This document shows, in pieces, positions 1 to 64,000 of a stretch of 64,000 bases of DNA. The stretch is taken from positions 62,001 to 126,000 of the forward strand of contig JAJXYC010000005.1 of NCBI GenBank assembly GCA_021780815.1, in the 5' to 3' direction. Source of the stretch: Bacteroidota bacterium. Its GTDB lineage: Bacteria; Bacteroidota; Ignavibacteria; Kapaibacteriales; UBA2268. Each line of letters starts with the position of its first letter. Position 1 is the first letter of the stretch. Below the pieces are notes generated by a model, which was not told the DNA's origin, did no database searches, and saw only the letters and a program-made list of their open reading frames with translations. A program made the position numbers and the translations under genes.

Positions 1-78
1 GCTTATTACAGAAAATATAACAAGTATAGTTATAATAATGGTTAGAATTTTTTTGTCCTTATAAAAATATTTTTGCAT
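1..78 (-). CDS. Partial hypothetical protein, N-terminus only (cut by window edge)
   Basis: An ATG at 76-78 on the minus strand opens a frame that stays open for 26 codons to the window edge. The residues start MQKYFYKDKK and continue as an unbroken hydrophobic run rich in Ile, Thr, Val and Leu, which fits a signal peptide or membrane anchor with a basic N-terminus. It lies 96 bases downstream of the Rieske gene on the same strand and could be co-transcribed with it. No function can be assigned from 26 residues, and the Shine-Dalgarno match is weak. Confidence 0.5.
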   Translation of the reverse strand, partial: MQKYFYKDKKILTIIITILVIFSVIS

Positions 79-174
79 TTTAATACCTTATTGCTTGTTA
101 AATATATTTATTTTAATAAAAATTTTTAAATCTTTGAGTTATGCTTATTGTTTTTTTTATTTCCAATAAAAAAA

Positions 175-585
175 TTATGAGTAAATTCTTAAAGAATTGC
201 CCGTCAAAGTTGTTTTATATTGCGCCAAAGGTTGACTGGCTGGACCTGATAAGACAGTTCCATTTAATGAAAAATACGAATTATGAGCCGGACAATGAAA
301 TATATTAGAGGATTGATCAAATTCCACAGTTTTCCCCTGATGAGTACAAATCGCACTAACTGCCACAAAAGAACCATCTGCTGTTCTTGCTATAGTTATA
401 CTGTTTTTTACAATATAACCTCCGTTTGAATTTAAAGCACTATTTGCAGGATCAGTTAAATCAATTGTAAAATCAACATTTGTAGGTGCAGTAGGAACAC
501 TATTGGCACACCCACCTAAACAATACATTGATACGGTTACAAAAGCTCCAAACCCTGCTATTTTCAAAAATTCTGCTCTTGTCAT
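175..585 (-). CDS. Small Rieske [2Fe-2S] lipoprotein
   Basis: A 136-residue exported Rieske-type iron-sulfur protein, expected to carry one [2Fe-2S] cluster for single-electron transfer. Box 1 is CTHQG and box 2 is CPAHN, giving the Cys-His/Cys-His ligand set near residues 80-100. Box 1 lacks the second cysteine of the CTHLGC form, so the disulfide typical of high-potential bc1/b6f Rieske proteins cannot form there; that pattern is closer to dioxygenase-type or other small Rieske domains. The N-terminus (TRAEFLKIAGFG) resembles a degenerate Tat signal and is followed by a lipobox LGGC, so a periplasm-facing lipoprotein is likely. No cytochrome b gene is adjacent, so its redox partner is unknown. 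Confidence 0.85.
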   Translation of the reverse strand: MTRAEFLKIAGFGAFVTVSMYCLGGCANSVPTAPTNVDFTIDLTDPANSALNSNGGYIVKNSITIARTADGSFVAVSAICTHQGKTVEFDQSSNIFHCPAHNSYFSLNGTVLSGPASQPLAQYKTTLTGNSLRIYS

Positions 586-926
586 TTTAATATACTTTTT
601 TTTAATGAAACATAAATACTATTTTAATTACACATAAATAATTAATTTAGGACATAAATTATTAGAATTATTTTATTCTTATTTTTTACCTATTAATCGT
701 TAATTTATTTATTTTTTAGAAAATATAATTTTGATATTTAGTTGCACCTAATTAATTGTTTGTATTATATACACTTATCGCATTCTTTAAAATAAAAGCA
801 ATTTTTACGAAATACATTGCAAATTATACTTAAATTGAGAAAAAAAATCAAAAAAATCCGTCTGAATGCTTATTATTTATCTTAAATTTGCTAATTTAGG
901 ATTTTGATAATAGAAAAAAAGTAAAA
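586..926. other. Intergenic region between divergent Rieske and nuoL genes
   Basis: I see no convincing reading frame or RNA gene in these 341 bases. They must carry the promoters for both the Rieske gene (leftward) and nuoLMN (rightward). A TAAATTTG box at 883-890, matching the Bacteroidota -7 consensus TAnnTTTG, lies 36 bases before the nuoL start, but no clear TTG -33 element is visible at the usual spacing, so the promoter assignment is tentative. Confidence 0.4.
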
Positions 927-2900
927 ATGTATAATATTGTTTGGTTAATTCCGCTTTTACCATTGATTGGTTTTATCTTTTTGGGTTTAGTTGGGAAAAA
1001 ACTCAAAAGTGAGTCTTTAATTGGAACAATTGGAAGTGCAACGGTAGGTATATCCTTTTTGATTGCATTTCTTATGTTTTTGAAAATGCTTTCAACCCCA
1101 CTTGAAGCACCGGTAATAGTAAATGTTTACAAATGGATTTCAGCAGGTTACTTTTCAATAAACATTGCATATCAAATTGATCAGCTATCAATTCTTTATA
1201 CTATGATTGTCACAGGAGTTGGATTTTTAATACATATCTACTCTATTGGTTATATGCATGGTGATAGAGGTTTTTTCCGCTTTTTTGCTTATCTCAATTT
1301 ATTTATCTTTATGATGCTAAATTTGGTATTAGCAAACAATTTTTTACTCACATTTTTAGGTTGGGAAGGCGTAGGCTTATCTTCCTACCTTTTAATTGGC
1401 TTTTGGTATGATAGAAAATTTCAAGGAATTCGTATCATTTGGACTGGTCATGCAGCGAACAAAGCTTTTATAATGAACAGAATAGGAGATTTTGGATTTT
1501 TAATAGCAATGTTTATGATATTTGTGAACTTCGGAACATTAGAATATACTGAATTGCATAATATATTGGTATCTAATACAATCAGTTATCAGTATTCTAG
1601 TGCAATTGGAATAATCACAATACTATTATTTTTAGCAGCAACAGGTAAATCAGCACAAATACCATTAGCAGTTTGGCTTCCTGATGCTATGGCAGGTCCG
1701 ACACCTGTTTCTGCATTAATTCATGCCGCAACAATGGTTACTGCTGGTATTTTTTTAGTAGCACGAAATTCATTATTATTTGCATTAGCCCCTTCAACGA
1801 TGAATGTTATTGCAGTTATAGGAATATCAACAGCATTCTTTGCCGCAACAATTGGAACGGTTCAAAATGGCATCAAAAAAGTATTAGCATATTCAACAGT
1901 TAGCCAATTAGGCTTTATGTTTGCAGCATTAGGAGTTGGAGCATATACTGCCGCAGTTTTTCATGTAATGATGCACGCATTCTTCAAAGGACTTTTATTC
2001 CTTGGTGCAGGCTCTGTTATGCACGGTATGCACAATGAAGAAGATATTAAGAAAATGGGTGGATTACAAAAATATATGCCTATAACTTATAAAACTTTTT
2101 ATGTTGCCTCTCTTGCAATTGCAGGTATCCCTTTATTCGCAGGATTTTTCTCAAAAGATGAAATTATGTGGCAAACCTATAACCACGGGAGTGCTATTGC
2201 GTGGTTCGTTCTTGCTCTATCTGCTTTTATGACAGCCTTTTATATGTTTAGGCTCGTCAATCTAGTCTTCCATAAAGAGGAAAGATTTGACCACAAGCAT
2301 ATCCATCCTCACGAATCACCAAAAACTATGACAATTCCATTAATTATTCTATCAGTCCTCTCCGCACTGGGTGGTTTCTTGGGAATACCTTATATACTTG
2401 GTTTCTGGTTTAGTCATAATCCTAATTTCTTAGATAATTTCTTGGAGCCTGTATTCAAAGATGCTAACGTAGTTTTAGGCTTTTCAGAAAACCATCAGCT
2501 CGGTGGAAGCGAGTATTTATTTATGCTGATTAGTGTTACTATTGCATTATTCAGTATTTGGACTGCATATAAATGGTATTATTACGACGATAAATGGAGT
2601 GTTCCACGCAAATTAGTATTGAAATTTAAAGGCATCTATAAATTGCTATGGAACAAATATTTCGTTGATGAGGTTTATTTTACTACTATTGTTGACCCAT
2701 TAATAACTTCTTCAAGAGAAGGATTATGGAAGTTCTTTGATGTAAAAATAATTGATGGACTTGTTAATGGATTAGCATCAATTACTACGTTCTTCGGTAA
2801 TCAAGTAAGAAAAATTCAAACAGGATTTGCTCAAACTTATGCTATTGTAATGTTAGCAGGAGCAATTATTCTAATATCTTGGTTATTTTTCGGACTATAA
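927..2900 (+). CDS. nuoL: NADH-quinone oxidoreductase subunit L
   Basis: Membrane antiporter-like proton-pumping subunit of respiratory complex I, 657 residues, close to the usual NuoL length. Family hallmarks include the conserved Glu in LGWEGVGLSSYLL, the segment AVWLPDAMAGPTPVSALIHA in the ion channel core, and the Lys-containing GIKKVLAYSTVSQLG helix. The C-terminal third carries further hydrophobic helices and a charged amphipathic stretch, as expected for the lateral helix and final TM segment. It is first in a tight nuoL-nuoM-nuoN cluster (32-base then 4-base gaps). The peripheral arm and the other membrane subunits are not in this window, so these three pump subunits are encoded apart from the rest or lie at a cluster end. 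Confidence 0.97.
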   Translation: MYNIVWLIPLLPLIGFIFLGLVGKKLKSESLIGTIGSATVGISFLIAFLMFLKMLSTPLEAPVIVNVYKWISAGYFSINIAYQIDQLSILYTMIVTGVGFLIHIYSIGYMHGDRGFFRFFAYLNLFIFMMLNLVLANNFLLTFLGWEGVGLSSYLLIGFWYDRKFQGIRIIWTGHAANKAFIMNRIGDFGFLIAMFMIFVNFGTLEYTELHNILVSNTISYQYSSAIGIITILLFLAATGKSAQIPLAVWLPDAMAGPTPVSALIHAATMVTAGIFLVARNSLLFALAPSTMNVIAVIGISTAFFAATIGTVQNGIKKVLAYSTVSQLGFMFAALGVGAYTAAVFHVMMHAFFKGLLFLGAGSVMHGMHNEEDIKKMGGLQKYMPITYKTFYVASLAIAGIPLFAGFFSKDEIMWQTYNHGSAIAWFVLALSAFMTAFYMFRLVNLVFHKEERFDHKHIHPHESPKTMTIPLIILSVLSALGGFLGIPYILGFWFSHNPNFLDNFLEPVFKDANVVLGFSENHQLGGSEYLFMLISVTIALFSIWTAYKWYYYDDKWSVPRKLVLKFKGIYKLLWNKYFVDEVYFTTIVDPLITSSREGLWKFFDVKIIDGLVNGLASITTFFGNQVRKIQTGFAQTYAIVMLAGAIILISWLFFGL

Positions 2901-2932
2901 TTTTTTAAATTTGAAAATAAATAAATGAATAT

Positions 2933-4525
2933 ATGATTCCTTTAATTATAACTTTGTTGTTGCCTTTAATTAGTTCTCTTTTAATCTTATTTATGAATAA
3001 AGAGAATGTAAAATTAATTAAATACTTTACGTTAATTAGTTCATTAATTACATTTTTAATATCACTATTTTTGTTGTTTAATTTTAACAACACAAATCCT
3101 GATATACAATATTATATTAATGTAACTTGGGTAAGTTCACTTGATGCGGGTTTCCGTATTGGATTAGATGGAATGTCTTTACTTTTGGTTATGTTAATTA
3201 CCTTCATTTCCCCTATCGCTATACTTTCAAGTTTTGATAGTATCAAAACAAGAGAAAAAGAATATTATTTTATGATATTGCTTTTACAATTTGCTATGGT
3301 AGGTGTCTTTACTGCATTAGATACTTTCTTATTCTATATTTTCTGGGAATTAATTTTAATTCCTATGTATTTTATAATAGGTATCTGGGGAGGCAAAAAC
3401 AGATTATACGCAACAGTAAAATTCTTTATTTTTACAATGGTTGGTTCTCTATTTATGCTTGTAGCAATTATTTGGTTAGGGAACTACGTTGGTAATGAAA
3501 TTTTAAAGACAGGCTTCACAACTGATTATTTAAAAATAAAAGAAGTAGCAAATTTAATACCTTTAAATTACCAAAATTGGCTTTTCTGGGCTTTTGCAAT
3601 ATCTTTCTTTATAAAAGTACCTTTATTCCCATTGCATACTTGGTTACCAGATGCACACACAGAAGCTCCAACAGCAGGTTCAGTAATATTAGCCGCAATA
3701 TTGCTAAAAATGGGGACTTATGGTTTAATTCGTTTTAATTTAGAATTCTTTACTAGTGCTTCCATCGCAAATGCTTCACTTATTTCAATATTCGCCGTTA
3801 TAGGAATAATTTATGGAGCATTAGTGGCGGCAATCCAAACAGATATAAAAAAATTAGTAGCATACTCATCAGTAAGCCACTTAGGATTTGTCGTGTTAGG
3901 AATTTTTTCAATGACTGCAATTGGAATTCAAGGAGCAATTATCCAAATGGTAAATCACGGACTTTCAACTGGAATGCTCTTCCTCTTAGTTGGTATAATA
4001 TATGAGCGCCGTCATACTCGTGAAATATCAGAATATGGTGGTATTGCCAGAATAATGCCTGTTTATGCTACATTTTTTGCTATTGCCATGTTCTCATCTG
4101 TTGGATTACCTGGATTAAATGGGTTCGTCGGCGAATATTTAACTCTAATCGGTGCCTTTACTTCTCCAATATTAAACAGTTGGGGGTATGCTATTGCAGC
4201 ATCAACAGGTGTAATTTTCGCTGCTGTTTATTTGCTTTGGATGTATCAAAGAGTGTTCTTCGGTACAGTCGATAATCCTTCTAATTTAAATTTGAAAGAT
4301 TTATCAAAACGTGAATGGGCATTCCTTGTACCTATTGTAATTTTCATTGTTTGGATAGGTCTCCATCCTTCCACTTTTACAAATATTTCTGAAAATTCAA
4401 CTCGCAAACTTGTTAATAAAATTGAAAATGTGAAATTTGGGATTACTCCTTATCCTGAATTGTTAAAGAACTCAAATTTGAAAACAAACTCCAATCAAAT
4501 TAATAACAACAAAATTGGAAAGTAA
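2933..4525 (+). CDS. nuoM: NADH-quinone oxidoreductase subunit M
   Basis: Second antiporter-like subunit of complex I, 530 residues, a polytopic inner-membrane protein. Diagnostic segments are FWELILIPMYFIIGIWGG with the conserved Glu, FPLHTWLPDAHTEAPTAGSV, and the lysine helix DIKKLVAYSSVSHLG. The ATG start 32 bases after nuoL is the first reasonable one. The C-terminal 30 residues are Asn/Lys-rich and hydrophilic, a tail that probably lies outside the membrane. It is the middle gene of nuoLMN and presumably translated from the same transcript. Confidence 0.97.
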   Translation: MIPLIITLLLPLISSLLILFMNKENVKLIKYFTLISSLITFLISLFLLFNFNNTNPDIQYYINVTWVSSLDAGFRIGLDGMSLLLVMLITFISPIAILSSFDSIKTREKEYYFMILLLQFAMVGVFTALDTFLFYIFWELILIPMYFIIGIWGGKNRLYATVKFFIFTMVGSLFMLVAIIWLGNYVGNEILKTGFTTDYLKIKEVANLIPLNYQNWLFWAFAISFFIKVPLFPLHTWLPDAHTEAPTAGSVILAAILLKMGTYGLIRFNLEFFTSASIANASLISIFAVIGIIYGALVAAIQTDIKKLVAYSSVSHLGFVVLGIFSMTAIGIQGAIIQMVNHGLSTGMLFLLVGIIYERRHTREISEYGGIARIMPVYATFFAIAMFSSVGLPGLNGFVGEYLTLIGAFTSPILNSWGYAIAASTGVIFAAVYLLWMYQRVFFGTVDNPSNLNLKDLSKREWAFLVPIVIFIVWIGLHPSTFTNISENSTRKLVNKIENVKFGITPYPELLKNSNLKTNSNQINNNKIGK

Positions 4526-4529
4526 AATT

Positions 4530-6044
4530 ATGGAAATACAAGTCCTTTTTTCATTACCTTTAATAATAGCATCGTTTTTCGCTGTATTTATGCCTGTTTT
4601 TGATGCAATATTAAAAAAAAATAAACAGATTATTTTTCTTTTTACTTTATTAAATTTCCTATTAGTTATAGTCGCTGATATCTTTATTTTTGCTTCTCCT
4701 GAATTTTTTACTGGTGTTTTAAAATCAGGATTAGAGAATTCCGATTTTGGAAAATTTTTAAGTGATGCTGTTAGTTTAGGTGGTTATACTTCATTCTTTG
4801 ACTTGCTTTTTGCAATAGCAGGAATACTCACATTATTTGCCGCAAAAGATTATTTGAAAAAAGAATCTTACGAACTTAAAGAATTTTACTCTCTTGTTTC
4901 TTTCTCATTTGCAGGAATGCTCTTCATTGCACATGCAAATAACTTATTAATTTTGTTCCTTGGAATAGAATTAATGTCAATTTCATTTTTTGTTCTTTCA
5001 GGCTTTTTTAGAAACAATATTTTATCAATTGAAGCCTCACTTAAATACTTTATTCTAGGAGCATTTGCAACAGGATTTTTAATATTTGGATTTGCAATGC
5101 TTTATGGGGCAACAGGTTCATTGGAACTTAAAGTTATTGCACAAAAAATATCTTTTAATCAAGTAACACCAATATATTTTGCTCTTGCAATTGGGCTTAT
5201 ATTTGTCGGATTAGCTTTTAAAGCCTCAACATTTCCATTTCACCAATGGGCGCCAGATGTGTATACAGGTGCTCCAACTGTTGTTACTGGATTTATGAGT
5301 ACTGCTGGTAAAACTGCCGCTTTTGCAGCTTTTATTGTTATTACCAAAGCAATATTTTTATCAAATCTTGTCATTGATAACGCAACTGTTAATCCACCTG
5401 TTATTGCTATTACAAGAAATTCTCGTGAAATTTTAGCAATTATTGCCGCTCTAACAATGTTGGTCGGTAATATCACAGCACTTATGCAAACTAACGTAAA
5501 AAGAATGCTTGCTTTCTCCTCAGTTGCACATGCTGGTTACATTTTGTTGGGTATTGTATCTAATAATTCTAATGGTTGGAGTGGTATTGTTTTTTATGCA
5601 TTCGCTTACGTGTTTATGCAAATTGGAGCCTTTGTAATTGTTTCATTAATTGAAAAAGAAAACGGCAGTAATTTAAATTTGTCTGATTACAATGGGCTAA
5701 GCAAATCGCATCCGTTTTTATCTGCATCAATGGCTATCTTTATGTTCTCTTTAGTTGGATTACCTCCTTTTGCTGGTTTCTTTGGAAAATATTATTTATT
5801 CCTTTCAGTTATCCAAAGTGGATACCTATGGCTTGCACTTGTAGCAGTTATTGCTTCTATTATTTCCATTTATTTCTATATTGGTTTAATTATCAATATG
5901 TATTTTAAAGAAAAAGAAGGTGAACCTTTAACTGTTCAATGCAAAACTTCTGGTATTTCTATTATTCTTTCTTTAATTGGAGTAATTTTCCTTGGAATTT
6001 TCCCTAGCTTGTTGATGAATCCATTACTTAATCTTTTTAAATAG
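4530..6044 (+). CDS. nuoN: NADH-quinone oxidoreductase subunit N
   Basis: Third antiporter-like subunit of complex I, about 504 residues. Characteristic segments are LFLGIELMSISFFVLSGFFR, FHQWAPDVYTGAPTVVTGF and NVKRMLAFSSVAHAGYILLG, which include the conserved Glu and Lys residues of the proton path. I start it at the ATG at 4530, four bases after the nuoM stop; an in-frame TTG at 4515 would overlap nuoM and add only five residues. It closes the nuoLMN cluster, and a 160-base gap with a weak hairpin follows. Confidence 0.96.
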   Translation: MEIQVLFSLPLIIASFFAVFMPVFDAILKKNKQIIFLFTLLNFLLVIVADIFIFASPEFFTGVLKSGLENSDFGKFLSDAVSLGGYTSFFDLLFAIAGILTLFAAKDYLKKESYELKEFYSLVSFSFAGMLFIAHANNLLILFLGIELMSISFFVLSGFFRNNILSIEASLKYFILGAFATGFLIFGFAMLYGATGSLELKVIAQKISFNQVTPIYFALAIGLIFVGLAFKASTFPFHQWAPDVYTGAPTVVTGFMSTAGKTAAFAAFIVITKAIFLSNLVIDNATVNPPVIAITRNSREILAIIAALTMLVGNITALMQTNVKRMLAFSSVAHAGYILLGIVSNNSNGWSGIVFYAFAYVFMQIGAFVIVSLIEKENGSNLNLSDYNGLSKSHPFLSASMAIFMFSLVGLPPFAGFFGKYYLFLSVIQSGYLWLALVAVIASIISIYFYIGLIINMYFKEKEGEPLTVQCKTSGISIILSLIGVIFLGIFPSLLMNPLLNLFK

Positions 6045-6205
6045 GAATATTAACAAAATTTGGTTATAAATTTTTTAAAGTTGTTCTAATCACACAGAAG
6101 AATGAACAACATATATAACAAATGTAGTTATGAAACCAACAAAAAAGTAAAAAAGTTAATAATTTTTTAATTTATACATCTATAATTTGTTAAACTTTAA
6201 TTTTT

Positions 6206-7534
6206 ATGAAAAAATTTTTATTTATTCTCATTATTTTTTCCTTTTCTTCATCATTTTCGCAAATGATTAATAAAGAAACTGATTGGAAATCTCTTGCCAG
6301 AGAATTTATTGAAAAATATTTTGCTTTGGACTTTGATTATTGCTATGCTCATTTTGATTCAACAGTTCAAAGTAAATTTTCAAAGGATTTATTTAAACAA
6401 TCTTATTCACAAACTGAAAATATGTATGGTAAATTCCAAAAAATTGAAGAGACAAAATTTCAAGAGCAAGGGAATTACCATATAACTTCTACTTTAGTTT
6501 CACACGAAAAGGGCAAATATTTAATGTTAATAACTTACAACGATGATAAAAAAATTATTGGCTTTTTCTTTAAACCATATCAAGATGCAAATTCTACAAA
6601 TTATACATTACCTGAATATGCCGATACTACTAAATTTTATGAAAAAGATATAAAATTTGGCAAAGATTATTCATTAAATGGTAAAATTTCAATACCCAGA
6701 AACAAACAAAAAGTTCCAATTGTGATATTGGTTCATGGATCAGGACCAAATGACATGGACGAAACAATTGGACCAAATAAACCATTTAAAGATATTGCTT
6801 ATGGTTTATCTTCAAATGGAATATCTGTATTGCGATACAATAAAAGAACAATGCAATACAATAGTGAAATGGCACAAATACGAGACAAAATAGACTTATA
6901 TTCAGAAACTATAGAAGATGTAATCAATGCTTTTAACTTTGTAAAAACTATTCCCGAAGTAGATACTAATCAAATATATATTTTAGGACATAGTTTAGGT
7001 GGTTATGCAATGCCAATGATTGCATCAAAGTTGCCACAAGCCAAAGGTTTTATTTTTATGGCAGCAGCAAATCAACCTCTTGAAGACAAGATGTTAGAAC
7101 AATACGAATATATTAGTAAGTTAAAAAACAATCAAGGTATTGATGAGGCAACTATCAATAAAATTAAAGAGCAAGTCGCAAAAGTAAAAAATAAAGATTT
7201 TGGCGACACTTTAAATAGTGATTCCTTCCCGTTAAGCTTACCACCTCATTATTGGCAATACCTCGATAAATACAAACCTTTGAAATTAATAAAAAATATT
7301 CCTCAAAAAATGCTTTTTATACAAGGTGAAAGAGATTATCAAGTTACAATGAGAGAATTGCAAATATGGAAAGCAACTTTAAAAGAAAATCCCAAAGCAA
7401 CTTTTATTACATATCCAAAACTTAATCATTTATTTTTAGAAGGTGAAGGTCCATCAACTCCGGAAGAATATGGGAAAGAATCTCACATTCCAATCTACGT
7501 AATTAATGATATAGTCAAATGGATAATTAACTAA
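6206..7534 (+). CDS. Secreted alpha/beta hydrolase with N-terminal DUF3887-like domain
   Basis: A 442-residue protein with a clear signal peptide (basic MKKF, hydrophobic core, ending SFSQ). Residues about 25-130 resemble the small DUF3887-type domain that often precedes this hydrolase fold. The C-terminal part is an alpha/beta hydrolase: the oxyanion-side motif VHGSGPNDMDE, the nucleophile elbow GHSLGG near residue 260, a late Asp in QGERDYQV and a His in KLNHLF complete a Ser-Asp-His triad. It probably cleaves an ester or peptide substrate in the periplasm or outside the cell; the substrate is unknown. It stands alone, 57 bases before the two-component genes on the same strand. Confidence 0.85.
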   Translation: MKKFLFILIIFSFSSSFSQMINKETDWKSLAREFIEKYFALDFDYCYAHFDSTVQSKFSKDLFKQSYSQTENMYGKFQKIEETKFQEQGNYHITSTLVSHEKGKYLMLITYNDDKKIIGFFFKPYQDANSTNYTLPEYADTTKFYEKDIKFGKDYSLNGKISIPRNKQKVPIVILVHGSGPNDMDETIGPNKPFKDIAYGLSSNGISVLRYNKRTMQYNSEMAQIRDKIDLYSETIEDVINAFNFVKTIPEVDTNQIYILGHSLGGYAMPMIASKLPQAKGFIFMAAANQPLEDKMLEQYEYISKLKNNQGIDEATINKIKEQVAKVKNKDFGDTLNSDSFPLSLPPHYWQYLDKYKPLKLIKNIPQKMLFIQGERDYQVTMRELQIWKATLKENPKATFITYPKLNHLFLEGEGPSTPEEYGKESHIPIYVINDIVKWIIN

Positions 7535-7591
7535 TTATTAACAGAAAATACTCGAAAAATTTATTATTTTGAATTAATTTGTAAAAGTTAA

Positions 7592-8320
7592 ATGGTAGAA
7601 TTAAATAAAAGTGATATTTTGGTAACAAATTCCAACAAAAAGACAATATTTGTAGTTGATGATGAACCTGATATAATTGAATTAGTAGATTTGCATTTAA
7701 ATAAAGCAGGTTTTCGGGTTAAATCATTTGAAGTTGGTATAGATATGCTTTCATATTTAGCCAAAGTTATTCCAGACTTAATAGTACTAGATTTAATGTT
7801 ACCTGATTATGATGGATTAGAACTTTGCAAGCTATTAAAAAAAGATGATAAGTATTCACATATCCCAATCATTATGCTAACTGCAAGAAGTGATGAAATG
7901 GACCGTGTTTTAGGTCTTGAAATTGGTGCAGATGATTATATAACTAAACCATTTTCAACGAGAGAATTAGTTGCAAGAGTTAAAGCTGTTTTACGTAGAG
8001 ATGATAAAGTTTCCAAAGTAAACAAGGTTAATTTCAATGACTTGTTAGAAATCGATTTTTTGAAATATGAAGTTACCGTCCAGGGAATAAAAATTGATTT
8101 GACTTCTACTGAATTTAAAATTTTACGATTACTTGCAGAAAAACCCGGCTGGGTATTTTCCAGAGAATCTATTTTAGATTCGTTAGGAGTAAATGAAAAA
8201 GGCGTTTTAGATAGAACTGTGGATGTTCATATTAAAAACTTACGGGAAAAATTAAGTTCTGCGGGCAAATTAATTAAAAATATACGTGGAATTGGATACA
8301 AAATTGATAACGTTTATTAA
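7592..8320 (+). CDS. Response regulator, OmpR/PhoB family
   Basis: DNA-binding response regulator of 242 residues. The receiver domain (about residues 18-135) has the acidic pair in VVDDEPD, the phosphoacceptor Asp67 in VLDLMLPD, the Thr of MLTAR and the Lys of ITKPF. The C-terminal winged helix ends in the typical RTVDVHIKNLREKL and IRGIGYKI elements, so it should bind DNA as an OmpR-type dimer. It lies 33 bases upstream of a histidine kinase and is almost certainly its partner. The pairing and kinase architecture resemble PhoB/PhoR, but no phosphate genes are nearby, so the signal is not known. Confidence 0.95.
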   Translation: MVELNKSDILVTNSNKKTIFVVDDEPDIIELVDLHLNKAGFRVKSFEVGIDMLSYLAKVIPDLIVLDLMLPDYDGLELCKLLKKDDKYSHIPIIMLTARSDEMDRVLGLEIGADDYITKPFSTRELVARVKAVLRRDDKVSKVNKVNFNDLLEIDFLKYEVTVQGIKIDLTSTEFKILRLLAEKPGWVFSRESILDSLGVNEKGVLDRTVDVHIKNLREKLSSAGKLIKNIRGIGYKIDNVY

Positions 8321-8353
8321 TTAAGTTTTTTTAATCTTTCGTCTTTATTTCTT

Positions 8354-10102
8354 ATGAAATATATTTTTTCTAAATTATTTATTAGTTTTCTTTCATTAAT
8401 AATTGTTTTTGCATTTCTTTTAATTTACTTTTTTATTGATACTACTAAAACGCATTATCTTGATAATTTCCAAAGAGATTTGACTAATTTAAATATATCT
8501 ATCTCAAACAATATTGGATTAAATTTATATAATAAAGATACAACTTCATTAAGAAAATATGTAAATGAAATTGGGAAAACTCTCATTACGAGAATTACAA
8601 TAATTGGAATTGATGGGAAAGTATTAGCCGATACAAAAGCCAATGCTGACACAATGGATAACCATTTGCATAGATTAGAGATTGAAGAAGCTTCTAAATT
8701 AAATGTTGGTCAGTCTTCTAGGCTAAGCCATACCATTCATAGTAAAATGCTTTACGTTGCTTCAAAAATATATTACAACAATACTTTTGTAGGATATGTG
8801 CGTACAAGTTATTATTTAAATTACTTAAATGTACTAATTAATAATGTGTCAAATGAAATCATTAAGTTGATAATAATATTGGTGCTTATATCAATTATAC
8901 CAATTTATTATATTTCAAACAGTATATCTAAGCCATTGAAAGAATTAACAACTGCAACAAAAAAAATAGCAACGGGAAATTTTGAAAAAAGAGTTTCTAT
9001 TAAAGGTAAAAATGAGATTTCTGTTTTAAGTGAAAATTTTAATTTTATGGCTGATGAACTTTCAAACTTATTTCAAAAAGTCAACCAACAAAAAGATGAT
9101 TTTATTAATTTAATTAAAACTATACCAGATGGAATTTGTGTTCTAACTTCTGATTTAACCATTACTTTTTATAATGATGCTTTTAATAGTATATTTTCAA
9201 AACAAGAATTGATAGGGAAAAATTTTGACTATTTCCAAATCAGTAACTATTTATCAGTTCAAAATTCATTGTTAGAAAAATCCAACGAACCAATAATGTT
9301 AGACTTTGATTATGATGAAAATTCATACAAAGTGAGCATAAGTTATATGAATTCAAGAGATGAATATCTACTTGTTTTTCATAATATAACAGAAACTAAA
9401 AGGTTAGAAAAAGTTAAGCGTGAATTTGTAGCTAACGTATCACACGAGTTAAAAACTCCATTAACTGCAATCAAAGGCTTTATAGAAACATTAGAAGAGG
9501 ATTTAGAAGATTCTCCATATTTCAAATTTATTCAAATAATCCGAAGAAACACAGACCGATTAATTAATATCGTGCAAGATTTACTACTATTAAGCGAACT
9601 TGAAAATGAAACAATGACAAATAAGCTAATGACTACTTCTATTGATTTGAATATGCTATTAGATAATCTTAAACCTTTGTTTGAACAAAAATTAGCAGAA
9701 AAAAATTTAACTTTTGATATTACTATTGAAAAAGATTTTCCATTAATTCAATTAGATTCATACAGAATTGAACAAGTTTTTGTGAACTTAATTAATAATT
9801 CAATTAAATTCACCGAAAAAGGTGGAATTACGATTTATGCAAAAAAATTGAATGCCAATAAGGTGCAAATAGAATTTTATGATACAGGAGCGGGTATTCC
9901 GGCAGAAGACCAAGAAAGAATATTTGAAAGGTTTTATATTAGTGAAAAATCCCGTTCAAAAAAATTTAGTGGAACGGGAATTGGTTTATCGATTGTTAAA
10001 CATATAATATTATTACACAATGGCAGTATAAACGTAGACAAAAGTTATGTGAATGGCACAAAGTTTATAATAATATTGCCACGTCTTCAATATAAAATTT
10101 AA
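8354..10102 (+). CDS. Sensor histidine kinase, PhoR/WalK-like (HAMP-PAS-HisKA-HATPase)
   Basis: Membrane histidine kinase of 582 residues. There are two TM helices (about residues 7-28 and 171-190) around a periplasmic sensor of about 140 residues, then a HAMP linker beginning SKPLKELTTATKKIA, a PAS-like domain (IPDGICVLTSDLTITFYND), the phosphorylation helix VSHELKTPLTAIKGF with the acceptor His, and an HATPase domain with N-box NLINNSIKF, DTGAGIP and GTGIGLSIVKHI. It autophosphorylates and passes phosphate to the adjacent regulator. Its stop is only four bases from the stop of the convergent permease gene, with no terminator between them. Confidence 0.95.
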   Translation: MKYIFSKLFISFLSLIIVFAFLLIYFFIDTTKTHYLDNFQRDLTNLNISISNNIGLNLYNKDTTSLRKYVNEIGKTLITRITIIGIDGKVLADTKANADTMDNHLHRLEIEEASKLNVGQSSRLSHTIHSKMLYVASKIYYNNTFVGYVRTSYYLNYLNVLINNVSNEIIKLIIILVLISIIPIYYISNSISKPLKELTTATKKIATGNFEKRVSIKGKNEISVLSENFNFMADELSNLFQKVNQQKDDFINLIKTIPDGICVLTSDLTITFYNDAFNSIFSKQELIGKNFDYFQISNYLSVQNSLLEKSNEPIMLDFDYDENSYKVSISYMNSRDEYLLVFHNITETKRLEKVKREFVANVSHELKTPLTAIKGFIETLEEDLEDSPYFKFIQIIRRNTDRLINIVQDLLLLSELENETMTNKLMTTSIDLNMLLDNLKPLFEQKLAEKNLTFDITIEKDFPLIQLDSYRIEQVFVNLINNSIKFTEKGGITIYAKKLNANKVQIEFYDTGAGIPAEDQERIFERFYISEKSRSKKFSGTGIGLSIVKHIILLHNGSINVDKSYVNGTKFIIILPRLQYKI

Positions 10103-10106
10103 ATTT

Positions 10107-11342
10107 CTATTCGTATCTTAATGCTTCCACAGGGTCAAGTGAAGCTGCACGATATGCAGGAAATACTCCTGAAATTAATCCCAGTACTAAAGAAATACTT
10201 AAACTAATAATAATCCACTTAATAGATAAAACAAATGAAGTACCCGCTAAAATACCGAGCAAGCCTCCTGCAAGTATTCCAAAGAAAATACCAACAGAAC
10301 CACCTATCATTGTTAAAGTAATTGTTTCGAAAATAAAATGTGATACTATCCACCTTTTTTTAGCTCCAACTGCTTTACGAATACCTATTTCGCGTGTGCG
10401 CTCTTTTACAGTAATTAGCATAATATTTGTAATGCCAACTCCCGCTGCTAACAATGCAATTAGACCAGAAAAGAAACCAAAATAAGATAAAAATCCTGTT
10501 AAACTGCCAAATTGATCAGCTAACGATTGATTAGTTTCAATTTCAAAATCGTTTTCTTCCCAAGGTTCAAGATTACGAATTATTCTCATACTACCAACTG
10601 CTTCATCTATTAAATATGACAAAGAAATTTTATCTGGTGCCCGCACTATTATTGTTATATCAGACCACCAATCAGAAGCAAAATAAGTTAAAAATTGAGA
10701 TAAAGGCAAAATTACTAAATTATCTTGACTTTGACCTAACAAGGCACCTTTTGGTTTCAATGTGCCAATTACTGTATATGGTCTATTATTAATTTTAATT
10801 GTTTTGCCAATTGGATTTTCTCTTGGAAAAATCTTTACTATTACATCATTTCCAATAATAGCAACATCTTTTTTATATTCAATGTCAGTTTTTGTTAAAG
10901 CTCTACCATCTTGCACATCGTAATTAGAAGTTAGGAAATAATTTTCATCAGTACCAACCAATGTAACATCGGGGTCTGTCGCCAAAATATTATGTTTAAC
11001 AACATAACCTGCTGACTTTGCCATACCAGTAACTAATACGTTACTTCCCATTTTGTCTCGGAACGAGTTATATACTTTTTGATTAATCAAAGGTCTGCGT
11101 GCATATTTATGCCAATCACCACCACCCAACATAATATTAGGTATTCTAAAAATAAAGAACGTGTTTTCACCTAAAGCATCAATTTGCCCTTGAACTGTTG
11201 TATCAATTGAGGTTACCAGAGAACCTGCAAACATAATCGCAAAAACACCAATAACAATGCTTAACAATGTAAAAAAAGCCCTTAATTTTTGACTTCTTAT
11301 TGAATCAAAAGCTTGTCTAATTGTATCAAGTAATCTTTCCAT
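10107..11342 (-). CDS. MacB-like ABC transporter permease (FtsX family)
   Basis: A 411-residue permease with the MacB_PCD-FtsX layout: one N-terminal TM helix (SIVIGVFAIMFAGSLV), a periplasmic core domain of about 220 residues, then three C-terminal TM helices including the family motif TREIGIRKAVGAKKR. Such permeases couple cytoplasmic ATP hydrolysis to movements of the periplasmic domain and push substrates through a MacA/TolC channel. It is last in a minus-strand operon TolC, RDD, membrane fusion protein, ATPase, permease, permease. It resembles the gene just upstream (11355-12608) and the two probably form a heterodimer. Confidence 0.93.
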   Translation of the reverse strand: MERLLDTIRQAFDSIRSQKLRAFFTLLSIVIGVFAIMFAGSLVTSIDTTVQGQIDALGENTFFIFRIPNIMLGGGDWHKYARRPLINQKVYNSFRDKMGSNVLVTGMAKSAGYVVKHNILATDPDVTLVGTDENYFLTSNYDVQDGRALTKTDIEYKKDVAIIGNDVIVKIFPRENPIGKTIKINNRPYTVIGTLKPKGALLGQSQDNLVILPLSQFLTYFASDWWSDITIIVRAPDKISLSYLIDEAVGSMRIIRNLEPWEENDFEIETNQSLADQFGSLTGFLSYFGFFSGLIALLAAGVGITNIMLITVKERTREIGIRKAVGAKKRWIVSHFIFETITLTMIGGSVGIFFGILAGGLLGILAGTSFVLSIKWIIISLSISLVLGLISGVFPAYRAASLDPVEALRYE

Positions 11343-11354
11343 TATTTTATCTCC

Positions 11355-12608
11355 TTATTCATACCTAATTGCTATTACAGGTTCAAAATTAGAAGCACGT
11401 ATAGCAGGAATTAATCCTGCAAATATACCAACTACTATTGAAATAATTGAAGCAATCAAAAGCAAGTCAAAAGGAATAAGAGGAGCTAGGAAAGAAACTT
11501 GTGGAACAAAACTAACAACAAATGTTGCTGTTAAGTAAGCAATAAGCGAAGTTAAGATAAAAGAAATAACTGCTCCAAAAAATGAAAGTATAGTTGATTC
11601 CATAATAATTTGCATTAATATAATACGCTTCTTTGCTCCTAATGCTTTTCTAATTCCAATCTCTTTAGTTCTTTCAAAAATTGAAACAAACATAACATTA
11701 ACAATTCCAATAATTCCAACCAAAAAAGAAAGCAAAGTCATACCAATACCAACCGACCAAACAACTAATCGAATTGTTGCAACTTGTTCTTCAAAAGCTT
11801 TGGTTTCATTAATAGAAAAATCGTTCTGTTGACCGGGTTTTAAATTTCGAATTATTCTCATATTCCCTTCAACTTCTGCACGAGCATTGTCTAAATTTTG
11901 TATTCCACCAGCTTTAACCGCAATAGAGTAAGACCTATTATATTTTCCATATAACTTTAAAAATGATTTCAAAGGTATATAACAAATATTATCAATAAAA
12001 TCAAAAAAAGTCGTCCCCTGTTGAGTAATTACTCCAATTACAGTAAATTTTTGCCCATTAATTTTTATTTGTTTTCCAAGAGCATCACCTTTCGGAAAAA
12101 TTGTTTGGTAAACTTTCCAACCGATACAAATTACATCAGAAGCGTATTCGTCTTCATTCTGAGAAAAAAATCTACCATATTCAATTGAACCCCCTGGTGT
12201 AAGCCCAAAATCATAGGTCGTACCTTGAACTGTTATACCTTGATAAGTTGTATTCTCGTACTTTACTTGCGATCCCCAAATTCTTGCAACAGGGACAGCA
12301 ATTTCAATATCTTTAAGCGATTTAATTAATTTATTGGCTTGTTCTAACGTAATATTTGGACGATTTCGGACATCTTTCCAAGACTTACCCCCTGCCCAAT
12401 CGTGCTTATCAACATACATTACATCGACACCCATAATTTTAAAGGAATCTTCCATTGCACTGTCAAGTCCAGATAAAACCCACCCCATTAAAATTACAAA
12501 AGTTATACCAATAATCACTCCAAGTGAAGCAAGAAATGAACGGCTTCTATTTGCCATAATTGATTCAGCTGCTTGACCAAAAGCTTCTCTAATTTCAAAA
12601 AGTTTCAT
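11355..12608 (-). CDS. MacB-like ABC transporter permease (FtsX family)
   Basis: A 417-residue paralog of the downstream permease, separated from it by 12 bases. It has the N-terminal TM (LGVIIGITFVILMGWVL), a periplasmic domain, then TM helices with the motif TKEIGIRKALGAKKR near residue 310. Both permeases end in similar tails (DPVEALRYE and EPVIAIRYE). Two distinct permease genes beside one ATPase suggest a heterodimeric transporter rather than the homodimeric, ATPase-fused MacB of Escherichia coli. Confidence 0.93.
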   Translation of the reverse strand: MKLFEIREAFGQAAESIMANRSRSFLASLGVIIGITFVILMGWVLSGLDSAMEDSFKIMGVDVMYVDKHDWAGGKSWKDVRNRPNITLEQANKLIKSLKDIEIAVPVARIWGSQVKYENTTYQGITVQGTTYDFGLTPGGSIEYGRFFSQNEDEYASDVICIGWKVYQTIFPKGDALGKQIKINGQKFTVIGVITQQGTTFFDFIDNICYIPLKSFLKLYGKYNRSYSIAVKAGGIQNLDNARAEVEGNMRIIRNLKPGQQNDFSINETKAFEEQVATIRLVVWSVGIGMTLLSFLVGIIGIVNVMFVSIFERTKEIGIRKALGAKKRIILMQIIMESTILSFFGAVISFILTSLIAYLTATFVVSFVPQVSFLAPLIPFDLLLIASIISIVVGIFAGLIPAIRASNFEPVIAIRYE

Positions 12609-12622
12609 TTTCCCTTTCTAAA

Positions 12623-13330
12623 TTAAGCATAAATAGGATTTTGATTAATATAATCATCAATAATTAATCCATCACGTAACTTAATAATACGTCGAGCATG
12701 CCGAGCAATATCTTCTTCGTGAGTAACTAAAATGATAGTATTACCATTTTTCCAAAGTTCATAAAAAAGATGCATAATTTCTTCGCCAGTTTTTGTATCA
12801 AGATTACCAGTTGGTTCATCAGCAAAAATTAAACTTGGATTATTAATTAAGGCACGAGCAATTGCAACCCGTTGTCTTTGTCCACCCGAAAGTTCAGGTG
12901 GTTTGTGATGCATTCTATCTCCTAATCCAACACTTTCTAATGCTTTTATTGCTCTTTCTATTCTTTCTTCCTGTGGAACACCAGCATAAATTAATGGCAA
13001 TTCAACATTTTTAATACAATTAGCACGAGGCATTAAATTAAATGTTTGAAAAACAAACCCAACCCTTTTATTTCTAATTTCAGCAAGTTGATTATCATTC
13101 ATAGACCCAACTTCCTCATTTTCAAGAAAATATTGCCCAGACGTTGGCGAATCTAAACAACCAAGTATGCTCATCAATGTAGTTTTCCCAGAACCAGATG
13201 GTCCCATTATTGCAAGATATTCATTTCGTTTCACATCCATTGTAATTTCACGTAAAGCATATACTTCGGTCATTCCCATATTATAAACTTTCGTAATCTT
13301 ATCAATTTTTATTAAAGCGTTATTATCCAT
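12623..13330 (-). CDS. ABC transporter ATP-binding protein, MacB/LolD type
   Basis: A 235-residue ATPase with Walker [11 protein letters not shown]-loop [11 protein letters not shown], signature [15 protein letters not shown], Walker [13 protein letters not shown] and the H-loop VTHEE. The LDTKTG and NLMPR stretches are typical of the LolD/MacB/FtsE branch, which powers mechanotransmission through FtsX-type permeases. It lies between the membrane fusion protein gene and two permease genes and is their evident motor. The spacing of 14 bases to the next gene indicates one transcript. Confidence 0.95.
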
Positions 13331-13356
13331 AATTATTAGAATTAGCTTAGAACTTA

Positions 13357-14628
13357 TTATTTTTTATTTTTAGACTTTTTATCGTTAGCCGTTGTAATTA
13401 ATGAGCCATCTTCAAGTAATTTACTAATAGCTTGGAAACTACCTGAAATAACTTCATCACCTTCTTTTAATCCATCTTTAATTTCTATATAGCCATCATC
13501 AGAGATTCCTGTTTTCACTGTTTCCATTTTGGCTCTATCTTTATTTTTAATAAAAACTATTACAGGTGGCTTCTCCTTGGCTTTGTTTTCTTCATCAGAC
13601 TTGTCAACTTTTCTTACACCACGCTCATCAGTTTTCTTATTATCAAAAATACGCATTGTTACAGATTGTAATGGAACGGCAAGAACATTATATTTTGTTT
13701 CAGTAGTAATATCCGCATTACAAGTCATACCCGGACGAAGCTTGGGATTAGGATTCAAAATTCTTAATTTTACTTTAAATTTTGTAGCCTGGTCTTGTGT
13801 TCCTGTTGAACTTACCACAGCAGAGTGTCCTATTTCATATACAACTCCTTTGCAATCGTAGTCAGGTAAAGCATCTATTTCAATTCTGGCTGTATCACCT
13901 TTTCTCAAAAGGACAATATCATTTTCATCAACATCAACTTCTGCATTCATAACCGTTAAATCAGAAATAATCAACATTTCAGTCCCTTGAAACTGTTGTG
14001 TTCCTAAAACTGTTTCACCAATTTCAATATTCCTATTGGTAACAATACCATTCATTGTTGAATAAATAACAGTTCTAGAGGCATTTCTTTCAATTTGCTT
14101 ATATGATGCAATTGCTTGGTTCAATCTAGCTAAAGAAGCTTGATAGTTAGAAGATGTTTGTTGATAATTTGCATTATAATTATCAAATTCTTGTTGCGAA
14201 ATATATTTATTCTTAAATAAATCTTGCGCTCTTTTTAAGTCAGCTTGCGTTTGATTTAATTTTTCTTTAACAGATTGAGCATCCATTTTAGCGGCATCCA
14301 CCGATGCTTTATATTGTGCTAACATAGTTTCAACAATATCAGGCTTAATTTTAATAAGTAATTCACCTTTTTTTACTGTATCACCTTCTTGTACTCCCAC
14401 ATAAATTACTTCTCCACTTGTTTCAGGAGAAACTTTGACTTCTGTTTCTGCTTGTATTTGACCAACGGCAGATACTGTTTGTGTAATTGTCCTTTTTTGA
14501 ACTTTTTCTATTGTTACTTCAATTGGCTTTGGACCTCGGTTATTTAAAGCAATTGCCCCTATAACACCAATGATTATTAAAATTGCAACAACAATTACAT
14601 TTCTTTTCTTTTTGTTCTTTTTTGCCAT
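13357..14628 (-). CDS. Periplasmic adaptor (membrane fusion protein), MacA/HlyD family
   Basis: A 423-residue adaptor with a single N-terminal TM after a Lys-rich start ([10 protein letters not shown]). It shows the lipoyl half-motifs ([17 protein letters not shown] and [19 protein letters not shown]), a long alpha-helical hairpin between them (about residues 100-180), and C-terminal beta-barrel and membrane-proximal domains. It bridges the inner-membrane permease complex to the TolC channel encoded upstream. The segment around residues 330-350 is highly charged and looks like a surface insertion. The tail ends in a run of Lys. Confidence 0.93.
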
Positions 14629-14669
14629 TTATTTATCCTTGAATTTTTTTTTTACAAATTTAAATTGAA

Positions 14670-15371
14670 CTAAATATTAGGTTGCGATTCTTTTTCAATG
14701 TTGATATCTACTTCTTTCTTGAAAAACACTGCCGTCTTTGTTATTTTATCATATATGGATTGTTTGTTTTGTCTAATAACAAAAAAGAAGAAAATCATAA
14801 CTAAAAATGAAACATAACTGGATAATGTACTGAAAATACTTGACCAAGTGAAATAGTAAATCAACGAAAATACCAAATCTAAATGTTTTATTAAAAATCT
14901 GGTTGTTAGTTGATAATAATTTGCATAATGCATATTTTCTTCTGCAATAATTATTCCGAGAACATGTTTTCCGGGCGAACCTGACAATAAAATTTCAGTA
15001 GAATAATAAACAAAACTTACTAATAAAGTAATCGGCAAGTAATCCTTCATAAAGTTTGTTGCAAAATTAGGGTCAATAAAATCAGAAAAATTCATATTAG
15101 TACTAAAAACACCAGTAGCAAATCCAAGTATTGAAATAAGAATTGCTACAAAAATTGAGTCAATAATAGCAGCAGCAAAACGCCTTCCAAAACCAACTCT
15201 ATAATCCCATAAATTATATTGCTGGTTATAGTTAGGCAAAATACTTCTTAATTTATCCTGTGCATCAAATTTTGGTGAATTCGGATTTTCGTCATTTTGC
15301 TCTATCTTTTTCTCTTCATTTTTTTCTTTTGCTTCATCATTGTTGTGATTTAAGTCGTTATTTAAATCCAT
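14670..15371 (-). CDS. RDD family membrane protein
   Basis: A 233-residue protein with a hydrophilic, Asn/Asp/Glu-rich N-terminus of about 55 residues followed by the RDD module: the Arg in GFGRRFAAAIIDSIF, the Asp of IID at the start of TM1, and the GKHVLGI loop, plus roughly four TM helices. The role of RDD proteins is poorly defined; some have been linked to ion transport. Its place inside an exporter operon, between TolC and the adaptor, is unusual and suggests a functional or regulatory link, although simple co-transcription is possible. Confidence 0.85.
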   Translation of the reverse strand: MDLNNDLNHNNDEAKEKNEEKKIEQNDENPNSPKFDAQDKLRSILPNYNQQYNLWDYRVGFGRRFAAAIIDSIFVAILISILGFATGVFSTNMNFSDFIDPNFATNFMKDYLPITLLVSFVYYSTEILLSGSPGKHVLGIIIAEENMHYANYYQLTTRFLIKHLDLVFSLIYYFTWSSIFSTLSSYVSFLVMIFFFFVIRQNKQSIYDKITKTAVFFKKEVDINIEKESQPNI

Positions 15372-15406
15372 TTTATCTCCATTTTTTAATTATAATTCTT
15401 CAAAAC

Positions 15407-16750
15407 CTAATTTAACATGCCTGTTGAATACTCAATTTCCTTTTGAGTAAGAAGATAGTAAAAAACACTATTGATTTTATTAATTTTTGCATTTAAGAAT
15501 TGTGTATTAGCTTGAATCAAATCAGTAATACTTGCAGTACCAACATTAAATCTTTCTTTTAAAATTTTATAATTTAAATCAGCAGAAAATAAAGCTTTTT
15601 CAGATATTTTAATTTGTTTTTCAGCCGCATCTAAATTTAAAAATGCAGTTTCAATTTCAGTTTTAATACTTAATTCCATATCGGATTTTTGAACTTGCTG
15701 TATTTGGAAACTATATTCAGCTTGTTGAACTGCCGCATTAGTAGAAAAGCCTGTAAAAATTGGGACATTCAAACTTAGACCAATATAACTTCTTCCTTTA
15801 TTGTTAAAGTCATCAAAAGCAGTATTACTCCAAGACCAACCTGTTCCTAATGCTAATGAAGGAAAATAAGCAGATTGAGCCGACATAACAGTATTTTGAG
15901 CGGCAGATATGTTTTTTAGTTGCGACAGAAAATCTTTACGGTTCTTGAAAGCAAAATTTATTGCGGCATCAAAATCTCCAATATGGTTTCTAAAATTCGT
16001 AAAATCATTTTCACCAACATCAGTATTAATATCAGCAGTAGAAAAATCAGCTTTTTCAATCGGATTTTTCCCCATTAATGCTAACAAATTTGCACGAGAA
16101 ATATTCAAATCATTTTCGGCTTTTGCCAAATCTAATTCAAGTGAACCTAAATCTGCTTCTTTTGAGTAAACAGCAGAAATAGGTAAAGTCCCAGCTTCGC
16201 TTTGTGCTTTAATACTTGCTAATTCTTGTTGACCTTGGTCTAAATTTTCTTTTCGTGTTTGAACAATTTGCTTTTTTGAAGCATAATCAAAAAATCGTCT
16301 ATAAATATTAATTTTCAATAAAACTTTAGATTGGTCATAAGAAAGCAAATTGCCTTGATATGTATCTTCGGCAGAATTATATGTCGCTTCCCTATTGAAG
16401 CCGTCAAATAAATTTAATCCTGCATTAATTCCCATATTGTAAGAATTAAGACTTGTTGCACCAATATTAATAACTTGCCCACCAACATTAACCGATTGCC
16501 CACCTTGTGTATTTAATTGGCGATTGTAACCCATCGAAAATTGAATGTTCGGCAAATAACTCCCAAATGCAGCTTTTAAATTTGCTTGCGATGATGCAAT
16601 TACAGCTTTTGCTCTTATTATATCTAAATTTTGAGCTAAACCAATTTTAATACATTCTTCCAAAGTATATGTTGTTTCTGAACTTTTTTGTGCATTTAAA
16701 ATGATTGGTAAAAGGATTGTTAGCAATAATATACTTTTTATTTTACGCAT
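15407..16750 (-). CDS. TolC family outer membrane channel
   Basis: A 447-residue outer-membrane efflux protein with a signal peptide ending near LNAQ. It has two OEP repeats of long coiled-coil helices, each starting with a pattern such as YTLEECIKIGLAQNLDI and ending in a conserved element (FNVGTASITDLIQAN). It is the first gene of the six-gene minus-strand exporter operon and should form the trimeric exit duct for the MacAB-like pump. It is divergent from the TetR gene, with a 189-base shared regulatory region that includes a long palindrome. Confidence 0.94.
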   Translation of the reverse strand: MRKIKSILLLTILLPIILNAQKSSETTYTLEECIKIGLAQNLDIIRAKAVIASSQANLKAAFGSYLPNIQFSMGYNRQLNTQGGQSVNVGGQVINIGATSLNSYNMGINAGLNLFDGFNREATYNSAEDTYQGNLLSYDQSKVLLKINIYRRFFDYASKKQIVQTRKENLDQGQQELASIKAQSEAGTLPISAVYSKEADLGSLELDLAKAENDLNISRANLLALMGKNPIEKADFSTADINTDVGENDFTNFRNHIGDFDAAINFAFKNRKDFLSQLKNISAAQNTVMSAQSAYFPSLALGTGWSWSNTAFDDFNNKGRSYIGLSLNVPIFTGFSTNAAVQQAEYSFQIQQVQKSDMELSIKTEIETAFLNLDAAEKQIKISEKALFSADLNYKILKERFNVGTASITDLIQANTQFLNAKINKINSVFYYLLTQKEIEYSTGMLN

Positions 16751-16874
16751 ACTTCTTTAATTTTGTTTTTAATAATATTATTATTACGAATGATTGATTA
16801 GAATGTTACGAAATTATGAAAAAAAAATTAAAATTTTTTTTATTTAAAAAGTATTTCTATTTTAATTTTTTTAT

Positions 16875-16882
16875 TAATTTTG
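16875..16882 (+). promoter_or_regulatory. Possible Bacteroidota-type -7 box for the TetR efflux operon
   Basis: TAATTTTG matches TAnnTTTG and directly abuts the left arm of the inverted repeat. Transcription from it would start inside the palindrome, the arrangement expected if a bound TetR dimer blocks RNA polymerase. No clear TTG -33 element is seen about 19 bases upstream, and the region is very AT-rich, so the match could be chance. Confidence 0.35.
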
Positions 16883-16920
16883 AACTTTATAGTTTAACTA
16901 TTTAGTTAAACTATAAAGTT
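16883..16920. promoter_or_regulatory. Perfect 17-bp inverted repeat, likely TetR operator
   Basis: The left arm AACTTTATAGTTTAACT (16883-16899) and right arm AGTTAAACTATAAAGTT (16904-16920) are exact reverse complements with the 4-base spacer ATTT. The site ends 19 bases before the TetR ATG and lies between that gene and the divergent TolC gene. Its position and symmetry fit an autoregulatory operator of the TetR protein, and it may also affect the opposite exporter operon. The length exceeds a minimal TetR site, so it may hold two overlapping sites. A transcript hairpin is an alternative, but there is no T-tract to make it a terminator. Confidence 0.7.
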
Positions 16921-16939
16921 AAATAATTTGATTATTTTT

Positions 16940-17557
16940 ATGGAAAAAAGTACTAATACAGAAAAACTGATTTTAGATGCCGCTTTGCAAGTATTTTCGC
17001 AAAAAGGTTTCGCCGGTGCACGTATGCACGAAATAGCTGATCTAGCAGGTATTAACAAAACTTTATTGTATTATTATTTTAGATGTAAAAAGAAACTTTT
17101 TGAAAAAATTTTTGAAATTGTTTCTAATGAACTTATTAGTAATTTGTTTTCTTTAAATATTGAAAATTCTAATTGGAAAGAAGGTGTTAATAAGTTTTGC
17201 CAATTATACATTGATTTTTTTAAAGATAAGCGATTTATTCCTCAATTTGTTATTAATGAATTAGGAGAAAATCCAGATTGGATACTTAAACATTTTTCTA
17301 AATTAAATATTTTAAATACTCCATTTTTAAAAAATTTTTCCAATTCAATTAAAAATGAATTAAACAAAGAAGTGCCAATTGACGAAATAATGGTTAATAT
17401 GATATCTTTGCTTCTTCTTCCAATAATTGTAGGACCATTAATACAAACAATTATTAATCAATCGGAAGAAAGCTATAATCTTTTTATTGAAAATAGAAAA
17501 AAAAATGTTCCTAAAATAATTATTGAATTTATTGAAAATTATAAGGTAATAGAATGA
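16940..17557 (+). CDS. TetR family transcriptional regulator
   Basis: About 205 residues. The N-terminal helix-turn-helix (ILDAALQVFSQKGFAGARMHEIADLAGINKTLLYYYF, spanning residues about 11-47) is a canonical TetR DNA-binding domain; the C-terminal helices would bind an inducer. I start it at the ATG at 16940; an in-frame TTG at 16928 would add four residues. Its last base overlaps the next gene (ATGA), so it is translationally coupled to a TolC-HlyD-ABC export operon, which it presumably represses. The palindrome at 16883-16920 is its probable operator. Confidence 0.93.
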   Translation: MEKSTNTEKLILDAALQVFSQKGFAGARMHEIADLAGINKTLLYYYFRCKKKLFEKIFEIVSNELISNLFSLNIENSNWKEGVNKFCQLYIDFFKDKRFIPQFVINELGENPDWILKHFSKLNILNTPFLKNFSNSIKNELNKEVPIDEIMVNMISLLLLPIIVGPLIQTIINQSEESYNLFIENRKKNVPKIIIEFIENYKVIE

Positions 17558-18822
17558 AAAAAATAGTTTCAATCTTACTTTTATTGATAATTGCTTCATC
17601 TCTTTATGCAAACGAATTATCATTATCTGAAATATTAAATATTTTTGAAAAGAATTCCACAAATGAAGCAAAGAAAGCAATTTACGATAAAATACAAAAT
17701 TTAGAATTAGAAAATTTAAATACAGAATACTATCCAAAATTAAACTTAGTCGGTCAAGCACAATATCAATCGGAAGCTTTCTCTTTGCCAATTAATATAC
17801 CGCTTATTACATTACCAAAAATTCCATTAGACCAATATTATTCTGCAATAGAAGTAGAACAACTTGTGTTTGACGGTCTTTCAATTTCAAGAAGCAAAGA
17901 TATTGTTGAAAGCAAAGAAAAAATTAATAAAATTTCAAATGAAACAGAAAAATTAAAAATTAAAGAGAACATTATAAAATTATACTTTGGAATTCTAATT
18001 TTTCAAAAACAAATTGATATTAATAACACTGCTATAAATGATTTGAATTCTAAGTTAAATCAGTTTCAATCTATGTATGATAACGGTATTTTGCTGAAAA
18101 CTGCAATTAATCAAGTTCAAATTGAAATTTTGCGTCGACAAGAAGATTTAATTAAAATTCAGAAGGACATTTCTACACTCAAAAGCAGTTTAAAGCAAAT
18201 TTGTGGATTAGAAAACGCACTTTTTGACGTTTCAGTTCCACAAACAATAAATTCCAGCCAAATAAATTTTGACAAAAGACCTGAAATGTTGCTTTTCAAT
18301 GCAAATGATGAATTAATAGATAAAAATAAATCTTTGGTTAATTCCAACTATTTACCTAAGCTTTCAGTTTTTGCAAAATATGGATATGGAAGCCCAAATC
18401 CAAACAATTTTATGAAAACAGGATTTTCAACTTTTTATAATGTCGGTATTCGTTTAAAATGGGAAATTTTTGATTGGAACAAAAACTTTCATAGCAAAGA
18501 AATTCTTGATTATAATACAGAAATAGTAAATTACGATAGAATAAACTTTTTAAGAACTGTTAATTCACAAGTTATAGAAGAACAAAACAATATTGAAAAA
18601 TATGAAGAGAATCTAAAAAAAGATGAAGATATCGTAAATATTCAAGAAGACATTATTAAAGAAAGTTACTCTCAGCTCATCAATGGAGTAATCACAATGA
18701 CAGATTACATTATTAATTATAACAATTTACAAAGAACCAAATTAAATATTGAAATAGATAAAATCTTAAAATTAGAATCAATATATAATATTCAACTAAA
18801 AACTAATAATGAATTAAAATAA
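17554..18822 (+). CDS. TolC family outer membrane efflux protein
   Basis: A 422-residue outer-membrane channel with a signal peptide (MKKIVSILLLLIIASSLYA). Long coiled-coil helices and the repeated OEP organisation are visible: the second half contains the PEMLLFNANDELIDKN helix and the beta-strand-like segment YLPKLSVFAKYGYG. It starts within the TetR stop codon (ATGA). It is the exit duct for the HlyD/ABC-2 exporter encoded downstream and is only distantly similar to the other TolC protein of this window. Confidence 0.9.
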   Translation: MKKIVSILLLLIIASSLYANELSLSEILNIFEKNSTNEAKKAIYDKIQNLELENLNTEYYPKLNLVGQAQYQSEAFSLPINIPLITLPKIPLDQYYSAIEVEQLVFDGLSISRSKDIVESKEKINKISNETEKLKIKENIIKLYFGILIFQKQIDINNTAINDLNSKLNQFQSMYDNGILLKTAINQVQIEILRRQEDLIKIQKDISTLKSSLKQICGLENALFDVSVPQTINSSQINFDKRPEMLLFNANDELIDKNKSLVNSNYLPKLSVFAKYGYGSPNPNNFMKTGFSTFYNVGIRLKWEIFDWNKNFHSKEILDYNTEIVNYDRINFLRTVNSQVIEEQNNIEKYEENLKKDEDIVNIQEDIIKESYSQLINGVITMTDYIINYNNLQRTKLNIEIDKILKLESIYNIQLKTNNELK

Positions 18823-18832
18823 CGAGGAATAA

Positions 18833-19723
18833 ATGAAAAATACAATTGCAATGTTATTTATATTGATGCTTTTGTCATCTTGTTCAAAAGATAACTCAAC
18901 AGCAGATGCTTACGGAAACTTTGAATCTACCGAGGTAGTGGTATCAGCAGAAGGCACAGGTAAAATTGTTGCTTTTGATTGTGATGAAGGTAACAAAGTT
19001 ATAAAAAATCAAATTTTAGGTGTTATTGATACTTTGCAACTTCAATTTCAAAAAGAACAGTTTGAAGCAAATATTTATGCAATAACTTCTAAGGTAAGAG
19101 ATGTCCAAGTAGAAATCAATGTCTTAGATGAAAGGAAAAAGGCACTATTAATTGATAAGAATAGACTTGCCAAATTGTTCAAAGATAGTGCGGCTACTCA
19201 AAAACAAATAGATGATATTAATTCTCAACTTGACATACTTGACAAGCAAACTATTGCAACCAAAAGAGGAATGAATATTTCTAACGAAGGACTTCTTGCA
19301 GAAATTAAACCTTTGCAAGTAAAATTAAAACAAGTTGAAGACCAAATCCAAAAATGCAAAATACAATCCCCTATTAACGGAACAATTTTAAACAAATACA
19401 CAGAAGCGGGAGAATTTGCTGTCATTGGAAAACCATTATTTAAAATTTCTAATTTGGATACTTTAGATTTAAAAGCTTATGTTTCTGAAACACAATTGCC
19501 CCAAATAAAATTAGGTCAAACTGTTAATGTTTTTGTTGATTTGAAAAATAATAAACAGCAAACACTTAAAGGAACATTATATTACATAGCAAGTGAGGCA
19601 GAATTTACTCCAAAAGTTATACAAACAAAAGAAGAAAGAGTAAATTTAGTTTATGCTATTAAAATTAAAGTGGCAAATAACGGAGAATTAAAATTAGGAA
19701 TGCCCGCAGAAGTCAGGTTTTAA
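18833..19723 (+). CDS. HlyD family periplasmic adaptor, lipoprotein
   Basis: A 296-residue adaptor with a lipoprotein signal (MLLSSCSKD), so it is anchored by lipid rather than a TM helix. It has a lipoyl half-motif around GTGKIVAFDCDEGNKV, a coiled-coil hairpin (residues about 70-170), the second half-motif IQSPINGTILNKYTEAGE and a beta-barrel domain. The layout matches the YbhG-type adaptors of the YbhGFSR exporters. It lies 10 bases after TolC, with a GAGGAA ribosome-binding site just before the ATG. Confidence 0.9.
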   Translation: MKNTIAMLFILMLLSSCSKDNSTADAYGNFESTEVVVSAEGTGKIVAFDCDEGNKVIKNQILGVIDTLQLQFQKEQFEANIYAITSKVRDVQVEINVLDERKKALLIDKNRLAKLFKDSAATQKQIDDINSQLDILDKQTIATKRGMNISNEGLLAEIKPLQVKLKQVEDQIQKCKIQSPINGTILNKYTEAGEFAVIGKPLFKISNLDTLDLKAYVSETQLPQIKLGQTVNVFVDLKNNKQQTLKGTLYYIASEAEFTPKVIQTKEERVNLVYAIKIKVANNGELKLGMPAEVRF

Positions 19724-19742
19724 AGAATTAACAAAATAAAAG

Positions 19743-20657
19743 ATGAAAGCAATTATAGCCGAGAATTTAAGCAAAAAATATCAAGAAGTTCAAGCAATTG
19801 AGAACGTGAGTATTGATGTCAACTTTGGCGAAATATTTGGTTTAATAGGTCCCGATGGAGCTGGTAAAACCACAATTATAAGAATTTTGACAACATTAAT
19901 TCTTGCTGATTCAGGTAATGCTAATGTAAATACTTTCGACGTAGTTAAAGATTACCAAAAAATTCGTAAAAGTGTGGGTTATATGCCCGGTAAATTTTCA
20001 CTTTACGAGGATTTAACTGTTGAAGAAAATGTTAAACTTTTTGCCTCAATTTTTAATTCTAAATTTGAAGAAAATTATAATTTAATCAAAACAATTTATT
20101 CTCAAATTGAACCATTTAAAAATCGATTAGCAGGTCAATTATCTGGCGGAATGAAACAAAAACTTGCTTTATCTTGTGCTTTAATCCACAAACCTAAAAT
20201 ATTATTTTTAGATGAACCTACAACAGGTGTAGATGCTGTTTCTCGCAAAGAGTTTTGGGAAATGTTAATTGACCTTAAAAATCAAGGATTGGCTATTTTG
20301 GTTTCTACTCCATATATGGATGAAGCTTCGCTATGCGATAGAGTTGGGTTAATTCAACATGGGAAAATAATGCAAATTGATACACCAACCAAAATTGTTC
20401 AAGATTTTAAACATAGCATCTTTGGTATTGAATCAAATAAAGTATATACAATATTAGAATTGTTAAGAACTTATCAAAATACTTACTCCTGTTATGCTTT
20501 CGGAGATAAAATTCATTATATTGACAAAAGAAATAAATTTGACATAATGGACATTCAAAACTTTTTAAAGGGAAACAAAGTCGAGAATTTTATAATATTA
20601 GATAATGTAAAACCAACGATAGAAGATTGTTTTATGGATTTAATGAGACATCAATGA
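19743..20657 (+). CDS. ABC transporter ATP-binding protein, YbhF N-half-like
   Basis: A 304-residue ATPase with Walker A GPDGAGKTT, signature LSGGMKQKLALSCAL, Walker B ILFLDEPTTGVD and a switch region where histidine is replaced: VSTPYMDEA instead of VTHxxDE. That Tyr-for-His pattern (STPYMDEA) also occurs in the first ATPase half of YbhF-type exporters and may indicate a degenerate ATP site. A C-terminal accessory domain of about 80 residues follows. The stop overlaps the start of the next ATPase (ATGA), so the pair are expected to act as a heterodimer equal to a split YbhF. Confidence 0.92.
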   Translation: MKAIIAENLSKKYQEVQAIENVSIDVNFGEIFGLIGPDGAGKTTIIRILTTLILADSGNANVNTFDVVKDYQKIRKSVGYMPGKFSLYEDLTVEENVKLFASIFNSKFEENYNLIKTIYSQIEPFKNRLAGQLSGGMKQKLALSCALIHKPKILFLDEPTTGVDAVSRKEFWEMLIDLKNQGLAILVSTPYMDEASLCDRVGLIQHGKIMQIDTPTKIVQDFKHSIFGIESNKVYTILELLRTYQNTYSCYAFGDKIHYIDKRNKFDIMDIQNFLKGNKVENFIILDNVKPTIEDCFMDLMRHQ

Positions 20658-21394
20658 GCAATAATTTTGCAATAAAAACAATAGATTTAACAAAAAAATT
20701 TGGCAATTTTACTGCCTGCGACAATTTAACTTTTGAAGTGCATAAAGGAGAAATATTTGGTTTTCTTGGGGCTAATGGTGCAGGTAAAACAACCGCAATG
20801 AAAATGTTAAGTGGACTTTTATCGCCAACCAGTGGAACTGCTAAAATTGCTGATTATGATATTTACAAAGAATCTGAAAAAATTAAAAAAAATATTGGCT
20901 ATATGAGCCAGAAATTCTCTTTGTATGACGACTTGACAATCCAAGAAAATATTAATTTCTTTGCAGGAATTTATGGATTATCTAATAAATTAATTAAAGA
21001 GAAAAGCGAAGTAGTTATAAATGAACTAGATTTGAAGAAACAACAGAACAAACTCGTAGGTTCGTTACCCTTAGGGTGGAAACAAAAGCTTGCATTTTCA
21101 ATTGCTATTTTTCACAATCCTGCAATTGTTTTCCTCGATGAACCAACTGGTGGCGTAGATCCTGTTACAAGAAGGCAATTTTGGGATTTAATTTATCAAT
21201 CAGCAGAAAGAGGTTTAACCGTTTTTCTTACTACTCATTATATGGACGAATCTGAATATTGTAATAGAATTGCTATTATGGCTAATGGTAAATTAGCCGC
21301 TATCGGAACACCAAAAGAACTAAAAGAATCAAATTCTTCAAGTTCAATGAATGATGTTTTTATCCAAATTGCAAGAGGGAAAAATTATGTTTAA
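20654..21394 (+). CDS. ABC transporter ATP-binding protein, YbhF C-half-like
   Basis: About 246 residues from the ATG at 20654; an in-frame TTG at 20627 is less likely. It has Walker A GANGAGKTT, Walker B IVFLDEPTGGVDP and the H-loop TTHYMDES. The signature motif is LPLGWKQKL in place of LSGGxxQ, a variant characteristic of the second ATPase half of YbhF-like proteins. Together with the preceding ATPase it forms two non-equivalent nucleotide sites. It overlaps the permease gene by eight bases, which suggests coupled translation. Confidence 0.93.
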   Translation: MSNNFAIKTIDLTKKFGNFTACDNLTFEVHKGEIFGFLGANGAGKTTAMKMLSGLLSPTSGTAKIADYDIYKESEKIKKNIGYMSQKFSLYDDLTIQENINFFAGIYGLSNKLIKEKSEVVINELDLKKQQNKLVGSLPLGWKQKLAFSIAIFHNPAIVFLDEPTGGVDPVTRRQFWDLIYQSAERGLTVFLTTHYMDESEYCNRIAIMANGKLAAIGTPKELKESNSSSSMNDVFIQIARGKNYV

Positions 21395-22493
21395 TGGCTT
21401 TTTAGGCTTTTTTAAAAAAGAATTTATTCAAATTTTTAGAGATAAAAAATCTTTATTAATTTTACTCGGGATTCCTACTATTCAAATTCTACTTTTTGGA
21501 TTTGCAATTACTAATGAAATCCGAGATGTAAGAATTGCTATTTTGGATTATTCAAAAGATAATACAACGAAAGAAATAATTTCAAAGATTGTTTCCACAA
21601 ATTACTTTAAATTATACAAAATGCTTAGAAACGAAAAAGACATTGAACGTGCTTTTCAAACTGGCGAAATTAAAGAAGCAATTGTTTTTAGTCAGAATTT
21701 TGGGCAAAATTTAGAAAAGTTTGGTAAAGCAAATGTTCAATTTATTAATGATGGTACTGACCCCAATACTGCAACCACAATAATTGGATATACAAATTCT
21801 ATAATCGGTCAATACCAAAACGAGATAACCCGAACTCGCCAAATCCCTTTAATAATCACACCAGAAGTAAAAATGCGATATAATCCTGAATTAAAAGGTG
21901 TATTTTTATCAGTTCCTGGTTTAATCTCAATAATTTTAATGCTTATTTCTGCTATGATGACTTCAATTTCTATTACAAAAGAAAAAGAAAGCGGTTCAAT
22001 GGAAGTTTTGCTTGTATCTCCTATTAAACCCGCTGTTGTTATTATTGCCAAAGTAATCCCTTATGCTATTATTTCAGTTACAATTGCAACAATAGTATTA
22101 ACATTAGGAAGGTTTGTTTTTGAAGTCCCGATTAAAGGAAATTTAATTTTACTTTTTGCAGAAATAACGGTTTATGTTATTATGAGCCTTTCATTAGGAA
22201 TATTAATTTCTACTGTTGCAAAAACACAACAAGTAGCACTATTTATTTCTTTAATAGGACTAATGATGCCAACAGTTCTTTTGTCCGGCTTCATCTTCCC
22301 TATTGAAAATATGCCTATTTGGCTTCAACCTTTTACTTATCTTATTCCTGCAAGATGGTTTATAGTCATTATTAAAAATATAATGTTAAAGGGTTCAGAT
22401 TTTTCAACTATATTAAATGAAACTTTAGTTTTATTTTTAATGATTTTAGTAACAATTTCAATAAGTATTAAAAAATATAAAATCCGATTGTAA
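21387..22493 (+). CDS. ABC-2 type permease (YbhS/YhhJ-like)
   Basis: About 368 residues from the ATG at 21387, chosen because a good ribosome-binding site (AGAGGGA) lies eight bases upstream; an in-frame ATG at 21351 would lie deep in the preceding gene. It has one N-terminal TM helix (LLILLGIPTIQILLFGFAI), a large periplasmic loop of about 140 residues and five C-terminal helices with the family motif KEKESGSMEVLLVSPI. Such permeases pair with a second ABC-2 subunit to export drugs or cell-envelope compounds. Confidence 0.93.
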   Translation: MFNGFLGFFKKEFIQIFRDKKSLLILLGIPTIQILLFGFAITNEIRDVRIAILDYSKDNTTKEIISKIVSTNYFKLYKMLRNEKDIERAFQTGEIKEAIVFSQNFGQNLEKFGKANVQFINDGTDPNTATTIIGYTNSIIGQYQNEITRTRQIPLIITPEVKMRYNPELKGVFLSVPGLISIILMLISAMMTSISITKEKESGSMEVLLVSPIKPAVVIIAKVIPYAIISVTIATIVLTLGRFVFEVPIKGNLILLFAEITVYVIMSLSLGILISTVAKTQQVALFISLIGLMMPTVLLSGFIFPIENMPIWLQPFTYLIPARWFIVIIKNIMLKGSDFSTILNETLVLFLMILVTISISIKKYKIRL

Positions 22494-23620
22494 TGAGACA
22501 AATTTTATTAATAATTATCAAAGAATTTAAACAAATATTCCGCAATAGGATATTGTTACCGCTAATTTTTATGATGCCAATAATTCAATTATTGATTTTA
22601 GCAAACGCCGCTACTTTTGAAATTAAAAAAATTAAATTAGCTATTATTGACAACGATAAATCTCATATTTCTAAAAATTTTGCTTATAAGCTCCAATCCG
22701 GCGATTATTTTAAAATTATTGATTACCCAAATTCAATCAAAGATGCAGAAAAATTGTTAGAAACAAATTCTATTGATTTATATATTTATATCCCAAATAA
22801 TTTTGAGCGAAATTTAGCAAAAGAACATACCGAAAAAATTGGAGTTGTTGTTAATGCTATTGATGGTTCAAAAGCAGGAGTTTCGTTTAATTATTTACTT
22901 AACAATATCGCATCTTATCAAAGTGAATTAACTAAAACTTTTGGAAATAAAATAAATTTACAGATAGCACAATCTCCTAAAATAATTTCAAATGATTACT
23001 ATTTTTGGTATAACTTAAATCAGGATTATAAAATTTATGTAGTCCCTGGTTTATTAGTCTTATTAATTACAATAGTTGGTATTTTTTTGACAGCAATTAA
23101 CATTGTAAGAGAAAAAGAAATTGGAACAATTGAGCAAATTAATGTTACACCAATTAAAAAAATTGAGTTTATCATAGGGAAGCTCCTTCCTTTCTGGTTA
23201 ATTGGAATGTTTGAGTTAATTTTCGGAATGATTGTCGCAAGAATTGTTTATCATATCCCTGTATTAGGAAATCCTTTATTAATTATTGGATTTGCATCTA
23301 TTTATCTTACTTTGGTTTTAGGGATAGGATTGCTTATTTCTACGGCTTCACAAAATCAGCAGCAAGCAGTTTTCATCTCTTGGTTCTTTATGTTAATCTT
23401 TGTACTTCTTAGTGGTCTTTTTACTCCTATTGAAAATATGCCTCCTCTCGTACAAAATATTACTTTATTCAACCCCTTAAAGTATTTTATTGAAGTTATC
23501 AGATTAGTAATGTTAAAAGGTTCTACTTTTTCTGATATAAAACTGCAATTTTTTATGACTACTCTGTATTCTTTGGTCATTAACTCAATTGCAATATTAG
23601 TTTATAGAAAAAGCTCCTGA
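22493..23620 (+). CDS. ABC-2 type permease (YbhR/YhhJ-like)
   Basis: A 375-residue paralog of the preceding permease, starting within its stop (TAATG). It has the same architecture: a TM helix near residues 17-38, a periplasmic domain, then five TM helices including VREKEIGTIEQINVTPI and a conserved PLKYFIEVIR near the C-terminus. It is the last structural gene of the exporter operon. A convergent TetR gene ends 12 bases away, without an obvious terminator in between. Confidence 0.93.
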   Translation: MRQILLIIIKEFKQIFRNRILLPLIFMMPIIQLLILANAATFEIKKIKLAIIDNDKSHISKNFAYKLQSGDYFKIIDYPNSIKDAEKLLETNSIDLYIYIPNNFERNLAKEHTEKIGVVVNAIDGSKAGVSFNYLLNNIASYQSELTKTFGNKINLQIAQSPKIISNDYYFWYNLNQDYKIYVVPGLLVLLITIVGIFLTAINIVREKEIGTIEQINVTPIKKIEFIIGKLLPFWLIGMFELIFGMIVARIVYHIPVLGNPLLIIGFASIYLTLVLGIGLLISTASQNQQQAVFISWFFMLIFVLLSGLFTPIENMPPLVQNITLFNPLKYFIEVIRLVMLKGSTFSDIKLQFFMTTLYSLVINSIAILVYRKSS

Positions 23621-23632
23621 TATTTTTTATGT

Positions 23633-24217
23633 TTATTTCAAGAATGTATTTTCAACAAGAATTTGAATTTGATTTTCAAATACTTCTTGCGGGTATTTAT
23701 CAACATTCTGCAAAGCAAATTCAATAAAGTTCCATACAGCTCCGATTAAAAATGGAACAGCCAATTCAGGTTTAATTTCTTGTTTAAACTCGTTTTTGTC
23801 AATACCTTCTTGTATCAATTGGAAAAGAACTATCCTGATTCCTCCCATTACTTTACTTAAATTTTCAAAGGTTGGATCATTCCAAATTGCATATTCTTGT
23901 AATACCATTCTTGCAATTTGACTTTTTCTTTTTGCTAATTCATAAATTTTTAATGCTGACTTTGCAATTTTTTCTTTTGAAGTTATATTTGTTTTTCCCA
24001 GAATTAAATCCAGTTCTTCTTTCACCGTTGACCAAATATCAACCAATATTTCTTTTAAAATATGTTCTTTATTTTCAAAATATAAATAAATCGTGCCAGT
24101 ACCAATACCTGCTAAATCAGATATGTCATTTATTTTCGCATTGTAAAATCCATCTCTTGCAAATATTATTAAACCAGCCTGTAAGATTGCTTCTCTCTTT
24201 TTCTTTTCCTTCTTCAT
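23633..24217 (-). CDS. TetR family transcriptional regulator
   Basis: A 194-residue regulator with an N-terminal helix-turn-helix (AILQAGLIIFARDGF then DISDLAGIGTGTIYLYF). The C-terminal region is typical of FadR/AcrR-like members that sense fatty acyl or hydrophobic ligands, but the inducer cannot be inferred. It is convergent with the ABC-2 export operon, so that operon has a TetR gene at each end. A small AT-rich palindrome lies 14 bases upstream of its start and could be its own operator. Confidence 0.92.
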   Translation of the reverse strand: MKKEKKKREAILQAGLIIFARDGFYNAKINDISDLAGIGTGTIYLYFENKEHILKEILVDIWSTVKEELDLILGKTNITSKEKIAKSALKIYELAKRKSQIARMVLQEYAIWNDPTFENLSKVMGGIRIVLFQLIQEGIDKNEFKQEIKPELAVPFLIGAVWNFIEFALQNVDKYPQEVFENQIQILVENTFLK

Positions 24218-24230
24218 AATTAACTAAAGA

Positions 24231-24247
24231 TTAAAATTCGATTTTAA
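24231..24247. promoter_or_regulatory. Short palindrome upstream of the second TetR gene
   Basis: TTAAAAT, spacer TCG, then ATTTTAA form a perfect 7-bp inverted repeat 14 bases upstream of the TetR start. The position suits an autoregulatory site, but the arms are pure A/T in an A/T-rich spacer, so chance is a real possibility. Confidence 0.3.
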
Positions 24248-24336
24248 ATTTTTACTAAATTAAGAAAAAAATAAAAAAAATCACTAACATCAATTAAATG
24301 TTAATGACTTTTTAAACATTTTACAAGCAAGAGAAA

Positions 24337-24516
24337 TTATTTTATTTCTTTATGCACTGTGTATTTTTTTAAAAAAGGATTATATTTCTTTAACTCCAAA
24401 CGTTCTGGGGTATTTTGACGATTTTTTGTTGTTGTATAACGAGATGGAGTTTTCCCCAATGCTCTTGCTTCTGTACATTCTAAAGTTATTACAACTCTTT
24501 GTTCTTTCTTTGCCAT
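24337..24516 (-). CDS. rpmG: 50S ribosomal protein L33, zinc-free type
   Basis: A 59-residue frame starts at the minus-strand ATG at 24514-24516 and ends at TAA 24337-24339. The protein begins [17 protein letters not shown] and contains the L33 signatures [19 protein letters not shown] and [10 protein letters not shown]. Only one Cys is present; the two CxxC pairs of the zinc-binding form are absent ([10 protein letters not shown] replaces the second), so this is the C-minus form that needs no zinc. It stands alone between a TetR gene and a glycosyltransferase gene rather than in a ribosomal protein cluster. Confidence 0.95.
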
Positions 24517-24574
24517 TTTATCTTACACTTTTTAAAGATTACAAAATTAAGAAATTTATTTGAATTAACAATAA

Positions 24575-25345
24575 TTATTCTTTTTTGTTGGTTGATTTAC
24601 TAATTTGTATTTCAAATAAAATCGCATATTTCATAAAAGTTCCATAAAATGAACTTATTGAGGCAATAAATCCACGAACTCCATCTAAAAAACCAAATTT
24701 AAGCACATACATCTTAAAAAAAGCAAATAGCGGATTTAGCACTAAATTAAGTAATTTAAACTTCTGACCTTTATTTTGATAATCCATTGCCGAAAGTTTA
24801 GCAAAATTTAATGCCTTTGTAAAATGATGATGAATATTTCGATATGAATAGTGTTGTAATTCGTTCTTTAATTTTGCCACATTTCCATCAACTATTAAAC
24901 TTTCATGAACTTGATTACCTATCCATCTTGGATGCGCTGTTTTTTTTACAAGTCGTAAATTCCAATCTGGTTGCCACGAATATCGCATTAATTTCCCTAA
25001 ATAATTAGTCCGCCTATTTATAGAATAGCCAACAAATTCGGAATTTTTCGTTACATTTTTTATTTCTTCTATCAACTCATCTGTGGGGATTTCATCACAA
25101 TCTAAACAAAGCACCCAATCATTCTTGCATTGTGCAAGAGCAAAATTTTTTTGTTCAGTAAAATTTGTCCATTCCTTTTGAAGCACTTTGGCATTATATT
25201 TATTTGCAATTGTTACAGTCGCATCACTTGAAAAAGAATCAACAACAATTATTTCGTCTGCAATTTGAGAAACTTTGTCAAGCATATCTGCTATGATATT
25301 CTCTTCATTAAATGAAATAATCGCAATAGATAAAGGGATTTTCAA
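24575..25345 (-). CDS. Family 2 glycosyltransferase, WaaE/KdtX-like
   Basis: A GT-A glycosyltransferase of about 256 residues. The N-terminus SIAIISFNEENI begins the nucleotide-sugar fold, IIVVDSFSSDAT provides the uridine-binding Asp, and CLDCDE is the DxD-type metal motif. The later segments (SWQPDWNLRLVKK, HYSYRNIHHH) match the WaaE-like branch that adds hexoses to lipopolysaccharide inner core, so a lipid A-core or glycan role is likely but not proven. The start is uncertain: I prefer the TTG at 25343-25345 with GAGG upstream, which gives MKIPLSIAI; a TTG at 25369 is also open. Confidence 0.85.
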   Translation of the reverse strand: MKIPLSIAIISFNEENIIADMLDKVSQIADEIIVVDSFSSDATVTIANKYNAKVLQKEWTNFTEQKNFALAQCKNDWVLCLDCDEIPTDELIEEIKNVTKNSEFVGYSINRRTNYLGKLMRYSWQPDWNLRLVKKTAHPRWIGNQVHESLIVDGNVAKLKNELQHYSYRNIHHHFTKALNFAKLSAMDYQNKGQKFKLLNLVLNPLFAFFKMYVLKFGFLDGVRGFIASISSFYGTFMKYAILFEIQISKSTNKKE

Positions 25346-25426
25346 GATTTCCTCAAAAAGAAAATTCAAAAATATGAAAAATAAAATTAAATAGTAGGAA
25401 AAAGTAAAATTTTACTTAAAAACAAG

Positions 25427-25499
25427 TGGATCTAAGGAGGCTCGAACTCCTGACCCCTTGAATGCCATTCAAGTACTCTCCCATCTGAGCTATAGACCC
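25427..25499 (-). tRNA. tRNA-Ala (anticodon GGC)
   Basis: The minus strand folds as a cloverleaf. The acceptor arms GGGTCTA and TAGATCC pair with one G-T wobble, the D arm has AGCTCAGATGGGAGAG, and the anticodon stem CTTGA/TCAAG holds the 7-base loop ATGGCAT with anticodon GGC. The T arm is AGGAG/CTCCT around TTCGAGC. The discriminator is A. The CCA end is not encoded, since C-T-T follows. The gene sits at the edge of the decayed restriction-modification island. Confidence 0.95.
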
Positions 25500-25568
25500 A
25501 AAACTTATCATTTTTTTATTGATATATTAACGAAAATAATATTTATGTATTTTTAATTTTCCCATCTT

Positions 25569-25645
25569 TTAAATTTTTGTCCCACATTGTTGTGGGTCTT
25601 TGCTCATTGGCATTCCGCAACTTTGACATTTTTTTTAGTATTCAT
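25569..25645 (-). pseudogene. Relic of a small zinc-ribbon protein gene
   Basis: On the minus strand, TGT at 25626-25628 opens KCQSCGMPMSKDPQQCGTKI before a TAA at 25569-25571. CQSCGMPMSKDPQ is a hallmark of a small zinc-ribbon protein family that normally runs to about 80 residues with more Cys pairs. The only suitable ATG (25643-25645, MNTKK) is one frame off, separated by a run of eight A; nine A would join it to the Cys motif. The 3' part is also lost. I read this as a frameshifted, truncated remnant; sequencing error in the homopolymer could explain only the first defect. Confidence 0.5.
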
Positions 25646-25666
25646 ATCAAAACATCAAAACTAAAT

Positions 25667-25805
25667 TTATTTGTTAATAACCTGTTTCAACAATTTGTCT
25701 GAACGTTTGATTTGTGAATCACTTTTGCCTCCTTGCTTTATGGCAATCTCATTTTAATTTTTTTCAATAACACATTTGCCTCTTCTTTCAAATTATTTTT
25801 ATTTA
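25667..25805 (-). pseudogene. Frameshifted remnant of a small unknown gene
   Basis: Immediately after the restriction-enzyme frame, one minus-strand frame reads NNLKEEANVLLKKI and a second frame, after a small indel near 25752-25757, continues NEIAIKQGGKSDSQIKRSDK and ends KLLKQVINK at TAA 25667-25669. The two parts read as one hydrophilic, helix-rich peptide of about 45 residues. Neither part has a good start codon. I cannot name a family; it may be an accessory gene of the neighbouring R-M cluster or the C-terminal tail of another broken gene. Confidence 0.35.
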
Positions 25806-26624
25806 TAGTCCAATTATTTTCTTCAAATCAGCAAAAAATTTGTCGAACATTTTTACTTTTTTGCTTTCTTCAATATTTGTTTCACTCAAAACATAACTGC
25901 CATCAGTATCGACTTCAACTATTGCACGACCTTTTTTTGTTGGTTTTTTTGATGTTAAAGTTCCATCTTCATCAGGCGTTACAAAATAAACTTTTATATG
26001 ATTAGTTGCTTTTGCTTGCAAAAGTTTCATTTTCCAATATCCTGTTTGTGCTATTCTTTCTCGTAATGTTACTTTTATTGACAAAACGGCAATAATTTTG
26101 CTTGTTTCAGGTTTATATATAACAATATCTACATCTGGTAAATGCGCTCTAAATTCTCCATAGTCAATATACAAATTTCGTTTTACTTGGCTTAAGTCGT
26201 CAGATAAATTTTTTTCAAAAGTTTTTTCAAGTGAGTTACCATTTATTACGGCTAATCCCATACTTTCAACTTCTTCTGTTATAATGTATTCAATCAATTT
26301 TTCAAGATTTTTGCCTTTAAATGCTCGCCACGATTACTCGTGGTCTTCTCCTTCAAAATCTTTTTTGTGTTGCTTTTTGGCTGATGCCAAAATTTCTGAA
26401 ATGCGGCGATAAGTATCTTTTCCGTATTTCTTTTTTTAAAAATCAAAATTTTTCAAATTTTCTTTTATCCAATCGGGAATGTCCGTTTTAAGAAATTCTA
26501 TAAACTTTTTTGCATTTTTTTCTGAATATTCTAATTCATTTTCTTCGCAAAAATCTTTAAAATATTCTAAAATTGTTGAATTAAAAAGAAATACATCTTC
26601 TTTTTTTATTTGATTGTTTTTCAT
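25803..26624 (-). pseudogene. Type II restriction endonuclease, BsaWI-like, broken by two in-frame TAA codons
   Basis: One 273-codon frame runs from ATG 26622-26624 to TAA 25803-25805, interrupted by TAA at 26436-26438 (after KENLKNFDF) and at 26334-26336 (context FEGEDHE, stop, SWRAFKGKNLEKLIE). The parts join without any frame change. The C-terminal piece has a PD-(D/E)xK-like core, LPDVDIVIYKP followed by AVLSIKVTLRERIAQTGYWK, which I recall from BsaWI-type enzymes that cut DNA within a CCGG core; the specificity is only suggested. In DHE-stop-SWRAFKG homologs would most simply have Gln, so CAA to TAA is the likely change. The gene lies four bases after an HNH endonuclease gene. Confidence 0.7.
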
Positions 26625-26628
26625 ATAT

Positions 26629-27690
26629 TTATCCTTTAAAAATGTTATTGTTATGGTATTCTAAAAAATCTTTATTGGGTTTAAAACGATTTGGTAAATT
26701 GATGTTTTTATTTTCATAAAAAATAAAATATTCTTTAACTATTTCAATATTAATAAAATCATAAATATATTTTGAAATTTTAATTTTATAATTGGGTGTA
26801 ACAGTTAATAAACCTCTATCAAATGCTCTATCGTGTAAAGAATTTAAACACAAACCATTATGTGGATTTAATCTATTTTTTTCATCAGAAGCCCAAGGCA
26901 TAATATGACTTGCGTTTAATAATTCAATAATTGGCAAATTTGTTATACAGCATTTATTTTGATATGAAGTTAACACAGCATTTCTAAAAAAATTTTGATT
27001 AACTCTCATTTTTACAATACTTTCACGTTCTTTACCCTTCGGAAAATCTTTATTTTGATTAAAAATGTATTCTAATTCTAAAATTTTGTTTTCACTTTCA
27101 ATAGCGTATTTTTCCCAATCGTTATTAAAATTATTCCATATATTTTTATCGTCAATTTCAATGTTTTCAATATCTTTATTAATTCCCAATTTTTCAAAAT
27201 TTCGCAATCTTTTGGCTATTTCTTTTTCTGATTTTCCGATTAGATTTGCAAAATTTACAATTAAAATATTTTTTGAATTTATTTCATCTAATGGAATTTT
27301 ACAAAATAAATTAAAAGCGGCTGTCAATTCATTATTTGTCCAACTATTTGAAATTTCATAAAGTAAAAAAACTGCATTTTCTATGTCAGTATCATTTTCA
27401 ACTGTAAAATTTATTTGAAAATTTTTTCCAAAACTTCCTTTTGTGCCATCTCTTTCTTTAAATTTAATTTTTGTTTGATATTTTTCAGTAATAGAAATAA
27501 CATCTCCAAGACACCAAATATCAATTTTAGGTTTAATTTTATGAACCAAAATATAGGCAAATCTTTTACCGCCTTTTTGAAATAGACCACACCATTTATC
27601 TGTTTCAATTGCGTGTAAATCAACAATCAATGGTTCTAATTGATTTACTAATTTTCTAAAAAGTTGTTTTGAAATAGATATATTTTCCAT
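26629..27690 (-). CDS. HNH endonuclease with extra N-terminal domain
   Basis: A 353-residue protein whose C-terminal half is an HNH_2-type nuclease: the central motif is CCITNLPIIELLNASHIMPW, followed by NPHNGLCLNSLHDRAFDRG, which provides the metal-binding and catalytic His/Asn residues. The middle part (NELTAAFNLFCKIPLDEIN, then NFANLIGKSEKEIAKRLRNF) is the helical region commonly preceding this nuclease. The first 110 residues (WCGLFQKGGKRFAYILVHK through DTDIENAVFLLYEI) form a separate alpha/beta domain, somewhat like DUF5655, and may read DNA sequence or modification. It lies three bases after the methyltransferase and four before the BsaWI-like gene, and is the only intact member of the cluster. 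Confidence 0.85.
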   Translation of the reverse strand: MENISISKQLFRKLVNQLEPLIVDLHAIETDKWCGLFQKGGKRFAYILVHKIKPKIDIWCLGDVISITEKYQTKIKFKERDGTKGSFGKNFQINFTVENDTDIENAVFLLYEISNSWTNNELTAAFNLFCKIPLDEINSKNILIVNFANLIGKSEKEIAKRLRNFEKLGINKDIENIEIDDKNIWNNFNNDWEKYAIESENKILELEYIFNQNKDFPKGKERESIVKMRVNQNFFRNAVLTSYQNKCCITNLPIIELLNASHIMPWASDEKNRLNPHNGLCLNSLHDRAFDRGLLTVTPNYKIKISKYIYDFINIEIVKEYFIFYENKNINLPNRFKPNKDFLEYHNNNIFKG

Positions 27691-27693
27691 TAA

Positions 27694-28953
27694 TTAAGCC
27701 GCTAATTTATCTGTGTTAGAAGTTTTTGCAAATCTGCCTGTTTCTGCATCTCTTGTTGATGGTAACATTTTAGATGGAATTTCACGATGAATAATTTTAT
27801 GAGTTTTAAAACCAATGTTTTCAAATTGTTCTTTGAAAACTTCTGCGTTAAGTATTTCTACACCATTAAACTGCGTATTTCCAATTACAATACAAGCACG
27901 ACCACCTTTTTTTAAAACTCGTTTTGTTTCTATCCAAGTTTCGAGCATATCGGCAAAATAATTTTTTACTTCTTTACCTTTTTTGTTATTTCCTAAATTT
28001 TTTACAATTTCGTTTGCTAAATTGCTTTGTAAATCAATATTTTCACGTTCTTTATATGCACTGCCCATAAATTTTTTACGAAATTCGCTTAATTCGTTCA
28101 AATAACCAAGCCATAGTAATGGTAATTAGTGTAAATCAGCATATTCATAAGAAGTTACATAAGGTGGACTTGTTACAATTAAAGTCGCTTTTTCGTCTTT
28201 ACAAGGCAAATTTCTTGCGTCTTGACATTTTATTTCTCTGTAATTATCAATATTTTGTTTTATTTCGCTGTTTAATATTTTATCGAATTCAGCGTGTTTT
28301 TTTATCATTTTTTTTGTCTGCTCAAAAAATGTTTTTATCGGATCGTAATCTTTTTTCTTCAAATCTCTTGTTGGCTTTACACTTTTTTGCATCCAAATTG
28401 AACAAGTTTTAAGAATTTGTGCAAATGAAACCAAAAAGAAATCTCTAATATCCTTGTTTTGATTTTCAAGTATTTTCGTTAATAAAATTGCCAATTTATT
28501 TTTTGTTCCGTTTTTAAACCAATAATCAATACGTTCATTTTTAGGTATTCTTTCTAATGCTTCTTTTAAATAATAATCATATTGTCCATTTAATCTATTA
28601 GTTATATCAAAATACAAATTTGTAAATTCCTCTGACAATAAAATAGGATTTATAGGTGTTGTTTTTACTTTTGCTATTAATGTTGCAATTTCATTAATAT
28701 CTGTTCCTTTGCCAATTCTTTGATTAACAATGCTTTCTAAAACAGTTGTTCCACTACCACTAAAAGGGTCTATTATAATATCTCCATTGTTACTATTCTC
28801 AACTATCAATCTTTGAGCAAGTTGTGGAATAAATTTTGCAGGATAAGTATAATAACCGTGTGTAATATAAGATGTATCTTTAATCGTTTTTTCAACAAAC
28901 GACCAAGATTTATCTATTTCTATTTCTTTTAACATATCAATTTGTAAATCCAT
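27694..28953 (-). pseudogene. DNA methyltransferase (probable N4-cytosine), broken by one in-frame TAA
   Basis: A 419-codon frame with a single TAA at 28126-28128. The N-terminal piece has the SAM-binding motif IIDPFSGSGTT near residue 60 and, after about 200 residues that could hold the target recognition region, the catalytic TSPPYVTSYEYADLH; the stop follows at once. The frame resumes as LPLLWLGYLNELSEFRKK and ends with the KKGGRACIVIGNT strand. YADLH-stop-LPLLWLGY points to a lost Gln (CAA to TAA). The SPPY motif favours N4-methylcytosine. Motif I before motif IV is the alpha/gamma-like order. The break follows the catalytic motif, so the first piece alone is unlikely to be active. A G7 run lies 10 bases upstream of the ATG. 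Confidence 0.75.
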
Positions 28954-29155
28954 TGTTTAAATTCCCCCCCAAGTATATAATTTTTAGTTAAGCATTAATT
29001 TAATTGTTATTTATATTGAAACAATTTTCATTGTTTTTTATTTTACAAATTTAATAAAATTTTCTATTGCAGTAGTGTTGTACTTATAAAGGTTAATTTG
29101 TTTTTATTTCGTAAATTGCACATTTATTAATTACTTAATAAATTCTGATGGAAAT

Positions 29156-29923
29156 ATGAAATTACAAACTTTCTCCAGAAAAAGCTATTATTTTTTTGCA
29201 CTTACAATATCTTTTTTTATTACAATTTCTCTTACAATTATATCAAGCAGGAATTTATTTGCAGATTCTTTACAAGATAATTCAACAAAACAAATCGTTA
29301 TCCCAAAGAACAAGTATGGATTGGAAGTTATTGATAATATCGATATCTATAATCAACTAGTCAAATTAGATTCAAATAATAAACTTGTAGATTTAGAAAA
29401 ATTTATACCACAGTTAAAATTGTATATTCGGTATGCAACAAAAAACAATTTCACCAAAACGGCAGTTTATCCCAAGGCAAAAGTATTCGCAAGATTGCCT
29501 GTTGCAAAGGCAATTTATAAAATTCAGAAAGTCTTAAAATCCAAAGGTTATGGCTTGATTATTTTTGACGCATATCGTCCATATTCAATTACTTTGAAAT
29601 TTTGGGATTTGATTAAGGATACGAATTTTGTGGCAGATCCTTGGACAGGTTCCAGACACAATCGTGGTTGCGCTGTTGATGTATCAATTTATAATTTAAA
29701 AACTGGAAAAGAAATACATATGCCATCACGCTTTGATGATTTTACAAATAAAGCTTTTCCAACAAACAATAATTTTCCCAAAGAAATTCTCAAAAATAGA
29801 AAAATGTTAATTGATATTATGACGGCAAATGGTTTCACTGTTTACCCCACAGAATGGTGGCATTTTGACTTTCAAGGTTATAAAAAATTTAATTTAATGG
29901 ATATTAGTTTTGATTTACTTTAA
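29156..29923 (+). CDS. D-alanyl-D-alanine dipeptidase, VanX/DdpX family
   Basis: A 255-residue M15D peptidase with an N-terminal signal or anchor (about residues 10-37). Zinc and catalytic motifs are present: Arg in FDAYRPYS, SRHNRGCAVDVS with the first His and Asp ligands, and TEWWHFDF with the catalytic Glu and third His ligand. Such enzymes hydrolyse D-Ala-D-Ala; outside vancomycin clusters they usually recycle peptidoglycan-derived dipeptides. No vanH or vanA relatives are adjacent, so resistance is unlikely. It is divergent from the R-M island across a 200-base AT-rich spacer without genes. Confidence 0.93.
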   Translation: MKLQTFSRKSYYFFALTISFFITISLTIISSRNLFADSLQDNSTKQIVIPKNKYGLEVIDNIDIYNQLVKLDSNNKLVDLEKFIPQLKLYIRYATKNNFTKTAVYPKAKVFARLPVAKAIYKIQKVLKSKGYGLIIFDAYRPYSITLKFWDLIKDTNFVADPWTGSRHNRGCAVDVSIYNLKTGKEIHMPSRFDDFTNKAFPTNNNFPKEILKNRKMLIDIMTANGFTVYPTEWWHFDFQGYKKFNLMDISFDLL

Positions 29924-29959
29924 AAATACTTATTATTGCTTGAATTTAATATACAGAAA

Positions 29960-30493
29960 TTAGGATTTATTATAAACTTTTAAATTTTTTTTGTAATAAT
30001 TAAATGCAGAAAAATAGGACAAAATTAATCCCAAGACAAGAAAATAAGGATTGATAATTTGGACTTTAAAAATAAGCCCAAACAAACTTAAAGCAATTAC
30101 AGCAGCAGTAACTTTTCCTAATAAATCAGATTGAGGTACAGATTTAACTTTACGAGTTATCACCAATCCCCCAAGCAACAGTAATAGGTCTCTGACGACA
30201 TACATTATAACAAACCATAAAGGCAATTCACCTTTAAAAAGCAAAGCAAGAGCAATAAAAGCATACATAACTTTATCAGCAAGTGGGTCTAATACTTTTC
30301 CTAATTCAGATTGTTGGTTAAGCTTTCTAGCAATAGTTCCATCAATAGCATCTGTAAAATATGCAATCATAATTACAATAATTGCATATTTGCTATAATT
30401 CCAATATAGCAGATGTCCAATCAAAGGCGCCAAAATTAATCTTAATAAACTCAAAAAATTTGGCAATGTCCATATTTTTTTAAATATTGTCAA
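29960..30493 (-). CDS. pgsA: CDP-diacylglycerol-glycerol-3-phosphate 3-phosphatidyltransferase
   Basis: A 177-residue polytopic CDP-alcohol phosphatidyltransferase. The signature Asp-Gly...Ala-Arg...Gly...Asp...Asp is visible in DAIDGTIARKL and GKVLDPLADKV (residues about 47-73). PgsA makes phosphatidylglycerophosphate for phosphatidylglycerol and cardiolipin. It overlaps the upstream symporter gene by 14 bases and starts with TTG at 30491-30493, preceded by the strong Shine-Dalgarno AAGGAGG. The assignment to PgsA rather than another CDP-alcohol transferase rests on length and the EL-GKVLDPLADK context. Confidence 0.88.
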   Translation of the reverse strand: MTIFKKIWTLPNFLSLLRLILAPLIGHLLYWNYSKYAIIVIMIAYFTDAIDGTIARKLNQQSELGKVLDPLADKVMYAFIALALLFKGELPLWFVIMYVVRDLLLLLGGLVITRKVKSVPQSDLLGKVTAAVIALSLFGLIFKVQIINPYFLVLGLILSYFSAFNYYKKNLKVYNKS

Positions 30494-31871
30494 TTTTCCT
30501 CCTTAAAAATACTATTGCAAAAATAAATGACACAAAAATACCGGGCATCATAGGTTCAAATTGCAAAAATATGGAAAACTTATCTGATAGAAATAATTGT
30601 GCAAAAACCCAAAACAAAGAAATTGTTACAGGCAAAATTATCGCCCAATTAATCAACTTGGGATTAAATCTATATTTAGGGAAATAAGTTAGCAATACAG
30701 GTAATAATAACCCAGGAATTGCCACAGATGACGTTTTATAAATAATGTCTATTACCGAAGGTAAAGCAAGAGCAATAACAATAGAAAACACCATAGTGAT
30801 TAATAAACCAGCCTGAGTTAAGTGTATAGTAGAGAATCTTGTGAATCTTCTAAATTTCTTAAGTATGTCTTTCCCAATTGTAGCAGCTGATATAAAAGCA
30901 TAACTATCCAAAGTAGACATAATTACAGATAACATAGAGACAACAAAAATTCCTTTCCAAAATTCTGGCAACACTTTTTCCGCTAGAATTGGATATGTTT
31001 GTAATGGGTCATTAATACTTAAATATGCTCTGGCATATAAACCAGTAATTAAAGTTAGCAAATCAAAAATTATCCAAAATCCAATTGAAACTAGAACACC
31101 ATTTCTTGCAGTTTTACTATTTAATGAAGCGGCACATCTTTGATGAAAACTTGGGTCCACAAACGTTTGTAATGAAATAATAAACCAAGCCACAACATAT
31201 TGAATTGATTTATCTCCTAAAATAGTAAGATGTTGTTGTGGCAATTTCAAAATCATATCGCTTAAACTTCCAAATGTAAAAAATGCAAAGATTAATAACA
31301 CAAAAAAACCTACATACATCAAAATAAATTGTATAGAATTAGTCCAAACATCTGATTTTAATCCACCCCAAAATAAATAAATCAAAGATAGCACCGTAAC
31401 AATAATAATAGAAAATAAGAGATTTTGCCCGCTAATTATTTGAAATATTTCTCCCAACATCAAAATATAAGCGGCAGGCAAAGTAATAAGCAAAACTACT
31501 ATTGAAGCAAAAAAGCCTGATGTAGCTCCGAAGGTATTTGATATTTGCTCAGGGATTGAATTAAATCCTAAATTTCTAATTTTACTTGCAATAAATATTG
31601 CAAAAAGAAAAGCAGAAATATAATATGGAACTCCAAAACATATCCAAGCAACAATACCACTACGGTAAACAAATTCCCCTATACCAAGAATGTTACCATA
31701 CCAAGTTGCAACCAAACTTGCAACAAAAAAAGGAAGTGTTATTTTTCTTCCCGCCAATAAATAATTTTCTTCATTAGTTGATTGTTTTTTTATTTTTGCT
31801 TTAAAGCCTACAAATAAAATGACCAAAAAATAAACTAAAATTATTGTTATATCAATTATAGATAATTTCAT
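30480..31871 (-). CDS. Sodium:solute symporter family protein
   Basis: A 463-residue SSS-family (LeuT-fold) transporter with about 12-13 TM helices. The start DITIILVYFLVILFVGF and TNEENYLLAGRKITLPFFVA are typical of the first helix and loop, and SLVATWYGNILGIGEFVYR is the conserved unwound helix that binds the substrate and sodium. The substrate cannot be deduced. It overlaps pgsA downstream, perhaps only by compaction. Confidence 0.9.
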   Translation of the reverse strand: MKLSIIDITIILVYFLVILFVGFKAKIKKQSTNEENYLLAGRKITLPFFVASLVATWYGNILGIGEFVYRSGIVAWICFGVPYYISAFLFAIFIASKIRNLGFNSIPEQISNTFGATSGFFASIVVLLITLPAAYILMLGEIFQIISGQNLLFSIIIVTVLSLIYLFWGGLKSDVWTNSIQFILMYVGFFVLLIFAFFTFGSLSDMILKLPQQHLTILGDKSIQYVVAWFIISLQTFVDPSFHQRCAASLNSKTARNGVLVSIGFWIIFDLLTLITGLYARAYLSINDPLQTYPILAEKVLPEFWKGIFVVSMLSVIMSTLDSYAFISAATIGKDILKKFRRFTRFSTIHLTQAGLLITMVFSIVIALALPSVIDIIYKTSSVAIPGLLLPVLLTYFPKYRFNPKLINWAIILPVTISLFWVFAQLFLSDKFSIFLQFEPMMPGIFVSFIFAIVFLRRKIDNI

Positions 31872-31935
31872 TTTTCATTTTTATACAATCAAATAAAGTT
31901 TTTTTGTAAATTTGATTTCAAAAAAATCAAAATTA

Positions 31936-32412
31936 ATGAAAGTAGTTGTACAAAAGGTAAAATATTCAAAATTATGGATAAAAAACAAATTAGTTTGCTC
32001 CATAGATAAAGGATTAATGATTCTTATTGGTTTTAAATTTTTAGATAATGAGACACTTTTTGAATGGTTTGCAAATAAATTAGTAAACTTGCGTATTTTT
32101 AACGATGATACGGGCAAAATGAATTTATCTGTAAAAGATATAAGCGGAAGTTTAATGATTATTTCGAACTTCACATTATATGGTGATGTTAGAAAAGGGT
32201 TCCGTCCAAGTTATTCAAGTGCAATGGATCCAGCATCAGCAAAATTATTATTTAATAAATTCGTGGATTATTTATACAAGAATTATCCAAATATCAATAT
32301 CCAAACAGGAGTATTCGGAGAAATGATGGAAATTGAATTACTTAATGATGGACCAGTAACTATTATTATTGAAAAATCTAATTCTGAAAATAGTGAAATA
32401 ATCAAAAATTAA
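31936..32412 (+). CDS. dtd: D-aminoacyl-tRNA deacylase
   Basis: A 158-residue DTD, which releases D-amino acids (and Gly from tRNA-Ala) from mischarged tRNAs. The conserved active-site strand LMIISNFTLYGDVRKGFRPS and the C-terminal GPVTI cross-subunit motif are both present. I start it at the ATG at 31936 (MKVVVQKV, matching the family's MRVVVQRV); a TTG 24 bases upstream would add a non-conserved leader. TAAATTTG upstream at about 31906-31913 could be a promoter -7 box. Its 3' end overlaps the convergent aroE-aroK fusion by four bases. Confidence 0.95.
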   Translation: MKVVVQKVKYSKLWIKNKLVCSIDKGLMILIGFKFLDNETLFEWFANKLVNLRIFNDDTGKMNLSVKDISGSLMIISNFTLYGDVRKGFRPSYSSAMDPASAKLLFNKFVDYLYKNYPNINIQTGVFGEMMEIELLNDGPVTIIIEKSNSENSEIIKN

Positions 32413-33701
32413 ATTATTCTAGATATTTCATTAATTAATCTCTCTTCTGCGGATTCAATTGTAGAAGAGTTAATAAAAATATATTCAGAATTATTGAAAT
32501 AATCATATTTTCTACTATTAAATAAATTGATAGTTTCTTCTAAGTTATTAATCAAAGGGCGACTTTTTATTGTTTTAATTCGTTCAAAAGCTAGTTCCAA
32601 AGGAGAATAAATCCACACAACCGAACCCATTGATTTTAATAATTGAACGTTTTCTTGGGTTTCAAGAGTACCACCACCTACTGATAAAATAAAATTGTTC
32701 TTTGAAGGATTTTGTGCAAGTTCATTTAAAGTTTGGGTTTCAAGTTCACGGAAATAATTTTCCCCATACTTTTTAAAAATTTCAGCTATGCTTAAATTTG
32801 TTTTCTCTTCAATGATATCATCTAAATCAAAGGAATTTAATCCAAGATTTGATGCACATAACTTACTTAAAGTTGTCTTACCTGAACCAGAAAATCCAGT
32901 AAAAATAAAGTTTTTCGAATTTCGTTGCGCAGTATTATTAAAAAAATGAAAGATATTTTTTGCTTCTGTTTTAATATTTGTAAAGAACTCAAAAGATAAC
33001 GAGGCTTGATTAATTAACCATTTTTCTCCAATAATAACTTTAAAACCAAATTTTTTTTGATTTTCAACAAAAAAAGAATGATGGTAAATCGTATCAAAAA
33101 TAATTTGCTGTTTAGTAAAATTAAGTTCTGTAAGTATTTTAGAATTCGGAGGAATAGTAGAAATAATAAAATCATAATCAGCGATTGTATGAATTACTTC
33201 TTTTGTAGAAGAAAAATTTATTCCAAATTCATTGGCAATTTTTTGAGATTTTTCATCAGATCTATCCCAAATTGTAATAATAGCATTTAAATTTCTAATG
33301 GCAAAAGCGGCAGTTCGAGCCGCGGCACCAGTACCAAGAATTAACACTTTCTTCTTATTTAGAGAAATTGAATTATCCCAAATTGTTTTTAAAATCCCAA
33401 AATAGTCAGTATTATAGCCAATTTTTGTTTTATTTTTAAAAACAATAGTGTTGGCGGCATTTAAATTTGTTGCTTGATAATCAAGTTTTTCAAGATGTTC
33501 AATAATAAGTTGCTTAAAAGGACTTGTTACATTAAAACCGTCCATTTCCATAATACCTGCAAAATCAATAGCTTCACTAATTTTTTCGCAAGAAATTCTG
33601 TTATAATGGATATTTAAGGAATGTTGTTGTTTGAGAAAAGAAAAAATCTCAGGACTTCTACTATGAAAAACAGGGTTACCAACAACAGCTAATTTTAACA
33701 T
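32409..33701 (-). CDS. aroE-aroK: Fused shikimate dehydrogenase-shikimate kinase
   Basis: A 430-residue bifunctional protein of the aromatic amino acid pathway. Residues 1 to about 255 are AroE: SRSP at 14-17, the catalytic Lys63 in NVTSPFK, Asn84, Asp99 in NTDYFG and the NADP loop GTGAAAR at 123-129. Residues about 262-430 are AroK: Walker A GFSGSGKTT (269-277), FDLDD for magnesium and shikimate, GENYFRELE, GGGT and the lid Arg in SRPLI. It should reduce 3-dehydroshikimate and phosphorylate the product. All key residues of both halves are present, so both activities are expected. The fusion is unusual, since these enzymes are generally separate in bacteria. Confidence 0.93.
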   Translation of the reverse strand: MLKLAVVGNPVFHSRSPEIFSFLKQQHSLNIHYNRISCEKISEAIDFAGIMEMDGFNVTSPFKQLIIEHLEKLDYQATNLNAANTIVFKNKTKIGYNTDYFGILKTIWDNSISLNKKKVLILGTGAAARTAAFAIRNLNAIITIWDRSDEKSQKIANEFGINFSSTKEVIHTIADYDFIISTIPPNSKILTELNFTKQQIIFDTIYHHSFFVENQKKFGFKVIIGEKWLINQASLSFEFFTNIKTEAKNIFHFFNNTAQRNSKNFIFTGFSGSGKTTLSKLCASNLGLNSFDLDDIIEEKTNLSIAEIFKKYGENYFRELETQTLNELAQNPSKNNFILSVGGGTLETQENVQLLKSMGSVVWIYSPLELAFERIKTIKSRPLINNLEETINLFNSRKYDYFNNSEYIFINSSTIESAEERLINEISRII

Positions 33702-33730
33702 AATTTAAACATTAAGTAGTTTTAAAAATA

Positions 33731-33778
33731 ACCCGAAATTCTTGATAATTTTATTTAATTTTCTAAAGAACTTCGGGT
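33731..33778 (-). terminator. Terminator-like hairpin after groES
   Basis: ACCCGAA pairs with TTCGGGT and TTCTT with AAGAA, with one mismatch between them and a loop of 22 bases. On the minus strand a T-rich stretch follows. It lies between groES (upstream on the minus strand) and aroE-aroK, so groES seems to be transcribed alone. Confidence 0.6.
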
Positions 33779-33804
33779 ATATTTAATTATCCTATATTCT
33801 AAAA

Positions 33805-34077
33805 TTAGTCAATAATTTTAGCAAGAATATCGCTCATTTGAATAATTTTATAGTCTTTATTATTCAAAGATATATCCTCACCACCGTATTTTGCAAAAAG
33901 TACAGTATCGCCAACTGCAAATGCAGATTTAACGTCATCGCTACTTCCAATTTCAATAACTTTTCCAACGATTGGTTTTTCCTTAGCAGTATCAGGAATA
34001 ATGATACCACTTTCAGTTTTCTTTTGCAATTCAGTTGGTTCAACCAACAATCGATCACCACATGGCTTGATTTGCAT
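33805..34077 (-). CDS. groES: Co-chaperonin GroES
   Basis: A 90-residue GroES (Cpn10), the heptameric lid of the GroEL folding chamber. It starts MQIKPCGDRLLVEP, has the mobile-loop region QKKTESGIIIPDTAKEKP, and the core KVIEIGSSDDV followed by VGDTVLFAKYGG. A strong Shine-Dalgarno AAAAGGAG precedes the ATG, in line with high expression. There is no groEL next to it: glutaredoxin lies upstream and aroE-aroK downstream behind a hairpin, so groEL must be elsewhere. Confidence 0.97.
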   Translation of the reverse strand: MQIKPCGDRLLVEPTELQKKTESGIIIPDTAKEKPIVGKVIEIGSSDDVKSAFAVGDTVLFAKYGGEDISLNNKDYKIIQMSDILAKIID

Positions 34078-34122
34078 AACTTACTCCTTTTTAATGTTTA
34101 AAAAAAATTTTATAAAATTTTG

Positions 34123-34371
34123 TTATTTGATATTAAGATATTGATTTATTTTGTTCCTATCAAACCCGATAATTGGTTTGTTATTTATTAAAATTACAGG
34201 AACACCTGAGTTCCCATTTGTTCTATTTTGCATATCACGTAAAGCAGATTGATCCCTTGATACGTCCACATCTTTAAACTTGATATTTTTTTCTTTTAAA
34301 TACCTTTTAGCATTGTTACAGTGCGAACAAGTTGGTGTTGAAAAAACTATTACTTTTGCTGTTTGTTCCAT
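34123..34371 (-). CDS. Glutaredoxin family protein
   Basis: An 82-residue thioredoxin-fold protein. The redox motif is CSHC (in FSTPTCSHCNNAKRYL), the cis-Pro loop is SGVPVI and the final helix follows the conserved GF of IIGFDRN. The small size and CxxC place it with NrdH/YruB-like glutaredoxins, which may be reduced by thioredoxin reductase rather than glutathione. It is upstream of groES on the same strand, with 45 bases between them, and might be co-transcribed with it. Confidence 0.9.
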   Translation of the reverse strand: MEQTAKVIVFSTPTCSHCNNAKRYLKEKNIKFKDVDVSRDQSALRDMQNRTNGNSGVPVILINNKPIIGFDRNKINQYLNIK

Positions 34372-34510
34372 AATTTATTTTAAGTTTATTAAAAATATAT
34401 TTATTAATTTTGAAATTATATTTTGTATAAAAGTTAAAACGAAAATTCGATAAAATTATTTTTAAATTTTCAATTCTATTTTTTCTATATTAAGTATAAG
34501 ATTATGATTT

Positions 34511-34822
34511 ATGGCTAATAAAACAAAGTTTATTATTACTGAAAAGGATTTTAGTCCTCTTTCGTCTAAATTCAAAATTTTATCAGAAGAATCAAGATTA
34601 AAAATATTACAAATCTTGCAATCTGGTGAAAAATCAGTCAAAGAAATAGTTGAAGAAAGTGGATTTTTGCAAGCTAATGTGTCAAAACAACTTAAACTTT
34701 TAAATGACTTTAACATCGTTCAATTTCGTACAGAAGGGAAACAACATTTTTACCAAATTAAAGATAAACAAGTTTTAAAAATATGTAGAATCATTTGCGA
34801 AAGTAGTAGGGAGAATGCTTAA
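34511..34822 (+). CDS. ArsR family transcriptional regulator
   Basis: A 103-residue winged helix-turn-helix. FKILSEESRLKILQIL and VKEIVEESGFLQANVSKQLK are the typical ArsR dimerisation and recognition helices, and the wing is IVQFRTEGKQHFYQI. The ELCVCDL cysteine metal site of ArsR/SmtB is missing, so it may respond to something other than arsenite or zinc. It overlaps the plsC gene by eight bases, a translational coupling that hints at control of lipid synthesis or shared transcription. A TAATTTTG box at 34405-34412 could be its promoter. Confidence 0.9.
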   Translation: MANKTKFIITEKDFSPLSSKFKILSEESRLKILQILQSGEKSVKEIVEESGFLQANVSKQLKLLNDFNIVQFRTEGKQHFYQIKDKQVLKICRIICESSRENA

Positions 34823-35519
34823 AAGACTTAAATTTTACAAAAAAATACTTCAAATTGTATTATCAGTAATTGAATATGGGATAAAATCTATTTTATCCTC
34901 TCATAAACCTGAATTTTACAATGTTGCCAGAAATTGGGGCAAAAGAATGGTTGAAATTGCTTCTATTCAACTTGATATTCACGGTATAGACAATATAAAA
35001 AGCGATGAAAATTACATTTTTGTTGCAAACCATTCCAGTTTATTCGATATTCCGATATTACAAGCAACTATTCCAATTCCTTTTCGTATAATGTACAAGA
35101 AAGAATTAGAAAAGGTCCCATTTTTTGGATTAGTTTTGAAAAAATCACCTTATATAGTAATTGACAGAGACGAATCTAAAAATGCTATGGAAAGTTTAAA
35201 CCAAGCTATCACAGCAATTAAAACTGGAACAAGCGTTTTAATTTACCCCGAAGGTACTCGCTCAAAAGATGGAAAGTTGCAAGAATTTAAGCGTGGAGCT
35301 TTTTTTATGGCTTCTCGGGCGGCTAAACCTATAGTTCCAGTTACTATCATTGGCACAAGCAAGATTTTGCCAAAAGGTTCATTAGAATTTAACGAAGGAG
35401 TTATTAAAATTATTTTTAATCCTCCAATTGAAATTCAAAACAATATTAATAGAATACAAGAAAAAGAATTAATGTCTAATATCCATAATATCTTAAAAAC
35501 TCAACTTGAAAATAATTAA
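34815..35519 (+). CDS. plsC: 1-acyl-sn-glycerol-3-phosphate acyltransferase
   Basis: A 234-residue membrane-bound acyltransferase making phosphatidic acid from lysophosphatidic acid. The catalytic NHSSLFD (NHx4D) and the substrate motif PEGTRS are both present, and KRGAFFMASRAAKPIVPVTI matches motifs III and IV. The start lies inside the end of the ArsR gene and is preceded by AGTAGGGAGA, a usable ribosome-binding site. Two hydrophobic N-terminal segments may anchor it to the membrane. Confidence 0.92.
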   Translation: MLKRLKFYKKILQIVLSVIEYGIKSILSSHKPEFYNVARNWGKRMVEIASIQLDIHGIDNIKSDENYIFVANHSSLFDIPILQATIPIPFRIMYKKELEKVPFFGLVLKKSPYIVIDRDESKNAMESLNQAITAIKTGTSVLIYPEGTRSKDGKLQEFKRGAFFMASRAAKPIVPVTIIGTSKILPKGSLEFNEGVIKIIFNPPIEIQNNINRIQEKELMSNIHNILKTQLENN

Positions 35520-35570
35520 TAACTTTTTTATTAATAGTAGTGTCCAATTATAAAAAATATTTATACAGAT

Positions 35571-36464
35571 ATGAAAGTTCTAAATGAAAAGCATAATTTT
35601 TTAGCCATTCCAGAAGATATATCAAATATTAACTTTGCAAAAATAGCAATAATTTCTGCCCCTTACGAGCATACGGTAAGCTATGGTAGTGGGACAAAAT
35701 TTGGTCCGCAAGCAATTTTAGATGCTTCTGCTTATGTTGAATTTTACGATGATGAATTTGACAAAGAACTATGCTTTGATAAAGGTATCGTTACATTAGA
35801 ACCAATAAATTTTCAAGGTAAATACGATACAAAAGCATTAGAACTCATTTATTCCGATGTAAAAAAACTATTAGAAATGGATAAGTTCATTGTTACTCTT
35901 GGTGGAGAGCATACCATTTCTTTTGCCCCAATTAAAGCACATCTTGAAAAATATCCTAATCTGAGTGTTTTGCAATTTGATGCACATTCTGACTTACGAG
36001 ATTCTTATGAAGATTCAAAATATTCACACGCTTCTGTCATGGCAAGAGTTTGCGAAATTTTCCCTACAAACAAAATCACCCAAGTAGGTATTAGAGCACA
36101 ATGTATAGAAGAATCAAAATTCATCAAAGAAAATAATATTAATACTTTTTATTCCTCTGGCATTCGGACTGGGAAATATGGCAAAGATTGGATCGAAACC
36201 TTAGTTAGTGGATTATCAAACGAAGTATATATTACATTTGATGTTGACGGTTTAGACCCATCTATTATGCCTTCAACTGGTACACCCGAACCAGAAGGAT
36301 TATTTTATTCTGATGTATTAGAAATTTTCCGAAGAATCCGTTTAAAAGGAAAAAATATTGTTGGATTTGATGTAGTTGAATTATCTCCAATTGAAAATCT
36401 GCATTATCCTGATTTAACTGTTGCGAGATTAATTTATAAACTTCTCAATTATTCGTTTTATTAA
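35571..36464 (+). CDS. speB: Agmatinase family ureohydrolase
   Basis: A 297-residue manganese enzyme of the arginase/agmatinase fold. All metal motifs are present: GGEHT, DAHSD, SHASV (in place of CHGTxxR-type segments, with the conserved His) and DVDGLDPS. The length and the N-terminal layout (FGPQAILDAS, then DKGIV) favour agmatinase, which would convert agmatine to putrescine and urea; other ureohydrolases cannot be excluded. It stands 51 bases after plsC, possibly in the same transcript. Confidence 0.9.
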   Translation: MKVLNEKHNFLAIPEDISNINFAKIAIISAPYEHTVSYGSGTKFGPQAILDASAYVEFYDDEFDKELCFDKGIVTLEPINFQGKYDTKALELIYSDVKKLLEMDKFIVTLGGEHTISFAPIKAHLEKYPNLSVLQFDAHSDLRDSYEDSKYSHASVMARVCEIFPTNKITQVGIRAQCIEESKFIKENNINTFYSSGIRTGKYGKDWIETLVSGLSNEVYITFDVDGLDPSIMPSTGTPEPEGLFYSDVLEIFRRIRLKGKNIVGFDVVELSPIENLHYPDLTVARLIYKLLNYSFY

Positions 36465-36545
36465 CTTCCCAGACAATACAATTATAAAAAACAAGTAATT
36501 AATAGATAAATTGGTAATTTTGTAATTTTGATTAAATAGAAATTG

Positions 36546-38351
36546 ATGCAAAACTTTAGGAATTTTGGAATAATAGCCCATATTGACCATGGCAAATCTA
36601 CACTTGCCGATAGGTTTTTAGAAAAAACAGGAACTGTTTCTCAAAGAGAAATGATTTATAATCAAATCCTTGATGATAATCCATTAGAGCAGGAAAGAGG
36701 AATAACCATTAAATTACATGCAATTCAAATGAATTATAAAGCAAAAGATGGAAATGAGTATATTTTAAATTTAATAGATACACCAGGACACGTAGATTTC
36801 ACTTATGAAGTTTCAAGATCTCTTGCCGCTTGCGAAGGAGCAATTTTAGTCGTTGATGCAACACAAGGTATTGAAGCACAAACAATTAGTAACTTATATT
36901 TAGCATTAGATCATAATTTAGAAATAATTCCCGTAATTAATAAAATTGATTTGCCAAGTGCTCAAACAAATTTAGATAAAGTAAAACAAGAAATAATTGA
37001 TTTAATAGGTTGCAATGAAGATGAAATACTTCTGGCATCAGCAAAATCGGGAATTGGAATTGAAGAAATTTTAGAAGAAATAATCCATCGCATTCCCCCA
37101 CCAAAAGGTTCGTTGGAAGCTCCATTAAGAGCTCTTATTTATGATTCAATTTTTGACGACTATCGTGGCGTTATTACTAATTTAAGAGTTTTTGATGGCG
37201 TAATCAAAGAAGGCGATAAAATTTTATTTATGGCTACTGGACAAACATACGAAGTAGAAGAAGTTGGAATATTAAAGATGAAGCGATTCAGGACCAAAGA
37301 ACTTTCCGCCGGTGATGTTGGTTATATTATACCGAATATTCGTACTTTAAGTGACACAAAGGTCGGCGACACTGTTACACACTTTAAATATCCTTGTGAA
37401 AAGCCAATTGAAGGCTTCAAAGAAGTTAAGCCAATGGTATTTAGTGGTTTTTATCCAGTAGATGCTAATGATTTCGAATCATTAAGAGAAGCATTAGCTA
37501 AATTATCTTTAAACGATTCCGCAATATTTTACGAACCAGAAACTTCGTCTGCATTAGGTTATGGTTTCCGATGTGGTTTTTTGGGATTATTGCACTTAGA
37601 AATCGTACAAGAAAGATTAGAACGTGAGTTTAAGCAAAATTTAGTAACTACTGTGCCTAATGTACGTTATAAAATTTTGAAAACAAATGGTGAAATTGAG
37701 TTTATAGATAGCCCTGCTGATCTTCCTGACCCAGTAAAAATCCAAGAAATTCAAGAACCTTATATCCGAACTCAAATCATCTTGCCAGATGAATATATTG
37801 GCAATTTAATGAAGCTTTGCCTTGATAGACGAGGAACTTTAAAATCTACGACCTATCTTTCTGCAAAAAGAGTCGATTTAACTTGGGATTTACCTCTGGC
37901 TGAAGTTGTATATGATTTTTATGATAAATTAAAATCTTATACACGGGGTTACGCTTCAATGGATTATGAGTTTCTTGATTATTTACCAGGTGATCTAATT
38001 AAATTAGATATTTTAATTAATGGTGAGCCTCTTGACGCTCTTTCATCTATTGTACATAGGTCTAAAGCTTATGAATGGGGTAAAAAACTTACTTCTAAAT
38101 TAAAAGATTTAATACCACGACAACTTTTTGAAATTGCTATTCAAGCCGCTATTGGTAGCAAAGTTATTGCACGTACTAATGTTAAAGCTTTAAGAAAAAA
38201 TGTTACCGCAAAATGTTATGGTGGTGATATTTCACGGAAACGAAAACTGTTAGAAAAGCAGAAAGAAGGGAAAAAGAGAATGAAACAAGTTGGTAATGTT
38301 GAAATTCCGCAAGAAGCTTTCCTTGCTGTTCTAAGTATTGATGATGATTAA
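36546..38351 (+). CDS. lepA: Elongation factor 4 (LepA), translational GTPase
   Basis: A 601-residue GTPase that acts on the ribosome and affects initiation and back-translocation. G motifs are HIDHGKST (G1), the switch [14 protein letters not shown] (G3) and NKIDLP (G4). Domain II and two alpha/beta domains follow, and the C-terminal LepA-specific domain with [19 protein letters not shown] is complete. I use the ATG at 36546; a TTG directly upstream would add only one residue. Two overlapping TAATTTTG boxes (36515-36522 and 36523-36530) lie just upstream and could direct transcription. Confidence 0.97.
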
Positions 38352-38433
38352 TTTTATCGTATTGTTTAAATTAATAATGTTTTAAAAACGTTTATACCTT
38401 TTTTTAAAAAATTTAATATAATCTGGAATAATA

Positions 38434-39348
38434 ATGAAATTTGATTTCAAAGGTTTATTGAAAAACAAAAAAAACGAAAAGAAAAAACCTCAAACATCTA
38501 CCGAAAAGTTTATTGCTTGGGTTAAAACAATTATATGGGCTATTGTAGTTGTAATGATAATTAATGGTCTTGCTCTTGCTTCTTTTGTTGTTCCAACAGG
38601 TTCAATGGAAAATACAGTAATGACAGGTGACTTTTTATTTGTTAATAAATTTATCTACGGACCTACAACACCACAAGTCATACCTTTCTTTAATATCCCA
38701 TTGCCATTTTATAAGTTTCCTGCTCCGAAAGACCCTGCAAAAGGTGATGTTATTGTATTTATTTTCCCAGGTTATCGTGATGAAGTAAAATCAAATGAAT
38801 TTCAATATTATTTGAAACGTTGTGTTGCTACCGTTGGAGATACTATACAAATTATAAATAATATTTTATATATTAATGGAAAACGCTCACCTATTCCTCC
38901 TAATGCAATAATTGACTCTTCAAATTACGAAGACCCTTCTGATAAGTTTCGCACATTCCCACCAGGATTAGGATTTACTCGTAATAACTATGGACCTTTG
39001 GTTGTCCCTAAAAAAGGAGACGTTATTCATTTAAATCAAGATAATTATCGTCAATGGGCTACATTTATTTCTCGTGAAGGACACAATGTTGATAATACGG
39101 GAACAGCAATCACAATTGACGGAAAAGTTGTAACAGATTATACCGTGGAACGTAATTATTGCTTTGGTATGGGTGATAACAGAGACCATAGCTTAGACAG
39201 CCGCTATTGGGGATTTATACCTTACAACAACGTTGTCGGTACACCAATGATTGTTTACTGGTCTTGGGATACTAATTTATCTATGTCTCACTTTTTTGAC
39301 AAATTATCTTCTATTAGATTTAATAGAATAGCAAAAATTATTAGGTAA
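38434..39348 (+). CDS. lepB: Signal peptidase I
   Basis: A 304-residue membrane serine protease that removes signal peptides. The N-terminal 20 residues are Lys-rich and cytoplasmic, TM 29-51 follows, and then the catalytic Ser57 in VPTGSMENT and Lys128 in YYLKRCVATVGD. The box E motif is GDNRDHSLDSRYWGFIP. The inter-box regions are longer than in short Gram-positive enzymes, a usual feature of Gram-negative and FCB homologs. It follows lepA by 82 bases, the common lepA-lepB order. Confidence 0.95.
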   Translation: MKFDFKGLLKNKKNEKKKPQTSTEKFIAWVKTIIWAIVVVMIINGLALASFVVPTGSMENTVMTGDFLFVNKFIYGPTTPQVIPFFNIPLPFYKFPAPKDPAKGDVIVFIFPGYRDEVKSNEFQYYLKRCVATVGDTIQIINNILYINGKRSPIPPNAIIDSSNYEDPSDKFRTFPPGLGFTRNNYGPLVVPKKGDVIHLNQDNYRQWATFISREGHNVDNTGTAITIDGKVVTDYTVERNYCFGMGDNRDHSLDSRYWGFIPYNNVVGTPMIVYWSWDTNLSMSHFFDKLSSIRFNRIAKIIR

Positions 39349-39395
39349 TAGACTTTACTTGTTTGTTTTAGTTGTTTTTTTATTGTTTTTTTTGT

Positions 39396-39965
39396 ATGCT
39401 GAAAAAAAGTGTTATCCTATTTTTACTTATTTCATTTTTTTTATTTTCTTGTGAAAAGAAGGTAAAAAATATACCTATTGAACTTAATTCTTTGAACCAA
39501 CAAACTAATTTAAATGAATCCTCACATCTAACTTCTTACGAACAATTATCTGATTCATTTTCTTTAAATAAAGGGCAAATAAGCAATGATTCTTTGAGTA
39601 AACATATTATTTATCAAAATAAAAATGTTAGAACAGACATCCAAAAAGATGTTCAATCTCAAATAGAAAAATTATTTACACTTGATTGTGATATAAATTC
39701 TGACAAAAAGAAAGATTTCTTAGTGTTTTATAGAATAATCCATAAATTAGATACAACGATTGCTTTTAGCTGCTATCTAAATCATCAAGAAGTCTTATAT
39801 AATATTTTTGAAGACCAACTTCCTTTAAATACAAAGGTGGTTGATGATGTTCTATTTTATTCAGACAGCACTTTTATTATAAGATATTATAAATTTGCTT
39901 CCGAAAAAATTGAACAAACTTCATACAAATTAGTTGGTAATTCAAAAATAATAAAACTATATTAG
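39396..39965 (+). CDS. Hypothetical lipoprotein
   Basis: About 189 residues, starting at the ATG at 39396 (a TTG 24 bases upstream only lengthens the hydrophobic leader). A signal peptide with lipobox FLFSC predicts lipidation. The mature part is Ser/Asn/Asp-rich, with no recognised domain; the segment TLDCDINSDKKKDFLVFYRI has the D-x-D/N-S-D spacing of calcium-loop (FG-GAP or dockerin-like) repeats, but only once. I cannot assign a function. It follows signal peptidase I by 47 bases. Confidence 0.7.
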   Translation: MLKKSVILFLLISFFLFSCEKKVKNIPIELNSLNQQTNLNESSHLTSYEQLSDSFSLNKGQISNDSLSKHIIYQNKNVRTDIQKDVQSQIEKLFTLDCDINSDKKKDFLVFYRIIHKLDTTIAFSCYLNHQEVLYNIFEDQLPLNTKVVDDVLFYSDSTFIIRYYKFASEKIEQTSYKLVGNSKIIKLY

Positions 39966-40072
39966 CCAAGACTAAACAATTAATTTCAATAAAGCAAATA
40001 AAAATTGTAAATTATTTATTAATTTGCAAATCTAAATAAAATAATTTTAAAAATTCGTAAAAAGTAAAAATT

Positions 40073-40939
40073 ATGAATAAAATAATTGAATCTCGTTTTT
40101 TAAGCCCCAACGTTAAATTGTTCAAAATAGAAGCACCTAAGATTGCTGAAAAGCGTAAAGCAGGGCAATTTATTATGTTAAGGGTTACAGACACAGGAGA
40201 AAGAATTCCACTTACAATTGCGGATTCTAATTCACAAGAAGGTTGGATAACTATTATCGCACAAGGTATTGGAAAAACAACCAAAATGTTAAATTTATTA
40301 GAAGCAGGCGATTATATTCACGATGTTGTAGGACCTCTTGGCAAACCTTCACATATAGAAAACTTTGGGACAGCAATAAGTATCGGTGGTGGTGTCGGAA
40401 CTGCTATTGCTTATCCTATTGCAAAAGCTCTGAAAGACAAAGGAAATTACGTAATTAGTATTGCCGGTGGTCGTAGTAAGGAATATGTTATTTTAGAAGA
40501 TGAACTAAAAGCTTGTAGCGATGAAGTTTATCCTACAACAGACGATGGAAGCTATGGGTATCATGGTTTTGTTACAGATAAATTAAAAGAGTTGATTGAT
40601 TCTGGACGAAAAATTGATTTTGTGCTTGCGATTGGTCCTGTTCCAATGATGGAAGCAGTTGCAAATTTAACAAAACCATATGGCATTAAAACAGTTGTTA
40701 GTTTAAATTCCATTATGATTGATGGAACAGGAATGTGCGGTGGTTGTCGTGCTATTGTTGATGGAAAAACAGTTTTCGTTTGCGTGGACGGTCCTGAATT
40801 TGATGCACATCAAGTTAATTTCAAAGTTCTGAAAAACAGAAATAATACTTATGTTAGTAAAGAAAAAGAAGCATTGCACGATTTTGAATGTCATTTAGAC
40901 CAAGCTTTTAATAAATTAATCAAACAAGAGCAAAATTAA
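40073..40939 (+). CDS. nfnA: NfnA-like ferredoxin-NADP reductase subunit (FAD/[2Fe-2S])
   Basis: A 288-residue flavoprotein of the dihydroorotate dehydrogenase electron-transfer (PyrK) family, the small subunit of NfnAB or an equivalent sulfide dehydrogenase. It has the FAD-binding IPLTIADS segment, the NAD loop SIGGGVGTAIAYPIA, and a [2Fe-2S] site in DGTGMCGGC followed by FVCVDGPEFD, with three Cys plus an Asp as in NfnA. With the large subunit it would couple NADH, NADPH and ferredoxin redox reactions. The next gene follows after 13 bases. Confidence 0.88.
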   Translation: MNKIIESRFLSPNVKLFKIEAPKIAEKRKAGQFIMLRVTDTGERIPLTIADSNSQEGWITIIAQGIGKTTKMLNLLEAGDYIHDVVGPLGKPSHIENFGTAISIGGGVGTAIAYPIAKALKDKGNYVISIAGGRSKEYVILEDELKACSDEVYPTTDDGSYGYHGFVTDKLKELIDSGRKIDFVLAIGPVPMMEAVANLTKPYGIKTVVSLNSIMIDGTGMCGGCRAIVDGKTVFVCVDGPEFDAHQVNFKVLKNRNNTYVSKEKEALHDFECHLDQAFNKLIKQEQN

Positions 40940-40952
40940 GGAGATAAAGAAA

Positions 40953-42407
40953 ATGGGTGCTTATCCTGCTGTTCCAAAATTACCAAATAAAGAAAGAACA
41001 AAAATACCAAGACATAAAATTCCAGAACAAGAAGCAAATGTAAGGAATAAAAATTTTCAAGAAGTTAATTTAGGTTATACAATTGAACTTGCACAAGCCG
41101 AAGCACAGCGTTGCCTTATGTGTGCAAATCCACCTTGTATGAAAGGATGCCCTGTTAGCGTGAAAATTCCATTTTTTATAGAAAAAATTATAGAAGGAGA
41201 TATTGCCTCCGCTGCTAAAATTTTAAAGGAAGATAACGCTTTACCTGCCGTTTGCGGTCGTGTTTGTCCGCAAGAAGAACAATGTGAAGTTGTTTGTGTT
41301 ATTGCCAAAAAGTTCAAACCTGTTGCAATTGGTCACCTCGAAAGATTTGCGGCTGATTGGGAAAGAAATAATATCGGTATTCAAGTCCCTGAAATCAAAA
41401 TAAAAACAGGGAAAAAAGTTGCCATTATTGGTGGTGGTCCTGCTGGACTTAGTGCCGCTGGCGATTTAATCCAAATGGGACATGATATTACAGTTTTTGA
41501 AGCTTTACACGAAATTGGTGGTGTGCTTGTTTATGGTATCCCTGAGTTTAGATTGCCAAAAGAAATTGTTAAAGCCGAAGTTGATGGATTAGCAAAAGCA
41601 GGTGTTAAATTTGAAAAGAACTTTGTTGTTGGATTAACTTCAACCCTGGATGAAATTTTAAAGGACTATGACGCCGCTTTCTTAGGTGTTGGTGCAGGTC
41701 TCCCCTATTTTATGAATATTCCAGGCGAAGAACTTAGTGGCGTTTATTCTGCAAATGAATATCTTACTCGGGTAAATTTAATGAAAGCTTACGATTTCGG
41801 AAATAACGATACACCAATTGTAGATATTAAAGATAAAGTAGTTGCCGTTATTGGTGGGGGAAATACCGCTATGGATGCTGTTAGAACTTCTTTAAGACTT
41901 GGGGCTAAACGTGGAATGATTATTTACCGCCGTAGTGAATCAGAAATGCCCGCTCGTAAAGAAGAAATTCATCATGCCAGTGAAGAAGGCGTTGAATTTA
42001 TGCTCCTTACTTCACCTACTGAATATCATGGCGACGAACGTGGCTGGTTACGCTCAATGGTTATTCAAAAAATGGAACTTGGCGAACCTGATGCTTCCGG
42101 ACGACGTAAACCAGTGCCTATACCAGGTGCTTTAGAAGAAATTCCTGTTGATGTCGCTGTTGTTGCTATTGGTAATGGTTCAAATCCTATTATTAGTCGA
42201 ACTACTCCTGAAATTAAAGTAAATAAATGGGGTAATATTCTCGTAGATAAAGTAACAATGAAAACAAGCAAAAAAGGCGTTTTCGCCGGTGGGGATATTG
42301 TTACTGGTGGTGCTACTGTTATTCTCGCTATGGGTGCTGGTAGAACTGCCGCAAAATATATTAACGAATATCTTACAAATCCTGATTTCGTCTGGGATTG
42401 GGAATAA
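40953..42407 (+). CDS. nfnB: NfnB-like NADPH-dependent oxidoreductase (glutamate synthase small-subunit family)
   Basis: A 484-residue flavoprotein. The N-terminus has two Cys-rich groups, CLMCANPPCMKGCP and CGRVCPQEEQCEVVC, for two [4Fe-4S] clusters, then the FAD loop IIGGGPAGLSAAGD and the NADPH loop VIGGGNTAMDAVR. The C-terminus GVFAGGDIVTGGATVILAMG is typical of the family. No glutamate synthase large subunit is present, and an NfnA-type partner precedes it, so an Nfn transhydrogenase (possibly electron-bifurcating) is preferred over GltD. A clear Shine-Dalgarno AAGGAGATAAAGAAA precedes the ATG. A hairpin follows the stop. Confidence 0.9.
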   Translation: MGAYPAVPKLPNKERTKIPRHKIPEQEANVRNKNFQEVNLGYTIELAQAEAQRCLMCANPPCMKGCPVSVKIPFFIEKIIEGDIASAAKILKEDNALPAVCGRVCPQEEQCEVVCVIAKKFKPVAIGHLERFAADWERNNIGIQVPEIKIKTGKKVAIIGGGPAGLSAAGDLIQMGHDITVFEALHEIGGVLVYGIPEFRLPKEIVKAEVDGLAKAGVKFEKNFVVGLTSTLDEILKDYDAAFLGVGAGLPYFMNIPGEELSGVYSANEYLTRVNLMKAYDFGNNDTPIVDIKDKVVAVIGGGNTAMDAVRTSLRLGAKRGMIIYRRSESEMPARKEEIHHASEEGVEFMLLTSPTEYHGDERGWLRSMVIQKMELGEPDASGRRKPVPIPGALEEIPVDVAVVAIGNGSNPIISRTTPEIKVNKWGNILVDKVTMKTSKKGVFAGGDIVTGGATVILAMGAGRTAAKYINEYLTNPDFVWDWE

Positions 42408-42438
42408 AAAATAAATTTATATAGCATTAGTCCTAAAA

Positions 42439-42471
42439 AAAAGAGGCTGTCCAACAAAGACAACCTCTTTT
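42439..42471 (+). terminator. Rho-independent terminator after nfnB
   Basis: AAAAGAGG pairs with CCTCTTTT and TGTC with GACA around a 7-base loop, with one C-A mismatch. It starts 32 bases after the nfnB stop, and the 3' arm ends in T residues that run into an AT-rich stretch, so it can terminate rightward transcription. Confidence 0.75.
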
Positions 42472-42487
42472 ATTTCCTGTTTGCCTT

Positions 42488-42660
42488 TTATTTTATTTTA
42501 TTTACCTGATATCTTGAAAATGTTGGATACCTAATTTCTTCTTTTTTTGAATCTAACATTAAAATGAGAGTATCTAATTTATTTTTACAAATTTCTTTGC
42601 CAACGTCTAATCTATTTCATTTTTGGAAGCATAATATCAAGAATAATAAGAAATTTATTC
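42488..42660 (-). pseudogene. Relic of a response regulator receiver domain
   Basis: Two minus-strand frames carry consecutive parts of an OmpR-type receiver. NKFLIILDIMLPKMK stops at TAG; after a one-base shift near 42611-42614 the next frame reads LDVGKEICKNKLDTLILML and ends DSKKEEIRYPTF...NKIK. ILDIMLPKM matches the phosphoacceptor strand, LDVGKEI the MNGLDV-type helix, and TLILML the following strand where MLTA would be. The N-terminal third and the DNA-binding domain are missing, and several key positions are altered, so this is a dead fragment. It lies between two terminator hairpins. Confidence 0.6.
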
Positions 42661-42737
42661 AATAGAAAGAAGCAATGTTAAAAGTAAACTTATGAGTAAA
42701 TTTATTGTGATTGAATAAAAAAAATAAATGGCAAATC

Positions 42738-42766
42738 AAAAGGCTGTCTTTTGGACAGCCTTTTTT
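42738..42766. terminator. Bidirectional terminator hairpin
   Basis: AAAAGGCTGTC and GACAGCCTTTT form a perfect 11-bp stem with a 5-base loop, followed by further T on the plus strand and preceded by A on the minus strand. It can serve the minus-strand PepSY-like gene, whose stop is 41 bases away, and any rightward transcript. The AGGCTGTC core is shared with the hairpin at 42439-42471. Confidence 0.75.
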
Positions 42767-42806
42767 ATGATTTTGCTATAATTCATTGTTTGATTGCAAA
42801 CTAAAT

Positions 42807-43235
42807 TTATTTTTTAGTTCTCGGAATAAATTTCCCATTGCTATCAAACATCAAATCTTGCGATTTGTTATTAATTTTTACTTCTGCTTCAAAGACAGTT
42901 TCCCCATTTGATTTAACAATCTTTGCCGCATCTTTAATAACCGATTTTTTGTAATGTTCTTTAATGTAGGAAGTAACACCGTTTGGTAATTGAGAAATAG
43001 GTATTGTAGTTTCCGTTTCAAGGAGTTTGCCGTCGCTTGCAAATAACAATGACATATCCACTTTATTCTTGAAACTTGCTTCGTAATTTGTTCCTTCTTT
43101 ATCCCAAGCTACTTTTTTGATTTTGGGGTAAAGTTTAGTAAATGCCCCTTTTACAGGAGCCGGAATTGCGATTTCTTTTGCAAATGCTGTAAATGAAAAC
43201 AGAACAAATGCAATCAATAATGCTTTCAATTTCAT
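42807..43235 (-). CDS. Periplasmic PepSY-like protein
   Basis: A 142-residue exported protein with a signal peptide (MKLKALLIAFVLFSFTAFA). The mature part has two repeats of the pattern (PAPVKGAFTKLYPKIKKVAWDKEG... and SYIKEHYKKSVIKDAAKIVK...), each a helix followed by strands with GTNYEASF or GETVFEAEV, as in the PepSY-like families common in Bacteroidota. Such proteins may bind or modulate periplasmic partners; the function here is unknown. It is a single gene closed by a bidirectional terminator. Confidence 0.75.
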   Translation of the reverse strand: MKLKALLIAFVLFSFTAFAKEIAIPAPVKGAFTKLYPKIKKVAWDKEGTNYEASFKNKVDMSLLFASDGKLLETETTIPISQLPNGVTSYIKEHYKKSVIKDAAKIVKSNGETVFEAEVKINNKSQDLMFDSNGKFIPRTKK

Positions 43236-43292
43236 TATTCTACCTAATAAAGTTAAACATACTTTTTAGGAACGTTTCTACAAAAAAAATAT

Positions 43293-46200
43293 TTAATCTT
43301 TTTCAATTATTTTAAGAATTGAAGGAAAAACAATCACCAACAAAGGAACAGCAAAAACAAATCCTCCAATTATTGCAATTGCTAATGGTTGATGCAGCTG
43401 CGCTCCACTTCCAATACCAAGAGCAAGTGGAAATAGTGCTGTAATAGCACCCAGTGCCGTCATCAATTTTGGGCGAAGCCTAATTGAAATAGAATAAGTA
43501 ATTGCTTCGTCTCTTTTCATTCCACCATGCTTTGCTTCTATATATTGCAAGTATGTAAAAATTGCATTTTCTCCAATTATACCAACGATCATAATTAATC
43601 CGATATAACTTCCTACATTCAGCGCTGTCCCAGTTAAAAATAAAGCAAGTACACTGCCACTTATACCAAGAATAGCAAGTAAAATTATTGCTATTCCAAT
43701 TCTTACTTTTTTAAATAAAAATAATATCACGGTGAAAACTAACAAAATAGCTAATAAAAGAATTATGATCAATTCCTGAAAAGCTTTTTGTTGTTCAGCA
43801 TAAGAACCACCATATACAATTTGATAACCTTGCGGTAAGCTAATTTTTGATGAAATATTTTTTTGAATATCAGCAAGTGTGCTACCTAAATCACGATTAT
43901 TTAATCTTGCAGTAACAGCAACCATTGGTTTTAGGTTTTCTCTATCAATTTCTGCAACTCCACTTGTCAATTTGAAATTAGTAAATTCATCAATCGGTTT
44001 TAATCTGCCATCTGGAAGGAATAAAGAAGTATTTTTTAAATCAATTAGAGAATAGTTCTTTCTTTGTTCTATCATTCGTATATCAACCATACGATTTTTT
44101 TCTAATATTGCACCAACAACACTACCTTCAATTTTTGTCTGCATCTGGAATTGAAAATCGTTTGGGGTTAATTGATATTGACTTAATTTAGAAATATTAG
44201 GCTCAAAAGTAAGTTCAGGACCTGCAATAGTAACTCCATCAAACACATCTGCTGTCCCAGGTATGCTATCAACTATGTTAGATACTTGACTTGCCAAGTT
44301 ATACAAGACATTTTTATCATCTCCAAAAATTTTAATTTCAATAGGTTGAACAGAATTCATTAAATCACCAAGCATATCAGTAATTACTTGTCCAAAGTCT
44401 ATTCTAAGTGATGGCAAAGAATTTGCAATTTGCTTTCTAATTTCGTCAGATACTTCTCCTGTTGTTTTATTTCTTTTCTTCCTAAGTTGAATTAAATAAT
44501 CCCCATAATTTGGTTCAGTAATGAAAAAGCCCATTTGTGTACCTGTTCTTCTTGAAAATGACTCAACTTCTGGAGTTGAATTCAATATTTTATCAACAAG
44601 TTGGAGCATTTTGTCAGTTTCTCCAAGCGAAGTTCCCGGTGGACTTGAATAATCAAGAACAATAGAGCCTTCATCCATATCAGGTAAAAATCCAGAAGGC
44701 AATTGAGGAAGTAAAAACAAAGTCAAAGATATAAGTATTAAAATAAAAATTATAGCAATATAAGGTCTTTTTATAAAGAAACTGACCCAATTATATTTTT
44801 TTGTATCAACATTTTTAGATTTAATATTATGTTCTTTTGTGGAAAGTAAAAGATAAACAACAGGCAAACCAATCCAAGTGACGAAGAAAGATGAAACCAA
44901 TGTAATAATCATTGTATCAGTAAGAACTTTAAAATAAGCTCCCGCAACACCGCTCATCAATGCAAATGGGAGAAAAATTACAATTGTACTTAACGACGAA
45001 CCCACCATTGCAGGAAAAAGATATTTGATTGCCTTTGGAACAAGTTCAGGTGTTTTTACATCAGGATTTTCTTCGTGCGTCCGATGAATTTGCTCCACAA
45101 TTACAATTGCATCATCAATAATTAGTCCGATGGCAGCAGCTATTGCTCCAATTGTCATAATATTAAATGTATAGCCAAATGCATAAAGAATTGTAATTGT
45201 TAAACTTAAAGTAATTGGAATTGTAATTAAAATTACCGTGCTACCTTTAAAAGATTTCAGGAAAATAATAGTAACAATAATTGCAAGTAAAAGTCCAATC
45301 CATAGAACATCTTTTAAACTACTTATAGAATCCCCAACAAAATCTGCTTGATTATAAAACGGTTTTAACACAACTCCTTTTGGCAAAATTTTATTTAATT
45401 GGGATATTTGAGATTGAATGCTATCTACAACTTCTATTAAATTAGAATTTGGTTGTTTTACTACTGCAATTAATGGAACATTTTTCCCATTTGCATTAAT
45501 CTTAATGTATTCTTTTAATTCACCAATTTCAATTGATGCAATATCTTTCAGTTTAATAGTTCGTTTTGGTGAGTTACTTATAATCGTATTTTCTAATTCT
45601 TCTTTCGAATTAATTGAGGCATTGGTTATTGTTAGATACAATCTATTATAATCTTGAATATATCCATTAGAAGCGATAATATTAGATTGTGCCAGAACAT
45701 CAGCAATCGTTTTTGGGGTTAAGCCAAGTTGGCTAAGCTTTACTGGGTCAAAAATTATATGGTATTCTTTTGTTTTACCGCCAATTACTGCAATTTCCGA
45801 CACACCATTAACTCGTGAAAGAAATGGTTTGATTGTAAATTCAGCAATTTGCCTTAATTCAATTTGACTTTTACCTTCACCTTCAAGAGAAAAACCCATT
45901 ACAGGCAAGATAGAAGGATTCATTTTTTCTATTGTAATATTCACATCAGGTGGAAGTTGCTGTTTAATTGCATTGATTTGTGCTTCTATACGCTGTTTAC
46001 CTAAATCAATATTAGTATTCCAATTTAAAAAAGCAGAAATTTCACAACTACCACGACTTGTAGCACTACGAATTAAATTTAAATCTTGCACCTTTTTTAT
46101 AGCATTTTCAAGTGGAATAGTTACAGTTACCATCATTTTATCGACAGGCTGTTGACCGTTATCTGCTATGATTTTGATTTTAGGAAATGTAATATCGGGG

Positions 46201-46304
46201 AATAATCCCGATTGAATTTTAGAAAGAGAAAATATTCCACCTAAAAGAGTAATAAGCAATATTACAATTATAGGGCTTTTAAATTTTGTGTAAAACGTAT
46301 TCAT
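43293..46304 (-). CDS. RND family efflux pump inner-membrane subunit
   Basis: About 1003 residues from the ATG at 46304; a TTG at 46331 would add nine residues. It has the RND layout: 12 TM helices in two halves, each with a large periplasmic loop. The proton-relay pair is in GLIIDDAIVIVEQIHR; the second half mirrors it with GIIGENAIF, where the acidic pair is lost, as usual. FPDITFPKIKI near the N-terminus and the porter-domain FGDDKN region are typical of the HAE1/HME families. No adaptor or TolC gene is adjacent, so it either uses partners elsewhere or works alone. The substrate is not deducible. Confidence 0.9.
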   Translation of the reverse strand: MNTFYTKFKSPIIVILLITLLGGIFSLSKIQSGLFPDITFPKIKIIADNGQQPVDKMMVTVTIPLENAIKKVQDLNLIRSATSRGSCEISAFLNWNTNIDLGKQRIEAQINAIKQQLPPDVNITIEKMNPSILPVMGFSLEGEGKSQIELRQIAEFTIKPFLSRVNGVSEIAVIGGKTKEYHIIFDPVKLSQLGLTPKTIADVLAQSNIIASNGYIQDYNRLYLTITNASINSKEELENTIISNSPKRTIKLKDIASIEIGELKEYIKINANGKNVPLIAVVKQPNSNLIEVVDSIQSQISQLNKILPKGVVLKPFYNQADFVGDSISSLKDVLWIGLLLAIIVTIIFLKSFKGSTVILITIPITLSLTITILYAFGYTFNIMTIGAIAAAIGLIIDDAIVIVEQIHRTHEENPDVKTPELVPKAIKYLFPAMVGSSLSTIVIFLPFALMSGVAGAYFKVLTDTMIITLVSSFFVTWIGLPVVYLLLSTKEHNIKSKNVDTKKYNWVSFFIKRPYIAIIFILILISLTLFLLPQLPSGFLPDMDEGSIVLDYSSPPGTSLGETDKMLQLVDKILNSTPEVESFSRRTGTQMGFFITEPNYGDYLIQLRKKRNKTTGEVSDEIRKQIANSLPSLRIDFGQVITDMLGDLMNSVQPIEIKIFGDDKNVLYNLASQVSNIVDSIPGTADVFDGVTIAGPELTFEPNISKLSQYQLTPNDFQFQMQTKIEGSVVGAILEKNRMVDIRMIEQRKNYSLIDLKNTSLFLPDGRLKPIDEFTNFKLTSGVAEIDRENLKPMVAVTARLNNRDLGSTLADIQKNISSKISLPQGYQIVYGGSYAEQQKAFQELIIILLLAILLVFTVILFLFKKVRIGIAIILLAILGISGSVLALFLTGTALNVGSYIGLIMIVGIIGENAIFTYLQYIEAKHGGMKRDEAITYSISIRLRPKLMTALGAITALFPLALGIGSGAQLHQPLAIAIIGGFVFAVPLLVIVFPSILKIIEKD

Positions 46305-46403
46305 TATGCCCTTAATTAGAACTATTTTCAAACTATTTTCAGTAAATTAGATATTTATAATCTTCTTTATTTAGGGTCTTATAATATCTGATAATAGACA
46401 AAT

Positions 46404-46967
46404 CTATTTTTCATTAGATAAAATTTCTTTAATCCTTTCAAGAATATTATGCTCAAAAATTCCATTAGATTCCCAGAAATGGATTTTTGAAGTTACATAA
46501 TCTTCACGACCACTTATTTCTCCTTTAAGTTTCAAATGTGTTCCACCGTCCTGCTTTTCGGTTAGAATAAATTTATATTGAATTCTACCACTTGACCAAA
46601 CTCCTCCACGGATAATAGGAACTTTGATGCTGTACCTTTGCAAATTATCGTAGGTAGTATCAGTTTTCCCAATAAAGACACAATAATCAGAAAATACTTT
46701 TCCTTTGTATAACCCTGCATCTGTTTGGGTATAGTTTTTTGTCATAATTTGACAACTCGTTTCTTCAATGGCTTTTTGAACTGCACGATAGACCTTTTCA
46801 AAAGAAAATTGCAAGTCTTCTTCGTAACCATCTTTGTTGTAATATTTCATTTGCTCATTTGGTTTATTCGGATTAAATTTGTCTTCATCATTTTGTGAAA
46901 AAACTGAATGAGGAATTAATAAGACAAAAAATAAGCTAGCAAATGTAACAAAGATTGACTTTTTCAT
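46404..46967 (-). CDS. Hypothetical secreted protein
   Basis: A 187-residue protein with a signal peptide ending near VFSQN. The mature region has FSFEKVYRAVQKAIEETSCQI, a helix followed by alternating strands (YKFILTEK, THLKLKGEIS), a pattern resembling START/SRPBCC-like or other alpha/beta sandwich envelope proteins. I do not recognise the family. It lies between the RND pump gene and cdsA on the minus strand, with 60-100 base gaps. Confidence 0.7.
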   Translation of the reverse strand: MKKSIFVTFASLFFVLLIPHSVFSQNDEDKFNPNKPNEQMKYYNKDGYEEDLQFSFEKVYRAVQKAIEETSCQIMTKNYTQTDAGLYKGKVFSDYCVFIGKTDTTYDNLQRYSIKVPIIRGGVWSSGRIQYKFILTEKQDGGTHLKLKGEISGREDYVTSKIHFWESNGIFEHNILERIKEILSNEK

Positions 46968-47029
46968 AACGAGACTCCATACTTTTAATAAAAAACAATA
47001 ATATTGAAAAACAAAATTAAAATATTTTT

Positions 47030-47893
47030 CTAAAAACTGAATAAAATTAGTAATAAAAGAATAATTGGTGCAGTAAACATAACACTATCAAATCTGTCTA
47101 AAATACCTCCGTGTTCAGAAAGAATGTTAGAGCTGTCTTTAACATTGGCATCTCTCTTGTAACTTGATTCCAAGAAATCTCCAATTTGACCAAATAATCC
47201 AATTACAAAACCGAATAGTACTGCTAAATAAATTGGAATTTCAACTTTAAATAGCAAAATAAGAACAGGAAAAATAACAATAGACATAATTAATCCTGCA
47301 ATTCCACCTTCCCAAGATTTTTTAGGACTAATTTTTGTCGCAATTTTATGCTTTCCCCATTTTTTCCCAATAAAATATGCAGCACTATCACACAACCAAA
47401 TTGTTGCAAAGTAAATTAATAAAAAACTTCCTTTTACATAATCTAATTCTAAATTCTCAAATACTTTAAAATTCATCAAACGTATAGACAACAAACTTGC
47501 AAAAGGAATTAAAATATAATAAATACTAAATAATTCGCTTGCTGTAATTAATATAAAATTTTCTTTTTCGAAAAATAGATTTTTCATCAAAAGTAAAAAA
47601 TAAGAAGCAATAATCAATATAAGTAAAACTACTATGAAAATAATAAATGTGAAAATATTATTGTTAGATAAACTAATAAAAATCAAAGTCTCAAACAACA
47701 CAATCATTATTAAAGGAATTGGTAATTTTGAGTTTACTCCTTTTTTTTGTGTTAATTTTAGAAATTCATAAAGTGCAATCATTGAAATAATCAAAATAGC
47801 ACCAAAAAAATACCAGTTCCCTAAATAAAACAATAAAATTGCGATAGGAATACCGATAACTGCAACTAACAATCTTTTTGCAAGTTCATTCAT
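47030..47893 (-). CDS. cdsA: Phosphatidate cytidylyltransferase
   Basis: A 287-residue polytopic enzyme that makes CDP-diacylglycerol from phosphatidate and CTP, the precursor for pgsA-type enzymes. About eight TM helices are visible. The C-terminal signature is clear: GDFLESSYKRDANVKDSS followed by SEHGGILDRFDS, with the conserved Asp and Lys residues; KKWGKHKIATKISPKKSWEG is the second conserved loop. It is downstream of the thiamine pyrophosphokinase gene on the same strand. Confidence 0.95.
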   Translation of the reverse strand: MNELAKRLLVAVIGIPIAILLFYLGNWYFFGAILIISMIALYEFLKLTQKKGVNSKLPIPLIMIVLFETLIFISLSNNNIFTFIIFIVVLLILIIASYFLLLMKNLFFEKENFILITASELFSIYYILIPFASLLSIRLMNFKVFENLELDYVKGSFLLIYFATIWLCDSAAYFIGKKWGKHKIATKISPKKSWEGGIAGLIMSIVIFPVLILLFKVEIPIYLAVLFGFVIGLFGQIGDFLESSYKRDANVKDSSNILSEHGGILDRFDSVMFTAPIILLLLILFSF

Positions 47894-47923
47894 TTATCAC
47901 CTCAAATTTTAAATATTGTTCCA

Positions 47924-48598
47924 TTAATTAAATTTTAAAAATTTAGGAAAACGTGAATCTAAGAAAATAAAAAGCTCGCCTGAATGCAGTTCAACTTTGA
48001 TAAATTCACCTAATGCAACATTGCGGGCACCTTCTCTTTCTCCAAGCATAAGTTTTTCATCATCTAACTTCCATTGTAAGTTCTCAGTTGTAATCTTTGC
48101 AGAACCTAATGGAATCAACGATACAATTTCATTATAATAAGTTTCCAACTTAAAACTTTTATTCATACAAAATCCATAACGATATTTATCCAAAGCAACT
48201 AAATTTAAAATTTTTGAATATTTACTTAATACACTCCAATTATTTAATGAATGTTCAAAAATTCCACCATGAATCCCAAAAATTAATATATTTTTATATT
48301 CTTTTTCAATTGCAAATTTTAAACATTTTTCAAAATCATTTGTTTCTTGTTCTTGCACAAATACCAACCTCTCTTTGGGAAACAAATCTGCAACATCAGG
48401 TTTAGAAAAAAATGAATCAAGGTCTCCTACAATAAAATCAGGCTCAATTTTTTGAGAAAGGAGGTAAGTACCTGCACCATCAGCTGCAATTATTATTATT
48501 TTGTTTTTAACAAAATAATAAATTGGGTCAACATCAAATTGAGAATTTAAACAAATAATTGCATCAATATTAATATCTTCAAATGTAATGTTAATCAT
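47924..48598 (-). CDS. Thiamine pyrophosphokinase
   Basis: A 224-residue TPK, converting thiamine to thiamine diphosphate with ATP. The N-terminal catalytic domain has AADGAGTYLL, PDFIVGDLDSF with the metal-binding Asp residues, and ETNDFEKCLKFA. The C-terminal beta-sandwich has the ITTENLQWKL strand typical of thiamine binding and a final EGARNVALGEFIKVE. It lies between an Omp85 gene and cdsA, with 30-35 base spacing, which suggests co-transcription. Confidence 0.88.
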   Translation of the reverse strand: MINITFEDINIDAIICLNSQFDVDPIYYFVKNKIIIIAADGAGTYLLSQKIEPDFIVGDLDSFFSKPDVADLFPKERLVFVQEQETNDFEKCLKFAIEKEYKNILIFGIHGGIFEHSLNNWSVLSKYSKILNLVALDKYRYGFCMNKSFKLETYYNEIVSLIPLGSAKITTENLQWKLDDEKLMLGEREGARNVALGEFIKVELHSGELFIFLDSRFPKFLKFN

Positions 48599-48633
48599 AA
48601 ATTTAATTATAATTTAATTATAAATAAAACAAA

Positions 48634-50901
48634 TTAAAAAGCATTTCCTATACCAAAATTAAATTGCATAGTACTGAAAGGCTTACGAATATACAATGGG
48701 TCAAAAACAGGAAATGCAAAATCAAATCTGATTGGTCCGATTGGCGTTTCATAACTTACCCCTATACCAGTACCTACTGCAAGTTTTGTCAGATAATCCC
48801 AAAAGGCAATCTGATAATCAATATTATTAATATACCAATGGAAAGCATTTCCAAAATCAATAAAATAAGTAGCTCTTAAATTTTCAATAAAGCTTTGCAA
48901 AGCATTATTAAGTCCAGGTAATCTCGGAAATCCAAACCTAAACTCTACACTTCCTTCAACAAGAACTCCATTGCCAACAAAATTTTCTAGAAAACTATAT
49001 GTAGATGAATTTTTAAGACTATCTGAAACAAACATTGTATATCTTAATTGCCTTGATGGCCAAGCACGGACACTATTTGGACCACCACAAAAAAATTGCC
49101 TATCAATTGGAACATACGAATTATTATTTTGCAATAAATTTATTGCCCCAACTTTTCCCTTTATTGCAAGTGTAGTTGTTGGAGTTAAAGGAATAAATTG
49201 TAGATGCGTTACTTGTAATCTCAAAAAACGAGACAACCCTGAAATTGAAGACTGGAAGAAAATTGGATCCCAACCATCAATCCCCAATGACGTATAATAG
49301 CCTTTGGTTGGAGAAAAAGGATTGTTCCTTGTATCACCAGAAACTGTTACTCCTATTGTATTTGATGTAAATAAATAAAATTGCCCTTTATTTAAGTAAT
49401 TGAACAAGTCTTGATACAATATAAATGCTTGCAAGACATTATTGGAATCATTGACATCTTTTGCTGATTGGAAAGCATTTGTTTTTGCTTCTTCAAAATT
49501 GATTGGATTTTCTCTTAAAAAATTCAAATCAATACTTGCCCTATTAAAATAAGTTGCCTTTTGAAAAAGTATAGGAAAACTAATAGGTAAATTAAAACTT
49601 GAAAGTTTAAAATAATTGTCCAATAATCTGTATGAGTATGAAAAACTGGAAATAAATGAAATACGGCTATTATCAACTGTCCATAGTAATGGCTGTGCAA
49701 ATTTAAACCCTATTTGAGTTTCAAATTCAAAATTTTGGTTTGATAGCACAGTCCCTAAATCTTTTAAATAAATATTGGCAAAGGGAGAAAATTCTTGTGC
49801 CGCATTAAAAATATTCCTATGTCTATAATTAACTTCAAAACCTAAATTAACAAAATTATCTATTCTTGTCTGATTGAGTGAAACGCCGAAGTTGAATTCT
49901 TGTTCTTTGCGATATAACAAAAAAACAAGAAAATTTAAAACAGAATCTTTGCAAGGTGCAAAACGTGAACTGGAATCAATAGCAACTAGTTCAAAAGTAC
50001 CAAGCGATAAAAAATTATCCTTTGAACTATTTAATAATTTTTCGCTTACCCAGTCTCCTGGTTTAAAATCCAATTGTTTGATTTTCATATCATTTGCAAT
50101 TGGAGGTTGTTTAGTTGCCGAACTATCTATAAAATCTATTCTCCCGACTTTATATCTTTGCACTGCATTAAATTCAATACTTACAATATCAGTTTTCAGT
50201 ACTGTATCTATTTCGACCTTTGGCTGTTGAAAATTAGCAAACAAATAGCCATTATTCCGTAAGATAGAGTTTATAAATTTAACTTCTTGATATATTTTGA
50301 GTTCATCAAAAAATTTACCCGATTTAACAACTTTCACTTGATTGATTTTTAACATTGTATTTGTGTCTATCGTTTCAAGACCTTTGTATATCAATGTATC
50401 AATTTTATATCTATTACCTTCATCAATTTCAAATTTCAATATATTTTCAATTTTATTAGGAGAATTGACAAATTCATAATGAATATTTGCAAAATGATAA
50501 CCATTAATTTGGTAATAATTCTTTAAAGAAATTAAATCGCCTTCTGCAATTGATTGCTCAAAGAAAGGAACGTTGTCCCTTAATTTCATTAAACCTAATT
50601 TGAATTGGTGTTGTATGAAAGTTGGCATTGATGGATTTCTATCAAATTCTCTATAAAATGATACGAAAATATTAAAAGGCAAATTGTTCTCAGTTGCCTT
50701 AGAAGAAATAACACCATATAATAATGGCTCAATTTCTTTGTTTGCACCAATAAATTGAATTTTATTTATTTCATAAAAATTTTTATTTATAATTGAAGGA
50801 TAGAGGTTCGGAGAAATATAATTAATATTTTGAGAAAAAGAAACTGTTTTGCTTAAAAGCAAAACAATAGTAAAAATTGTATAATAAATCTGTTTTTTCA
50901 A
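48634..50901 (-). CDS. Omp85 family outer membrane protein (BamA/TamA-like)
   Basis: A 755-residue outer-membrane protein. The start is TTG at 50899-50901 (MKKQIYYTIF, hydrophobic core, SFSQ), a normal signal peptide. Residues about 40-340 contain POTRA-like repeats, and the C-terminal half is a surface-antigen/D15 barrel with the FFCGGPNSVRAWPSRQL segment, corresponding to the conserved VRGF/Y motif, and GPIRFDFAFP; the protein ends in Phe, as barrel proteins do. It may insert other proteins or translocate lipids or proteins; BamA itself usually has five POTRAs, so TamA-like or another subfamily is possible. Confidence 0.85.
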   Translation of the reverse strand: MKKQIYYTIFTIVLLLSKTVSFSQNINYISPNLYPSIINKNFYEINKIQFIGANKEIEPLLYGVISSKATENNLPFNIFVSFYREFDRNPSMPTFIQHQFKLGLMKLRDNVPFFEQSIAEGDLISLKNYYQINGYHFANIHYEFVNSPNKIENILKFEIDEGNRYKIDTLIYKGLETIDTNTMLKINQVKVVKSGKFFDELKIYQEVKFINSILRNNGYLFANFQQPKVEIDTVLKTDIVSIEFNAVQRYKVGRIDFIDSSATKQPPIANDMKIKQLDFKPGDWVSEKLLNSSKDNFLSLGTFELVAIDSSSRFAPCKDSVLNFLVFLLYRKEQEFNFGVSLNQTRIDNFVNLGFEVNYRHRNIFNAAQEFSPFANIYLKDLGTVLSNQNFEFETQIGFKFAQPLLWTVDNSRISFISSFSYSYRLLDNYFKLSSFNLPISFPILFQKATYFNRASIDLNFLRENPINFEEAKTNAFQSAKDVNDSNNVLQAFILYQDLFNYLNKGQFYLFTSNTIGVTVSGDTRNNPFSPTKGYYTSLGIDGWDPIFFQSSISGLSRFLRLQVTHLQFIPLTPTTTLAIKGKVGAINLLQNNNSYVPIDRQFFCGGPNSVRAWPSRQLRYTMFVSDSLKNSSTYSFLENFVGNGVLVEGSVEFRFGFPRLPGLNNALQSFIENLRATYFIDFGNAFHWYINNIDYQIAFWDYLTKLAVGTGIGVSYETPIGPIRFDFAFPVFDPLYIRKPFSTMQFNFGIGNAF

Positions 50902-51056
50902 TCTTACTAAATAACAATATTAAAATACAAAAATAACATATAATTACAAAACAGATGGTTATTTAAAAATAAACCTTTGTTTTTTTCTCAATACATAATC
51001 AGCACATATCAAAAATTATCTCAAATTTTAAATGTTTAATAAAATTTGAACTATTT

Positions 51057-51551
51057 TTACATATTAAACGGTAGCAATTTGGGGTAATCTTGACCAATCA
51101 CAACAGTAGTTCTGACGAATAACGTTGAGTCAATTTGCGTTGAAACTAATGAATCGGGAACACCTAACGCATGAGCAACTTTAATTGCCGAAGAATAATC
51201 CCCCACTCTATCAATTATTTTTGTATTTGGCAACACTGATACGTAATTCCCGATTTCAACAACATCGAAATTTCTCATTTGCAAAAATGTCTTCGCTTTA
51301 TTCGCTAAACCACTAACAGCAGTACTATTCAAAATACTTACTTGAATAACTTCTTGATTGTTGAGTTTTTCTATGTTGTCTGCTAACTTTGCATCAACAG
51401 GTGGTTCAATAAACACTCTATTGGTAAATGCTAAAAACATCGCCCCAGAAAATAAAATCATCAATGTTATTACGCTGTTTAATGTAATTTTAATTAATTT
51501 TTCAGTATTTTTTTTAAAAAAAACTTTTGCAGTTTGATAGTTTAACTTCAT
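51057..51551 (-). CDS. LytR C-terminal domain protein
   Basis: A 164-residue membrane-anchored protein. A cytoplasmic start is followed by one TM helix (ITLNSVITLMILFSGAMFLAF, about residues 22-44). The periplasmic part matches the LytR_C domain: VIQVSILNSTAVSGLANKAKTFL, then FDVVEIGNY, TKIIDRVGDYSSAIKVA and TTVVIGQDY. The role of this isolated domain is unclear; in LCP proteins it accompanies cell-wall ligation. It is divergent from the tricorn gene, and GGGGGAAAA precedes its ATG. Confidence 0.85.
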   Translation of the reverse strand: MKLNYQTAKVFFKKNTEKLIKITLNSVITLMILFSGAMFLAFTNRVFIEPPVDAKLADNIEKLNNQEVIQVSILNSTAVSGLANKAKTFLQMRNFDVVEIGNYVSVLPNTKIIDRVGDYSSAIKVAHALGVPDSLVSTQIDSTLFVRTTVVIGQDYPKLLPFNM

Positions 51552-51723
51552 TTTTCCCCCTAAAACAATTAAATTTTGCAGTTATATTATCAAAAATTAT
51601 GCCGATTTGGCTCAATTACTTATCTATTTTTGAATTTGAATATATAAAAAATATTACAATGCTTTAAAAGTCTAAATAAATATTTTTCTCTTTTAATTAT
51701 TATCAACAAATAAGGAGTAATTT

Positions 51724-54700
51724 GTGAAAAAAGCACTAATTCTTTTATTATTTATTGCTTCAATTTCTTCATTGTTTTCACAAACAAAAGATAACGAAGC
51801 AAGGTTACTTAGTTATCCCAACACTTCGGCAACAGAAATTACATTTTCTTATGCTGGAGATATTTTCACTGTCCCTATTACAGGAGGTTTAGCTCGTAGA
51901 ATTACAACAAGTCCTGGTGTAGAATTGTTTCCACATTTTTCACCTGATGGACAGCAAATCGCTTTTATTGGTAATTATGATGGGAATCAAGATATTTACA
52001 TAATTCCTAATACTGGTGGAGAACCAACAAGGATAACCTATGGCGTTGATATACCAAATCAACCAGAAAGAATGGGACCCGATAAAATAATTATGCAGTG
52101 GACCAAAGACGGCAAAAAAATCCTTTATAGAGGTCGCCAAGATAGTTGGAACTCACTTGTGGGAAACCTTTATTATGTCAGTACCACTGGTTCTCTCCCA
52201 GAAGAATTACCTTTACCAAGAAGTGGCTTTGCTTGTCTTTCACCTGACGGTAGTAAATTGGCATATAATCGTATTTTTAGAGAATTCCGTGCTTGGAAAA
52301 GATACCGTGGTGGACAAGCCGATGATATCTGGATTTATGATTTCAATACCAAGCAATTACAAAATATTACTGATAATCCTGCACAAGATATTATCCCAAT
52401 GTGGATTGGAAATAAAATTTATTTTCTTTCCGATAGAGATAAAATAATGAATTTGTATGAATATAACTTATCAACAAAAGAAACCAAAAAAATTACAAAC
52501 TTCACAGACTATGATATTAAATTCCCGTCATTAGGAGATAAATATATAAGTTTTTCTAATGGTGGATATATCTATGTTCTTAATACTGATGATGATAAGT
52601 ATCAAAAAATTCCAATTTTTATTAATGAAGATTTTCCAGCAACAAGGAATGAAATCATCAATGTAAAAGATTATATTGAAAATCGTGAAATTTCTCCCGA
52701 TGGTAGTGCCGCTTTATTTGCCGCAAGAGGAGATATTTTTGTAGTTCCAGCTACTCAAGGTAATATTATCAATTTAACTAAATCCAATGGCGTTCATGAC
52801 AGAAACCCGAAATGGTCACCTGATGGTCAATGGATTGCTTTTATTTCTGATAAAACTGGCGAAGATGAAATTTATATAATTAGACCTGATGGCACAGGTT
52901 TAACCCAAATAACTAACGATGCAAAATCATATCGTTGGGAAATAGAATGGTCGCCTGATGGTCAATACATACTTAATTCAGATAAAGCAATGAATCTATA
53001 TTTAATAAATGTTTTGACAAAAAAATCACAAGTAATTGCCCACTCTAAATCTTGGGAAATCAGAGATTTCTCTTTTTCGCCCGATTCTAAATGGGTCACT
53101 TTCTCGGATTTAGGCAACAATCAATTTTCACAAATTAATTTATATAACATTCTTTCAGATAAAATTTATCAATTAACAAGCGAGTTTTTCAATTCGACCC
53201 AACCTACTTGGGATCCGAAAGGTCGTTATTTATATTTTGTGTCAGACCGCTATTTCGATGCAACAAGTGGAAATCTTGAATATAATTATATCTTCCAAGA
53301 TATGCAAAATATTTTTGCACTCACTTTGCAAGATAATGAACAAAACCCTTTTGCTGAATTTACTACCGATATTAAATCTGATGCTGATTCGAATTCAACA
53401 CCCGCAAAAGCAGAAAATCAAAAAGGAAAAAAGAAAAAAGAAGAAGTTAATAACAAAATTATTCAAGTTGATTTAGATAAAATTGCCGATAGACTTTTTG
53501 AATTTCCTACTGTCCACGGCAATTATTATGGTATATATGCTTTTGATGACAAAGTGTACTATACTCGTTCTTCCGTTTCATCAAAACCAACTCTTTATTA
53601 TTTTGATTTAAAAGAAAAAAATGAGAATGAAGTTGGTAACGTTTCAATGTATGCTATTTCAAGAGATGGGAAAAAAATCTTATCAATGAAAGGTCCTGAT
53701 TATTATATCAACAAACTCCCTGTAAAACTTGATTATAAAGAAGGCAAATTAAATTTAGATAAATTGCAACTTTATTTAGATAGAAAAGCAGAATGGAAGC
53801 AAATATTCACAGAAGCTTGGAGACAAATGAAATATTTCTTTTATGACCCTAATATGCACGGAAATGATTGGGATGCAATTTATAAAAAATATGGACAAAT
53901 GCTACCTTACGTTAATCATAGAGTAGACCTAACCTTCTTAATTAGTGAAATGATTGCAGAGCTAAATATTGGTCATGCCTATGTTGGTGGTGGTGATATG
54001 CCAAAAGTTACACCTGTAAAGATTGGATTACTTGGTGCAAGATATAAATATGAACCAAAATCAGGTTATTACCAAATTGCAAAAATTTTTGAAGGTAGAA
54101 ACTGGAACGAATCAACCCGTTCACCATTAACAGAACCAGGCTTAAAAGTAAAAGAAGGTGATTATATTATTGCAATTGACGATGAACCTTTATCTTATGA
54201 AAACCATCCTTATAAAGCATTGAATAACAAGGCAAATATGTTCGTTAAATTAACTGTTAACGATAAACCTTCTAAAGAAGGAGCATGGGATATATATGTA
54301 AAAACTATATCAGAAGAAGATGGTCTTGTTTATTTGAATTGGGTAGAGAACAATAGAAAATATGTAGATAAAGCAACAAATGGCAGAATCGGATACATTC
54401 AAATTCCTGATATGGAATTTGATAATGGACTCCGTGAATTTGCTAAATATTATTATCCACAATTAAATAAAGAAGGTTTAATTATTGATGACCGTTATAA
54501 TGGTGGTGGAAATGTCTCACCATTAATCATAGAAAGGTTGCGTCGAGAAATTGGTTTAGCTGAACACGCACGCAATCAAGAATATATTAATGTTAAACCT
54601 GATGGAGTTATGGCAGGACCTCTTGTTTGCCTCATTAACCAATTATCAATGTCGGACGGCGATTTGTTCCCATATCAATTTAGAAAATATAAGTTAGGAA

Positions 54701-54993
54701 CTTTAATTGGAATGAGAAGTTGGGGCGGCGTTATCGGAATTCGCGGTTCTTTACCTTTCACTGATGGCTCTTATATGTATAAACCAGAATTTGCTAACTT
54801 TGGCGCTGATGGCAATTGGGTTATAGAAGGTACTGGTGTAAAACCTGATATTGAAGTTGAAAATGACCCTGCTACTGAATATTCAGGAAAAGATCAACAA
54901 CTCGATAAGGCTATCCAAGTTGTTTTGGAAGAAATTAAAACAAACACAAAACAACAAAAACCTCTTGCTGTTCCACCTTTCCCAAAGAAATAA
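51724..54993 (+). CDS. Tricorn protease homolog (exported)
   Basis: A 1089-residue serine peptidase. A signal peptide (about residues 1-20) is followed by six- and seven-bladed propeller-like regions with TolB/WD40-type repeats (HFSPDGQQIAFIGNYDG, KWSPDGQWIAFISDKTG), a low-complexity Lys-rich linker near 560, a C1 helical domain with DPNMHGNDWD, a PDZ domain (PLTEPGLKVKEGDYIIAIDD) and an S41 peptidase with DDRYNGGGNVS and SMSDGD, which hold the nucleophile region. It would degrade peptides in the periplasm. The GTG start is supported by the strong AAGGAG at 51712-51717. Confidence 0.93.
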   Translation: MKKALILLLFIASISSLFSQTKDNEARLLSYPNTSATEITFSYAGDIFTVPITGGLARRITTSPGVELFPHFSPDGQQIAFIGNYDGNQDIYIIPNTGGEPTRITYGVDIPNQPERMGPDKIIMQWTKDGKKILYRGRQDSWNSLVGNLYYVSTTGSLPEELPLPRSGFACLSPDGSKLAYNRIFREFRAWKRYRGGQADDIWIYDFNTKQLQNITDNPAQDIIPMWIGNKIYFLSDRDKIMNLYEYNLSTKETKKITNFTDYDIKFPSLGDKYISFSNGGYIYVLNTDDDKYQKIPIFINEDFPATRNEIINVKDYIENREISPDGSAALFAARGDIFVVPATQGNIINLTKSNGVHDRNPKWSPDGQWIAFISDKTGEDEIYIIRPDGTGLTQITNDAKSYRWEIEWSPDGQYILNSDKAMNLYLINVLTKKSQVIAHSKSWEIRDFSFSPDSKWVTFSDLGNNQFSQINLYNILSDKIYQLTSEFFNSTQPTWDPKGRYLYFVSDRYFDATSGNLEYNYIFQDMQNIFALTLQDNEQNPFAEFTTDIKSDADSNSTPAKAENQKGKKKKEEVNNKIIQVDLDKIADRLFEFPTVHGNYYGIYAFDDKVYYTRSSVSSKPTLYYFDLKEKNENEVGNVSMYAISRDGKKILSMKGPDYYINKLPVKLDYKEGKLNLDKLQLYLDRKAEWKQIFTEAWRQMKYFFYDPNMHGNDWDAIYKKYGQMLPYVNHRVDLTFLISEMIAELNIGHAYVGGGDMPKVTPVKIGLLGARYKYEPKSGYYQIAKIFEGRNWNESTRSPLTEPGLKVKEGDYIIAIDDEPLSYENHPYKALNNKANMFVKLTVNDKPSKEGAWDIYVKTISEEDGLVYLNWVENNRKYVDKATNGRIGYIQIPDMEFDNGLREFAKYYYPQLNKEGLIIDDRYNGGGNVSPLIIERLRREIGLAEHARNQEYINVKPDGVMAGPLVCLINQLSMSDGDLFPYQFRKYKLGTLIGMRSWGGVIGIRGSLPFTDGSYMYKPEFANFGADGNWVIEGTGVKPDIEVENDPATEYSGKDQQLDKAIQVVLEEIKTNTKQQKPLAVPPFPKK

Positions 54994-55011
54994 AATAGTT
55001 TGATTTCAAAT

Positions 55012-55051
55012 ATATAAACAACTCCATTTCATAAAATGGAGTTGTTTATAT
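55012..55051 (+). terminator. Rho-independent terminator after the tricorn gene
   Basis: An exact 18-bp inverted repeat: the left arm ends in CAACTCCATTT at 55029, the right arm starts AAATGGAGTTG at 55034, with the loop CATA. It lies 18 bases after the stop and runs into TTTATAAT. The stem is unusually long and perfect. Confidence 0.85.
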
Positions 55052-55160
55052 TTATAATAATAAGTTCAGCATAAGACTTGATTACTTAATAATTTGTGTT
55101 AATAGCGTTTGTTGTTATCCCCCGACCAAAAAATTTTATATAATAACTTTTTATACAAAG

Positions 55161-55721
55161 TTATAGACCTTCTTTTTGTAAAAAAATAGATTTGTCTGTT
55201 TTTGCAAAGAAATCTTGATAAAATTTTGCATCATTTACAGGAAAAACATCTACAACGTTTCCTTTATTATCTAATATTTTGGCTTGGAAGTTTGCACGGA
55301 CTTTTGTCTGTTTGCCGTATTCAGTTACATTTATTGAAACTTCGACAGCTTTTGTTTTTTGATAAGTTGCTTCTTCTTCCCTTGTTCTGTGTTTATTGTC
55401 ATTATTTAAAGCTTTAAAAAAGTTAAACCAAAAATTATTTTCGTTGTTATTGGCTGATGTATTTCCTAAATCAACTTCCTTTTTTGCCATAAGTACCCCT
55501 AAGTCTGGTACAGCATTTGTTATAATATACCCATCATCTTGCAAAACATTAACTACTGCTTTCATTATTAATTTAACATCGTTTGTATCATACATACGCG
55601 TTTGGAATTCCCTCGTTTCAAGTTGTGTTGCTTGATGCGTTGTTGTACTTTGATTTGATACAATTGTGCAAGAAGACAATCCAACAAGAGTTAAAATAAT
55701 CAATAATTCTATTTTTTTCAT
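55161..55721 (-). CDS. Hypothetical lipoprotein
   Basis: A 186-residue protein with a lipobox (LVGLSSC). The mature part has a Thr/Gln-rich linker, then TNDVKLIMKAVVNVLQDDGYI, a helix that often starts an alpha/beta envelope domain, and strands VEVSINVTEYGKQTKVRANF with a partner at INLTEY-like spacing. The C-terminus AKFYQDFFAKTDKSIFLQK recurs in related Bacteroidota lipoproteins of unknown function. It is second in a minus-strand trio with an OmlA-like lipoprotein and a barrel protein. Confidence 0.75.
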   Translation of the reverse strand: MKKIELLIILTLVGLSSCTIVSNQSTTTHQATQLETREFQTRMYDTNDVKLIMKAVVNVLQDDGYIITNAVPDLGVLMAKKEVDLGNTSANNNENNFWFNFFKALNNDNKHRTREEEATYQKTKAVEVSINVTEYGKQTKVRANFQAKILDNKGNVVDVFPVNDAKFYQDFFAKTDKSIFLQKEGL

Positions 55722-55729
55722 AAATACCT

Positions 55730-56143
55730 TTAAAATTTACTAGCGTGATAAGCAAAACTCTCAACTTTATTATCTTTTAATTTAATAACAACTGTTAAAG
55801 TTTTTTGAGTTAAATTATAATTTGAAGATGTGTTTTTTTGAGCATAAACAAATAAAAACAAAACATCAGAACTTTTTGAATAATTAGCTTCGGTGGCAAT
55901 TTTATCATAAACCCAAGTTTCAATACCATTTTCATCAGCCGTAACAATGTTTGGTGAACCAAGAGCTTCAACTACTTCGGCTCCACTCATTCCCTTGTGG
56001 ATTTCTTTTTGTACTTTCCCTGGTGTTAAATTATTATCATCACTATTCGAACTTCCTTGATAAGTCCCACTTACAGTTGTACAAGAAGAAATGACAAGTG
56101 AAAGCGCCATTACATTGAATAATAAAATCAAATACTTCTTCAT
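55730..56143 (-). CDS. SmpA/OmlA (BamE)-like lipoprotein
   Basis: A 137-residue lipoprotein with the lipobox VISSC. The segment VQKEIHKGMSGAEVVEALGSPNIV then ENGIETWVYD matches the SmpA/OmlA fold, where a GMT/SxxEVxxxLGxP helix is followed by beta strands. BamE-type proteins support outer-membrane protein assembly, but in Bacteroidota the fold occurs in several contexts, so the partnership with the Omp85 protein encoded at 48634-50901 is only a suggestion. Eight bases separate it from the next gene. Confidence 0.8.
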   Translation of the reverse strand: MKKYLILLFNVMALSLVISSCTTVSGTYQGSSNSDDNNLTPGKVQKEIHKGMSGAEVVEALGSPNIVTADENGIETWVYDKIATEANYSKSSDVLFLFVYAQKNTSSNYNLTQKTLTVVIKLKDNKVESFAYHASKF

Positions 56144-56180
56144 TTTAACCTCTTTTATTTTTTAACATTTATTTGCTTTT

Positions 56181-56957
56181 TTAGTAACTTCCACCAAAGT
56201 GGAAAACAATACCAATATTACAAAGAATTTGGTTTGTTTTTGAACGAAATTTTTCAAAATTAACAGAGCCATCATTGTTTACTAAAACATTGAAATAATC
56301 TGCTTCAGTTCCCAATAAATATTTGAAACGAACATCTAAAAGCATTCTTGTAACTTGATTTGGGAGCATTACAAAATCAACTAATTTAATCATGGCTCCT
56401 GCACCAACTCCATAGTTGAAATTTGCAGAAAATTCATCTTTGGTACTTTCTGTTCCGGTAAATACTTTGTAAGAAGCATTTGCATCCATCAATGTAAAAC
56501 CCACAAAAGCTTCTAAATAAGGATAAAATAAATTCTTAATATTTGGTTCAAATCTCACAAATGCTGTAAAAGGCATACTCCAATTAGTTGTTGAAAGAGT
56601 ATCTCTCGCATAAACCCAACCGTTATTCAAATAATGCTCATAATATTTTGTGTCGCTTCCAAAGAAAAGCATATCAAAAGTTCCTCCCAAAGTTACAGGT
56701 ATTGGTTCAAACCTATAACCACCATAAAGTCCAAAACCCGGTCCAGATGTTTGCAGGTTATTCATATATTCTTTTTGTGGGACAGAATTTGAAAAAGATA
56801 TACCAAAAAAACCGTGCAACGGCATATTTTTTAGATATTCTATTCTTGTGGCTTCGTTATCACTTTGAACTTTGCTTTGAATAACTTCTCCTTTTTGACA
56901 GAATACAAATGAATATGAAAATATGGTGAACAAGAATAAATAAATAATTTTTTTCAT
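56181..56957 (-). CDS. Outer membrane beta-barrel protein, unknown function
   Basis: A 258-residue protein with a signal peptide ending SFVFCQ. Alternating strands with aromatic residues and Gly turns (GFGLYGGYRFEPIPVTLGGTF, then PFTAFVRFEPN, MLLDVRFKYLLGTEADY and a C-terminal NIGIVFHFGGSY) indicate an eight-stranded-type barrel with outward loops. No catalytic motif is seen. It is the first gene of a minus-strand trio with an OmlA-like and another lipoprotein, separated by 37 and 8 bases. Confidence 0.75.
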   Translation of the reverse strand: MKKIIYLFLFTIFSYSFVFCQKGEVIQSKVQSDNEATRIEYLKNMPLHGFFGISFSNSVPQKEYMNNLQTSGPGFGLYGGYRFEPIPVTLGGTFDMLFFGSDTKYYEHYLNNGWVYARDTLSTTNWSMPFTAFVRFEPNIKNLFYPYLEAFVGFTLMDANASYKVFTGTESTKDEFSANFNYGVGAGAMIKLVDFVMLPNQVTRMLLDVRFKYLLGTEADYFNVLVNNDGSVNFEKFRSKTNQILCNIGIVFHFGGSY

Positions 56958-57005
56958 TTCTACCCTTTAATTTGTTTACTATGCTAAATTACGAAAAAAT
57001 AAGAA

Positions 57006-57051
57006 GAAAAGTTGCATTATAAAAATTAATTTTCAAACAATGCAACTTTTC
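57006..57051 (-). terminator. Terminator-like hairpin after the ChaN-like gene
   Basis: GAAAAGTTGCATT (57006-57018) and AATGCAACTTTTC (57039-57051) are exact reverse complements with a 20-base loop. On the minus strand the hairpin follows the ChaN stop by 37 bases and continues into a T-rich stretch. Confidence 0.65.
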
Positions 57052-57072
57052 TTATATAGTTTTCTTATATAG
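57047..57072. repeat. Tandem duplication of a 13-base unit
   Basis: TTTTCTTATATAG occurs twice in direct succession (57047-57059 and 57060-57072). It overlaps the 3' arm of the hairpin and ends 17 bases from the ChaN-like stop codon. It looks like replication slippage and I see no coding role. Confidence 0.9.
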
Positions 57073-57088
57073 AAAGTTTGAATTTAAC

Positions 57089-57952
57089 TTAAAATGTTTT
57101 TGTCATATCATCAGGAATAACAATTATATAATCGGCTTTATTTTTATCATCGTTATTGAGTGAATCAGGGTTTTGAGCTTCTACTGTTGTTATTGTAACA
57201 ACTTTAATATCTGGGTTGTATTTTTTTAAATACCACATAATCCCTTGGAAATCATCAGAATGATATGCACCATTAAAATGGAGAAATTTTTTGCCTGCTT
57301 TCCAATTTTGCAAAATAAAATGAGCCATAGTAGCGTCTTTCACAGCTTGTGCTTGAGCCATATATTTCAAATCTTTACTGTGCATTGGCATCGAAGATAT
57401 TTGCTTGTAACTAGATAAAGTGGAATCAAATGGAATCGGTAATGGTGCAATATATTTTTTTGCATCATCAGACAACTCTTGCAACTTATCTAATCCGTGC
57501 CTTGAAACAAAAGCGGCATAACGGCGAGGAATATTTGTCCCCACATATTTGATTTTGTTTTGCCGAGCAAATTCCAAAATCGGCTTATAGTCAGTTGGAT
57601 AATTTTTCCAAACTTTTGCTTCCTCTTCAAAGTTTTTAGATGGATAAAGTCCGGCAAAGTACTCATCAATCATTATTTGCGTATCGGCTTCAAACATTTC
57701 AGAACCAATAAGTAAATTTGCTCCGAATTCTTTAAACATTTCTTTTTCAAGCCTTAATTCAAGCCAATGGTCTAAAGAATTATCGTGTAATTCTCCAAAT
57801 AAAATCACGTCGGCGTTTTTGATCTTTTCAACTATCGATTTAGTATCCACGTCTGTACCACCTTTCTCATACACTTTAAAGACTGTAATACCAGAACTGG
57901 AGCAGGCAACAACAAATACAGCTAATACTGTTAATAAAAGTAAATTTTTCAT
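57089..57952 (-). CDS. ChaN family lipoprotein (heme/iron-related)
   Basis: A 287-residue lipoprotein starting at ATG 57952, which has GGGAG five bases upstream; an in-frame TTG at 57964 would add four residues. The lipobox is VVACS. The body matches the ChaN family (Cofac_haem_bdg): DVILFGELHDNSLDHWLELRL, then GSEMFEADTQIMIDEYFAG, YPTDYKPILEFARQNK and FHFNGAYHSDDF-like residues near the end. Related proteins bind heme or promote iron uptake; the activity here is unproven. It is divergent from a DUF3109 gene. Confidence 0.85.
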   Translation of the reverse strand: MKNLLLLTVLAVFVVACSSSGITVFKVYEKGGTDVDTKSIVEKIKNADVILFGELHDNSLDHWLELRLEKEMFKEFGANLLIGSEMFEADTQIMIDEYFAGLYPSKNFEEEAKVWKNYPTDYKPILEFARQNKIKYVGTNIPRRYAAFVSRHGLDKLQELSDDAKKYIAPLPIPFDSTLSSYKQISSMPMHSKDLKYMAQAQAVKDATMAHFILQNWKAGKKFLHFNGAYHSDDFQGIMWYLKKYNPDIKVVTITTVEAQNPDSLNNDDKNKADYIIVIPDDMTKTF

Positions 57953-58054
57953 TTTGTCTCCCAAAATATGAACTTTTTTAAAATTGCATTTTTTTTATGT
58001 GTTAAATTAAAAAAAATTCTTAAATTAGTAAAATTTGGCACGGTATTTATTCAA

Positions 58055-58600
58055 ATGTTTGAAAAAATTGAAATAGATAAAAAAATTCTGGAACTACATT
58101 TTGCTTGCGACTTAAAAGAATGTAAAGGTGCGTGTTGCAATGTTTATGGGGGAAGTGGTGCTCCTTTGTTAGAAGAAGAAATACCACTGATAGAAAGCAA
58201 TTTAGAAATTGTCAAACAATATTTATCAGAAGTTCCAATCAACTATATTAACAAGAAAGGTTTTTGGGAAATTGACGAGGACGGAACTCCTTCAACTGTC
58301 TGCATTAATAGAAGAGATTGCGTCTTTGTTTATTACGACAATGATGTTGCAAAATGTGCTATTGAAAAAGCTTTTTTTGATGGTAAAATATCTTTTAGAA
58401 AGCCAATTTCTTGCCACCTTTTTCCCATTAGGATTAGAGATAATAAATTAATTTATGAAGAATTCGACATCTGTGCTTCTGCTTTAAAAAAGGGGAAAGA
58501 AGAAAATATCGCTTTGGTTAAATTCCTTAAAGAATCTTTAATCCGTAAATTTAATGAAAATACCTATGATGAAATTGAGAAATTAATTGAAAAAACATAA
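58055..58600 (+). CDS. DUF3109 family cysteine-rich protein
   Basis: About 181 residues starting at ATG 58055 (MFEKIEIDKK); an upstream TTG at 57968 would add a hydrophobic leader not seen in the family. The hallmark CDLKECKGACCNVYGGSGAPL is followed by more Cys in CINRRDCVF, AKCAIEKAF, ISCHLFPIR and DICASA, the pattern of DUF3109/YkgJ-like proteins thought to bind zinc or an iron-sulfur cluster. The function is unknown. It is divergent from the ChaN-like gene and 72 bases upstream of sigma-54. Confidence 0.85.
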   Translation: MFEKIEIDKKILELHFACDLKECKGACCNVYGGSGAPLLEEEIPLIESNLEIVKQYLSEVPINYINKKGFWEIDEDGTPSTVCINRRDCVFVYYDNDVAKCAIEKAFFDGKISFRKPISCHLFPIRIRDNKLIYEEFDICASALKKGKEENIALVKFLKESLIRKFNENTYDEIEKLIEKT

Positions 58601-58672
58601 TTAAACATAATTAATATTTACTTTTAACTTAAACTTATAAAAAACAGAAAAATAGAAGAAGAGAAAAAAAAT

Positions 58673-60496
58673 ATGGCAATAAATGTATCAGTTGGACTTA
58701 AAACTTCTTTGCAACAGACACTTACTCCACAACAAATTCAGTACTTGAAGCTTTTGCAAATGCCATTAATTCAATTTGAACAAGAATTGAAAAGAGAAAT
58801 AGAAGAAAATCCTTTACTTGAATTTGATGATGAAGCTTCCCAAAATTTTATTGAACAAGAAAAACTTGAAGAACCACCTGAAAATTCAATTGAAGATATT
58901 TATTTAAAAGAAAAAGATAAAAACTTTGAGTTGTCTGAAAATTTAATGTATGATTCACAAAAAGACAGCTTTGAAAGTGCAAATCAAGACGAAGATTATT
59001 ATTTTGATGATGTAAAAATTAAAAATGAAATACCTCTTTCAAATTATGACCCAACTGAAGATGAAAACCCATTTGATTTTTACTCTTATATAATTAACGA
59101 CGATAGTGACGTTGATAGATATGCTCAAAATTTCGATGATGATGATGAGCAACACTCCAATTTCCAAATTAAAGACCATACTAATTTTTTAGAAGAATTA
59201 GAAAATCAACTGTTTCTAAATTTAAATTCTGAAGAAGAAAAATTACTCGGGAAACATATTTTATGGAATGTTGATGACGATGGTTATTTGAGAAGAGAAT
59301 TGATTGATATTGTCAAAGAAACTAACTCGCATATTGCAGAAATTAATTTTGAACTTCAAAAAGATGATTTTATAAATAACAAGAAAAATTTAGATGAATT
59401 ATCCAGAGCTAATCCTGCATATAACTATACTGTCGATGACCATAGTAAAAAAATCCTTGGTGAAATTCTTGCTGATAATCCTGACTTAATTACTGATGAT
59501 AAGAGCAAATATGTAAGAGAAATTTTTATCCATAGAAATAAATTTTTAACCCCTGTAAATTTAAATCAAGCAGAAACTGTGTTAAAATTAATTCAACATC
59601 TTGACCCACCAGGTATTGCTTCAAGAAACATCAAAGAATGCTTAATCGCACAAGCTAACGCCATTACAAAACCAAATGATGCTCAAAAAAATGCTTTAAA
59701 GTTATTGAATTCTTGTTTTGAAGAATTTTCTAAGAAACATTTCAAAGATGTAATGAAAAAGTTAAATCTCTCGGAAGATGAATTAAAAGACGCCATAGAA
59801 GTTATAAAAAAATTTAATCCAAAACCAGGTGATGGATTTACTATTCCTGAATCAAATTCAATTATACCCGATTTTATTATTGAACGAGATGAAAAAACTA
59901 ATGAGCCGTTAGTGTTGTTAAATGACAGTTCTATTCCACCAGTAAAATTAAATACTCTTTATGATATATTAAAAAAGGAATCCAAAGAGAAAAAATATAA
60001 TCGTGAAACCAAACAATGGCTCAGACAAAAGTATGATGATGCTAAATTTATTATCCAAGCAATTCAACAGCGAAAAATCACTATGTTGAAAATTATGGGT
60101 GCTATTGCTGGAATTGAAAGAGATTTCTTCCTTTTTGGTTCAGACCACATTAAACCTATGATTTACAAAGATGTTGCGGATGTTACTGGGTTAGATATTT
60201 CAACTGTTTGTAGAATTGTAAATAATAAGTATGTCCAAACTGAATTTGGAACATTTGAACTCAAATACTTTTTCAGCGAAGCTTTACCTAACGACGATGG
60301 CGAAGAAATTTCTACAACTATAATTAAGCAAAAAATTAAAGAAATGATTGACAACGAGCCAAAAGATAAGCCTTTAAGTGACGATTTAATAAGCAATAAT
60401 CTAAAAGATCTTGGATTTAATGTTGCTCGTAGAACAGTTGCAAAATACAGAGAACATCTAAAAATTCCTGTTGCAAGATTAAGAAAAGAACTTTAA
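58673..60496 (+). CDS. rpoN: RNA polymerase sigma-54 factor
   Basis: A 607-residue sigma-54. Region I has the Gln/Leu-rich start LKTSLQQTLTPQQIQYLKLLQ and EIEENPLLEF. An acidic region II (about residues 60-160, many Asp and Glu) is longer than in enterobacteria. Region III has the core-binding LDPPGIASRNIKECL and the DNA-binding helix DVTGLDISTVCRIVNNKYVQ, and the RpoN box ARRTVAKYRE lies near the end. It directs -24/-12 promoters that need an AAA+ enhancer-binding protein; none is encoded in this window. Confidence 0.96.
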   Translation: MAINVSVGLKTSLQQTLTPQQIQYLKLLQMPLIQFEQELKREIEENPLLEFDDEASQNFIEQEKLEEPPENSIEDIYLKEKDKNFELSENLMYDSQKDSFESANQDEDYYFDDVKIKNEIPLSNYDPTEDENPFDFYSYIINDDSDVDRYAQNFDDDDEQHSNFQIKDHTNFLEELENQLFLNLNSEEEKLLGKHILWNVDDDGYLRRELIDIVKETNSHIAEINFELQKDDFINNKKNLDELSRANPAYNYTVDDHSKKILGEILADNPDLITDDKSKYVREIFIHRNKFLTPVNLNQAETVLKLIQHLDPPGIASRNIKECLIAQANAITKPNDAQKNALKLLNSCFEEFSKKHFKDVMKKLNLSEDELKDAIEVIKKFNPKPGDGFTIPESNSIIPDFIIERDEKTNEPLVLLNDSSIPPVKLNTLYDILKKESKEKKYNRETKQWLRQKYDDAKFIIQAIQQRKITMLKIMGAIAGIERDFFLFGSDHIKPMIYKDVADVTGLDISTVCRIVNNKYVQTEFGTFELKYFFSEALPNDDGEEISTTIIKQKIKEMIDNEPKDKPLSDDLISNNLKDLGFNVARRTVAKYREHLKIPVARLRKEL

Positions 60497-60664
60497 TTTC
60501 AAACTTTACCAACTTCAATCTATAAACTCTTTAACTCAGATTATTTCATTTTTCCCTTTTTTAGTAAGTTTTGCACTTTTACAAAAGTATTCTTTTTAAT
60601 TTAATTCTTCTTGATTTAACTAATTTTTTGTAATATCGACTAACATAAAATCAAAAAAAATAAA

Positions 60665-60713
60665 AAGGTCGTTTGTTTTAAAAGATAAAATTCTTTTTCA
60701 AACTAACGACCTT
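60665..60713. terminator. Hairpin between convergent rpoN and the cytochrome operon
   Basis: AAGGTCGTT (60665-60673) pairs with AACGACCTT (60705-60713), with additional AT-rich pairing inside. It lies 24 bases from the end of the minus-strand cytochrome gene and about 170 bases after rpoN. Its main role is probably for the minus-strand operon, since T-rich sequence follows on that strand. Positions 60497-60664 hold no visible gene. Confidence 0.6.
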
Positions 60714-60737
60714 AATATTTAGGCATTTAACAATAAT

Positions 60738-61991
60738 TTATCGTTTTGCTTTTTTGCCAGGAATTTGTTTCGGATAAGCATATCCATCATGACAATCGCT
60801 ACAATCAGGTGATTTGTCAAAACGATTATTTTTGTGACAATCACTGCAATCTAAATCCGAGTGAGTTTCATTAAGTTCAATTCCAACACGTTTATGGTCA
60901 AACTTACCTTTTACAAAATTATTATGGCAACTTGTACAATTTTTGTCCATATTTTTGAAATTTCCTGGTTGCTTATGGCATTGATTACACATTAAATTAG
61001 TATGGAAAGGTGCTAAATTAAATCCAGTTACTTTTAGATGATTAAAAGCTTCGGCAGGTTGATCTTGATGACAAAAACTACAATTATTTTCAATTTGTTG
61101 AACATGACATTTAGAACAAGGGTCATGATGTTCTTGGAAAGATTTATGAGTTTTTCTAACAGGGGTATTTTGGTCTATTGCTTTTAATGTAACATCATGG
61201 CAATTAATACAGTTGTCATTACTATGACAAGTTTTACAAGCAATACCGAAGTTATCAGTATGTTCTGTATGGAAAAATGTAACATAATCGCCACCTTGAT
61301 GGTTAGTTTTAAAAATAACTTTTTTAGGTTCAGTTAAAGGTGGATGGCTATAAGTTTTAAACTTCTTTAATTTTTCAGCTTCAACTTGCTTAATATTTTG
61401 ACCTTTTAGAACATGGCAAGATTGGCAATCAGTTGAATGCGACCATTGACGATGACAATTCAAACATTGACGATGGAAAGCTGCTTCTAAATCAGGTACA
61501 CTAATATCTGCTCTTTGCCTTGTAGTAGAATGACAAGTTTTGCATTTCAAAACAGGTCCCGTAGTATTGTAGTGATGACAAGTTTCGCAACCACCAGACA
61601 TTTGAGACATCTGAGCATGAACTTTATGAGAAAAAGCAACAGCTCCATAATCCCCTTTCACTTCATCTAAACTAACTACAGTAGGTCCTTCTTCCGGTAA
61701 ATGATAAATAGTAATAAATTCTTTACGTGGACATGCTTTCAAGCAAGGATTATTTTTTGTCGGAACTTCACAGTCGTGGCAAGTTTTGCAATCCACAGGC
61801 ATCATTGCATGACCGTATTTTTTATCATTTGGTACTTCAGGCACAATAGTTTTATTCCCTATTTGTGTAACTGTTTCAGATGCTTGTGTCTTTTTTTGCT
61901 CTCTTGCCTTGTTATTATCTACTTTGGCATATACAATTATAAACACCAAAGAAAATATCAATAAACTTGTAAAAATTATTTTCCTTTTCAT
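60738..61991 (-). CDS. 13-heme cytochrome c, HmcA-like
   Basis: A 417-residue multiheme cytochrome with a signal peptide or N-terminal anchor (MKRKIIFTSLLIFSLVFIIVYA). Thirteen CxxCH motifs can be counted: CKTCH, CETCH, CKTCH, CLNCH, CQSCH, CKTCH, CINCH, CSKCH, CSFCH, CNQCH, CTSCH, CSDCH and CSDCH. His-rich spacers would provide bis-His ligands, as in class III (c3-like) cytochromes. It follows NrfD- and FeS-type genes, so it is probably the periplasmic electron carrier of an Hmc-like membrane complex; HmcA of Desulfovibrio has 16 hemes. AGGAG precedes its ATG. Confidence 0.92.
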   Translation of the reverse strand: MKRKIIFTSLLIFSLVFIIVYAKVDNNKAREQKKTQASETVTQIGNKTIVPEVPNDKKYGHAMMPVDCKTCHDCEVPTKNNPCLKACPRKEFITIYHLPEEGPTVVSLDEVKGDYGAVAFSHKVHAQMSQMSGGCETCHHYNTTGPVLKCKTCHSTTRQRADISVPDLEAAFHRQCLNCHRQWSHSTDCQSCHVLKGQNIKQVEAEKLKKFKTYSHPPLTEPKKVIFKTNHQGGDYVTFFHTEHTDNFGIACKTCHSNDNCINCHDVTLKAIDQNTPVRKTHKSFQEHHDPCSKCHVQQIENNCSFCHQDQPAEAFNHLKVTGFNLAPFHTNLMCNQCHKQPGNFKNMDKNCTSCHNNFVKGKFDHKRVGIELNETHSDLDCSDCHKNNRFDKSPDCSDCHDGYAYPKQIPGKKAKR

Positions 61992-62000
61992 TTTAATCTC

Positions 62001-63215
62001 CTAATATTTCTCTTCATTTTTAACGGGTAAACTAATTACAGGAAATATCATTACGATAATTCTATATAAAATAACCATTAAACAAATAAAACCAACAGTA
62101 ACGGAAATTTCGCCGAAAGAAGGGACGTATGCAACTTTTGCGTAAAGTGGGTGATAAGCAATGATGAAAGTATTAATTCTGTTGATTAGCACCCCAGCCA
62201 CAACTAAAGTTGCTGCAATAAAAAGCCATAAAGGTGAGTTTAAAACTTTTTTAAAGTTTAGCATAACTAATGGAATAATTACACCAAAAATAATTTCAAT
62301 TAACCAAGCAATTGAATATTTGTTAAATTCGAATAAATAAACAAAAGATTTTCTAATTGCCATATCCCCTAATTTGAAGCCTAAATAAATCCCAAGCAGG
62401 AGAGGAACATAAGCGGCAATATTTTTAAGAACCTCCATTTCAGGTTTAACACCAAAAGAACGAGAAGCAATCAAAGACTCAAAAAGTACCATAGGAATTC
62501 CAACACAAATAGCTGAAATGAAAAACAACAAAGGCATAATTGGAGTAAGCCAAAGTGGGTGCATTTTATAACCGGCGATGACCATCAAAGTCCCAAGTGA
62601 AGATTGATGTAATGTAGAAAGCACAACACCAGCAATAATAAATATAAACATTGCTTTTCCTAAAGTATTATCAAATAATTTAAAAAGGAATTCAATTGGT
62701 TTATTAAAAATACTTAAAATATTTGGTAAATTTACTTTTCCTCTAAATCGTTCAGTTACAATAGGGAAAAATTCAATGTAAAGCACAGTTAAATAAGTCA
62801 TAACACAAATACCAACTTCAAAAAGTGGCGAAGTGCCGTTCCAATATATCATAGGATGCCATATATAATACCAACGACCAATATCAACCATTACTCCAAT
62901 ACCAACAAAAGTATATCCTAACATTGCTGTAAGCAAAGCGGGACGAATAACAGGCTTCATATTTGGTAGATGAAAAATATGTCCCATTGCCGCAGTAACA
63001 AAACCACCTGCTGCCAAAGCAACACCAGCAGCAACATCAACTCCAATCCATAATCCCCAAGGATAAAAATTGTTTAAGTTGGTTACTGCCCCCATACCGA
63101 ATAAAAATCTTTTCGCAAGGAAATAAAGTCCATTGAGGGCAAGTAATGTAACAATCACCATACCTGGTGTAAAAAATTTATGTTTCACTGGTTTTGGTAT
63201 AACTAATTCGCTCAT
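62001..63215 (-). CDS. NrfD/HmcC-like quinone-interacting membrane subunit
   Basis: A 404-residue polytopic protein of the NrfD/PsrC family with about ten TM helices. The first helix is preceded by PKPVKHKFFTPGMVIVT, then RFLFGMGAVTNLNNFYPWGL (the loop near the quinone site) and TMLGYTFVGIGVMVDIGRWY. Such subunits exchange electrons with menaquinol and may move protons. Its ATG overlaps the stop of the FeS gene (TAATG) and has the strong Shine-Dalgarno GAGGAGG upstream. HmcC is the closest functional comparison; a polysulfide- or alternative-complex-type role is possible. Confidence 0.9.
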   Translation of the reverse strand: MSELVIPKPVKHKFFTPGMVIVTLLALNGLYFLAKRFLFGMGAVTNLNNFYPWGLWIGVDVAAGVALAAGGFVTAAMGHIFHLPNMKPVIRPALLTAMLGYTFVGIGVMVDIGRWYYIWHPMIYWNGTSPLFEVGICVMTYLTVLYIEFFPIVTERFRGKVNLPNILSIFNKPIEFLFKLFDNTLGKAMFIFIIAGVVLSTLHQSSLGTLMVIAGYKMHPLWLTPIMPLLFFISAICVGIPMVLFESLIASRSFGVKPEMEVLKNIAAYVPLLLGIYLGFKLGDMAIRKSFVYLFEFNKYSIAWLIEIIFGVIIPLVMLNFKKVLNSPLWLFIAATLVVAGVLINRINTFIIAYHPLYAKVAYVPSFGEISVTVGFICLMVILYRIIVMIFPVISLPVKNEEKY

Positions 63216-64000
63216 TATTTATCCTCCTCTTTTTTTGTTTCACTTTCAGTTAATTCTTTTTTACGTTTGGAAAGCCACATAACTCCACCTAACCAACCAA
63301 AAAGAGCAAGTGGTGGAATAAAATAAGAAAAAATTCCATGTTGAATTGCTTCTGTAACTCCGGGGGCCGGCTTGTCTCCAAGTGTAGGGAACATTAATTT
63401 TTCAAAATCAACAGGAGCAATATAAAGCCAAGAAGTTCCTCCAACTTCATCTTCACCAAAAACTTTTTGTATATATTTATCTGGATAACGTGCAATACGT
63501 TTTTTGGCTAAAACTAATAATTCATCTCTATTACCATAAGTAAGTGCTTCAACTGGGCAATTTGCTACACAGGCAGGTAAAAGACCTTCCTTTGTCCGCT
63601 CAAAACAAAAATCACATTTCATTATTTTTGGCTGAATTGCTTTATCGTATTCAAATGTAGGTATTTGGAAAGGACAAGCAACCATACAATAACGACAACC
63701 AATACATTTATTAGTGTCCCAAGTAACAGCTCCATTTCTATTCTTTGTAAAAGCACCAACAATACAGGCTGAAACACAGGCGGGGTGATTGCAGTGCATA
63801 CATTGGTATTTTACATCATAAGGAATCAATTTGTTCTTTGGATTTTCAAATTCATTAACAACTGTTAATGAATGCGTACTTGGTCTCCTAAACTCCTTAT
63901 AAACATCACGATTATGATATTCTTCTGGGTCACCTGCTGGTAAATTATGTGCAACTTGACAAGCACGTTCGCAATTTCGGCATCCTACACACACACCAAT
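63215..64000 (-). CDS. HmcB-like 4x[4Fe-4S] ferredoxin with C-terminal TM helix (5' end cut)
   Basis: At least 262 codons, open to the window edge. The reading begins IGVCVGCRNCERAC, so the internal GTG at 63994 is not the real start and the N-terminus lies outside. Four Cys groups are seen: CVGCRNCERAC, CMHCNHPACVSAC, CIGCRYCMVAC and CDFCFERTKE...CVANC, for four [4Fe-4S] clusters. A TM segment (SYFIPPLALFGWLGGVMWL) near the C-terminus anchors it, as in HmcB. It passes electrons between the NrfD-type subunit and the cytochrome. A molybdopterin or other catalytic subunit upstream is possible but not visible. Confidence 0.9.
   Translation of the reverse strand: MGVCVGCRNCERACQVAHNLPAGDPEEYHNRDVYKEFRRPSTHSLTVVNEFENPKNKLIPYDVKYQCMHCNHPACVSACIVGAFTKNRNGAVTWDTNKCIGCRYCMVACPFQIPTFEYDKAIQPKIMKCDFCFERTKEGLLPACVANCPVEALTYGNRDELLVLAKKRIARYPDKYIQKVFGEDEVGGTSWLYIAPVDFEKLMFPTLGDKPAPGVTEAIQHGIFSYFIPPLALFGWLGGVMWLSKRKKELTESETKKEEDK

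Follow-up and report, generated by a model that had tools for sequence, protein, structure and literature searches.

Two sets of efflux genes diverge from a 189-bp intergenic gap in the window, by which we mean the whole stretch of 64,000 nucleotides analysed here. On the minus strand a tolC-like ORF (15407–16750) heads a MacAB-like operon (10107–16750) comprising tolC, recognized with a family library, and genes assigned by eye to a small membrane protein, a MacA-like protein, an ATPase and two MacB-like permeases. On the plus strand, starting with the ATG at 16940, lies a gene for a TetR-family regulator of 205 amino acids (16940–17557), followed almost without gaps by six exporter genes: a TolC-like outer membrane efflux protein (17554–18822; PF02321) whose start overlaps the tetR stop and whose place in the gene order is conserved, an HlyD-like membrane fusion protein (18833–19723; PF13437), ABC ATPases a (19743–20657) and b (20654–21394; both PF00005), the ATG of the latter at 20654 overlapping the stop of the former, and ABC-2 permeases a (21387–22493) and b (22493–23620; both PF12698). 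The top NCBIfam match of the HlyD-like protein was NF002939 (PRK03598, secretion protein HlyD), which we take to be the YbhG model, at 108.9 bits and thus below the cut-off of 393. A second TetR-family gene (23633–24217, minus strand), for which the best NCBIfam match was FadR of Bacillus, also below cut-off, lies just past the last exporter gene, to which it is convergent.

The gap contains a perfect inverted repeat at 16883–16920, with arms at 16883–16900 and 16903–16920 separated by the spacer TT. The original prediction had described a perfect repeat with 17-bp arms, lying between divergent efflux systems directly upstream of the TetR gene and adjoining a TAnnTTTG box; its placement and perfection were confirmed, while the arms proved to be 18 bp long. 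The box, TAATTTTG at 16875–16882 on the plus strand, abuts the palindrome and would be the Bacteroidetes-type –7 box of the tetR-exporter promoter, a role that we take from work in Bacteroidetes and assume for this lineage. The palindrome ends 19 bp before the tetR start, and grows to 16880–16923 when one mismatch is allowed. When the 64-kb window was shuffled 200 times with its dinucleotides preserved, the longest perfect arm (loop of at most 10) measured 9 to 15 bp and never reached 18. The only other such case in the window is an 18-bp perfect inverted repeat with a 4-nt loop and AT-rich flanks at 55012–55051, which may be a bidirectional terminator.

The long palindrome resolves into a 16-bp core dyad, TTAACTATTTAGTTAA at 16894–16909, of the form TTAACYANNTRGTTAA, together with two imperfect copies of it placed 13 bp to either side: TGAACTTTATAGTTTA at 16881–16896 (–13; three mismatches, counted by eye) and TAAACTATAAAGTTAA at 16907–16922 (+13; two mismatches). 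On one side of the core the tetR start is 30 bp away; on the other, 144 bp separate it from the divergent tolC start codon. A scan of the 2.63-Mb genome (20 contigs), as had been suggested, found a single perfect copy of the core, the one here, and eight more places with one mismatch; the nine matches fall short of the 45 for a reversed-pattern control, so the eight additional places are no evidence of a regulon. With ORFs of 100 or more amino acids taken from a simple ORF call, six of these places overlap one and two do not, and a regulon spread across the window's own genome was rejected on these counts. One of the one-mismatch dyads, TTAACTAAAAGGTTAA (G000:C9:20878; about 1501–1516 of the extracted locus, L035), stands immediately upstream of the probable ATG of a multihaem cytochrome c gene, with a TATTTTTG box preceding it; it is probably a chance match, although it could be a second target.

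We collected relatives of the TetR protein in two sets. The first came from 100 related genomes, of which the best 30 loci were used, the window included; the second came from named genomes, among them Ignavibacteria, Flavobacterium, Chitinophaga, Bacteroidales and Balneolaceae, and consisted of the best 80 of 573 confirmed TetR relatives. The first 30 loci yielded the pattern TTAACYANNTRGTTAA, which we then looked for in the 80, two of which overlap the first set. Among the best 30 loci, the set that shaped the pattern, 20 carried the core dyad with at most one mismatch, and the same-genus genome G003 carries TTAACTAAATAGTTAA. In the second set (best 80 of 573), the best dyad within 250 bp upstream had zero, one, two or six mismatches at 42, 25, 12 and 1 of the 80 loci, respectively, such that 67 of these 80 relatives had a dyad with at most one mismatch, vs. 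0.15 of 80 expected from base-shuffled controls. In the larger set of 112 proteins used for the covariation counts below, four loci had no site with two or fewer mismatches before tetR: L020 and L205, whose TetR has glutamine at position 40, and L021 and L113, which have lysine there, L113 with only 82 bp of upstream DNA. By this comparison the palindrome appears conserved among relatives at the regulator's own promoter.

The 13-bp spacing was likewise found beyond the window. For these counts we used 86 of 104 loci, having dropped the 18 that lacked a core with at most one mismatch; two loci (L002 and L065, the same records as L040 and L005) were omitted here and from the covariation counts below, the nine loci with leucine, isoleucine or valine at position 40 were left out of the half-site array and box-offset counts, and five loci were added from one later set, the rest of which was already included. 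An exact half-site RGTTAA recurred at +13 in 36 of the 86 loci and at +26 in 14, compared to 0.12 on average across 76 other offsets. Whole dyads, with three or fewer mismatches, recurred at +13 in 61 of 86, at +26 in 23 and at –13 in 10, with a median of 0 elsewhere. The window carries both flanking dyads, and it is their symmetrical arrangement that makes its palindrome 38 bp long; perfect arms of 18 bp, counted outward from the 2-bp spacer, were found there only, the other 85 loci having arms of 9 bp or less. The presumed –7 box also keeps its distance: 48 of 56 occurrences of TAnnTTTG near the core in the 86 loci start at one of a few offsets, namely –19/–18 (10 cases, with the window at –19), –11 (8), –8 (21) or –5 (9). 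This clustering at fixed offsets before the core indicates that only a short distance separates the box from the operator behind it, so that a repressor bound there would sit over the transcription start.

The protein predicted to bind the palindrome is encoded next to it. It has the TetR_N helix-turn-helix (PF00440, E 1.2e–14, 54.3 bits vs. a cut-off of 24), placing it in the TetR family, and its AlphaFold model (pLDDT 88) consists of helices only, including one at residues 40–47 that is the probable recognition helix (K40…Y44). Foldseek ranked RutR first (TM 0.78, about 22% identity), with RutR chains occupying all of ranks 1 to 8 and CecR (9i1x) appearing at rank 32, so that by fold this TetR is closer to RutR; its score against the RutR equivalog model, 49.5 bits, lies below the cut-off of 368. 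In our alignment K40 falls at K52 of RutR, the residue with which helix 3 begins according to PMC10891134, where a contact with guanine is expected by comparison with QacR.

Residue 40 proved to track the letters of the operator. Among 112 TetR proteins (L012 having been dropped because its protein was too short), those with lysine, serine or arginine at position 40 were accompanied by a TTAACYA-type half-site in 95 of 101 cases and by a TTAAWCA-type in none, with four ties and two lacking a site, while TTAAWCA accompanied all nine proteins with leucine, isoleucine or valine there, a pattern that had been drawn from six of these nine members. The corresponding figure in shuffled upstream regions was 0.25 of nine for TTAAWCA, and shuffling the other 104 loci gave 1.0 TTAACYA-type and 2.9 TTAAWCA-type. 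Neither half-site type was found with the two Q40 proteins. These counts are not independent events, because the sequences share ancestry, and the L/I/V40 group is probably one clade. One protein (L097) mixes the two recognition-helix types, with K40 and N44, and its locus has a hybrid dyad, CTAAACAGTTGGTTAA.

A natural experiment on operator placement was provided by genomes in which the exporter is split. Among 54 genomes from the window's family, 16 carry the perfect dyad, with 28 copies in all; this is fewer than the 66 matches to a reversed control in the same genomes, so the signal lies in where the sites are placed and not in their number. Twenty-five of the 28 are accounted for: 15 are at this tetR, and 10 stand directly before split-off ABC ATPase or permease genes on other contigs (eight of these checked by tblastn and two, of G046, by coordinates). 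In each of four genomes of one related genus (G024, G038, G051 and G046) the exporter is divided among three loci, with tetR and tolC at one, two ABC ATPase genes and permease a at another and permease b at the third, and a perfect dyad is present at every one (L211–L214, L220 and L221; G046 by coordinates). G010 and G016 add one split-off site each. In G010 there is no dyad before tetR (L021), but there is one before the exporter genes on another contig, and a dyad with one mismatch immediately precedes the separated permease b of G016. No site with fewer than four mismatches was found in the loci read for the G014 permeases (C39) or the G016 permease a (C305), which may be internal to operons that contig ends interrupt. 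Three perfect sites are left over by tetR and the exporter: G006:C56, inside an ORF, and G014:C453:3100 and G051:C47:12412 (L216 and L219), which lie outside ORFs of at least 100 amino acids and away from tetR and exporter genes, and are possibly further targets or chance matches.

We conclude with considerable confidence, on the comparative evidence of a conserved dyad, a 13-bp array, a position behind the –7 box, covariation with the helix and operators before split-off exporter genes, that the palindrome is the autoregulatory operator of the adjacent TetR and controls a CecR/YbhGFSR-like ABC-2 exporter, probably through several dimers. That TetR is the protein bound is suggested jointly by the covariation of operator and helix, the match to RutR in fold and at K40, and the presence of the operator before most split-off exporter pieces. 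The part of the original prediction that assigned TetR to this site as a regulator of the ABC-2 operon is supported by the comparative evidence. Our search of the open-access literature, with subscription journals mostly outside its reach, found no earlier account of the palindrome as an operator.

The other part of that prediction was that a TetR bound here could also influence, by repression or activation, the divergent tolC-MacAB-like operon at 10107–16750, coupling two export machines. This attractive idea we now regard as improbable. The gap of 189 bp does fall below the 200-bp rule given in Ahn et al. 2012 (PMC3511530), and E. coli CecR is listed in PMC8249747 with the targets ‘cecRybhRGFSR/rhlE’, rhlE being its divergent neighbour. 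In addition, the MacAB-linked tolC of one relative, G018, is preceded at 282 bp by a dyad with a single mismatch, TTAACAAATTGGTTAA (L155, G018:C177), in a genome where our search of related genomes detected no TetR relative. The window itself argues otherwise, however, with its core dyad on the tetR side of the gap and no exact TAnnTTTG on the minus strand of that gap; the nearest one-mismatch box to tolC is TAATTTCG at 16816, which would leave the operator well upstream of the footprint of RNA polymerase for tolC.

Comparison with other genomes was also unfavourable to coupling. The G018 case was the only one of 29 relatives (from the best 30 loci) with a dyad of at most one mismatch in the 400 bp before a MacAB-linked tolC, vs. 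0.05 of 30 in shuffles; L156, among the 29, gives no information, its match starting within the gene. A MacAB-type gene was divergent to tetR at none of the 80 named loci, 56 of which came with 6 kb of upstream DNA. The two systems are on different contigs in G003. The window's genus has four other genomes, three of which have homologues of both tolC and macA and lack a close TetR. MacA-like homologues were found in all 60 genomes searched (two of them weak, and the window's own genome included), and homologues of the MacAB-linked tolC in 59 of the 60 (several weak or partial). The MacAB-like operon is therefore widespread, usually elsewhere and without the dyad, and a shared operator coupling the two systems must be regarded as unsupported.

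Two further explanations are very improbable. The palindrome might function in the RNA of the 5′ leader, as a hairpin or terminator, rather than as a DNA operator, and the stretch does fold at –18.9 kcal/mol (z –5.4, 200 shuffles), but this is expected of any perfect palindrome. What the relatives conserve is a 16-bp dyad whose spacer, always 2 bp, leaves too little room for an RNA loop; they also repeat half-sites directly at 13-bp steps with short arms in all loci but the window, and vary the dyad letters together with the TetR recognition helix. A different regulator, such as the second TetR-like protein (23633–24217, minus strand), encoded past the last exporter gene, might bind the operator instead, but the dyad goes with the upstream tetR, and its letters covary with that protein's own recognition helix; no separate match to the second TetR was found in the 80 loci, most of which reach no further than about the last of the exporter genes.

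Returning to the autoregulatory operator, we envisage that a TetR dimer would recognize the 16-bp core at 16894–16909 and that additional dimers probably sit on the weaker overlapping dyads 13 bp to either side, their occupancy being the probable reason for a palindrome of such length. Since no gap separates the TAnnTTTG box from the operator, a TetR dimer sitting there would mask the presumed transcription start and keep RNA polymerase out; the expected effect is repression, not activation, of both its own gene and the tolC-hlyD-ABC-ABC-ABC2-ABC2 exporter genes downstream. A ligand, presumably a substrate of the exporter, would free TetR from the operator. TetR operators of this sort are commonplace, and what makes the site interesting is how widely it is conserved, its 13-bp array and the covariation of helix and operator. 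QacR is said to place two dimers on one operator (IR1), and EthR reportedly binds one operator as an octamer. The proposed multi-dimer binding would resemble these cases in having more than one dimer per extended operator; the 13-bp step with a 3-bp overlap of successive dyads is what is seen in the present system.

What had been an anonymous palindrome thereby becomes a predicted, testable operator for an exporter widespread in Bacteroidota and Ignavibacteria, and its motif can find stray exporter parts within a genome, as in the one genus with scattered genes. More broadly, we give about even weight to a protein-DNA code in a RutR/CecR-like TetR lineage (Bacteroidota and Ignavibacteria, with a related form in E. 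coli), according to which position 40 would set TTAACYA vs. TTAAWCA and the exporter would be guarded by 16-bp dyads overlapping by 3 bp at a 13-bp step with dimers side by side, the window palindrome being the most symmetric such array. The covariation of one residue with one base offers a simple mutant-swap test of DNA specificity in the TetR family.

Two of the nearest known systems each share part of this design. RutR of E. coli, the best fold match, has the aligned lysine at the start of its recognition helix, and its consensus, TTGACCANNTGGTCAA, differs from TTAACCANNTGGTTAA by one base per half-site. It has no exporter operon of the CecR-YbhGFSR-like type. The RutR box is a palindrome of about 16 bp, like the core dyad here, and RutR, whose ligand is uracil, serves the metabolism of pyrimidines and purines (PMC10891134). 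The cecR-ybhGFSR operon of E. coli (CecR being also called YbiH) has the same one-directional order, with the TetR gene first and then those for an HlyD-like protein, an ABC ATPase and two ABC-2 permeases; the window shows this order with a tolC-like gene added, which the E. coli operon lacks, and with two separate ATPase genes in place of the single ybhF. The recognition helix is N-K-T-L-L-Y here and N-I-A-A-I-T in CecR, which thus has isoleucine at the equivalent of position 40, and the half-site is TTAACTA here and of TTAATCA type there. E. coli cecR too is preceded at short distance by a palindrome, whose half-site TTGATTAA is related; TCAATCATTTGATTAA starts 30 bp before the gene. In the E. 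coli K-12 locus that we extracted (L209), the palindrome TCTTAATCAATCATTTGATTAAGA, of the TTAAWCA type that accompanies hydrophobic residues at the first position of the recognition helix, starts 36 bp before cecR and is a probable CecR site.

What the first reader, a model, noticed from the sequence alone, without database searches (positions are those of the whole stretch)
25803..28953. R-M island with three in-frame TAA codons at likely Gln sites
The methyltransferase frame (27694-28953) is interrupted once (28126-28128) and the BsaWI-like nuclease frame (25803-26624) twice (26436-26438, 26334-26336). In all cases the frame is unchanged on both sides. All three stops are TAA, and in YADLH-stop-LPLLWLGY and DHE-stop-SWRAFKG the missing residue reads as Gln, one C-to-T change from CAA. 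Decay by nonsense mutation is the simplest reading, with loss of both R and M. A stranger option is recoding of TAA in an acquired cluster; this is weakened because the host genes here use TAA as a normal stop.
Basis: partly seen in the sequence, partly recalled or inferred. Interest (0 to 1): 0.75.

Follow-up and report, generated by a model that had tools for sequence, protein, structure and literature searches.

The report
Dead restriction-modification island split by nuclease cassette
A bacterial DNA-defence gene pair has recently been broken by two stop codons and by a second nuclease cassette that landed across the join between its two genes; this is ordinary gene decay, not a new genetic code.

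Summary
All three TAA codons exist, in frame, on the minus strand. Only two interrupt conserved genes: one in the methyltransferase (28126-28128) and one in the BsaWI-type nuclease (26334-26336). At both sites every relative found encodes Gln. The third (26436-26438) is not inside the nuclease. Relatives, including one of the same genus, have M and R overlapping directly. Here 74 bp of that junction are replaced by a 1,264-bp insert (26437-27700) carrying an intact HNH nuclease gene and a 62-aa gene. The third TAA is that small gene's end, which happens to be in frame with the R remnant. M also lost its last 11 codons; R lost its start and first 13 codons.

Recoding is rejected. None of 40 tRNAs reads UAA, RF1 and RF2 are intact, and 223 of 272 coding-like ORFs sampled end in TAA, as do HNH and ORF62. 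TAA is also the expected nonsense codon here (74% of nonsense chances at 30% GC). Substitution counts show the inactivation is recent.

Best reading: a mobile BsaWI-like R-M module, recently killed, overwritten at its junction by an HNH + small-gene cassette. The most interesting by-product is the small-protein family of ORF62, which elsewhere sits directly behind R genes in R-M operons and has no Pfam family.

The parts
27694..28953 (-). Methyltransferase (M) remnant: N6/N4 (TSPPY) MTase; nonsense at codon 276, last 11 codons lost at the insert junction
   Evidence: Pfam PF01555 1.9e-19; 92% aa identical to an intact 430-aa protein in a same-genus genome; DNA homology ends at 27701
28126..28128 (-). 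Genuine in-frame nonsense codon TAA in M, 10 residues after motif TSPPY, at a position that is Gln in every relative
26437..27700 (-). 1,264-bp insert replacing 74 bp of the M-R overlap; carries HNH and ORF62; 22.5% GC against 27-31% for M and R
   Evidence: blastn breakpoints against L041 and L042; GC
26629..27690 (-). Intact HNH_2 nuclease gene, 353 aa; residues 114-353 match 240-280-aa HNH nucleases of R-M loci, residues 1-113 have no relative found
   Evidence: Pfam HNH_2 1.5e-10; PADLOC HNH 4.5e-73; homologues start at about residue 115
26436..26624 (-). ORF62: complete 62-aa small gene ending in TAA 26436-26438; member of an unnamed small-protein family that elsewhere follows restriction genes
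   Evidence: ribosome-binding-like AAAGGA just upstream of ATG
26436..26438 (-). TAA reported as the second nuclease stop; it is the native end of ORF62 at the right insert junction, not an interruption of R
25803..26435 (-). BsaWI-type nuclease (R) remnant: lacks start codon and first 13 residues, nonsense at 26334-26336; PD..K and R-E-R region still present downstream
   Evidence: Pfam RE_BsaWI 6.4e-34; 88-92% aa identical intact copies in L041 and L042; R-(D/E)R motif definition from PMC4652773
26334..26336 (-). Genuine in-frame nonsense codon TAA in R at an invariant Gln (DHE-Q-SWR in all 14 distinct relative sequences)
25500..25795 (-). Decayed flank between R remnant and tRNA-Ala; includes a zinc-ribbon-like relic (CQSCGMPMSKDPQQCGTKI followed by a stop)
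   Evidence: three-frame translation

Best explanation
The island was a compact two-gene Type II R-M module: a permuted N4/N6 methyltransferase overlapping a CCGG-family BsaWI-like nuclease. It moves as a unit and sits at different places in related genomes (shown). In this lineage, illegitimate recombination put an HNH-nuclease + ORF62 gene pair across the M-R overlap, replacing 74 bp and truncating both genes (shown by breakpoints; the mechanism is inferred). M and R also each took one nonsense mutation at a conserved Gln (shown). M then ends before motifs V-VIII and R lacks its start, N-terminus and upstream region, so both are very probably inactive (inferred). The HNH gene is open with its motif intact and may still work, either on modified DNA or under another MTase of the cell (inferred). 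Loss of R-M function is recent, because the rest of both frames still shows strong purifying selection (shown).
For: Intact overlapping M-R modules 92%/88% identical in a same-genus genome and in a Limnohabitans MAG contig. Sharp homology breakpoints at window 27701 and 26436 against both. Gln conserved at both real stops. No UAA-reading tRNA; RF1 and RF2 intact; TAA ends 223 of 272 coding-like ORFs. ORF62 homologues are stand-alone small genes. Window branch: 38 synonymous, 17 missense, 2 nonsense, no frameshift, compatible with a short neutral phase (about 4-10% of the branch). Module boundaries lie within about 10 bp of the M start and R stop, and the genomic neighbours differ.
Against: Two nonsense codons against no visible excess of missense is slightly more than simple neutral decay predicts (P about 0.04-0.19 for the neutral fractions that fit the missense count best), although the case was picked because it has stops. 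No raw reads were available, so strain mixture or consensus error at the two codons cannot be excluded. The order of insertion and nonsense mutations is unknown. No protein was tested.
Confidence: 0.88

Rival explanations
1. TAA is read as Gln (recoding or efficient suppression) in this genome or in the acquired cluster, so M and R are functional.
For: Both real stops are at invariant Gln sites and the frames still show purifying selection on this branch.
Against: None of 40 tRNAs has anticodon UUA; RF1 and RF2, which both read UAA, are intact; TAA is the main stop; HNH and ORF62 inside the island end in TAA; even with readthrough M lacks its C-terminus and R its N-terminus.
Confidence: 0.02
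2. The stops are assembly or strain-mixture artefacts and most cells carry open M and R frames.
For: The genome is a 20-contig assembly, probably from a metagenome, and no reads could be checked; both changes are C-to-T type, a common consensus error at modified bases in some long-read data (own knowledge).
Against: The 1,264-bp insert independently truncates both genes, so the module would be broken even without the two stops.
Confidence: 0.07
3. Restriction-gene swap: M was kept as partner and the HNH + ORF62 pair replaced BsaWI-type R as the working nuclease; only later did M fail.
For: M-HNH-ORF62 copies the M-R-small-gene order of intact operons; HNH starts 3 bases after the stop of the truncated M and is in its frame.
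Against: M lost its conserved last strand (YPTEYILIMEKL) in the same junction and now has a nonsense codon; where a methylation gene is seen near relatives of this HNH it is an m5C methyltransferase or Vsr gene, not this M type.
Confidence: 0.15
4. M works as two pieces, re-started after the stop, as in natural two-subunit methyltransferases.
For: The stop falls between motif IV and the following motifs, a place where a two-part enzyme could be divided (own knowledge).
Against: No full-length relative is split; the C-terminal piece is itself truncated; its first possible starts are 9 codons (TTG) or about 29 codons (ATG) after the stop.
Confidence: 0.02

Closest known systems
BsaWI-type (CCGG-family) Type II restriction-modification systems
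   Same: R matches Pfam RE_BsaWI (6.4e-34) and keeps the R-(D/E)R motif as RER; M is directly upstream and overlaps R in relatives
   Different: Both genes are interrupted and truncated here; the native M-R overlap is gone
HNH nucleases of R-M loci (PADLOC PDLC04132, Pfam HNH_2; C-terminal part resembles NCBIfam PT-DNA_restrict)
   Same: Residues 108-352 align along most of the PADLOC model; the HNH motif region is present
   Different: 113-aa N-terminal extension with no relative found in 396 phylum genomes; well below the NCBIfam cut-off (58.8 against 180 bits); no intact methyltransferase next to it
Decayed or nested R-M islands of bacterial genomes
   Same: Compact gene pair at different loci in related species, broken by point nonsense and by insertion of another gene
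   Different: The insert sits exactly over the M-R overlap and consists of another restriction gene with its small partner
Bacterial stop-codon reassignments (UGA to Trp or Gly)
   Same: In-frame stop at a conserved residue
   Different: UAA, not UGA; no matching tRNA, no loss of release factor, TAA still the main stop

Membership tests
BsaWI-type Type II R-M system | R protein matches the BsaWI nuclease family | tested here: met
   PF18643 E 6.4e-34 over residues 143-246 of the read-through frame
BsaWI-type Type II R-M system | R-(D/E)R CCGG-recognition motif four residues after the catalytic Lys | tested here: met
   SIKVTLRER in window R against K165 and R169-D170-R171 of BsaWI (PMC4652773), compared by eye; second acidic residue (D175) not matched
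BsaWI-type Type II R-M system | intact open M and R genes | tested here: not met
   nonsense in both and loss of the M C-terminus and R N-terminus
TAA-recoded genetic code | tRNA with anticodon UUA | tested here: not met
   40 tRNAs found at E <= 0.001, none UUA, CUA or UCA; genome 99% complete, so a missed tRNA is unlikely but possible
TAA-recoded genetic code | TAA avoided as terminator | tested here: not met
   223 of 272 coding-like ORFs in 464 kb end in TAA
TAA-recoded genetic code | loss or change of release factors reading UAA | tested here: not met
   prfA and prfB both over curated cut-offs with no internal stops
TAA-recoded genetic code | other conserved genes with internal TAA | tested here: inconclusive
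   codon-usage scan of 464 kb found no such pattern, but at its threshold it also missed the two known sites
Recently inactivated pseudogene | nonsense with the frame otherwise preserved, close intact relatives | tested here: met
Recently inactivated pseudogene | relaxed selection on the branch | tested here: inconclusive
   missense/synonymous ratio similar to relatives; only a short neutral phase fits
HNH_2 restriction nuclease | HNH_2 domain over cut-off, open full-length frame | tested here: met
   41.2 against 21 bits, 353-aa frame without stop
HNH_2 restriction nuclease | nuclease activity | not testable with these tools
   no experiment possible

The most novel reading that the evidence does not exclude
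ORF62 belongs to an undescribed small-protein family (57-93 aa, core F..YLE.D.YEWLKDNFK.FF) that is a regular third component of restriction operons, placed directly behind the nuclease gene. It follows HNH and BsaWI-type nucleases in seven R-M loci of one subgroup, and a GmrSD-like and a GHKL-ATPase gene in the subgroup nearer ORF62. In this window it travelled together with its HNH nuclease into another R-M system.
Probability: 0.45. Interest if true: 0.45.

Novelty: new member of a known kind. Interest (0 to 1): 0.27.

Why it matters
It removes an apparent TAA recoding from the list and shows how an insertion next to an in-frame small gene can imitate an extra nonsense codon. The locus catches an R-M module very soon after inactivation, with another restriction cassette placed exactly over its M-R overlap. 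It also exposes a small gene family tied to restriction nucleases that could be tested as a regulator or partner.

Tried and rejected
Recoding of TAA: rejected by tRNA set, release factors and stop usage. Third stop as nonsense in R: rejected by N-termini of intact relatives and by ORF62 homologues. Insert as a mobile element with other copies: none found in the sequence held, in plasmids or in viral contigs. Phage or plasmid origin of R: no match. Empty insertion site in the genus: not resolved, because in relatives tRNA-Ala is next to tRNA-Asp and the neighbouring genes are arranged differently. More ORF62-family members in plasmids or viral contigs: none. Structure of the HNH protein: single-sequence model useless (pLDDT 33), so no fold search was made. 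Paper searches on decayed R-M gave only general background that I did not use as evidence.

Full report
WHAT IS THERE. The window is part of contig 18 of a 2.63-Mb, 20-contig, 99% complete genome. On the minus strand, in transcription order, lie M (28953-27694), HNH (27690-26629), ORF62 (26624-26436) and the R remnant (26435-25803), then a decayed stretch and tRNA-Ala (25499-25426). M matches N6_N4_Mtase, R matches RE_BsaWI (6.4e-34), HNH matches HNH_2.

THE THREE TAA CODONS. All are at the stated positions and in frame. For M, relatives with the YE(Y/F)ADLH motif all have Gln after it. For R, 14 distinct relative sequences all have DHE/NHE-Q-SWR. In the four relatives aligned as codons, both sites are Gln codons. 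So two stops are true nonsense mutations at invariant Gln. The third, 26436-26438, is different. DNA homology to both close relatives starts exactly at window 26436 and, on the M side, stops exactly at 27701. Between these points the relatives have 74 bp (end of M, start of R) and this genome has 1,264 bp.

THE INSERT. It carries the HNH gene and ORF62 and has 22.5% GC, against 27.4% for M and 30.5% for the R remnant. The HNH core (residues about 115-352) is 36-49% identical to 240-280-aa nucleases across the phylum, a few of them next to m5C methyltransferase or Vsr genes; it keeps the ASHIMPW..NGLCLN..HDRAFD region. Its first 113 residues had no relative in 396 phylum genomes. ORF62 has stand-alone homologues of 57-93 aa. 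A profile made without ORF62 finds it at 4e-10 (search space set to 10,000), and the two subgroups of the family align with 95% probability. In ORF62's own subgroup the homologues end within about 10 residues after the conserved W..NLK.F core, so the TAA at 26436-26438 is at or very near the native end of this gene. That ORF62 is in frame with the R remnant (one chance in three) produced the apparent nonsense codon.

WHY NOT RECODING. The 40 tRNAs found include both Gln tRNAs (UUG, CUG) and none with UUA, CUA or UCA. RF1 and RF2 are intact and over their cut-offs. Of 272 coding-like ORFs of at least 150 aa in 464 kb, 223 end in TAA. HNH and ORF62, inside the island, end in TAA. The screen of 250,000 genomes describes UAA/UAG-to-Gln as a eukaryotic nuclear change and discusses UGA for bacteria (PMC8629427). 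Finally, read-through would not restore the ends of M and R lost at the insert.

CHANCE AND TIMING. With the synonymous substitution spectrum of these genes, 74% of possible nonsense changes give TAA and 16% are Gln-to-TAA, so identical stop codons carry little information. On the window branch M and R together have 38 synonymous, 17 missense and 2 nonsense changes and no frameshift; the two relatives have 66/19/0 and 55/37/0. A neutral phase of about 4-10% of the branch fits both missense and nonsense counts tolerably; a long-dead pseudogene does not. Nonsense is slightly over-represented, which could mean selection for inactivation, but the locus was chosen for its stops, so I do not press this.

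MECHANISM. Shown: an M-R module whose homology to relatives begins about 10 bp before the M start and ends about 7 bp after the R stop, at different genomic places (tRNA-Ala/dipeptidase here; mevalonate-pathway genes in G003); a replacement insert over the M-R overlap; two nonsense codons. Inferred: M (cut after TSPPY, before its remaining motifs) and R (no start, no N-terminus, early stop) are inactive; HNH may still act. Because no working methyltransferase is next to it, an active HNH would have to cut modified DNA, be protected by another of the MTases in this genome (one search lists weaker MTase matches on contigs 4, 14 and 16), or be silent. The order of events is not known.

SIDE RESULT. 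The ORF62 family: one subgroup is found directly behind the nuclease in M-HNH-small-gene operons (L171, L198, L199, L200, L203), behind a RE_BsaWI nuclease after an MTase (L202), and behind a RE_BsaWI nuclease (L201); in the subgroup nearer ORF62 it lies behind a GHKL ATPase (L165) and a GmrSD-like gene (L168), with no clear partner in L164, L166 and L167. Pfam has no family for it. The count is small and has no control set, so this remains a lead.

VERDICT. Observation partly confirmed, decay supported for two of three codons, recoding rejected. An ordinary, recently inactivated R-M island with an instructive insertion; interest 0.27.

Noticed in passing
window 26436-26624 (-); L171, L198-L203, L164-L168: Unnamed small-protein family (57-93 aa, core F..YLE.D.YEWLKDNFK.FF) directly behind restriction nuclease genes in R-M operons and behind GmrSD-like or GHKL ATPase genes; no Pfam family.
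   Followed up: partly
window 27352-27690 (-): 113-aa N-terminal extension of the HNH nuclease with no relative in 396 phylum genomes or in plasmids (weak DUF7000 match, E 0.0055); could be a reader domain for modified DNA.
   Followed up: partly
window 25500-25795 (-): Decayed sequence downstream of R, including a zinc-ribbon relic (CQSCGMPMSKDPQQCGTKI then stop), next to tRNA-Ala; homology to intact M-R modules ends right after the R stop.
   Followed up: partly
window 25426-25499: In four same-genus genomes tRNA-Ala(GGC) is adjacent to tRNA-Asp; here tRNA-Asp is on another contig and the R-M island lies next to tRNA-Ala, so the island sits at a rearrangement point.
   Followed up: partly
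L041: A 3.2-kb contig binned as Limnohabitans carries an intact M-R pair about 92% identical to the window's: horizontal transfer or a binning error.
   Followed up: no
L055, L057, L058, L045: More distant M-R modules of this family carry a third gene, a 226-235-aa second methyltransferase, behind R; the window and its closest relatives lack it.
   Followed up: no
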